Positions 1 to 38,495 of a stretch of DNA of 38,495 nt are shown here, piece by piece. Position numbers and translations under genes: made by a program. The notes beneath the pieces are model-generated. The model did no database searches. It worked only from the letters and a program-made list of their open reading frames with translations, and was not told the origin of the DNA. The DNA lies in NCBI GenBank assembly GCA_001632435.1, contig KV424138.1, positions 1-38,495 on the forward strand, in the 5' to 3' direction. Each line of letters starts with the position of its first letter. Position 1 is the stretch's first letter. The DNA is from Calocera cornea HHB12733 (lineage: Eukaryota; Basidiomycota; Dacrymycetes; Dacrymycetales; Dacrymycetaceae).

Positions 1-1394
1 GGGGGGGCAACGAGAAACGACGGTTTGGAACTGGCTATTCCTTGTGTCTACTGTGCTCCATACTTTACTCTACTCGGTCCATCGTGTGTATAGTCTGCAT
101 AGTCTGCGCTCTGTATAATCTACCACAGGCCGCGCTCGTGGCCCCGGATCTCCGCAGACATCCTCTTGAGCTGTACGACGCTCCAGCCCTGCCTTGCAGT
201 TATATCGTCGACCCAGACGGTGCCAAGCGGCCAGACGGTCTTGATGAGGTTTCTGACCATGGTCGAGATTGGTTGCGCGTTGCTTGGTGGTGAACACCTT
301 GATTTCGGAGCTTGGATGGACTCATAGACTTGGACACCTTCACTCTGGTGGCTTGCTCCCTCCACGCGATGCAAGTTGGGATGGACGTCAGCCACGGCAC
401 CGAACCGTAGGACACGTACAATGTAGCGATATGCCTTCGAAGGGCGCGAGGTTCTGGGAGCTGATCGGCCAACGTCCCACTCAAAGCCCGTATTGTATGT
501 GGGAGCTGTACGACAGAGCTGCACCGGCGCATCCTACTCATCGGGTCAGCTAAGCCGTCATTAGCTTTTTGTTGCACAACCCGGCGTACCACCAATACCG
601 GCACCGGCGCAAAAGGCTGCCCCTCCACATGCGACTTTGACATATTCTCCGTCTCCCTCAGCACGCAACGCAGCTGCTTCGTGCATCGCTTCAGGATGAA
701 GCGCAAAACCACCTCGTTCGAGCAAAACCAGGCAACCGTCCTACCGGCCATATGGAGGAGAGTACCAGCCGGACAACTCCCCACCTTCCGTATGCTCCCC
801 ATCGTCCCCAGCGCCGAATCGCCGACCACAACGAGGCTCTACTCCCCTCCCCCCCCTCCCCCTCGTCTTCAAACTGCCCCGCCAGGAAGCGCGCTTGTAC
901 CCGCTCCCTCTCACTTCTCTCCGCAGGTGCTGTTCCATTTCCCGCCGTGCTCTCCGACCCCTTCCCGAGCAGCGCTAAGCACGCCCGGCCGCGCCCACCT
1001 CCCCATGCCCCACCTTGCCTTCGAGCCTCACCGTCCCCGCCTCCGTCTCGTGCAAGAACTTCCGATGCAGCACGCGGACCACCCCACCGACCGCTCTCTG
1101 CCCCGCCTCGGTCCACTCCACCACTGCGTATACGCTCCCTCCCGGCCGGTAGCCCTCCGCATGAGCACTTGCAGCTGCTCGCGGGCGGCTTCGTCCCGTA
1201 AGAAGCAAGCCGTGGCCGAACGCGCCTGGGACAGCGCCGGCAGCAAAGAGTAACCGCCCAACCCTTCCTCTGCCTGACAGCGCCAACCCCATTCCAGTCA
1301 CTGGGTTCCTGCCGTCCTCCCGCTCCCCTTCCCCCAGCCTCATTGAGTCCTACCAGCTCCAGCTCCAGCTCCTGATCCTGCCTCCCGTAGCCCC
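1..1394. other. GC-rich stretch without a recognisable gene
   Basis: Several overlapping open frames exist on both strands, but none shows a recognisable domain, a consistent splice pattern or a homolog elsewhere in the window. The long frames at about 690-1410 are explained by high GC content and low stop frequency. Some minus-strand stretches look protein-like, such as the frame ending near 120, but the likely reading jumps between frames. The region is therefore probably decayed coding DNA, perhaps continuous with the pseudogene at 1395-2100. The first seven bases are a G-run, possibly a contig or assembly edge. Confidence 0.5.
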
Positions 1395-2100
1395 CCTTTC
1401 CGCCCTGCTGCACCCACCCGGGCGACTACCACACCGCGCTCTGGCCCTCCCGCTCCCGGACAGCCTCGAACACCTCGATCGCCGTGACCGTTCAGCCCAT
1501 GCTGCTGCCCTGGGGGACGATGCGCGCGTCGGCATTGAGGAGCGCATCGACCTCGGCGGTAGAGACTTGCGTGCTGCATCGCGCGCGGGAGGGCGAGGTG
1601 CATTCTTGGATGGTCGAGGGGTGCTCGGCGTCGGAGTTCCCCAACCGGGCGAACTGAGCAAGGGTGACGGAGGAACAGCGCGTCGCCGTTCAGCTTCAGC
1701 GCTTGAATCTCTTTTGAGCAGGGCCTTGGAAGTCCACAGGTCAGTCACCGTATCGCATTTGGAAGAGAGAGCGGGACGCACAGGCTCGACGTTCGTACAT
1801 GCCCATTGCCTCAGGGCGGACATAGCTCCCAGCCCAAGTACGGTCTCAACCCCCCGCGTTCCCCGGCTTCTGGATATTGTCTGCTGAACGCGACCTGCCG
1901 GGCCGCCCGTCCCAATATCGCCAGCGAGTACATCGGCGTTTTGGGGGCCGATGTGCCGCGACAGCGCGGTCATGAACGCGTAGGAGACCCGCCGCCGGAT
2001 GTCGGAGTCGGCCCTGCACTTTGGGTCGGAGGCCGGACCGCTCTTCCCACCGAAGTCTATCCGAGCCCTGGGCTTGATGATGAACAGGTTTCCGGAAGAC
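1395..2100 (-). pseudogene. NADP-dependent glutamate dehydrogenase relic, frameshifted
   Basis: Read on the minus strand from about 2100, a frame runs through [20 protein letters not shown], a run ending in [10 protein letters not shown], and [11 protein letters not shown]. These correspond to the GGGKGGSDFDPKGKSDxEIR, FMxELxRHIG and DVPAGDIGVG landmarks of fungal hexameric NADP-GDH, which aminates 2-oxoglutarate in ammonium assimilation. Near 1745 a stretch resembles the segment ending in SDSKGAL. In another frame, about 1455-1545, [18 protein letters not shown] followed by [12 protein letters not shown] matches the C-terminal AxARIVAEGSNMG...AIDxFEA block. An SPGW-QQGG remnant follows where APGKAANAGG is expected. 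The pieces lie in the correct order but in at least two or three frames with stops. I infer a dead copy, with the functional gene elsewhere. The family call rests on remembered conserved blocks, not an alignment run. Confidence 0.72.
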
Positions 2101-2313
2101 TAGTGCATCGGCCCGACCAGCGACAACAGTAAACAGCAGCCCATGAGGTGAGATGACATGCCGTCATATGATCCCAAGCAATGACCCGGCTTCCTCCGGC
2201 CGTCGACGCGTCCGCGTCGCGTACCGTCGCACTCTGCCCTGCTCACATCATCCAAACCAGTCAAAAAGCCTAATCAGGTCCTGGCACCTATCTCATCTTC
2301 TCAAAGCTATAAG

Positions 2314-3929
2314 ATGCCGGCCATCAGGACGAGCAAGATGAAGAGAGGCAAAACCAGTACCGAGAGGAAGCCAAAGACGCAGCCAAAAGAACAATCATCA
2401 GCCTCCGAATCGGAGCCCACGGCGAAAAGCACCTCAGAGCCGGCAACACCGACACAAAACCTGCAGCCGAAAGAGGACAGTGCAGTAATTGCTACGTTCT
2501 TCACGCCCAAGGATCCTTGGGATGCCGGAACAGGATACACTGCCGTGACCGAGAACACGAAGATCTGCGTCCGTACCTTATACTCGGGCCGGTGTGTCCT
2601 GAGTGGGGATTGGGGGCCCGAGATATGCCATGTCTTAGAGAAACGTACATGGAACGACAATGCCATGGTAAGCACGCTTCGTGACATCTTCAAGGCCTGA
2701 TAACTAACGAGTACTAGGTGGCGCTCTATCAACACACTTTTCAAGCCTCATTCCCCCACTATTCCTCATGGAATCTGGTCCCCTGTGAGTCTGAACGTTT
2801 GCACCAGGCCCGGTGCACAACTCACAACCCTATCCAGTAGGATCCTCTCTACACAAACTGTACGACAAGTCAATGGCCTTGGCTTTTGTTCCCGTCAAGA
2901 AAGAGTGTCTGCGCATTGACGCGCTGTTGGAAGAACGGAGGCGGTATACCTTTTTCGAGGTGAGCACACTGGCACTTTTTTGACGGTAACGCGCCTGACA
3001 TTAGTGTTTGGTAGATATTCGATTCGCAAGAAAGCCTCGAAGGCTGTGCACGCTACAAGGTGATCCCTTTGCCGACAATGAAGAATGTCGTCTACCGGCG
3101 GAAGGGGGCAGAGCGGGTTGACGTCTATCTTCCTGGGAAAGTTGGTCATCCCGGGAACGAGAAGATTCAACTTCTCCGGCAATCCGACGGGAAGCTTTTT
3201 CCCAAGGTACCGATGGCTATTCACCCCCTGGCGGCCTGTTTGAACGCGTACTTCAAGTTAGGCTTCTATGAAGACAGTGGAGGGTTCCCCGAGGAACATA
3301 GAGCTCTGTTTACTTGGCTGAGGCGTCTTCTTAAGACGAAATGCCCATCCCATCTCCGGCCCACCACAGAAGCCTCCCCCTGGCCGGCACCTGTCGCGTC
3401 CTCGGGCTCTGTCTCACAACGGGCGCCGACCGCCCCGGCCGGCCGCGTGCACCCATTTGAGGAGCAACCCAGCCCCACGACGAGTCGGCCTGTACGCCAG
3501 CGCACCACCGCCGCCGACCCTCAGACGGCACGCGGCGCCCAGGGCAGTACTGCCCTTCAACCAATCCGTTCCAAGCGGACACATCGCCCAGCACATCCGG
3601 TTCCGTTTGTGGGCACGACACCCATGCCGCGCGGCAATGTCGAAAACTCCGACGTTCCACGTGCCCCACTTCAACATGCCACAGAGAGTGTGTTGAACTG
3701 GCGCCAGCACGTAGTGCCAGGATCGGGAGAAGGTTCTGCGCACGAACCGGCTATGTGCACCTCTGATGAGACCGACGACATCTTCGCCAAGGCAGCTCTG
3801 GTGTTCCACCAGAACTATGCAGACCGCTCCGATGAGTCTGGAGATGAGGTGGAGGATGTGTATGATGATGATGGTGCTGCATGCAGCGTGGCATTTGCCC
3901 CGCTGCCCCCTCTTCGTCCTTGCCTCTGA
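2314..3929 (+). CDS. HNH nuclease-domain protein (HNH_2 type), 485 aa
   Basis: Four exons splice cleanly: 2314-2667, 2718-2784, 2838-2959 and 3015-3929 (introns of 50, 53 and 55 nt; the first has a TAACTAAC branch-like site just before its acceptor). The product is 485 aa. After a Lys/Ser-rich, probably disordered N-terminus (residues 1-60) comes GRCVLSGDWGPEICHVLEK (Cys94, Cys105, His106). Across two introns follows SSLHKLYD (His146, Asp150) and then AFVPVKKE. This is the usual layout of fungal HNH_2 proteins: CxxTG...xxxH...N/LxxxLHxxFD...VPV. The C-terminal half (residues about 220-485) is Pro/Ser/Thr-rich and ends in an acidic stretch. This large family in mushrooms has no settled role. 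Nuclease activity is inferred from the motif only, and the Cys next to His106 is a variation to check. No frame breaks are seen, so it is probably intact. Confidence 0.78.
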
Positions 3930-4073
3930 TGAGTGTCACGTTTCAGTCCAGTCTGTCGGTCGTATAAATTGTGTCCTTCACTGTTTCCAACCATATCGTA
4001 CACAAATTACATACTTGCACAATGCATTCTTGAGTTGCGCGCATCTCTGTGTCACGTTTAGCTCCGGCGGACA

Positions 4074-5329
4074 GTGCTCGTATATCTTGATTCTGGGCGT
4101 GACATCCTATTGGTGCTCGACAGTCTCAAGACAGCAATACAATCGGTCGATGGTCCATGTGTCGAAGAGCTGGCGCTGGCCAAGCCCGTCGAGTTGTCCC
4201 GGCTTTCCCTCATCATCCCCATGAGAGGCATCTCACCTGCTTCTGACGTGGATTGGGACGACATCGATTTCCTAGAGAAACTATCATTGGAGGCTTTCCG
4301 GAAAATTTGGGATCGTATATCCCGGAAGACTGATCCAAACCTTGATACGCTCTTAACAAGACTGGACGGCCTTCTCCTAGCAATCCGCTTCATGGCGCAT
4401 CAAGGCAAACTTCTCAATACCACGGCGTTGCTTTCAGCCTACGATAGAGAAGCGACAAGCCTGATGTCTATTGGAAGCGGCAGAAGATCGCAAAGCCTCG
4501 AGGTTCCGATCGAGCTGTCTCTCCAATCAGCGCCAATAACGCAAGGTCCGCATAGTCTGGCTGTTCTACCTGCTATCTCTCCTTCCCGATGGCGCTACGA
4601 TCAAATCGCTGCCAGAAATACTGCCGTCTATGAGCAAGACGGTCACGGCAACGGCGTTAGTCCTGCTCCGGATTGCCCTCACCCATGAGGAGATGGACCG
4701 GATCTGTATATCCCCTCTTATCCGAGGCTTTATGCTGGCTCAACATCCACCCAATGGTCGTTAACTCAACGAGATGCGAACCTACTTTATGAGATTATCC
4801 CAGAGATCTTACGATATCGCGATGGATGTGTCGAAGCAAGCTGTAGAAGCGTTGTCGACAGAATCCGGAATATGAACTTCATTATTGGAGAACGCCGCCC
4901 GATTCAGACTATATCGACACCCTTTTGCGGGCGACCAATCAGGCCGCAGAGTTCTCATATCTGGAAAATTGTGGAGACTGTATCCCGCTACTGAGAGCAG
5001 CTAACAGCCAAATAACAACAATGGGCCTCCGTTCGAGCGCAGCCCAGGGCATGCTCAGGATGGGCCGTGCGTTCCTCTTGCAAGATCGGCCGACCGAAAC
5101 TGTGCCTGTACTCGTGCAAGCAAAGACGGCTTTCGACGCGATCAATGATCAACACGGCGCAGCACGGTGTGCAAAGAGCCTCGGAAGTGCTTTGGCCAGG
5201 CATGGAAAGTATGAGGAAGCGGTTAGAGTGCTCCATGAAGGCAGGGCTGTTTTCGTAGAGCTCGATGATCGGCGCGGCGCGGCGCGCAGCGCGCAGACGC
5301 TCAGCAGCGTCTTGCGCATGAGAGATTGA
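4074..5329 (+). pseudogene. STAND NTPase/TPR (NLR-like) gene, truncated and frameshifted
   Basis: The first open stretch (4074-4688) has ILLVLDSLKTAI (Walker-B-like LVLD), then LSLIIPMRG and DGLLLAIRFMA. These match the nucleotide-binding half of basidiomycete NACHT/NB-ARC-like ATPases with the pattern LVLDNxET...LIITMRG...LPLAI. Reading then continues in other frames: ALVLLRIALTHEEMDRI at about 4650-4700, a winged-helix-like stretch, and from about 4915 DSDYIDTLLRATNQAAEFSY. The last part (4925-5329) carries TPR-like repeats with GAARCAKSLGSALARHGKYE and RGAARSAQTLSSVLRMRD. The P-loop and everything N-terminal are missing and there are at least two frameshifts, so I call it a relic. Such proteins are candidate fungal incompatibility or immune receptors and turn over fast. 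Its 3' end lies 110 bp from a MITE-like element. Confidence 0.72.
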
Positions 5330-5440
5330 CACAAACGGAACATTGAGTACGTATAAGAAAATGAGAATAGATGTCCCCTTATGAGAATCAAATTGGTTGC
5401 ATTTCATGACTTTGGAGATCTGCGGGTTATTATCGGTTAT

Positions 5441-5475
5441 TGGATGACTTGCCGTAGACCTAGATCGTAGATTTT
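5441..5475 (+). repeat. Left terminal inverted repeat of MITE-like element
   Basis: It matches the reverse complement of 5878-5912 at 34 of 35 positions. The single difference (G against C) is at the 27th base. The shared core begins TGGATGACTTGCCGTAGACC. Confidence 0.85.
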
Positions 5476-5877
5476 TCGACACAGATCCTAAACGGAAGCA
5501 GTTTTTGGAGGCAAAACCACAGATCACAGATGCTAACGCAGACCGTAGGATGCACGCACACACCCCTCCTAGATCCTAGATTTGTCACGTGCCTGACACA
5601 GATCACGCAATGTGCAAATTAGGGGTCCTCCAGAGGCTGTGCCATTGTTTACCCAAGGAAGCAAATTGCAGGGCATTTGTATGCCCAGGCAGGCGCTCCA
5701 TGTGAAGATGTGCTTCCGTGAGGGTCTAGGAGAGCAGAAAAGATCTAGGAGAGGGGGGGGGACCCCTCTCCTAGATTCGACATCTAGGACGGACGATAAG
5801 CAGTCTAGGAGTGCTCCGGAGTTTGAATTTTGACAGCGGCACCTCGGCAGACCCTGTGTGGCGCATCTAGGACACTC

Positions 5878-5912
5878 AAAATCTAGGATCTAGGTCTACG
5901 GCAAGTCATCCA
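5878..5912 (-). repeat. Right terminal inverted repeat of MITE-like element
   Basis: This is the inverted partner of 5441-5475, with one mismatch over 35 bases. It ends GGCAAGTCATCCA on the plus strand. Confidence 0.85.
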
Positions 5913-6854
5913 CTGCGAAACCGCGAATTGCACGCCCCTCATTTGGTCGGCATCGGGTGCTACCGGGTGCTACCCGAGGCGTTTTATCAACTTGGCTCCG
6001 CTTGAAACTTCGTGCAAGCTTTCAGAAACTCTCTTTCGCTGTCGACTAGTCCATACCAACCGAGGTTCTGGGCATCACGTTCTCGAAGGCGTCGACCTGC
6101 TTACGGACTGGTCCGAACAAAATTGCTTGAACCGTCACGAAAAGGCTGCATGTGTCCACAAAGTACGGACCTTCCACGATTCCAGGTTGCGACTATGCTG
6201 GCGCTTTGCTTCGATACGAGAGAGAAGACCGCATGGGTTCTCTCAAGTCTCTAACAACGCTTTTTGTGCTTGCAGGTGATCAACCGATCCGCTCCTGTCA
6301 GGTCAGAACTGTATTTCCAGGAATCATCGCGTGGGGTAGATTGCTTCCTTCACGCCCGCGCATTTCAAATTCAGCTGATCCGTCCTGGTCTTGGCAACAT
6401 TCGATGAGACAGCAACACAGTTTCTCTTGTCGGGCTCTCTTCTAAACCCCGCGAAAATGAGGAGCTCCGCCTTCAGGGCTCTATCGAGTTGGGAATCGGA
6501 CATTCTGTTCCAATACCCGCCCTTATCTCAAGGTTCGACGAGCGATCAGCTGTTTAGACTTCCCGAATACCCGAGCCCTTCACGTGTCTATGCGCGTTTG
6601 GTAAGACTCCGAAGAAGCCAAACCACACTGCTTCGGTCATTGATTGGGACTCAATTGATTAACATCTCCTGCTTCATGGGCTTATTCACAGAGCGGACCG
6701 CGGACCGATGCCGCGCGGTGGTCCTTCTCTTCCCCGCAAGACTTCCCCACACGCTTGGTTCTGCCCCGCATCCCCTTGGCTCCTTGCGACCTGTTCCTGG
6801 ACGCTTCAGAAGGACCTCTCCGTTGCGTCTTGTCTCTATCGCTCCATCGCTGCC
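5913..6854. other. Intergenic DNA upstream of the MFS transporter
   Basis: Several 70-150-codon frames overlap here, but none has a domain, a paralog in the window or a supporting splice pattern. The last few hundred bases are presumably the promoter and 5' leader of the transporter starting at 6855. No TATA box stands out. Confidence 0.5.
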
Positions 6855-8847
6855 ATGACCGAGCCTCAGTCACCGATTCACTCTGTGACAGACGAGAAAG
6901 GAGATGTCTTGCATCGCGAAAACATGCATGCCCATCTCGACGGCGAGGTCCTCAAGCATGCTGATTTGGCTGCGAAAATCCTGGGTGATAAGCAGATCAT
7001 CGTCACGCCCGAAGATGTGAGCTGCGCTGTTTGTAGAGATAAGACTACACTGACTTTCGTACAGAACAAGCGCATTCTGCGAAAGACGGACCAAATCATC
7101 CTGGTCATCCTTGTCTGGGTGTACTTTCTCCAGATTCTGGATAAATCGGTTCTCGGCTACAGTGCTGTCTTTGGTTTACAGACGGACACTGTAAGTACAC
7201 TCTATTTCTTCCAATTCTCTACCTTACAAGGCGATATCAGCATCTGGTCGGGACGCAATATTCGCTTGTCGGCTCAGTTGGATACTTCGGGCAAATTGGC
7301 ATTTTACCCTTCCTCACGTACATCATGGTTCGCGTTCGCCCGCGAGAATTGATGCCACTCTTGGTATTTTGCTGGGGTGCCAGCTTGACTGGTATGGCTG
7401 GTGCTCATGACTACGGCGGACTCCTTGCGACGAGATTCTTGCTTGGGTTGTTCGAGGCAGGATGCTTGCCACTGTTTCAGCTCATCATCATGAGCTGGTA
7501 CCGCCGGGCAGAGCAGCCCTTGCGCATCGCCGCTTACTACGGTACAAATGGTGCCTCGTATGTTGATTGAATACTTTTTGCCTATGTCAATCTGATCTGG
7601 ACGTCGCAGGACAATCATTGGCTCCGCTCTCGCATTCGGTCTGGGGCACATAAAGAGCCCTGTGCTGCATTCTTATCAGATCATCTTCCTCTTCTTCGGT
7701 CTCCTTACAGTCATCAGTTCCTTCCCTATCCGATGGAAGCTAGACAACAGTATCGGAGAAGCGCGGTTCTTGTCAGAGGAAGACCGCCTCAAGGGCATAG
7801 AGCGCTTGCGTGCCAATCAGCAAGGTACCGGGACGACCGAATTCAAATGGCGCCAAGCGGTGGAGTGCCTGCTCGAGCCCAAGACGTACCTCTTCTTCGC
7901 AATGACATTCCTGCTCAATGTCGCCGCCGCTGTCACGAACACCTTTGGACCGCTCATCATCAGTGGGCTGGGTTACGACCCATATATCTCTTCGCTTCTC
8001 AACATGCCATTCGGTGCCGTTCAGCTTATCGTCATCTTCAGCTCAGTATGGGCGGCCTACAACCTGAAGAACAAGTCTTACATCCTGATGGGCATCTGTA
8101 TTCCCGTGATCGTGGGCACTGGCATGCTCTGTGCGTTGACATTTACCTGTATCCGGCGGTCGGACTGAGTTGTATTATAGATGGCCTCGGTCGTAGCTCG
8201 AACTTGAACGGTGCTCTCCTCTTCGCCTACTACCTTCTTGCGTTTACTTTCGGTGGCAATCCTCTGATCCTTGCCTGGATGGCGGCGAACACTGCGGGAC
8301 ATACCAAGAAATCCACCGTAATGATTTGCTGTAAGTCTCCTGTTGTCGCACAAATCACACTCAACGCTGAAGCTGACTGGACTGGCGTTCAGATCAGATT
8401 GCGTCCTCGGTCGGAAATGTCGTTGGACCACTCATGTTCAACAGTGCGGACAAACCATACTACAAGAACGGACTCAAGGGCACCATGGCGTGTTTCTGCG
8501 TGTTACTCGGAATTTACGTGTATGTTCAATTAGGGGTTTCTCCAAACACATTCTGACACCTCTCGCATACAGTCTTCAGGTTATCAACCTGATGTTCCTC
8601 AACAAGCGCAAGGAGGCACAGCGCGTTGCCAATGGAAAGCCGGCGAAGCTCCGCGACCTGAGCATGATGAAGCACTTCGAACAGGCGAATGATCAGACGC
8701 TTGCCGGCGCCGAAGCCGGCGCCCATGCGCACCTCGGCGACCAGGCGTTCTTGGATCTGACTGATCGTGAGTCTCTTTGTCGCCATTAGGCGGAACCACC
8801 TGACACACACGACAGAGCAAAACGACGAGTTTGTGTACGTCTTATGA
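6855..8847 (+). CDS. MFS transporter, allantoate permease (ACS) family, 542 aa
   Basis: Eight exons: 6855-7016, 7065-7190, 7241-7557, 7610-8130, 8181-8330, 8393-8519, 8573-8766 and 8816-8847. Introns are about 48-62 nt and every junction keeps frame, giving 542 aa. The first membrane segment region (RKTDQIILVILVWVYFLQIL then DKSVLGYSAVFGL) is the signature of the anion:cation symporter/Dal5-like family. Further landmarks are FLLGLFEAGCLPL with SWYRRAEQPLR, and the loop ...LSEEDRLKGIERLRANQQGT between the two six-helix halves. The start is chosen at MTEPQSP, giving an N-terminal cytosolic tail of about 60 aa. It is inferred to be a proton-coupled plasma-membrane importer of a small organic anion such as allantoate, ureidosuccinate, a vitamin or a peptide. 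The substrate cannot be told. The next gene is a tail-to-tail paralog, about 310 bp away and inverted. Confidence 0.92.
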
Positions 8848-9155
8848 GAAGCTCAGGTGTGTCCTGGTCAGAGGGACGAGCGTCCGATTGAACTTACAAA
8901 TGGTACGCCCCGTGATGGATCGGTTATGTGAATACGCCCGCTAGCCTTTTGTGCCCGCTGTACACTGACGAATTCCCATTGCCTTGCACCCCAAGGTTGT
9001 TAGTACAAGATATGACAGGGTACATAAGCATGCACTTCGATGGCGATCCCATGTGCGCGAACGATATGCGGCTGCGTTAGCGGACGTGATTGTGCCCCCT
9101 TCCGGCTCCGAGGCACTGCTTCCGCGAAAATTCCAACATTTTCCCGCTCCTCCTT
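8848..9155. other. Convergent intergenic region between two MFS paralogs
   Basis: This is 308 bp of 3' flanks of two inward-facing genes. No open gene, repeat or terminator hairpin was recognised. It is short enough that both polyadenylation regions must lie here or overlap. Confidence 0.6.
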
Positions 9156-11288
9156 TCAGAGCACGTACAAGAACTCGTCATTTTGTTCTATCTCCCATCA
9201 GCACCAGCCTTGATACCATTGGGGGGGGGGACACTCACTGTCAGTCATATCAGCAAACGCGTTCTCGCCCCACTGCCTCCTGTCCCCGCCCTCGACCGTC
9301 CCCTCCGCCTCGTCCTCCTGTACATAATGTTTCGTCATGGACAGATCGCGCAGTTTTGCGGGCTTGCCGTTCGCGACGCGCTGCTTCTCCTTGAGCTTGT
9401 TGAGGAACATGAGGTTGAGGATCTGCAGGCTACACGTATCACGGGTAAGCCGGAGGGGGAGAGCGGGGAGGAGAAGGGGCGCACATGACGATCCCGAACA
9501 GGGCGCAGAAGACGCCGAGCGTCGCCTTGAGCCCAGGGTAGTAGTACGGCTTGTCGGCGCTCTGGAACATGAGCGGGCCGATGATGTTTCCCGCTGAGCT
9601 CGCGGCTTGGTCTGAGTGGTTCTCGTAAGCAGATACCCAGAAGGCAATGGGCAGAGCAGGAAGGGTGGGAGGGGAGGGAGGACGCACAGAAGGCCATGAC
9701 GGTGCTCTTCTTTGTCTGCCCAGCCGTGTTGCCCGCTATCCAGCTGACGATGAGCGGATTTCCGCCGAAGAGGAACCCGAGGAGGTAGTACGCGACCAGC
9801 AGGGGCGCTTGGTACTGCGTTCCTCTCCCGAGCCCGACTGACGAGCCCCCAATCTCAGTTTGATCTGCACAGAAGAGGGAGAGAGGGGCGTACAGAGCAT
9901 CCCGCACCCGACAACGACGGGGACGGTGATCGCCAAGAGAATGATCCCCTTATTCTTGAACCCATACGCGGCCCAGCTGCTCAGCAGGATAACGCCAAAC
10001 TGGACGGCGCCGAAGGGCATGTTGAGCAAGCTGGAGACATACGGGTCGAACCCGAGGCCGTTGATGATGAGGGGGCCGAAGGTGTTCGTGACGCTCGCGC
10101 CGATGTTGAGCAGGAGGGTCATGCCGACGAAGAGGTATGTCTTGGGCTCGAGGAAGCACTCGAGCGCCTGCCGCCACTTGAACTCGTTGCTGCCTGTGCC
10201 CTGCTGGTTGGCACGGAGTCGCTCAACCCCGCGCAGCCGGTCCTCGGGGGTCAGGAAACGCGCAGAGGTGACGCCGTTGTCGAGTTTCCAGAGGATGAGG
10301 GGCGAGGAGAGCACGGTCAGGAGGCCGAAGACGAGGAAGATGATCTGGTACGAGTGCAGCGCTGAGGAATGGATGTGGCCCAGGCCGAAGACCAGCGCCG
10401 AGCCGATGATCGTCCTGCACGCCATGGAATGCCGATCAGCATCTCGCGATCAGAGACGGGAAAGCAAGCGGCTCACGCAAGCCCGTTCGTCGAGTAGAAC
10501 GCGGCGATCCGCGTAGGCTGCTCGGCCCTCCTATACCAGTTCATCGTAATGATCGTAAACAGCGGGAGGCACGCGGCCTCGAACAGCCCGAGCAGGAACC
10601 GCGTCGCGACCAGCCCGCCGTAGTTGTGCGCGCCGGCCATGCCCGTCAGGGAGCAGCCCCAGCAGAAGACGATCGCGGGAAGTAAGACGCGAGGGGGGAT
10701 CGTCACGATGAGATAGGTGCTGAACGGCTGCAGGGCTAACTGCGCGATGTACCCTACTGAGCCGACGAAGGAGTATTGGTTCCCTACCAGGCCCTGCGCG
10801 CTTCCGTGTCAGCTGCATCCCATCATTGGAGCAGAGTGAAGACGCACTGTATCCGCCTGCAACCCAAACACAGCGCTGTACCCCACCACGCTCTTATCGA
10901 GGATCTGCAGGAAGTACACCCAGCAGAGGATGACCAGGATCACGTGGTCCGTCTTGCGCCGGATCCGCCTATTGTCCTCCTCGGTGACGGTGACCCGCTT
11001 GCCGCTGGCTGCGAGCAGCTCCGCAGCGGGGTCTCCGTGCGCATGGGCGTGGCCGTGTCCGTGCGACTTGGTGGTGGCGAGGATGGGCGAGTCGGTGGTC
11101 GCGGAGGGGGCGGAGGGGGAGGGCGCACGCTCGACGTGGGATGTCTCGGCGGTTGGCTTCTCGGTAGCGAGGTGGGGGTCGCCGTCGCTGTCGCTGACCG
11201 GCGTGGCCGGGCGAGGGAGCGGGTGTTCAGCGGGGTCGGCACCGTGCGGGCCGGGCGGTGCCGTGTGCGCGTTGTCTGCGTCGGCCAT
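9156..11288 (-). CDS. MFS transporter, allantoate permease (ACS) family, 592 aa paralog
   Basis: Seven exons, in order of transcription: 11288-10848, 10793-10477, 10414-9894, 9837-9688, 9611-9485, 9429-9239 and 9187-9156, giving 592 aa. Exon lengths of 317, 521, 150, 127 and 32 nt equal those of the paralog at 6855-8847, and the next-to-last differs by 3 nt (191 against 194). That fixes the gene model, including a 56-nt intron at 9838-9893 that a nearer AG might have obscured. The N-terminal intron of the paralog is absent. Landmarks are RRKTDHVILVILCWVYFLQI, then FLLGLFEAACLPL with NWYRRAEQPTR, and GPLIINGLGFDPY. The N-terminal tail (about 105 aa) is longer than in the paralog, Pro/Thr-rich, and contains HGHGHAHAHGD. 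Third codon positions are much more GC-rich than in the paralog. The substrate is unknown; the role is as for its neighbour. Confidence 0.92.
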
Positions 11289-12032
11289 GCTTGGGTAGTG
11301 TACGTGTCCCGGAGTCGCCGAGAGTGTGTATGCGTGGGCAGGATCGATCGATCACTGTATCGCCGGATCGCCTAGCGTGCTTCTTTCTCTGTGTGGACGA
11401 GCGCTGAGCTATATGCGGGGGGAAGCGACACATCTGAACGCACCATGTGCCCGCAATGCGGCTTATAACCCTCTCCCCCCATCCTCCCCTTCTCATGCCG
11501 CCCCCGCTTCTCGCCTGCGCTTGGCCATCCATCATTTATCCGTCATCCATCGCGCATGCCGCACGGGGGGCGCGTCATACCCCGCATGCTTGGCACGAAT
11601 GGCACGCTTTGGGCTCGTGCCTCCGTCCGCCCGGCATGAGCTGTCGAAGCGTATGAGGATGCCTGCTGACCCTGGACACCGGTAAGCGCCCGCGGTTGCC
11701 AACTCGGACTCGACTCAGCGCTCCACAGGGACGGTCGCGTCAGGGTCCGGTCGGAGTCGGCAGTAAGCGCCCAGCCCTACGTCATCCCTTCCGACAGGTT
11801 GGGCTGGGCTGACGTCGCCCGTTACTCTTTGCGTATGTAGACGCCCACGAGGGGAGTGGACCGGACGTGCCCGAAGGCGTCGATGGGACGGGATGCACCC
11901 CGGTCACGTGGGATGCCACTAATTACTCTATACATACCAACCCCCCTCCAACCGCTCTATGCACAGTCCAGTAAATACACAACCTCCTTCACCCCCGGGC
12001 TGCCCCACCCCACTCTCACCAGCGCGCGCACA
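11289..12032. other. Intergenic region, probable promoter of the minus-strand MFS gene
   Basis: This is 744 bp between the MFS start and the stop of the DUF2009 gene, both on the minus strand. It is CT- and GC-rich, with no conserved open frame and no recognisable RNA gene. Confidence 0.5.
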
Positions 12033-14138
12033 CTACCACTGCCCATCGAACCCGACAAACCCACACAGCAGGAACACGGGGAAGTACCGCTTCTTCTCGA
12101 GCGTGCTGCACCAGTTCCACGCGCTCGTGAGCCGGCCGTCGATGCATGACCCAGCGTCGAAGTACGAGTCAGCTAGAGTGGCACCGCCGTCAGTCAGGGC
12201 ATGTAGTGTGGAAGAGTGACGGAAAACGGACCTCCAGACCCGTCAAACGCGTGCCTAAAGAAATCACAGAGGATCTCCCTGACAAGCTTCTCCACGCCCC
12301 CATACTCGCTCTCCGCATACTCCCTCAAGCTCCCCGAGCTCTCGAACAGCTTCGGGATCTGCTGCAAGACATTGCTGATCGGTAGGAGGATCCGGTAGAT
12401 CTGGCTGTACTTGTCGATGAACAGCAGCGCGTTCGGCACGTTGTGGTCGCCCATGTGGATCACGGACGAACCGACCCAGGAGCCGATGTTCTGCTGCGCT
12501 TTGTGTAGGATTGAGTGCATTAGGCGGGAGGTCTTGGGCGCCGGCTGTACCCGGTTGAGGCCCTGGCCGGTGTCGCGCAACCGGTAGGGCGAGGACGGCG
12601 CGAGCAGGTCGTCTTCCGCAAATGACCACAAGCGGAACATATCTTCACACAGGGTCAGTATATGCACTTGTCAACGTGAAGATGATGCGCACCATGCAAG
12701 ATCTCCTTCCACAGCGTCAAGCTCTGGAGCACATATGCATACTGCTTCGCATGATCATGGCTGAGCCTCGCACCCCCCTTGCCAATCCTGATCGCCAGCC
12801 CGGCATTCTCGCCCTTCCCATCGCGCGGGTCAAAGTACCTCTTCAAGTATCCGATCATGATCTCGCACGGATCGCGGTTCACGCGCAGGAAGGCGTGGTT
12901 GTCCCCGATCGAGTACAAGCACTGCTTGATCGTCTCCTGCGTGATGTGCCCGGCTGAGCGCGGGCCGGAGTAGCGGGCTGAGAGCGCCTCGATCGCGCGT
13001 TCCTTCGCTTTGATCTCGCGTTGGATCTCGTACCGCGGGCGCGTGCCGGCCACAATCTCCCGTGTGGCTAGGGAGATCAGGTCGTCCTTCAGCAGGTTGA
13101 GCGCGCCGCCTTCCTCCAGCACAGCGTACACCGTCTATGACGTATGAGTATATGCGTTATGGAATTGGAGAAGAAACGCACCTTGATCGGCTTGACACAC
13201 GTGAACTGCAGCATATCCCTAACCTGGGCGTTCTGCGCGTCCATAAGGAGGTACATGAGCTTGCCATACGTGCCCCTCATCTTGTCCGGGTTCATGATCT
13301 TGAACCTCCTCCCGAGCTCGAACACGTCCTGGAACCACTGCTCGTTCTGCGCAAAGTCGCGGTCCGTGAACAGCGCCTGGCCCTGCTTGTAGTCCGCCGC
13401 AAGCAGCAGGCCGGACAGGATCGAGCACAGCTCCTTGATCTGCTGGTGGATGCGCTGGACCTTGGACGAGGAGAAGGAGAGGATGTCCACGCGGTCGGTA
13501 TACTCAGAGACGGAGAGGGCGGCTTCGAGCAGCCGGAGGTACTTGCGCTCCGTGAGCGTGAGGCGGACGGGGATGTACTTGGCGCGCTGGAGGTAGTAGT
13601 CCCCCGCCGTTTTGGGGTCTGCGATCGGAGCAGGGAGCAGCGCCGTGCTAGACTCGGGTGCGTCGGTCGACATGTCGTCCTCCGTCTCGTCTCCCTGCTC
13701 CTGCTCCTCCTCTGCCTTCTCTCCATCTGCGGCAGCAGCGCCGTTGCTCCCATTCACGGCAGCCCCAGCGGTCCTCTTCCGCTTCGCTGGCGGCTGCTCA
13801 AACGGCGTCGCAGCATGTCGCTTGCGGTTGCCCTTCCGGTGCTGTGCGCTGTAGCACACCTCGCAGTAGTCGTCCTCGCACATCTCGCAATGTACCTGCG
13901 CGGGTTGGTCTATTCACCTATCAGCTGGTTGTCCTCAGACCGCTCTAAGACGGAGAGACCCACCTTCGCACTCGACGCAGTATCCATGTCGCACGACCGC
14001 GAGCTCCTCCTCGTCCCCACTATCCTCCGCGCCCATAAGCTGATCCTCAGGGCCAGGCGGGGGCAACTCTTCATCCAGAATCTTCGCTAGCGAGAGCGTT
14101 GTGCTCTCCACTGCCGTGGCAGGGGCAGGGTGGGCCAT
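12033..14138 (-). CDS. DUF2009 (UPF0652) protein with B-box-like zinc finger, 631 aa
   Basis: Five exons, in order of transcription: 14138-13964, 13909-13182, 13134-12693, 12642-12232 and 12172-12033 (introns 54, 47, 50 and 59 nt), giving 631 aa. Near the N-terminus, across intron 1, is YCVECEDQPAQVHCEMCEDD followed by YCEVCYSAQHRKGNRKRH, a B-box-type Cys/His cluster. An acidic low-complexity linker follows. Then comes the DUF2009 core: YIPVRLTLTERKYLRLLEAA, RRFKIMNPDKMRGTYGKLMY, REIKAKERAIEAL, IKQCLYSIGDNHAFLRVNRD, PYRLRDTGQGLNRVQ, SWVGSSVIHMGDHNVPNALL and FFRHAFDGSG. The last exon gives DSYFDAGSCIDGRLTSAWNW and ends FVGFDGQW. Length and order match the conserved eukaryotic family. Its function is not established, although the zinc finger suggests protein interaction. 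The acceptor of intron 1 was chosen at 13909 because it restores the conserved EDQPA stretch. Confidence 0.93.
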
Positions 14139-14874
14139 TTTTTGTTTTGGCGCCTAGTGGCGGTCTATTGATAAGCAAGTGTATGCGGCAGAGGGAGTCG
14201 GCCCGCGACGATCCCGGCGTCTATTTGTGAGCAGACAGAAGTGCGCAGGCGAGAGGTATAGTATGTGCAGTACACGCAATAAGCGGTTTTGACTTCCAGT
14301 GAGAGGTCCTGTGCACAGAGGGCAGACGATGATGCTCAGGAATGCGGAGGCACAATTTTCCGCGAATTCGCCTCGCGCGGTTTTGACTTTCCGCAGACTA
14401 TGTCCCGCAAGCCGGGATATGGACCCCAAGAGACCATCCAGGGATCATGCAGTTTCGTGCAGGAGCCACTCAGTTTAGGACTGTATGGAGTCTGTCTGAC
14501 TGGGCTATCCGAGGGCGTTGTAGTCCGTGAAGTTGTCACAGGTCCAGAAGGGTAGTTTGGGGTTGGAACAGCAAGTGGAATAGGTGTAATTAGTTGTAAC
14601 ATCCAGAATAGATGGTAGTGTATGAAGATGGATTGGGGGTCTGGGGGAGTTGAACGGTATGGTAAAGAGAAGTTGTTGGAAGCTGCCCCTGTCTTTGGAG
14701 AAGGAGAATCCACCTTTTATCTATCTCACCCAGTGTTAACCTTTTGGAATCCCATGCCACAGGGTATATCACCAGGGGCTGATTTCACCCAACCTTAGGG
14801 ACTCTCTCAACCGACAGGATGCCTTTTCATTTGTCCCTTTTGCAAATTGAGGGTTATCTAATGAGAGAGAGTCT
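14139..14874. other. Promoter-side flank of the DUF2009 gene and left edge of a lower-GC block
   Basis: No supportable gene lies here. The motif GCGGTTTTGACTT(T)CC occurs twice in direct orientation, near 14283 and 14377, upstream of the DUF2009 start. It could be a paired regulatory site or a chance repeat. From about 14480 rightwards base composition becomes less GC-rich and the text differs from neighbouring genes. Confidence 0.4.
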
Positions 14875-15460
14875 TTGCTCGTAAATCCGTGTGGATGCAT
14901 TGTGTCATGTACGCTATGGCAAGAGGGTTCCGGGACCAGAAGGATCATACGGAATGAACCCCCACAGTCCGGAGTTGCTCCACGGACCAGAGAGCCAAAC
15001 AGGGGAAGTCAAAACACTGTCCAGACTTCTGGTACCATACCTCCAGAAGGCCAGAATGTGAAAAATTGGGCCACAGAAACAAAGGGAACTGTACATCCCC
15101 CCTAAACTTCTGATGCTGACTGCCCTCAGTCAGTGGGCCGGGTGGCAGTGTTAGGGACCCATCCAAGGCTGTGCAAACTCCACTCAGGTTGCGGCCTGTC
15201 TGGAAGGGAGATACACTTCATCTCAGCATGTATCTGGAGTATGGCTGCCATTCCAAATGTTCAGGAGGTGAGCCACTTGCCTGTGCAAAGGCTTGTGCTA
15301 ATGGGGCATGTAGAAACTTGAGCGTTGGGAGGCCGTGTAACTTGCTGCCTCAACAACTCCGCACACGGAGTGGAGAGTTATGGCCAGGAAGAATGGCATG
15401 GCTTGGGGGGTGAGCTCAGTAATTCAACAGCCATATTCCATACTGAGATCTTCATAGACA

Positions 15461-15961
15461 ATGTTGGTAGAACTGGTTTGGGACACCAACTATCATCCAA
15501 CCAAACTCCACCTGTGCTTGGAAAAGGCAATCCCGCAGTCATTCCAGATGGAAACTGTGACTCTGTTGGTCCGGCGGTCTGAGGTGCATGCTGGCTCTGT
15601 GGAGTCCAAGGAGGCTGATGTCAGTCCCAACAATCCGCCTGTCTGGAAGAGAAAGGTGATCCATAGGGGAGGGCCAGGAGCGAACATGTCCACCCTGGAG
15701 ATAATTGAAACTGATTCCAACACGCCCAAGGTAATCGAGTTGAGCAGTGGGGACATGGATATGGAGATCAAGAATGGGCCGCCCACAAGTACATTGTCTT
15801 GTTCCGGGCAGAGCATATTCGGAACTCACAGTGGAATTGAAGGGAAAGACATGGTTGCCGTCTTGGACCGGACGTTGGCCGCCACTAGAAGGGGGAAGCA
15901 AGCAGTGGAGTTGCTGCACAAGCACGTGGTATATGCTGGGTTATTGAAGCATTCGGAGTGA
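15461..15961 (+). CDS. Hypothetical protein ORF, 166 aa, possibly element-encoded
   Basis: A single uninterrupted frame encodes 166 aa, with EIIETDSNTPKVIELSSGDM in the middle and KGKDMVAVLDRTLAATRRGK-like basic/aliphatic text (EGKDMVAVLDRTL, AATRRGKQAVELLHKHV) near the end. I do not recognise a family. Upstream plus-strand frames (15171-15413 and 15325-15582) could be earlier exons or shifted parts, but no splice arrangement was convincing. It lies within the lower-GC block and may be a remnant of an element protein. Confidence 0.35.
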   Translation: MLVELVWDTNYHPTKLHLCLEKAIPQSFQMETVTLLVRRSEVHAGSVESKEADVSPNNPPVWKRKVIHRGGPGANMSTLEIIETDSNTPKVIELSSGDMDMEIKNGPPTSTLSCSGQSIFGTHSGIEGKDMVAVLDRTLAATRRGKQAVELLHKHVVYAGLLKHSE

Positions 15962-16028
15962 ACAGTAGCATTATAGTAGGGAGAGTGAGGGGTAGATAAT
16001 CAAATCAGTCTCACAAGAAAAAGTGTTA

Positions 16029-17162
16029 TCAAAGTAACATGCTCACCACCCTCTTCTTGCCCTTCTTGTCCTTTGTCTTCCTTGCCACAGAAGCCACGGC
16101 CTGCTTCTCTGGCTCGACAGTCTTCTTGCCCACCTTTGTAGTGGCTGCCTTTGCCTGAGGTTTCTCAGCCTTCCGTCAAACGGTATCAGTGAGGTTCCCA
16201 AATAACGCTGTGCGTTACTCACCAACAACAACACCACAGCCTTGCCTCCCACCTTCAGCGGTGTCACCTGCTTTGACTTGGCCATGGCAACAACAAAATC
16301 CCCTTCTGTCTCACTGCGAATGTTGACAACTGACAACTCCTGCCACAATCATTAGCAGAGCATGTTATCTATAAGTGTTATACATGTACCAACTCTTCCA
16401 CCTCAAGCACTGGCATCTTCCCCTTCTGTCACTTCACCACAGCAGTTGTCTTTGCTGGGGCAACATCCACTGCCTTTTCCACCTCCTTGTGCCCTGCTTC
16501 CGCCATACTCATTCCTGACTGAGAACTTGTCCCCAATTTTTTCTCGGTCTGCCAACCCTGACGTGGAATGGCCAGACCTCTTCCCCTGTGTACGGGCCGC
16601 TGCTGCTTGGTAACACCTCAGGGACCATGATTGGCCCTGGGAAGTCTTCTTGGGTGCTGGGAAGAGCCAGGCCATGCACCATGGGATCAAACTCATTTGA
16701 TACCTGCCGACAAAGCATTAGTTATGTGTTACCCATGGCATTATTGGTCAGGACATACCTCCTTTCTGGCGCAGAGGCGCCCAAAATACCAGAGCCGCTG
16801 CATCCGGGGGCCCATATACTTCACGTAGAACCACAGCTGGAAGACCAGTGTATGGGCACCTTCACCATCATGACCACACATTGTTTCTACACCCAGCGGT
16901 ATCAGCAAAGTGTTAGATATAATGTGGTCAAGACACTTACCCAATACTGCAACTGCCAGAACTGGCTCTTCTCATAGCCAACATAGTCCAACAGCATCTT
17001 TGGGAACCACACTCCCAGCATGTTCTGCCACACCTTCAAACGTGCCAGTGTTTCCTCCTCCTCAGTTGCCACGTTCAGCATCTCCATTGCTGCCACATCC
17101 TCATGCACATCCTTGTCCACCAGCTTGAGCTCAATTGGGTCCATGGCAACAGGGTCCAACAT
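16029..17162 (-). pseudogene. Decayed multi-intron gene of unknown family
   Basis: On the minus strand, protein-like exons alternate with 50-60-nt introns that have good splice signals. From 17162 to 16941 a frame starts MLDPVAMDPIELKLVDKDV and reaches MLLDYVGYEKSQFWQLQYW. It is followed by an intron (16887-16940), then ...HTLVFQLWFYVKYMGPRMQR and VSNEFDPMVHGLALPSTQED. Later comes a Lys-rich end (AKAATTKVGKKTVEPEKQ... down to the stop near 16029). Two defects are visible. The first intron does not join its flanking exons in one frame, and a TGA interrupts the segment MSMAEAGHKEVEKAVDVAPA...AVVK before GKMPVLEVEEL. This looks like a once-functional gene of a basidiomycete element. I do not recognise the family, and two overlapping genes are also possible. 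Confidence 0.45.
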
Positions 17163-18019
17163 AACACTTGACGATAAGAGCAGAGGGGTTGATGTTATGA
17201 AAGAAGAGAGTGCATGGTGAATGGTGCTGCTGATGTTGCACATTATCAGGTGGCCGTACTGCCACCAACTCTACCCATGAAAACCCCCTGTTTCAGGAAG
17301 TGATTGCTGCCTAAAAGCTGCATCACCCATGGAAGGGCGCTTCTCCAAAGTTCCCGGTGGATGTTGGAGTGCAGTGATACTGGAAAACCAAGAAAAACCA
17401 AAAATACCTTCAGAAAAACAAAAACCATCCAAAAATAACACCTGTTTCAGATATCCAACATCACACAAAGCTAACATGTTAGAAGTTCTTTCCACCTTTG
17501 GGGATTCCTCTTCATCTTGATCTTGATCTGTGTCCATGACTCATGACTGAGGACAGTCATTTTCTAAAAGTTCCCACAGATGTACATCCATTTCCCTTTC
17601 TCCTTGCTGGCCAAGGCATTAGATGTGGCATTACCTCGATAATGTTCCGTGCTGCTTCCGGGCCACAAGTCTCACCTGGTCTCAGGTACCAGGAACGGCC
17701 TGGTGCCTGGTGCCTGGTGCCTGGGAAGCTACAGAAACATCGTAGCTATTTAACTCTACTGCTTAGATAGTGAATACAAGGGTCTGACCCTTTGGGGCGG
17801 GGTCTCTCTGTGCAATGTTACAATGAAAAGCAATTAGTTATTGACTACATTGGGGCTGCATGACAGCAGACAAAGAATCAGGATACCATATCGTAAATGG
17901 ATCTGGCAGCACCTGTTGGTCTTTTCTGGGTGGTTATTTGAGCTTAAATGGTGGAGCACTATCAACTATCAAATACTTGCATGTGACTTGGTGGGCCTCC
18001 TGGTCTGTTGAGTGGCTCA
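17163..18019. other. Non-coding part of the lower-GC block
   Basis: Only short frames without recognisable content are present. A 7-bp unit TGGTGCC is repeated three times in tandem around 17701. AT content is raised around 17380-17470. Confidence 0.4.
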
Positions 18020-18109
18020 CCAGTTGACTGTGGCTTGCCAGTTGACCACAGATTGCCAGTTGACTGCAGCTTGCCAGTTGACCGGGGCTTGCCAGTCAAC
18101 CAGTGGGTT
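18020..18109 (+). repeat. Minisatellite: five 18-bp tandem copies
   Basis: CCAGTTGAC recurs at 18020, 18038, 18056 and 18074, and as CCAGTCAAC at 18092, exactly 18 bp apart. The other half of each unit varies (for example TGTGGCTTG, TGCAGCTTG). The period is a multiple of three, so open frames cross it on both strands with six-residue repeats such as VNWQAx. No gene context supports translation. Confidence 0.9.
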
Positions 18110-18670
18110 TAAGAAGCTGCAGAATAGCAGCCTGTGCTTCCTGATTGGCACATTGGGCATGTGCAGTGCCTGCCAAACATGCACCAGCCTGGTGAATGCT
18201 CTTGCTTGCAGTGGTGGGTGTGATGGGTGCATTGTCACCTGGCTGGGCAAGGGGCCTTGTCCAGCAACAGCCGAGAGTGGTCTGCACTGCCACTCCAACT
18301 TTGGTGGTGCCAGAGCTGCGCACGCGGCAAAATGTCAGAACAGGTGGTGAACATTGCACCCCAAGATTAGGTATTCTTACAATCAGCTTTTCCCCCTTTT
18401 CAGATATCAATATCCAAAGTGTTATCTCACATTATCAACAAGTGTTATCTCGGTCTCTCACAAGCAACACTCTGACAGAACTTCACAAGATCCCATTACA
18501 CTATCTACTACATACTGTGGTACTAGCCATTCACTGGTCTGGGACTGAACATGACTGAACCGGACTACAATCATTCCTACAGCGGACCACATGTATTGGC
18601 CTGCCCTAGCAGATGTCACCAGTTCGATTACAACGACCAACACTCCTTACGAGGTAAAACTATTTTCACA
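18110..18670. other. Right end of the lower-GC block, no gene seen
   Basis: Short overlapping frames occur on both strands, none recognisable. The GTGTTATCTC word occurs twice near 18417 and 18440. The duplicated secreted-protein unit begins at about 18671. Confidence 0.45.
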
Positions 18671-18900
18671 GAGAGCTTCGTGAGTGATCCGCCACATTCC
18701 TAACTCCGGGGACAGTGAAAGCAGTAGCCGACGGTTCCACCGCCAATCGATTCTAACTTGCGGCCATACCGTAGATAGAGCGCATAAAGACATCATTGAA
18801 ACTGTGGCAAACTCGCTCGGGCCGGTGTGAATACAATACATTAAATTGTATCTTATCGCTTTCCGTCTCAAGACTGCCTCTGAGCTTGCCTAGATTACGT

Positions 18901-19542
18901 CTACGCGCAAGATATTCGCGGCGGACATTGGCTGGCTCCGCCAGGTCTGGTGCTGTATGCTGAATAAACTTGCCCATTCATGCTCTGTCGGGGTGGAAGT
19001 AAGTGATTCTGTCTGCATTGGACCCGAATACACAAGTGCCTACCGTGAAATATTCGCACGAGACAGTGTCAGTCTGGCTACCACTGTACAGGTAATCGCA
19101 AGCCCAGACTTCCAGGCCATCGATATCCAAAAAATTGGAATCCAAATACGTCGTACCAAGGATTGTTGGGCATCCGTAGGATGTGCAGGTAATAGGCTGG
19201 GAGTGTGGGACGCAGGCTGCGGCTGGTGGGCAAGGTTGGGGTGCAATGTCCTCCGCCCCGGTATTCTGTATTTCAGAACTCCGTTATCGTAGTGAAATGA
19301 TATAAAGTCTTGACAGATGTACGCACGTAGTTGTAGTAACACGAAGTAAGATCAAAATATTCACAATTGACGGTGTGCTCGGTGCCCACGGAAGTCAGAG
19401 CTGCCATAAGATCGCTGCCCCGAGCATCATTGGATGGACATTTGTAGAAATCGCACGATTGGGGAGACTGTCGCGGCCTGAGAGGTCCAGTACGCTCGGC
19501 GAGTGCTAGGCCAAATAACGCCGCAAATGACAGGAAACGCAT
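18901..19542 (-). CDS. Small secreted 12-cysteine protein, copy 1, 173 aa
   Basis: Three exons, transcribed 19542-19327, 19265-19044 and 18984-18901 (introns 61 and 59 nt), give 173 aa. The N-terminus MRFLSFAALFGLALA is a signal peptide, followed by ERTGPLRPRQ. The mature part has 12 cysteines in the order CDFYKC, NC, SCYYNY, PC-AC-TC-GC, WACDY, SCEYF, QCPPRISC. All 12 are kept in the paralog at 21337-21989, with identical lengths for exon 2 (222 nt) and exon 3 (84 nt). It is probably extracellular with six disulfides. I do not recognise a named family, and effector-like or wall-associated roles are speculation. A TATA-like site lies about 50 bp upstream. Confidence 0.85.
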
Positions 19543-19587
19543 CTCGCTTGCCAGGTGGGGAGGAAGCGAGAGTGAGTCCCGGGCTGG

Positions 19588-19600
19588 CCTTTATATTTCC
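19588..19600 (-). promoter_or_regulatory. TATA-like box of the secreted-protein gene copy 1
   Basis: On the minus strand GGAAATATAAAGG lies about 46-58 bp upstream of the ATG at 19542. The corresponding position in copy 2 has lost the TATA core, so the two copies may differ in expression. Confidence 0.5.
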
Positions 19601-20001
19601 ATGATTTGTAGTTAGCGAAGTAAAAGAAGACTGAACGGAAGCGCCCGTCAGGCATTGACCTTCCCTTACGTACGCCTGTGAGCCGCTATCAGCGGATGCA
19701 TTCCGGGGTCCGCCCCAGTGGAGACGGATTGACTACTTACTCTCGGCGCGTGCTCTCCGTTACATGTGCGGTATTTGAGGCCCAGCAACGCATGCCAATT
19801 CTGATTGGAGGAAGGCGGAAGTATCACGTAGCCTGTGGGTTGCGGGGAGCGGGAGGCGCTCTGTACAGCTCGAACTACACCGCTCCCCCTACGGGAGAAA
19901 AGACATGTGTCCGCATGGATTCAAGAAGGTAGGGGCAAGAAGAACAGTGTTCGTGTACATGCTCCTGGATATCGCTGGGCAAACTGGGGCTGCCCTTGTG
20001 A

Positions 20002-20220
20002 CTACCTGCGCGATGACGACGGCGAGGCACAAGGTGCTCGTGGAGGACATTCACTTGCTCCGCCAAGCCTGGGGTTGTAGGAGTACCAAATCTCGCCATT
20101 CATGCTCTGTAGGTGTGAGATATGTGATATCAGTGTCTCCCTCACCCCGGTGTACACAGCTGCTCACGGTGACGTATTCGCACGTAACCCTTAATTCCTG
20201 TGCCTGCGTGGAGCTCCCTT
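20002..20220 (-). pseudogene. Relic of a third 12-cysteine secreted-protein copy (3' part only)
   Basis: The minus strand has an exon-3 equivalent at 20106-20002 reading SMNGEIWYSYNPRLGGASEC then PPRAPC. It is preceded by an intron with intact splice signals (20107-20167) and the end of exon 2 reading CEYVT, as in SCEYFT of copy 1. The rest of exon 2 and all of exon 1 are missing. It lies between the two full copies. Confidence 0.75.
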
Positions 20221-20399
20221 GAGAACGTCCGTTAGGGCCCCGAGACCGTCTATCTACTGGTGGGACGGGGGACGGCGGCCGGGTGACTGAGTTGGTTTGA
20301 AGGGGAAAATGTGGGATGGCCTGCTCGCCTCTGGTCTCTATCGAGGTTCGTCTATTCTTTCTGTACTTCCTCCAAGGTGCGCCTGAGATTCGTTGGGAC

Positions 20400-20900
20400 C
20401 ATGTGCATTCTTCTTACGTGCCTGCAGCCGGCGAAAATGCGTGCCTGTGCTTCCTTCTCTCGACCGCCCTTCTTGGCCTCTCGCTTGCCACACTCTCCAC
20501 CGCACTCGTCCCCGTCCCCAATGCCGTTCCTCGCGCTCTCCAGCAGACTTCTGGAGACGGCGTGGTCAAGCGCATGGCTTTGTATTGGGATGGAACCTGG
20601 AGCGCAGACCGAGCGAAGCGATTCGAGGGGGGGGGGCACACGAACGGCGGACTGCAGGCCGCCGCCGGCGGTTCCTGCGGGTTTCAGCACACGAGATACA
20701 GTACTGCGACCGCGAGGTGCCCGCGTCTCACGTCTCACGAGCCAGTCGGCGCTCTGCTCACGCTCGGCTCCTGGGCGGACTGCTCTAGTCTGTGCGACTC
20801 GTCCGCGTGTTTCGTACGAGCACGGGATTGAGCGCGGCCTACTCGGTCGCGTTTGCAATACCAACCTTGTCCCCAATGCTGACTATGAGACGTCGTTGTT
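20400..20900 (+). pseudogene. Relic of second secreted-protein family, copy 1
   Basis: One frame gives LSTALLGLSLATLSTALVPV then GDGVVKRMALYWDGTWSADR and CSSLCDSSACF. After a shift, the neighbouring frame gives NLVPNADYETSLL. The same landmarks occur at about 26040-26510 (ATLSAALVLE, DDVVKRMALYLAETWTANRA, CLSDCDSEALCF, NLIGNTDYETGV). The hydrophobic N-terminus looks like a signal peptide. A long G-run at about 20627 and the frame change make it a probable pseudogene. A gene with unusual introns cannot be fully excluded. Confidence 0.6.
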
Positions 20901-21104
20901 GGGGCCCCGTGTTCCGGATCAACCTGCGGCGAGGCGTATCCTCCCCCTGGTTTCTGATGGGACGGGGGGGCGCAAGCTTGCTGAGGAAGTTGGCAGCGAA
21001 GACGAGCCTGGAGGCTGCAGAACGGCTCATCCTCCTCGGATTCGGCTTGTTCATCCTCATGCGTCCCGGTGGGCGGGTACAATCTTCTGAGACTACACTC
21101 ATGG

Positions 21105-22098
21105 ACAGCTTTGTGGATGATCGGTTACATTCCTGACTCCGGGGAGAGTGCAAGGGATAGCCGAGTATATGGATCGGCGCTCGACTCGACTTGGGGCCAT
21201 ACGGTAGATAGACGGCATACTACACACATCATTGAGAAGGTGGCGAAGTTGCCCGGGTCGGTGTGCATACAATAAATCAAATTGTGTCTTTTCGCTACTC
21301 GTCCCGAGACTGTCTGTGAGGCTGCATACATGACGCCTACGTGCAAGTTATTCGCGCCGGACATTCGCTGGCTCCGCCAGGTCTGGCGCCGAATGTTGTA
21401 TAAACTTGCCCATTCATGGTCTGTGGGAGTGAAAGTAAGTGTCTCTGTATGCGTTTGAGCCGGATACACGGGCCCTTACCGTGAAATACCCGCACGAGAC
21501 AGTGTCAGTCTGACTACCAATGTACAGGTAATCGCAATCCCAGACATCCACACCACCGAGACCGTAGAGTTCGGCATCCAAATACGTCGTACCAGGAATT
21601 GTGGGGCAGCCGTAGGATGTGCAGATAATAGGTTGGGAGTGTGGGACGCAGACTGCGGTAGGTGGACAAGGCGCGGGTACAACGTAGCCCGCACCAGTCA
21701 CCTGTAGTTCAGAACTTCGTTATTCCAGTGAAGTGAGTTGTGGCCTTGACGTACGTACGTAGTCGTAATAACAGGTGGCACCATCGAAATAGACGCAAGT
21801 GACAAGGGGTAGGGTGGGGAGGGACGAGCTTGGTAGCGTGCTGGTAGATCCCATAAGATCGCTGCCGCGAGTATCAGTGGACGGACAATTGTAGAAATCG
21901 CACGGTGGGGGAGACTGTCGCGGCCTGAGAGGGCCAGTACGAGCGGCAAGGGCCACGCCAAACAGCGCCACAAATGACAGAGAACGCATCTCGTTCGCCT
22001 GGCGGGGAGGAAACAAGAGTATTCTCAGGGCTGGCCTTCCGTTTTCAATGATTTGTGGCATAGTGAAAAAAGACCGAACGGAAGCGCCCGTCAGACAT
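21105..22098. repeat. Segmental duplication, copy 2 (secreted-protein unit)
   Basis: Partner of 18671-19658, in the same orientation and about 2.4 kb apart. Similarity runs through 3' flank, introns and 5' flank and stops near GAACGGAAGCGCCCGTCAG. Confidence 0.8.
21337..21989 (-). CDS. Small secreted 12-cysteine protein, copy 2, 178 aa
   Basis: Three exons, transcribed 21989-21759, 21701-21480 and 21420-21337 (introns 57 and 59 nt), give 178 aa. The start at MRSLSFVALFGVALA, not an in-frame upstream ATG, gives a clean signal peptide aligned to copy 1. The mature protein keeps all 12 cysteines (CDFYNC ... PCPPTAVC ... YGCPTIPGTTYLD ... WDCDYLYIGSQTDTVSC ... SECPARITC). Exon 1 is 15 nt longer than in copy 1 owing to a Ser/Thr/Pro-rich insertion after GSDLM. 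Function is unknown. Conservation of every cysteine and of the frame in both copies suggests both are, or recently were, under selection. Confidence 0.85.
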
Positions 22099-22870
22099 TC
22101 ATGCTGAACCCTTGCAGCCTGAACTGCCGCCCAACAGGCATGCTAGGTTGACCGCGGATGAGGGTCCGTCGGGGTCCGGGACGACATATAATCGCACGGC
22201 CTGATCGCAAACTGGGCCGCACCCTACGTGAACGAGCCGCAGCGCATTGGCCAAGACTAGTACCCGCTGAGGGCTCGCTATGAAGAACCGCCCGCTCGGT
22301 GCCGTCTGTGCCCACGATGCATGCAGGGGGTTATCGTAGCTGATCGGCAAGTGATCGATGAAAGAAGGGCAGGAAATACTAACGCGCAGCCGGTAGAAAT
22401 GCACGAGGTTTCAAAGAGTGTTGCATGGAACCTCTCTGTGCGGCGCCGCGTCAATCTTTGCTGCCTCGATCAGCGCAGTAACGAGCAGGAGACGCATCCT
22501 ATAGTTGGCTGGGCGGAGGAAGGGATGGTCCCCGAGTGCCTGGGATTCCCTGCACCTCTCTAGCTTATCATGTGAAGCAAAAGAGTTTCCCTCCGTTCCA
22601 ATCAGAAGTCACACATGGGCCGATACGGTGCCTTCGGTTGAGAGTGTTCGACGGCGAGCGCCCGTGATCATGTCAGCTCCGTGTCGCCGAATCGGAGCTC
22701 CTTTGTCAATACCCCGCCCTCCCACCAATAACCCTGACGGAAGCAATGAGCTTGAAACTGTACAGTTCTGCTCGAGCTGTGGACATACCCCGGAAGCAAT
22801 CTGTCCTAGGGAAGCTGAAGGTCGTCCTGCCGTCGTTCCCTACCGTCCTCATCGACTATACCTCTCAAAC
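22099..22870. other. Intergenic region upstream of RPL38
   Basis: There are short open frames on both strands without recognisable content. The last part is the promoter of RPL38. A CCAAT-like TCCAATCAG lies near 22597, but its role is not established. Confidence 0.5.
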
Positions 22871-23295
22871 ATGGTGAGTGCAACCGGTCTCCATGCAATA
22901 GTTCTTGATTCTGACGACTGCCCTTCGAATAGCCTAAGGAGATCCGTGACCTGAAGGTGTTCCTGGAGCACGCCCGGAGAAAAGATGCCAAGTGTACGTC
23001 CTGCGGTTACTTTTGCGCGACGAGCAGAATGACATACTGATACCTGCCCGCAGCTATCCGCATCAAGAAGACCGTGTCCCAGCGCGTGTCTCTGAAGCCC
23101 AAGACCAAGTTCAAGCTGCGGTGTTCGCGCTTCCTGTACACGCTCGTACTCGACGACCCGGAGCGGGCGGACAAGCTCGAGCAGAGCTTACCACCCGGTG
23201 CGTCCTGGAAGGGATATGCGCTCTGAACATATCTGACATTCATCGCAGGCCTTGACGTGAAGAGGGTGGACGCAAAGACCACCAAGAAGAAGTAA
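22871..23295 (+). CDS. RPL38: 60S ribosomal protein eL38
   Basis: Four exons: 22871-22873 (only the ATG), 22933-22993, 23054-23197 and 23249-23295 (introns 59, 60 and 51 nt), giving 84 aa. The protein reads [56 protein letters not shown] and [11 protein letters not shown], which is eL38 throughout. It is a component of the large cytosolic ribosomal subunit. A first exon limited to the start codon is common in fungal and other ribosomal-protein genes and explains why no single open frame shows it. Length is slightly above the animal protein because of a Lys-rich tail. It is intact and essential, so this locus is ordinary euchromatin. Confidence 0.97.
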
Positions 23296-23721
23296 GCGAT
23301 GGAGCTGTCGTCTACTTGTTTTCTGGGGGGTTACGGCTGGAGTAAGGGAGCGGTGGCTCGCTCATAGGGTGCATGCATGATATCTGTTTTACTGGTATGA
23401 TCCGTATGAATCATGTTTGCAACCACACACTGTGTGCGCCGTTTGTGTCTGGTGGGAAGGGACGTCGCCGATGCACGGCTTCCGGGAACGGCCGCTGCTG
23501 ATCGCTCTTTCGCAAGCATGATCCGACGACTCTCAATCAATACGCCCAGAGTGCTTCTCGGACAACCATTCACATCGGTATAAGCGCGGACAGTGTTGGT
23601 GCACGAGTGAACTTTGGAATTGGTCTTCCATTGATGTGTCCTCTGGGCTCAACGTTCGCAATGAGCATTGATCAACGCAACAGTATCGACTTCCAGCTGC
23701 GCATACAGGTCCATAGTATCA
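23296..23721. other. Convergent intergenic region after RPL38
   Basis: This is 426 bp between two convergent genes with no supportable feature. Confidence 0.6.
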
Positions 23722-25170
23722 TCACTGCTTCCCAGTCTTGATCTCTTCGTCGTATCTCGCTGCAGCCCGCTCCATGTCCTCCAAATCGAGGCCGTCCGTC
23801 GGCTTGTTCTCCCTGCGCAGCTTGTCGATGAATCGGGATAGCATCTGCGCCTTGTGGTTCACCTCTTCCTCGGTCAAATCAGTTCGTTCTTCCTGCACCA
23901 CAGCAGGTCAGTCGCTTGTAAAGAGGACTGCGAGTAGCACGCACCCGGAAGAGCGTCTTGAGCGTCTCCTGCTGCTGCAGCTGCCCCACCTCCATCTTCC
24001 GCTCCTCCCAATCCTTCTCCTTGTAAGAGACGATCCGCTCGTCCTCCCACATGACGTCATCAACGCCTCCGATGCTCGCCCAGTCCACGCGATTCTGCCG
24101 CGCCTCCTTCATGACATCAAGTAGCTTGGGACCCATCGTGTTCCAGAGCGAGCGCGGATTGTGCGCGTCGTGCATGAGTTTCATCGTTATCCCGATGTTG
24201 GCGTTGGCCTCCGTGTTCGGGGAGTAGTAGCTCGCCTGGCTCGGCGGGACAGTCCGATTCCGCGGCTGGTAGACATAGTCTGCCATCTGCATCGGCGACA
24301 AGGAGAAAGACGGGTTGATCCACGCGGGGAGTACGAGTGTCATCCGCTCGTTCTTGAAGGGCAGTATGAACTCGGCTATATAGACAGGTCTGAGCAGAGG
24401 GAGGAGAGATGTCTGCTATCCATCAGCTGGTGCACCTGTCCGTGCTCGCGGTGCGTACCCCTGTTAACTGTGCATCTGGCATGATCTGAATGCCCTGGTC
24501 GCGGAACTCGCCTGCTGAGAGCGGGAGGGTCTTCCACATCTCCAGCATCTTTAGCGGCGAGACGGTGTACTTGATCGTCCCAACATCATCATACCATGTT
24601 GTCTTGAGCATGGAAGGCGTGAACGGTCTTGGTTGGAGTGACACAGGCCATGGCTCGGACAGCCAGAGGTTCGCCAAGGGCGGGTAGCCATGCCCCGGGA
24701 TAGTACTGGTTCGAGTGTCAGTGCATACAGGCGACAGAAGGACGGGAGACAACACACGCGTCAAGCAACCCAAACACCCTCTTCTCTGTTGTACCTCGCT
24801 CACGAAGGACATAACTGAGGCTAACGCAAGTATTGACGACCCACGTGGGCAGATACATCGAGGTCATCTTGACGCGCTGCCAGATCAGGTCGGCGGCGGT
24901 GTCCGTGAGGTCCATAAACTTGATACCGAATATTGGGCGATCCCTGACCTTATTCAGGAGGAGGTTGGCGACGTCCTTCATGTCGGGCAGCTCCTGTAAG
25001 TTGTATGTCATCGCCGCGAATGCGTTGTGGGCATCGGTGGGGGACACGTTGAACGGCAGCGCGCACACCTTGGGGTGGTACGGCTGGTCGTTGCTGCTGC
25101 TGCCTGTCACATATCGGCGGTGTGATAGGAGGCGGGGAGCGAGAGCCGGTGGTCGTATTCGCGGTGGCAT
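23722..25170 (-). CDS. Uncharacterised probable mitochondrial protein, paralog 1, 432 aa
   Basis: Four exons, transcribed 25170-24758, 24705-24459, 24412-23945 and 23892-23722 (introns 52, 46 and 52 nt), give 432 aa. The N-terminus is basic and acid-free (MPPRIRPPALAPRLLSHRRY) with RRYVTGSS at a typical mitochondrial processing site. Shared with the paralogs at 27012 and 31976 are YHPKVxALPF, KMTSMYLPTW (KMRPMYVPMW), IPGHGYPPL, FTPSMLKTTW, VGTIKYTVSPLK, PVYIAEF, TLVLPAWI and GGVDDVMWED. Two features are unique: it lacks the first intron of the paralogs, and it has an extra last exon encoding EERTDLTEEEVNHKAQMLSR and more, probably a coiled coil. The intron between exons 2 and 3 was placed by alignment to the paralogs. 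I do not recognise a family. A matrix or inner-membrane location is inferred only from the leader. Confidence 0.82.
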
Positions 25171-25269
25171 TCTTGGCGGGGAGATGCAGCAGACGAGGAG
25201 AGGAGGGCGGGGTAGACTGGCGACGCAGGAGGGAACGCTAATCTCCGACCCGGGAGTGTAACGCCGACT
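25171..25269. other. Short upstream flank of mitochondrial paralog 1
   Basis: This is the promoter-side region of the minus-strand gene. An open frame continues upstream of the chosen start, but the leader and paralog alignment favour the ATG at 25170. Confidence 0.4.
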
Positions 25270-25460
25270 CAGCGGAGCATCCAATCGGGCGTCGTCTCGT
25301 TCACTGCACCCGCTCCGATGACTGCCTGAAGGCCTGCGACTTGACGACCGCATGCTACACAGCGGCCTGACAGACGAGCACGAAACTCTGCTCGGTGTAC
25401 ACCACTCCCGCTAGCAACTACATTGGAGATATCGACTATAAGATGACTGTGGTACATATG
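25270..25460 (+). pseudogene. Relic of second secreted-protein family, copy 2 (3' part)
   Basis: The plus strand reads CLKACDLTTACYTAA, TGA, QTSTKLCSVYTTPASNYIGD, IDYK. It aligns with 26380-26510 (CLSDCDSEALCFMAS, TGA, QKSTKLYSLYVSSATTNLIG, NTDYE). The in-frame TGA stands at the same codon in both. Nothing homologous to the N-terminal half is present. Confidence 0.6.
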
Positions 25461-25989
25461 GTCCGACTGTCCTCAACTGGCAACACGCTCTGGGACTTGT
25501 AGGGCTTGGCTGGTTGGGATTGCGAAAGCACCCTTCAAACGGAATCACTTCATTTGCCAGACAGCAACAAGTGCCCCAGCCCCAGCACACTATCGGCCCG
25601 ATGTAGAGTTCCATCCCCGACTCAGTCGTCGAGTGCGCAGAAAATGGTACGTACATGATCGATTGACCCCTCGAACGATCCTTCGACGCGGGAGAGGGTC
25701 CGGCGTTGGCCGTCGCTCCTCTGGACTCATACTGCTTCAGAGTGGGCGCCAGCGAATCGCGCGGCTTGATCGCCAACTGAACCGCCGGCGGCACGCCGCG
25801 TATCCGAGCCACAACCCATAGCTTAGCTTATGAAGCATCACGTCCCGTCCCTGGCGGAGTTCGGCAAGAAATGTCGGGGGATCAAATGATTCAGAGGGGG
25901 TCTGATTCGGTCACCCGAAAGTCAATAAACGATTGTTGCTGAGGTATTTCGTTACCAAGATCCTCTACTTAGTACTCGTATTGTAGGTC
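25461..25989. other. Intergenic DNA between relics
   Basis: Short frames only. I see no gene, RNA or repeat that I can support. Confidence 0.5.
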
Positions 25990-26580
25990 CACCAAGGTGC
26001 GCCCGATCTCTGCTGGGATCACGTACATTGTGCTAATATACGCACAGGCTACGAACATGCTCGTCTGATCGCGAACAGCCCTTCTCTTTCTGGCCCTCCA
26101 ATGCGTCTTGCTCGCCACGCTCTCTGCAGCACTCGTCCTCGAGGCCGTGTCTCCCACTGTTCGACAGACATCCTGAGACGACGTTGTCAAGCGCATGGCT
26201 TTGTACCTGGCTGAGACCTGGACCGCAAACCGGGCGAGACAATCTGGTACCTCGACCCTCTGCGTCATAGATGAAGCGGGAGGGGGTACGTGCTCTTGCC
26301 AGTACAACGTGTACTGAGATTCGCAGCCGGTAGCCGGGTAGGCTGTGCTCGGCGCACCGACCGTCGTCGATTCGTTCGCAACCTGCCTCTCCGACTGTGA
26401 TTCGGAGGCGCTCTGCTTCATGGCATCCTGACAGAAGAGCACGAAGCTCTACTCGCTCTATGTTAGCTCCGCCACCACCAACCTCATTGGGAATACCGAC
26501 TACGAGACGGGTGTGTGCGATGTGCACCAAGGCTGCGCAAGCAACTGTGGGACGCTTACTCCCTTCTGAGAAGAGCTGTC
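25990..26580 (+). pseudogene. Relic of second secreted-protein family, copy 3
   Basis: The plus-strand frame ATLSAALVLEAVSPTVRQTS, TGA, DDVVKRMALYLAETWTANRA, then a Cys-rich middle (GGGTCSCQYNVY, stop, DSQPVAG), CLSDCDSEALCFMAS, TGA, and NLIGNTDYETGVCD. It parallels 20400-20900. At least four in-frame stops, several of them TGA, make this a pseudogene. The upstream DNA also matches copy 1 (CCAAGGTGCGCC near 25991 and 20373), so promoter or 5' exon sequence was copied too. Confidence 0.65.
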
Positions 26581-27011
26581 TCACACCGTCTGGTCAAGAG
26601 AGTCCAGAAGGGAAACCATCATTGATACTCATTGGACATTTATAGCCTGGGCTGTAGCAAAGCTTTCTTTCTTCTTAGATGTTCGGAAACTTACTGTACC
26701 TACCGTGATAATCCAACTCTTCCGCCTCTGATGAGGCATCTCCTCGTAGCAGCATCTCATAGTACTGCACACACCCTGAGACAGTCAGGGGTGACATAAG
26801 AACATTGTCGACTGATCTATGCGCCTGGAGGCATGGGGCGCCCTAGAAGCCGCCCAGGCCAACGGACCGGAAGCTGCAGTCTAACAGTGAATATGTTAGT
26901 CGTCGAGATAAGCATTGGTACTTGGAGCCCTCAACATACTCTCAATTACCGTGATAGGCAGATCGCCACACAGGTCTGAGGATGAGGTACTAGAACGCGC
27001 ACGGAGGAGTC
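26581..27011. other. Intergenic region downstream of mitochondrial paralog 2
   Basis: 431 bp with no supportable feature. Confidence 0.5.
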
Positions 27012-28338
27012 TCATGATTTCGCATTATCCGGCCAAATCTTGCGCTCTCTCAGAAACTCGTCCCTCCACTCGTGGCGCCGTCCCCAATCCTTGATCATAT
27101 CATCCTCCCACATCCCATCATCCATCCCCCCAACCGTGCTCCAAGCCATTGTTAGCCTTAACAGCCCCAGCAAGTCAACGAGGTTGCCCCGCGGTTTGGG
27201 GCGGCCCTCCGGGTCGAGCGGTATCAGCGTCAGCAGCCACGCCGCGTTCTGGTCCGTCATGAAAGAGTGGTAATAGGATCTTGGGCCGTAAGGTTCGGCC
27301 TCATTGCGCGGTCCATACACCCACTTCTCAAACGACGAGTCCGCGGGCTGTTTGCCGCTCGGATGGCCGACCCATGCGGGGAGGACGAGCGTGATCCTCT
27401 GCGACATGTACTTGAGCGTGAAGTCGGCCAGGTACACGGGCATTACCATGGGGGAGAAGCGCGGCTATCCCCCATCAGCTCCCGCACAAAAAACCGTACA
27501 TTGAACCGAAGTGTTGCACACCTGAACCACTTTCGCCCCCGGAAACACGTTCAGGCCAAGCGTCGGATATATGTGTCCCTGGACCGTCAGTTTGTTGACC
27601 AGCTTGAGCAGCTTCTGCGGGGAGACGGTGTACGGGATCGCCCCGACCTGCTCGCCCCAGGGGGTTGTGAGCATCGAGCGCGTGAACGGCATGAAGCGGA
27701 CGTCGGCGTGATGATACTCCTCTGAAAGCCAGCACGAGCGTAACGGATGGTGCGCATGGCCCGGCATGGACCTGCACACCGCGTCAGTGCATCCCGCGAC
27801 CCGGGACCCGGACGATTGTCCAGGCAGGGATACACACCCGCTCAACCTGGCCAGTTCGTGCAGCGTCCGATCGGGCCCCGTACCGGGCTTGTACCGCTCC
27901 CCCAACTGCTCGTACCGCACCTCCACGCCTGCGAGCACGCGCCACATGGGCACGTACATGGGCCGCATCTTACTCATCTCCCATTTGAAATCCCTAGTGC
28001 ACACTTCAGCATCGTTTTGGCCGTGATTGGGCGCAAGGGGAGGCTCACGTATCGGATATATGGGTCTGAAGAACAGATCCCCAGTCGTAGACGGCCCAAT
28101 AGTACTTGAGTGCGGACCACCAATCGACCGCACGGAGCAGGCTGGAATGCGCGAGGTACTGCTGAAAGGCGCGCTGTGCGTCCGCTGGGGAGAGCGTGAA
28201 CGGGAGGGCGTTCACTTTGCGGTGATAGGGGGAGGAAGAGGCAGCGCTGCCGCTGCCGCTACTCGTGGCATACTGTCGTGAAAGGACCGTACGACGCCCC
28301 GCGGATGGTGGGCGTCGTGGTCGTATTCGAGGACGCAT
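27012..28338 (-). CDS. Uncharacterised probable mitochondrial protein, paralog 2, 382 aa
   Basis: Four exons, transcribed 28338-28049, 27993-27838, 27771-27522 and 27464-27012 (introns 55, 66 and 57 nt), give 382 aa. The basic leader MRPRIRPRRPPSAGRRTVLS ends in RQYATSSGS, a textbook R-x-Y/A mitochondrial processing-peptidase motif. The body has YHRKVNALPFTLSPADAQRA, KMRPMYVPMWRVLAGVEVRY, GHAHHPLRSCWLSEEY, FTRSMLTTPWGEQVGAIPYT, PRFSPMVMPVYLADF, ITLVLPAWVGHPSGK and GGMDDGMWEDDM. It is closest to the plus-strand paralog at 31976-33325, sharing intron positions and most blocks. The chosen ATG is the one aligned with the paralog leader rather than an upstream in-frame one. Function is unknown; no transmembrane segment is obvious. 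Confidence 0.85.
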
Positions 28339-29075
28339 TGCGCGGACGGTGGCAGGTGCATACACTACGCATGGCCCAACTCACGCAACTGGTCCCTGGT
28401 GGCGCATGAGGAATGTGCAGCGCCGTAACGCCGACGCATGTCCGACAGTGTCCCGAAGGCAACTGGCGGAGTTCAGCACACATGAACCAGAGCTGGTCTT
28501 TCCCGTTGCTTCCTCTCCTGCTCTGTTGCCGCTGTGTATGTAGTCGCGACACAGGCAGGCAAGCTCTCAGCAGCCCAAGCGAGCTGGTTGATTTCCAGAC
28601 AGAACTCATTCTGTACTGCAAGAACCCAGGGATCCAGTGCTCGCCGATTCTGTCACTGTCTGACCTCGTCTTTTGTTGCAGCGTGCCGGAAGGGGTTCCT
28701 ACCCCGGCCGTAAAAAGCTTCGTGTCCTTGTTCGACCAACAGCTTAACCTCTCCACTCTGCATCGTTTAGACTGCGGTTCGCAGTCACACCCAACACCAA
28801 GCCGCGGTCCCACAGGTCAAAAAGAATGACATTGTGACCAATGAAAATCACTTTCGGCATGACCCAGCCGTCTCCGCTCCGAAGGAGGGGGAAACGGCAC
28901 TCGAACTGGGAGTGGGAGCATCTGAGAAGAACAAAAGACAAAAGTGTACGATAATAGGCATTGCGTGCGATGCCAAGAAGGCGGTCCGTAAGGCGTGGGG
29001 ATGTGGGAGTTTTGTTAATAGAAGGGGGAGGGGTGGGAAGTGTCCTTGTTGATGAAGCAGAAGCGGAAGCACTGT
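28339..29075. other. Intergenic region between mitochondrial paralog 2 and the surface glycoprotein gene
   Basis: 737 bp. A plus-strand frame of 138 codons (28413-28829) has no recognisable content and no supporting splice sites, so I do not call a gene. It holds the promoter of the minus-strand gene ending at 27012 and the 3' flank of the next minus-strand gene. Confidence 0.5.
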
Positions 29076-30548
29076 TTAGACGAGCACGAACAGCCCGCCG
29101 ACAACAGCGAGCAGGCCCATGCCGATAACAGGGATGCCCGCAAACCCGCTCGGGCCCGCTGCGGCGCCCGAGGCCGAGCCGCTCGTCGGGCTGCTCCCAG
29201 CCGCACCGGACTTGCTGTTGCTTCCCGCGGCGCCGCCTGTCGGGGAGGCCCCAGACGAGCCGGTGTTACTCGCGAAGAAGGAGCTCTGGGTGAGGCTGGC
29301 CGGGATGGAGCTGGGGAGGACACCCTTCAGGTCTGTGAACAGGTCTGCCGACTGGTACGTCACGCAGTTCGAACTGCTGGGCGGGATGGGCGTGTAGGGG
29401 ATGCTGGCGAAGCCCGTGAAGCCCTGCGTCCAGGTGGACGTCACGTTGTTCGCACCCACGTAGACACCGACGGGCAGCGCGTTGTCCGCGTCACAAACCT
29501 CGAAGGTGCCATTCTGCGCCGCGTTGGGCGTGTTGTAGTTGCATCCGATCTCGTCGTCCTGGTTGAAGCAGTAGGCATATGCGTCAGGGTCGTACGCGGC
29601 ACCCGGGCAGATCTTGGCGCAGAACATGTCTGAGCCCATGAACCTAAAATCACGTGCCATGTGTCAGGAGATGCCAGCGCATACACGCAGAAAAGTCGCA
29701 CCATTGCCAGTTGAGAACCTGATAGTAAGTCGTGTTGCTGCCGTTGTACGCGTTGGTGTAGGTCAGGCCACCCATGGGGTTCCCGCGCTATTACATCGCA
29801 TCAGCGTCATTGCCACTATGCATCGACCCGAACGAGGAAAGCACGCACGTTATCCTGGCCCCTTCCATCGAGCTCTCCACCCTCGTCATCCGCCTGCATG
29901 TTAATCATGGTCTGGTCGATGAACCCCACGAGCTGGATGTAGTTGGGCGTCCTGAGGAGCTGGGCGCCCTGGAGCGCGCCCTCGGGGATGAGCCGCGTGC
30001 CATGCCCGTCTTTGGTACACCAGGCGATCTCGTACCCCTCCGAGTCGGAGATGGACGTGTTGGGGTCGGGCGGGCCCCAGACGCAGAAGTCTGCCAGAAC
30101 GTGTATTAGAACCACGATCACGGGTGCGCTGCCTAGCACTGCGGGGTACAGTGGGCGGGAGGAAACGAGGACGGGACGCACCAGACAGGTCGTTCAGGTA
30201 GATCGTCTGGCAGAGCGACTCCTGGTTCTGCGTCGTGGCGTTGCACAGGTTGTAGCCATACTGAGGGCCACGGCCGTCCGTGCAAGGATCGACTTGGTAC
30301 GGCTACAGCACGCAGGGATTAGCCGTCCGATGCTTACTATGATACTGGCACCGCAGACTCACGATCTGGTCAAAAGGGACGTTCTCGTACACGAGGTCGA
30401 AGTTGCACGTGCTGGTCGAGGCGTCCTGGCGCTTTTCGAGCACGGCCTGGGTCGCGACCGGAGCGGCGGTGATGGTCTGCGCGTTTGCGGACGCGGCGAG
30501 AGCGATTGAGCCTGCGAGGGCGAGAAGGGAACGAGTGGAGGGTGCCAT
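29076..30548 (-). CDS. Macrophage-activating-glycoprotein-like GPI-anchored surface protein, 400 aa
   Basis: Five exons, transcribed 30548-30363, 30302-30182, 30090-29849, 29787-29702 and 29643-29076 (introns 60, 91, 61 and 58 nt), give 400 aa. It has a signal peptide MAPSTRSLLALAGSIALAAS and a C-terminal Gly/Ser/Ala-rich tail plus hydrophobic end (IPVIGMGLLAVVGGLFVLV), the pattern of a GPI-anchored wall protein. The body has CNFDLVYENVPFDQI, YQVDPCTDGRGPQYGYNLCN, DFCVWGPPDPNTSISDSEGY, EIAWCTKDGHGTRLIPEGAL, YIQLVGFIDQTMINMQADDE, GGEL, RGNPMGGLTYTNAY and FCAKICPGA. These blocks are typical of basidiomycete proteins annotated as macrophage activating glycoprotein homologs. It is presumably in the cell wall or outer membrane leaflet; its biochemical role is unknown. 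It looks intact. Confidence 0.9.
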
Positions 30549-31975
30549 TGGGCTGCGACTGGGGGATATCAACAAGGACTAATGGGGGGATTACGGTGTG
30601 TGGACGTGAAGTCAAGCAAGGGTGCGAATAGAAAAGGTGTCGACGCTGCGGGAGGTGCGCTGACGGTGGGAGGAGAGAAAAGAGCGAAGGAGTGCAGGGG
30701 TGGGGGCCGCGTGCGAACGGGATGGCCTGCTGGCCGCCTCACCGCCCATCTGTTTTATTCTTTCAGCCTATTTTTGGGATCACCAGCGAGCAGTGGGCGA
30801 TGGGCGGCGCATGCGAACGGGGCCTCGGAATGCCGCCGTGCAATTCACGAAACGCGCAGTCGTCGCTCCCGCATTTGCTCCCGCTTTCGGCACGTCACCG
30901 GGAGACGCTGATACAGGAATAGATTCGCCGCCCTCACCGGTTTATTGTTGTGAGGGGGTCGTGTCTGAGGTTACGGGACGACACCTGAGGGATGGCATAA
31001 ATACCAGCTCATCTCGCTCTGCCCCAACTGCATATCGCCAGCCCTGCCGAAGCAAAGTTCACTAAACCCCCCCCGCCTACCTCGCAGCACATCGCCCGAT
31101 CAGCAGCTACACCACGTAAAGGCCCTGACGACGGCGTACCAGCCAAAATTAGAACCACCCACAGAGCCAGGGCCGGAGGGCTATTCCTGGGTACAGCTGG
31201 CCACGTGCGGGTGGCAAGGTGCAGATTAGCCCGCCTTCCGTCGATACGCGCTTTTGAAGCCGGAAGCGCGTCGCCGGACGGACGCGATGGAAGCATAATA
31301 AGCCTATCCCGTGCTGAGCGGGCGTTCATATCACACACCTGGCACTTGCATTTCACACCTCAGCCAGGCTGTAATCGTCCGGCAAGGAGGGCCTTTCAAC
31401 GGCCTCAAGGATTCCTGCATCAGTTTGCTTTCCCGGTTGCTCCTTTGGCCGCTTCACCTGCTCGCCTGGGGAGAAGAAGCACGTCCTTTCTATTGGAACG
31501 CTGTTATCGGATACTATTATAATAACCGCTGAAACGCGTGCTGCTACACGGGTTCCGTGCGTGATGCGAGTCGCGTCGCGTCCCTTGCCCCGGCTTGCTC
31601 GCCTTCCTGGAAGTGAATAGTACGGCATTCTTCGTCGTTGACGCGTTCTTCTGCACGTCGTTTGATCGTTACGATGGTCCTGTTAAGCACCTACGGAGGG
31701 CCGGCGTGTGCCATGATGCTTGAGCCTCGCGGGCGGAGGGGAGGGCGACGATGGGTCGGATGTTTGCCCTCCGAACTAGATACGGACTGCCAGACCAATG
31801 ACAGGTGTGAGAATAGATCGATAAACTGCCTGGTTTCAATTTGTTCAACTGAGACTGGTTGCGTACCGCACTTCGGACATTGGCGGTGTCGGCGTTATGG
31901 TGCGCCGTATTCCGCGCCACCAAGCGTCAGACGCGTTGCGTTGGGCGCGTCCTGCGCCAGCCCGACGTCGGCGGC
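30549..31975. other. Divergent intergenic region (1.4 kb)
   Basis: This lies between the starts of two divergent genes. A GCGAACGGGATGGCC-like word recurs as GCGAACGGGGCCTCGG near 30712 and 30812. The rest shows only short frames, and I see no gene. It must contain both promoters. A TAAATA word at about 30999 is far from either start. Confidence 0.5.
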
Positions 31976-33325
31976 ATGCATATACGTCCTCGAACGCGAC
32001 TACGACGACCAACATGCCTTGCACGTCCCCCACGCGTGCTCTGCGCACGACAGTATGCGACGGCCGACACCACCACCACCACCACCACTGCCGCGTCCCC
32101 CTCCCCCTATCATCCCAAAGTGACCGCCCGCCCGTTCACCGTCTCCCCTGCGGAGGCGGCGACCGCCTTTGAGCAGTACATCGACCCGCGAGGGTGGCTC
32201 CAGTATGTGCGGCCCTATTCCGATGACCAGCTCTGGAACTCGTACACCGTGTAAGCTTATCTGCCCCGAGCGATCGCGGTGTGAAGCTGACGAGCGCAAG
32301 CTGGACCGGACTCAGCGCCTACCGGTGGGAGATGGTCAAGATGCGGCCCATGTACGTGCCGATGTGGCGCGTGCTCACAGGCGTGGAACTGTTGTTTGAG
32401 CAGGTGGGGGAGGTCTCTAACCCAGGGACGGGAGAGGATAGGCCCGGGCGCGAAGTGGCTTGCATGACCGGGTGAGTAACTATCCTGTCTACCGATGGGA
32501 GTGATCGGCGGTTGGGATTTGGGGGAGGGCGGGAGACGCTGACGCTGATGCTGCTCCCAGGCTCATGCACGGTCATGCGCACCACCCGCTGAGGACGTGC
32601 TGGTTGTCTGAGGGATATCACAAGGACTTCCCCTTCGCGCAGTTCTCACCCTCAATGCTCACCACCCCGTGGGGCGAGCATGTCGGCGCGATCCCCTACA
32701 CCGTTTCCCCGCTGAAGCTGCTCGACAACCTAGCTGGTGACGCGGGGGTGGAACGTCCATACATGATGCTTGGTATGACGGTGCTTCCGGGGGCGAAAGT
32801 GGTTCAGGTGCGTTGCGTTTGCTCCGCTCCAGAGTGTGTTGTTGGGCGCGGGCGCTGACGAAGCAAGCGGGGCAGCCGCGCTTTTCGCCGTTGGTCGTGC
32901 CGGTGTACCTCGCCGAATTCGCGCGCAAGCACGACTCGATCAGGAGCACACTCGTTCTCCCGGCATGGGTCGACGATCCCACTGGCAAGCATCCTGCAGA
33001 GAGCTCCTATGCTCCGTATGTCTACGGACCGCAATTCAAGCAAGACCCAGAGGCGGGTCTCGCACCGTATCGCTCTGCTATGAAGGACAAGCTAGCGTGG
33101 GCTATCTCGCTGTATCATCTGTACCCGCAATATTCACCAAAACGATTGGCCACGCACATCAAGCTAAATCTCTATACGGGGCACTACATGCGTTGGGGGG
33201 AAGTTGGGGGCGTGGACAACGACATGTGGGAGGACACAAGGATTCTTTCCGCCCTTTCGACGAAGTGGGGAGACCGTCGGAAGGTGGTGTATGACGAGAT
33301 TCAGTCTCATCCGGGTCACCCTTGA
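31976..33325 (+). CDS. Uncharacterised probable mitochondrial protein, paralog 3, 380 aa
   Basis: Four exons: 31976-32250, 32301-32471, 32561-32807 and 32876-33325 (introns 50, 89 and 68 nt), giving 380 aa. The leader MHIRPRTRLRRPTCLARPPR continues to ARQYATAD (R-x-Y/A cleavage motif), followed by a run of seven Thr. Conserved blocks are YHPKVTARPFTVSPAEAATA, KMRPMYVPMWRVLTGVELLF, HGHAHHPLRTCWLSEGY, FSPSMLTTPWGEHVGAIPYT, PRFSPLVVPVYLAEF, STLVLPAWVDDPTGKHPAES and GGVDNDMWEDTR. Intron positions equal those of paralog 2, and the 247-nt third exon equals the second exon of paralog 1 in length. Orientation is opposite to the other two. The family is unrecognised. Confidence 0.85.
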
Positions 33326-33838
33326 GATTCTGTAGGAGGATGAGTTGAGCGTACTGTGCAGGGAACCGTTTATCTATACGCCGTGGGGAGGCTGTTGTAC
33401 CTGTGGACAATGTCCCTTCCGCAGGGGGGCTTTATACGGCGGTTGAGACCGCAGCGTATTTGCCCGCTCGCCCTTTCGATTACAACGGTAGAATAATAAC
33501 GGTCAAGCCCATGTCGTGCGGGTCGTATATTAACTAGCCGTGTTTCTCTCCCCTTGAGTGGGGTCTCTTGGTCTTTGCTTGCTCGCGCGATGCGAATCCC
33601 ATCCATGATCCTTGATGCCCACTTATCTACCACGCTGCGCATTTGGCAGTCGATACCAGCTCACTTGGGCCGCTGCACCTGTATCTCCGAGCTACAGCGG
33701 GCAAATTAGCCGGCGCAGCGAACACCGTTCCCCTCCCAAATTTGCCAGGGCCCATCACTGCTTCCTCATTCCAGCAAAAATCCAGCGAAATGAAGGGTCA
33801 CCCGGCGGCCGGCGCCACTACAATGTCACCCGGCGTTA
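33326..33838. other. Intergenic DNA up to the CANTG-dense segment
   Basis: No gene seen. The density of CANTG words is near background until about 33750 and rises sharply from about 33841. Confidence 0.5.
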
Positions 33839-33989
33839 GTCATTGAGCATCGCCACGGTCTATCAATGGGGCATTGGGCATTGCAGGCAGAAGGGGAATA
33901 ATGTACCGTAGAATTAGGAGACATAGTAGGTATATACAAGAAGTAGCATAACTAGTATGATAACACTACTACTATACAACGACGCATTG

Positions 33990-35490
33990 CTAAATCTGAG
34001 CATTGATCAGTTCCAAAGGAAAACCAACCATGCCGGGTGTGAAGGTAACAGTGTTGGTCAGGTCAACGAGCGGTGCACGTTGCAGCATTGCTGGTCCTGC
34101 AGGGGTTAGGACGGCGGGTAGGTGGTCCACATTGCGCGCTGCTGCAGTGTCCGCCAGCTTCAATCTCTTTCGTGCGTGAGAGGTTGAAGCCATGTTCAAT
34201 GGTCGGTCTTCGTTGTGGACGGGCAGTGAACGCTTTGCCGATATTGCCTTGCTCGCTTCACGCTGTTCAGCCGCAGCCGTCCTCTTCTCCTTAGCTAGCG
34301 TCAATTCTTGCTCACGGACCACTGCTCGCTGCTGAATCTCGATAGTCGTCATCTGCCTGAAGAAGCAAGCACCATCGTCCAATGCTGCCCGGATCTTGTC
34401 AAGCTCAGCGATGTTTGACACCTCGGAAGGATTCTTCAAGGAGGGCAATGGCCAGCCCTGCAGAGTTATTCGGTACCGGTCTTCAATGTCTCTGCCGAAT
34501 TGCTTGTAGGACATTGTACGTGCTGGATCATTTGTAATGAGTTCTAGAGCCAGTGGTCAGTACTAGGATGAAGGGCAATGGGCAATGCTCACGGAGGCGT
34601 TCAGACAGAGTGAACCTAATATATGATTTCAATGCACACATGCGCTTTGCTGTACTTTCTGCAAGGCCTGCATTGCACATGAGCATTGCCCCACAGCGCC
34701 TTGCCACATTGAACATACCTCTGGCTCCCCCACTGGTGCAGAATGCTTCGAAGTTCTGTGCAAATGTGACAGGATCTGTCTTAAGCACTTCAACAAAATA
34801 GCGACGCGATAGCTCATCGCCATAGAAGGTCGGCTTCGCAGTGTCCTTGATGTCACCTCGCACAATGAACCCACATGCGTGTCCTCCCGTACGAGAGCTG
34901 AAGGCAGCAGCCTGCATGCACATAAGTCAGAGTGCATTGCGCATTGCAGGTCTCTCGTACCTGCTCTTGGAAGGAATCGGCAGTGCGGATTGTATCTGAC
35001 TCCCGCTGCTTGTAATCAATGCGGAGTGCCACGCGCTTCTTCTCACGTTGCTCAATGTGCCTTGCTTCAGCCAGCTGCCAGGCCTCGGCATTGTTTTCCC
35101 ACTCAGCGAGCACTGCGGCAGTGCGCTGATGAACGGATGCATCAACAATGCTGAACTTCTCGTCTGTACAAAGGTCAGTGAGGTCCCCGCATTGTGTGCA
35201 CTGCAGTACGTACTGCGTTCCCTTGCCTGCGCTGCTACCCAAGACCTGGCCACATTGGCCGCATTGACCTGCCGCACTGGCTTTCCATGCCGCGCACGCC
35301 TGGTCCTCATATTGGCGATGAGAACGCGCAGTGCTACGCCAGTCTGATCGTGAATATCTTGCAGTGCTTCATTGAGCGCTGTCTCGGCTTCATCGAGGAG
35401 CTGCTCGGCCAATGCTCTCTTCTCCTGATTCGCTGCACCGATGGCTTTGCGATGCTTCCAAGACAGCTTAGATGGATCAGTTGAGGGCAT
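33990..35490 (-). CDS. Hypothetical protein G of the CANTG segment, 430 aa
   Basis: Five exons, transcribed 35490-35214, 35163-34961, 34911-34719, 34658-34593 and 34543-33990 (introns 50, 49, 60 and 49 nt), give 430 aa with every junction in frame. The N-terminal part is Lys/Ala/Glu-rich and helical (MPSTDPSKLSWKHRKAIGAA, ALAEQLLDEAETALNEALQD). The middle has FYGDELSRRYFVEVLKTDPV. The last exon has RYRITLQGWPLPSLKNPSEV then ELDKIRAALDDGACFF, resembling a GWP...NPS...L..aL..G.C pattern I associate with other basidiomycete hypothetical proteins. A helical REQELTLAKEKRTAAAEQRE stretch and a basic ARKRLKL (possible nuclear signal) follow. No enzyme motif was recognised. It lies 510 bp downstream of the next gene, in the same direction. 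Confidence 0.75.
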
Positions 35491-35608
35491 TGTCGCAGTG
35501 CTGCAATGCAGCAGAAAGGACCCGCAATGTGCAGGCCAAACAACGGATGCAATGCGCGCCGCAGGACGCACGTGACAACAGATAACATTGCATTGAGGTG
35601 AATATGTA

Positions 35609-35645
35609 TATACAGCACTGCACAGTTATACAGCACTGCACAGTG
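35609..35645 (+). repeat. Tandem 18-bp duplication TATACAGCACTGCACAGT
   Basis: Two head-to-tail copies each contain CACTG, and the following bases add CAGTG. It lies 120-155 bp upstream of the gene G start. Confidence 0.8.
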
Positions 35646-35786
35646 AGCCACGAAACTACTTGTTGTCATCGAAGGGAGAGAAAAGAACAGTGAGAGAGAG
35701 GAACGAGAGCAATGCGCGTTGTACAAGCAGGTGTCAAACATGTTTTTCTATGCGCAATGCACTATGAACCTGAGAATCGGGAAACA

Positions 35787-35877
35787 GAGGCCACGTAGAG
35801 ACAGTGGGGCAATGATCGTCATCGATACCATGGAGCATGAGAGAAATAGTCGGGAAATCGAGGCCACGTAGAGACAG
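35787..35877 (+). repeat. Direct repeat with GAGGCCACGTAGAGACAG, 72-bp spacing
   Basis: The 18-base core occurs at about 35787-35804 and 35859-35876. Each is preceded by a similar CGGGAAA(C/T) stretch, so the match extends to about 27 bases with few differences. Confidence 0.8.
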
Positions 35878-36000
35878 GCGAGCAGTGAACGTCACTGAGA
35901 GCATCGAGAATGAACAGGGCAGCGAGCAATGAGCGTGAGCGAGTGCGGAAACGGAAACACGACGAGCACTGTGCAGTGCAAATGGCGGAGAGAACAATGC

Positions 36001-38424
36001 TCAGAGCAGACCGTCCCAGAGCTGCTGAAGCCGAAGGCGGTGCATCACAGCGGTGATGGGCTCGTAGTACTCTTCGCCGAGCCAGTCATAGAGCAGTGCA
36101 TACCACTGGCGAGGGTTATCGTACCAGTAGACATTGCGCAGTTCAACGAGGCCGTTTTGGCGATCTTCAGGGCTGACGTCCAATGCCCATTCGTTGAAGA
36201 CGCGGTGCACTTCCTCAGGCAGTGCCGGAGCATCGTCCGGATTTGCAGGACGTTGCAGAACAATGGGAGCATGACCGATGGATGGAGCAATGGATACGGG
36301 GCTCTCGAGGGCGGTGAGCAATGAAGACGCCGGGCGCACTGTCGCACTGCCCCGTGGAGTAGGCGTGATAGGCGACGCCAAACTGCCTGCAGCATTGCGC
36401 ATGCGACACTGTGCTTCAGCGTCAGCAAGCATTGCTGCCTGCATATCCTTCGCATGCCGGTCGCGGATCTCAGACTGATGTTCGCGCGGTGCGGGCTGAG
36501 CAGTGTGCTTGGCATCGGGCCAATAGGGCGAGTTCCTGTCAAGCCATTGCTCGAGAGGTATCCTGTGAGCAATGCATCAGCGAACATTGAGCAGTGCAGC
36601 ACTGTACACTTACTTGTATTTCACTTGCTCAGTGGTCTTTGCCCGAGTCGTCAATTGTCCCATCACTGAATCGTAGTGCTCTGCCTTCACATCAATCATT
36701 TTCTTGAAGACGCGCTCCATGTCGCCAAGGACCCGCAAGTCGTCATTGCGAGCCCAGAACTCGCGTGAGAACAGTGTATTGACCCGTCCACCACGGTTCT
36801 GCCCATTGTCCCAACGACCAACAAACAGCGCAACACCCATTGGGCCGAGAAGACGTTCTCCAAATGCGATCTGTTTAATGAGCATTGTATCAGCACTGAA
36901 TCATGTGCAATGAACAATGCACGACGCACCAACTTGAAAACGCGATCCCAGAAAAAATTGAAATGCAGGAAACGGCGCGTTTGCAAGTTGTAGGCCTCAA
37001 ACCAGGGGTAGCGATCAATGCCCACAGCGTCGTTGTTGTCAGTGAGCACTGTTTCCCATAGGCGTGGTTCGGCATCCACACGACGAATCTCCGCTGCAAA
37101 GCTCGCTGGACGCCATGCAGTGCGCGCCTGGAACGGGCCATTGCTCAATGGACCGGTTGTGTTCATGCCGAACAGCATTTGCTGAAAGTCGAAAGTGATT
37201 GTGGGCAGGTGGTTCGCCAAACCGGTTGGCGGCAGTCCGGCGAGGTCCACGATCTGTGACACAACGGCCAGTGCTTCATCGTCGAACCCATCGAACATGT
37301 CGTCTTCATCTTCCGGGCCCGGCTGCGCTTCGCCTTGGGCAGTGGCCACTGCCTCTTCCGTTTGCGCGAGGGTCAGTGCACTCTGGAACGAGTCGCGCGG
37401 CCTGGCAGGGGTGTGCAGAGTGGCTTGGGCATTGCTCGGGCGGGGTTGAGTGGTGGGAGGGCGGGTTGCATTGCCCGGTGCATCAATGCGAGCGGGAGGC
37501 GGGACGGTCGAGGTACGGTGAGCAGTGGGAGGGTGCGACGTGCGGGCCGGAGTGCGGGTCGGCGTGGCCGTCAAAAATCGAGAGCGAGGAGCAGTGCTCG
37601 TGTGCGAGGGAGTGGGAGCACTGCTCGTATGCGAGGGAGGGGGTGCAGTGGTTCGGCGAGGGTTGGAGAGGCCGCTTCCCTCGCCAATGCGGTCACCCGG
37701 ACGGGGAGCAGGCTTCCGCTCATAGTGCGCTGTGCAATGTGTCAGTCAGTCCGCATACATGAGCATTGCACAGTGACGCACAGCCAGGAGCCTGTTGAGC
37801 GTAGAATGCATCCAGCTCTTCCTGATACCTCCTGTTCGCCTCCTCCCGCGCAGCGATATCGGCAATGCGCTGCTCCTCATCGGCAAGCGCCCTCGCAGTG
37901 AGCAGCTCCTCCATCTCCCGCGCAGCCTTTTCCCCAGGATCCTCCTCATTGGCATTGTTCAGCGCATCAACGGACATTGGGTCATCTTCAGGGGTGGGCG
38001 ATCTTGGTGGACGGGTCGCGGGGACATCGCGCATTGGAGTCGGTAAGCGTGGTCGTTCAGCATTAGTGGCATTGCGCTGTGCACTGGCCCGTGCGGGCTG
38101 GATGCGAGATGCAGGAGGGCGAAGCCCACTGGGAGTCGTCGCGCCCTGGGCAGTGCCCGACGTATCAGTGTTGTTGCTCCGGCGGCGTTGCCTAGAGCGA
38201 CCATTGCCCGCTGCAGTGCTGTCGGGGTTGTAGTCTTCGTTCGGGTCGGGGGTAATGTCCTTCCGCAAGCGGCGAGCAGGCATGTTGAGAGCAGTGTCGT
38301 ACGGCGACGAGCACTGCTCAGTGCGCAGTGTGTCGTCGAGAGGTAAGCAGTGTTCCGAAAGAGGTGAGGCAGGGTCGTAGTCAGAGGGGGAGCGATAGCG
38401 GGACGGGGGCGGAGGGGCACGCAT
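36001..38424 (-). CDS. Hypothetical protein F of the CANTG segment, 753 aa
   Basis: Four exons, transcribed 38424-37782, 37729-36930, 36870-36614 and 36562-36001 (introns 52, 59 and 51 nt), give 753 aa in one frame. Residues 1-340 are low-complexity, Pro/Arg/Ser/Thr-rich, with a helical stretch EEDPGEKAAREMEELLTARA. A compact part follows: EDEDDMFDGFDDEALAVVSQ, LPTITFDFQQMLFGMN, TVLTDNNDAVGIDRYPWFEA, LHFNFFWDRVFKL-IAFGERLL, GPMGVALFVGRWDN, NTLFSREFWARNDDLRVLGD and MERVFKKMIDVKAEHYDS. The C-terminal part has PEEVHRVFNEWALDVSPEDR and YDWLGEEYYEPITAVMHRLR. I recognise no catalytic motif or known family. The start could instead be an in-frame ATG at 38481 or one further downstream: a TATA-like CCATATAAAC lies only about 10-20 bp before the chosen ATG. 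The 5' end is close to the window edge. Confidence 0.75.
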
Positions 38425-38495
38425 TGCGGCAGTGTTTATATGGCCGGCGCACTGCGCACGGGCCACCCAGTCAATATCCAAAAAAGCAGGGGGGG

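Follow-up and report, generated by a model that had tools for sequence, protein, structure and literature searches.

One fungus carries nine short palindromic DNA words in two transposon superfamilies, KDZ (Kyakuja-Dileera-Zisupton; PMC12730594) and Helitron; the words are family-specific and written all along the elements, with their genes included. The word CANTG fills the end of the window, the whole 38,495-nucleotide stretch analysed here, which is the entire contig C225 and stops inside the element. The reading that we favour, at a probability of roughly 45%, is that each element encodes a protein, specific to its family, which would bind the word and so cover the element, most likely for anti-silencing; the binding, the protein and its purpose are all inferred.

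Between positions 33841 and 38460, 138 CANTG sites were counted (29.9 per kb, or one per ~34 bp), where 21.2 are expected at the density of the remaining window. The initial annotation had arrived by hand at ~135 sites and ~30 per kb, with ~4 in a control at 27–28 kb, and the recount (4 sites in bin 27001–28000) bears out both figures. By centre base the sites divide into CATTG (41), CAGTG (40), CAATG (34) and CACTG (23). Dinucleotide shuffles of the segment (n = 300), the control by which that annotation proposed to judge the excess, gave 33.9 ± 5.6 sites with a maximum of 51, far under the observed count, and among 16 palindromes of the form XYNY'X' counted in the segment none came near the CANTG excess, the runner-up being TTNAA (14 vs 7.1). 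The flanks are dyad-symmetric, GNGCANTGCNC, in line with the preference for GCANTGC claimed earlier. The left border of the CANTG-rich DNA is sharp, with 3 sites in 33001–33840, and the right border is the contig end, not the end of the element. The sites are dispersed, and they occupy exons, introns and intergenic DNA alike, as the initial annotation had held: the gene 3 exons contain 30 in 1302 bases, its four introns 11 in 199 bases and the gene-2 region (36001–38460) 71. Tandem Repeats Finder detected three short arrays in the segment and no more, and an Rfam scan at gathering thresholds returned no match.

Judged by its sequence, the segment belongs to a DNA transposon of the KDZ superfamily and forms one end of it. 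The window copy ends before the transposase, and its membership is assigned because 33928–38495 is 91% identical over 4571 columns to a copy on contig C79, which has a KDZ transposase exon upstream (PF18758, E 7.5e-19). CANTG excess was also found at C79 (about 118.5–127.9 kb), C8 (243.0–253.6 kb, a nested insert excepted) and C233, which are equally saturated; KDZ transposase matches occur in the CANTG-rich loci of C8 and C233 as well, and in the long copies the density is even along 10 kb. A triple GCANTGC pattern, used to look for further loci, matched 23 places; C8 was recovered, and the other places were minisatellites or lacked raised density in the loci delivered. The earlier interpretation is thus partly supported: the saturation holds, but the element belongs to a known superfamily and runs past the window.

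Table 1. Features of the transposon end in the window.
Feature	Position	Strand	Basis
KDZ-type DNA transposon, cut by contig end, CANTG-saturated	33841..38495		CANTG density; 91% identity to C79
Gene 3, companion gene, five exons	33990..35490	-	Hand splicing against C103 homologue
Gene 3 exons 1–5	35214-35490, 34961-35163, 34719-34911, 34593-34667, 33990-34543	-	C103 homologue
Gene 3 intron-bearing stretch	34544..35213	-	Introns 34544-34592, 34668-34718, 34912-34960, 35164-35213
DNA between gene 3 and gene-2 frames	35491..36000		20 CANTG in 510 bases
Gene 2 open frames 36001-36576, 36696-37745, 37720-38493	36001..38493	-	Open reading frames

Exons 1–4 of gene 3 (277, 203, 193 and 75 bases) have identical lengths in the C103 homologue, and exon 3 is also present in other KDZ elements. 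A Pfam scan of the three gene-2 frames gave no match. Terminal inverted repeats and target duplications were sought at the C79 and C8 ends and none was convincing: C79 has no inverted repeat at its ends, C8 has three short 10-base matches that do not amount to a terminal repeat, and at C8:243018/253611 one CA..TG pair is accompanied by a 6-bp direct repeat, with 3 six-base matches vs 4.4 by chance and no 7-base match. For the Kyakuja branch, PMC12730594 gives 5'-CA..TG-3' termini, no terminal inverted repeats and 7-bp target duplications.

The survey covered about 3.4 kb around 28 KDZ loci, with more extended sequence read on C79, C8, C103 and C233; outside KDZ it took in the greater part of one Helitron, a further Helitron piece and a piece of Copia. 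A strongly over-represented palindrome is present in 25 of the 28 KDZ loci (best dyad word z 5.5 or more) and 3 have no dyad word; of 19 control pieces, 17 have a best dyad z of at most 5.0, and the other two are Helitron DNA with a word of its own. The KDZ words are CANTG, TCTAGATCTAGA, TCNNGA, TGCNGCA, TCATGATCATGA, GGCCGGCC, CGTACG and ACGT, and they fall in transposase clades, word identity following the transposase tree. A Helitron adjoining one KDZ copy (C79:128–136 kb), with a Rep-like domain (Helitron_like_N, E 4.3e-25) and a PIF1-type helicase (PIF1, E 7.7e-17), carries ACNNTGCGCANNGT, as does a second Helitron locus; the Copia piece and another Helitron piece have no dyad word. CANTG is thus a single member of a set of at least eight KDZ words, to which the Helitrons add one more. 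Across the genome, 76 of the 86 places with CTAGNTCTAGA fall within a pair of KDZ loci that mirror each other; the reversed-pattern control is equally frequent (39/41 vs 42/44), and the clustering alone is therefore evidence for CTAGNTCTAGA. For TCATGATCATGA, 48 of 50 among the matches listed (111 in all) are concentrated in three clusters, all at KDZ hits. Two loci without a dyad, on C10 and C37, have TCTTGC in excess, but one of the control pieces has a 6-mer that scores about as high. TCATGATCATGA and TCTAGATCTAGA resemble short hexamer repeats.

The DNA word itself appears to be under selection, since it exceeds synonymous shuffles and its sites are kept beyond matched controls with turnover; both results support the earlier claim that it is the DNA that carries the site. 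Gene 3 of the window contains 30 CANTG vs 9.8 ± 2.6 in synonymous shuffles. Between C79 and C8, 33 of 61 CANTG sites are retained vs 53 of 217 matched sites (p 2e-5), and the two copies have nearly the same number of sites. Word sites compared at about 70% identity are retained above matched controls, yet about half are at new positions. For the TGCNGCA family, at 96–97% identity, retention does not differ (0.90 vs 0.89). Synonymous shuffles gave no clear excess for TCATGA in L051 (3 vs 1.2, maximum 4), GCCGGC in L033 (3 vs 1.6, maximum 6) or, in the C103 gene, CTAG (10 vs 7.4, maximum 13) and TAGNNCTA (2 vs 0.4, maximum 3), and GGCNNGCC in L033 (5) and TCNNGA in L034 (9) only equalled the highest shuffle.

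In the mechanism that we propose, CANTG (GNGCANTGCNC) would be the word of its KDZ family and would be bound by a protein that the element encodes, probably as a dimer in view of the palindromic form of the words, and the other KDZ families and the Helitron family with other words would presumably each have a protein reading their own. Bound along the whole element, such a protein may mark or open its own chromatin, and its most likely use would be sequence-specific anti-silencing against host cytosine methylation, by analogy with VANC for plant VANDALs. The gene 3 product is the candidate word-binding protein. Its C103 version gave a weak HTH_3 match (E 0.15), the window version having no domain match in the same scan; exon 1 is predicted as two helices, one long and one short (pTM 0.41), and the predicted structure of the homologue in Dacryopinax primogenitus, the only species with homologue matches, has a pLDDT of 40. 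These matches make a related jelly fungus the probable host. Methylation of some copies is likely, given the CpG decay of C79 and C8 (o/e 0.26 and 0.21) relative to the intact window copy (0.91) and 7 DNA methylase matches over cut-off in the genome. Against the favoured reading stand the detection of gene 3 in no more than a single KDZ clade and the weakness of its DNA-binding match. Since the decayed copies still have the word, it gives them no protection by itself; CpG o/e is 0.74 or more in 25 of 28 KDZ loci, including the wordless L041; and three KDZ loci and one Helitron piece have no dyad. That unrelated KDZ and Helitron transposons each write their own word through the whole body, genes included, to be read by their own predicted protein, as a self-tagging code, is put forward tentatively, with the odds somewhat against it.

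Among other explanations, it is unlikely, although not far-fetched, that the machinery of transposition (transposase, or Rep in the Helitron) uses the words as its own sites, compacting excised DNA or giving target immunity, which would keep a family from inserting into itself. Transposase or Rep/helicase genes are part of the elements, the word tracks the transposase tree and self-recognition would be needed in both superfamilies; known transposase sites, however, lie near element ends, unlike words of even density along 10 kb. Palindromic cores of 4–6 bp that differ between families also resemble restriction-modification sites, but an element-encoded DNA modification marking self is improbable, as no methyltransferase or dioxygenase domain was found among the element frames scanned and the two Tet_JBP matches in the genome are both below cut-off. 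A host protein reading the words, for silencing or expression, would fit with all of them occurring in one genome and with the many DNA-binding specificities of a host. We consider this very improbable: a silencing site should disappear, yet CANTG is retained; expression sites need not fill exons; and a separate word for each transposase clade is more easily explained if the element encodes the reader.

It is hardly credible that the word is a by-product of mutation, slippage or coding, whether through mutational bias, CpG decay or repetitive peptides. The hexamer-like appearance of TCATGATCATGA and TCTAGATCTAGA points that way, as does CpG decay, which yields CA and TG, 38 of the 163 CANTG sites of C79 being absent from the aligned window copy. 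CpG decay is nevertheless rejected as the origin of CANTG, because the excess is present in the window copy, whose CpG is intact, and the segment has no surplus of TGNCA (18 vs 21.8). The free centre base, the different words of families within one genome, the coding excess, the retention and the scarcity of tandem arrays likewise argue against a by-product.

VANDALs are Mutator-like plant elements whose motifs are reported in non-coding regions and as tandem repeats. The words described here are instead palindromic, dispersed and also present in exons, in fungal elements with KDZ and Helitron rather than Mutator-like domains, where binding and demethylation would be predictions. What is shared is a family-specific short motif accumulated in the element: in the VANDAL/VANC system of Arabidopsis, according to PMC5735166 and PMC10398659, each DNA transposon family has built up many copies of a short motif of its own, the motif differs between related families, and co-evolution of motif and reader is proposed. 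A KDZ transposase domain in a fungus is common to our elements and those of PMC12730594, the available part of which has some KDZ elements with TET/JBP genes, discusses an anti-silencing role for TET/JBP enzymes and makes no mention of internal words. The present genome differs in that its two Tet_JBP matches are both sub-threshold. CACTA/EnSpm transposons likewise repeat a short protein-binding motif many times, in subterminal arrays confined to the ends, whereas here the whole element is covered. The DNA uptake sequences of Neisseriaceae are short words dispersed through the genome, with dialects in related lineages as here, but they are bacterial, chromosome-wide, linked to uptake and not tied to one mobile element.

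At stake is how an element is recognised as a unit and escapes host silencing without unlocking other elements, a self-exemption to which VANC in plants is, to our knowledge, one worked answer. With nine words and both CpG-decayed and CpG-intact copies, the rules for word choice, density and change become readable from sequence, and a DNA-binding specificity can be predicted from each word. A dense DNA code can bend coding sequence, with consequences for gene finding and for tests of codon usage and selection in transposons. If the self-tagging code is true, families would be kept apart, each opening or protecting only its own copies, and when a family splits, word and reader would change together.

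The excess of CANTG that the initial annotation had put at about 135 sites by hand was borne out: 138 sites lie in 33841–38460 of the window (29.9 per kb), where the density of the remaining window predicts 21 and dinucleotide shuffles gave 33.9 ± 5.6 (maximum 51 in 300 shuffles). No other palindrome of CANTG shape has a similar excess in this segment, the runner-up being TTNAA (14 versus 7.1). The flanks are symmetric, GNGCANTGCNC. The left boundary is sharp, with 3 sites in the 840 bases preceding 33841, and on the right the window stops where contig C225 ends. The non-palindromic TCCTAGA is clustered on both strands at window positions 5567–5889, where 9 of its 10 window copies fall within about 320 bases.

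A 600-base query from the window matched contig C79 of the same 32-Mb genome at 89% and contig C8 over 77 bases. Both contigs contain saturated stretches, and CANTG-rich DNA is also present at C233. The window aligns with C79 at 91% over 4571 columns, a KDZ transposase exon lies upstream in C79 (PF18758, E 7.5e-19), and KDZ matches also occur inside the CANTG-rich DNA of C8 and C233; these matches place the end of a KDZ DNA transposon in the window. Two 14-bp minisatellites with GCAGTGC, at C91:16650-16860 and C241:10339-10471, have no relation to this element.

Coordinates of the elements and genes discussed
Feature	Location	Strand	Remark
CANTG-saturated element, C79	~118.5 to 127.9 kb		33 CANTG per kb
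CANTG-saturated element, C8	243.0 to 253.6 kb		30 CANTG per kb, nested insert excluded
Stretch within the C8 element	C8:247.17-248.14 kb (L021 ~1170-2140)		~1 kb without CANTG; probably a nested insertion
Helitron saturated with ACNNTGCGCANNGT	C79 ~128.0-136.2 kb (L020:400-8600)		directly adjoins the C79 KDZ element
Gene 2	frames within the window element	minus	no Pfam match
Gene 3	window 33990-35490	minus	five exons, hand-spliced against the C103 homologue

The genome contains 51 KDZ exon matches. Twenty-eight KDZ loci (about 3.4 kb each; L027-L056, with L053 and L054 left out as overlapping L038 and L039) were scanned with 400 dyad words scored against dinucleotide shuffles, alongside 19 equally long control pieces. 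The best word reached z ≥ 5.5 in 25 of the 28 loci, remaining below it in L029, L030 and L041, whereas 17 of the 19 controls stayed at z ≤ 5.0. The words found were CANTG, TCTAGATCTAGA, TCNNGA, GCTGCNGCAGC, TCATGATCATGA, GGCCGGCCGGCC, CGTACG and ACGT (as AACGTT or GACGTC). In an IQ-TREE tree of 29 rows (the scanned loci and C79), rows with the same word cluster: CANTG, TCTAGA, TGCNGCA and TCATGA form one clade each, the GGCNNGCC rows group with the single CGTACG row among them, and the ACGT rows group with the wordless L041. TCNNGA and CGTACG are represented by one locus each, and the adjacency of the TCTAGA and CANTG clades is weakly supported (85/35). The tree includes identical row pairs from different contigs, possibly single loci assembled twice. 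The word maps of C103:108009-118407 and C238:1170-11568 are identical mirror images, and near-identical KDZ pairs also occur at C10/C37 and C233/C265, which may mean that some loci are represented twice in the assembly.

The two remaining controls (z 10.4 and 8.2) derive from DNA that adjoins the C79 element and belongs to a Helitron, whose word is a different one, ACNNTGCGCANNGT; in 9.4 kb there, TGCGCA appears 37 times. In comparison pieces of 1.7 kb, the dyad score was 11.0 for the window element and 8.2 for this Helitron. Top dyads were no higher than 4.6 in pieces of a Copia element (1.8 kb) and of the C99 Helitron (1.6 kb), as well as in two parts of C8, its mariner/Copia tail and its nested insert, so a word is not present in every transposon. 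Genome-wide there are 74 matches to Plavaka transposase (PF18759) and 36 to Helitron_like_N (PF14214).

The words are concentrated at their elements. CTAGNTCTAGA occurs at 86 places in 32 Mb, of which 38 lie in each of the mirror-image C103 and C238 intervals, both surrounding KDZ matches, and 10 elsewhere; its reversed control is just as frequent, so that clustering alone counts as evidence. For TCATGATCATGA there are 111 places, and 10 for its reversal; among the 50 matches listed, 48 form three clusters at or adjoining KDZ matches on C12, C13 and C34, with 2 on C17. ACNNTGCGCANNGT has 161 places against 37 reversed; those listed (50) include one group of 22 within C36:184214-192463, surrounding a Helitron_like_N match, and one of 6 at 173-175 kb of C34, the other 22 being scattered.

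Saturation regardless of coding status, as originally claimed, holds in gene 3, with 30 sites in 1302 exon bases and 11 in 199 intron bases. Synonymous-codon shuffles of this gene gave 9.8 ± 2.6 sites (maximum 19 in 500) against the 30 observed, none of which is in the phase CAN-TGN, where Cys, Trp or a stop codon would be forced. Excesses were also obtained for TGCGCA in the C79 Helitron (10 versus 1.7 in the helicase frame, 8 versus 1.4 in the Rep frame), in transposase frames for TGCNGCA (6 versus 1.3) and CANTG (L038, 14 versus 8.2), and for TCTAGA in C103 gene 3 (5 versus 0.6); TCATGA in L051 and GCCGGC in L033 showed no decisive excess. Between C79 and C8 (68% identity, 2255 columns), 33 of 61 CANTG sites are conserved; for composition-matched sites the figure is 53 of 217 (p 2e-5). 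The two copies contain 61 and 66 sites, so that about half of them changed position at unchanged density. Retention also exceeded controls between the window and C8 (8/17 versus 11/57, p 0.03) and C79 (125/134 versus 264/324, p 9e-4). Over non-independent pairs, it was 0.64 versus 0.37 for TCATGA, 0.34 versus 0.10 for GCCGGC, 0.50 versus 0.34 for ACGT and 0.49 versus 0.00 for GGCNNGCC (just 28 control sites), and 0.90 versus 0.89 for TGCNGCA.

Constant density with turnover of positions, in exons and introns alike, is as expected for a protein binding many sites: a putative element-encoded protein would need many sites along the element, no individual one being essential. The palindromic words suggest that this reader is a dimer, and their following the transposase clades suggests that the element encodes it. 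Gene 3 is a candidate. At C79, C8, C10, C103/C238 and C35, one of its exons occurs some 5 to 7 kb downstream from the KDZ match; these loci represent three word families (CANTG, TCTAGA and TCNNGA) and, with C10, one locus that has no word. Exons 1-4 have equal lengths in two word families. Among the 10 exon matches in the genome, four lack a KDZ match in their vicinity: C147 (an exon identical to that of the window), the window itself, C199 and C13:241590. The gene was not found near the remaining word families. An HTH_3 match in one word family (E 0.15), with a predicted structure of mainly one single helix, hints weakly at a DNA-binding protein. Beyond this genome, homologues were found in Dacryopinax primogenitus only; the one there, P0002, has LDLDLD tracts, matching what CTAGAT repeats encode, and judged from protein alone the TCTAGA word may also exist in that species.

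As to purpose, the transposase might bind the words for target immunity or compaction, or the words might be sites of a modification enzyme. We favour anti-silencing, by analogy, in which a word-bound element protein would counter silencing of its own element. CpG relative to expectation is 0.26 in the C79 copy and 0.21 in the C8 copy, whereas the window copy is at 0.91 and the DNA around it at 0.93; with 7 DNA methylase matches over cut-off in the genome, this contrast indicates that methylation and decay probably affected some copies and not others. The decayed C79 and C8 copies retain the word, which is thus not protective alone. Among the 28 KDZ loci, 25 are at ≥ 0.74 and 3 (L028, L032, L046) at ≤ 0.51; the wordless L041 is at 0.90, so intact CpG is no proof of the word's role.

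In the literature searched (titles and abstract starts, most subscription journals and preprints lying outside it; PMC12730594 and PMC12810828 were also compared), words of this kind are not described in KDZ elements or Helitrons. In plants, each VANDAL family has words of its own, to which VANC proteins bind, causing methylation loss (PMC5735166, PMC10398659). The transposons here are not of VANDAL type and their words are not arranged as non-coding tandem repeats as in VANDAL elements, and the pattern is therefore not classed with VANDAL/VANC; by analogy, the word system of these KDZ elements and Helitrons may nevertheless work like it.
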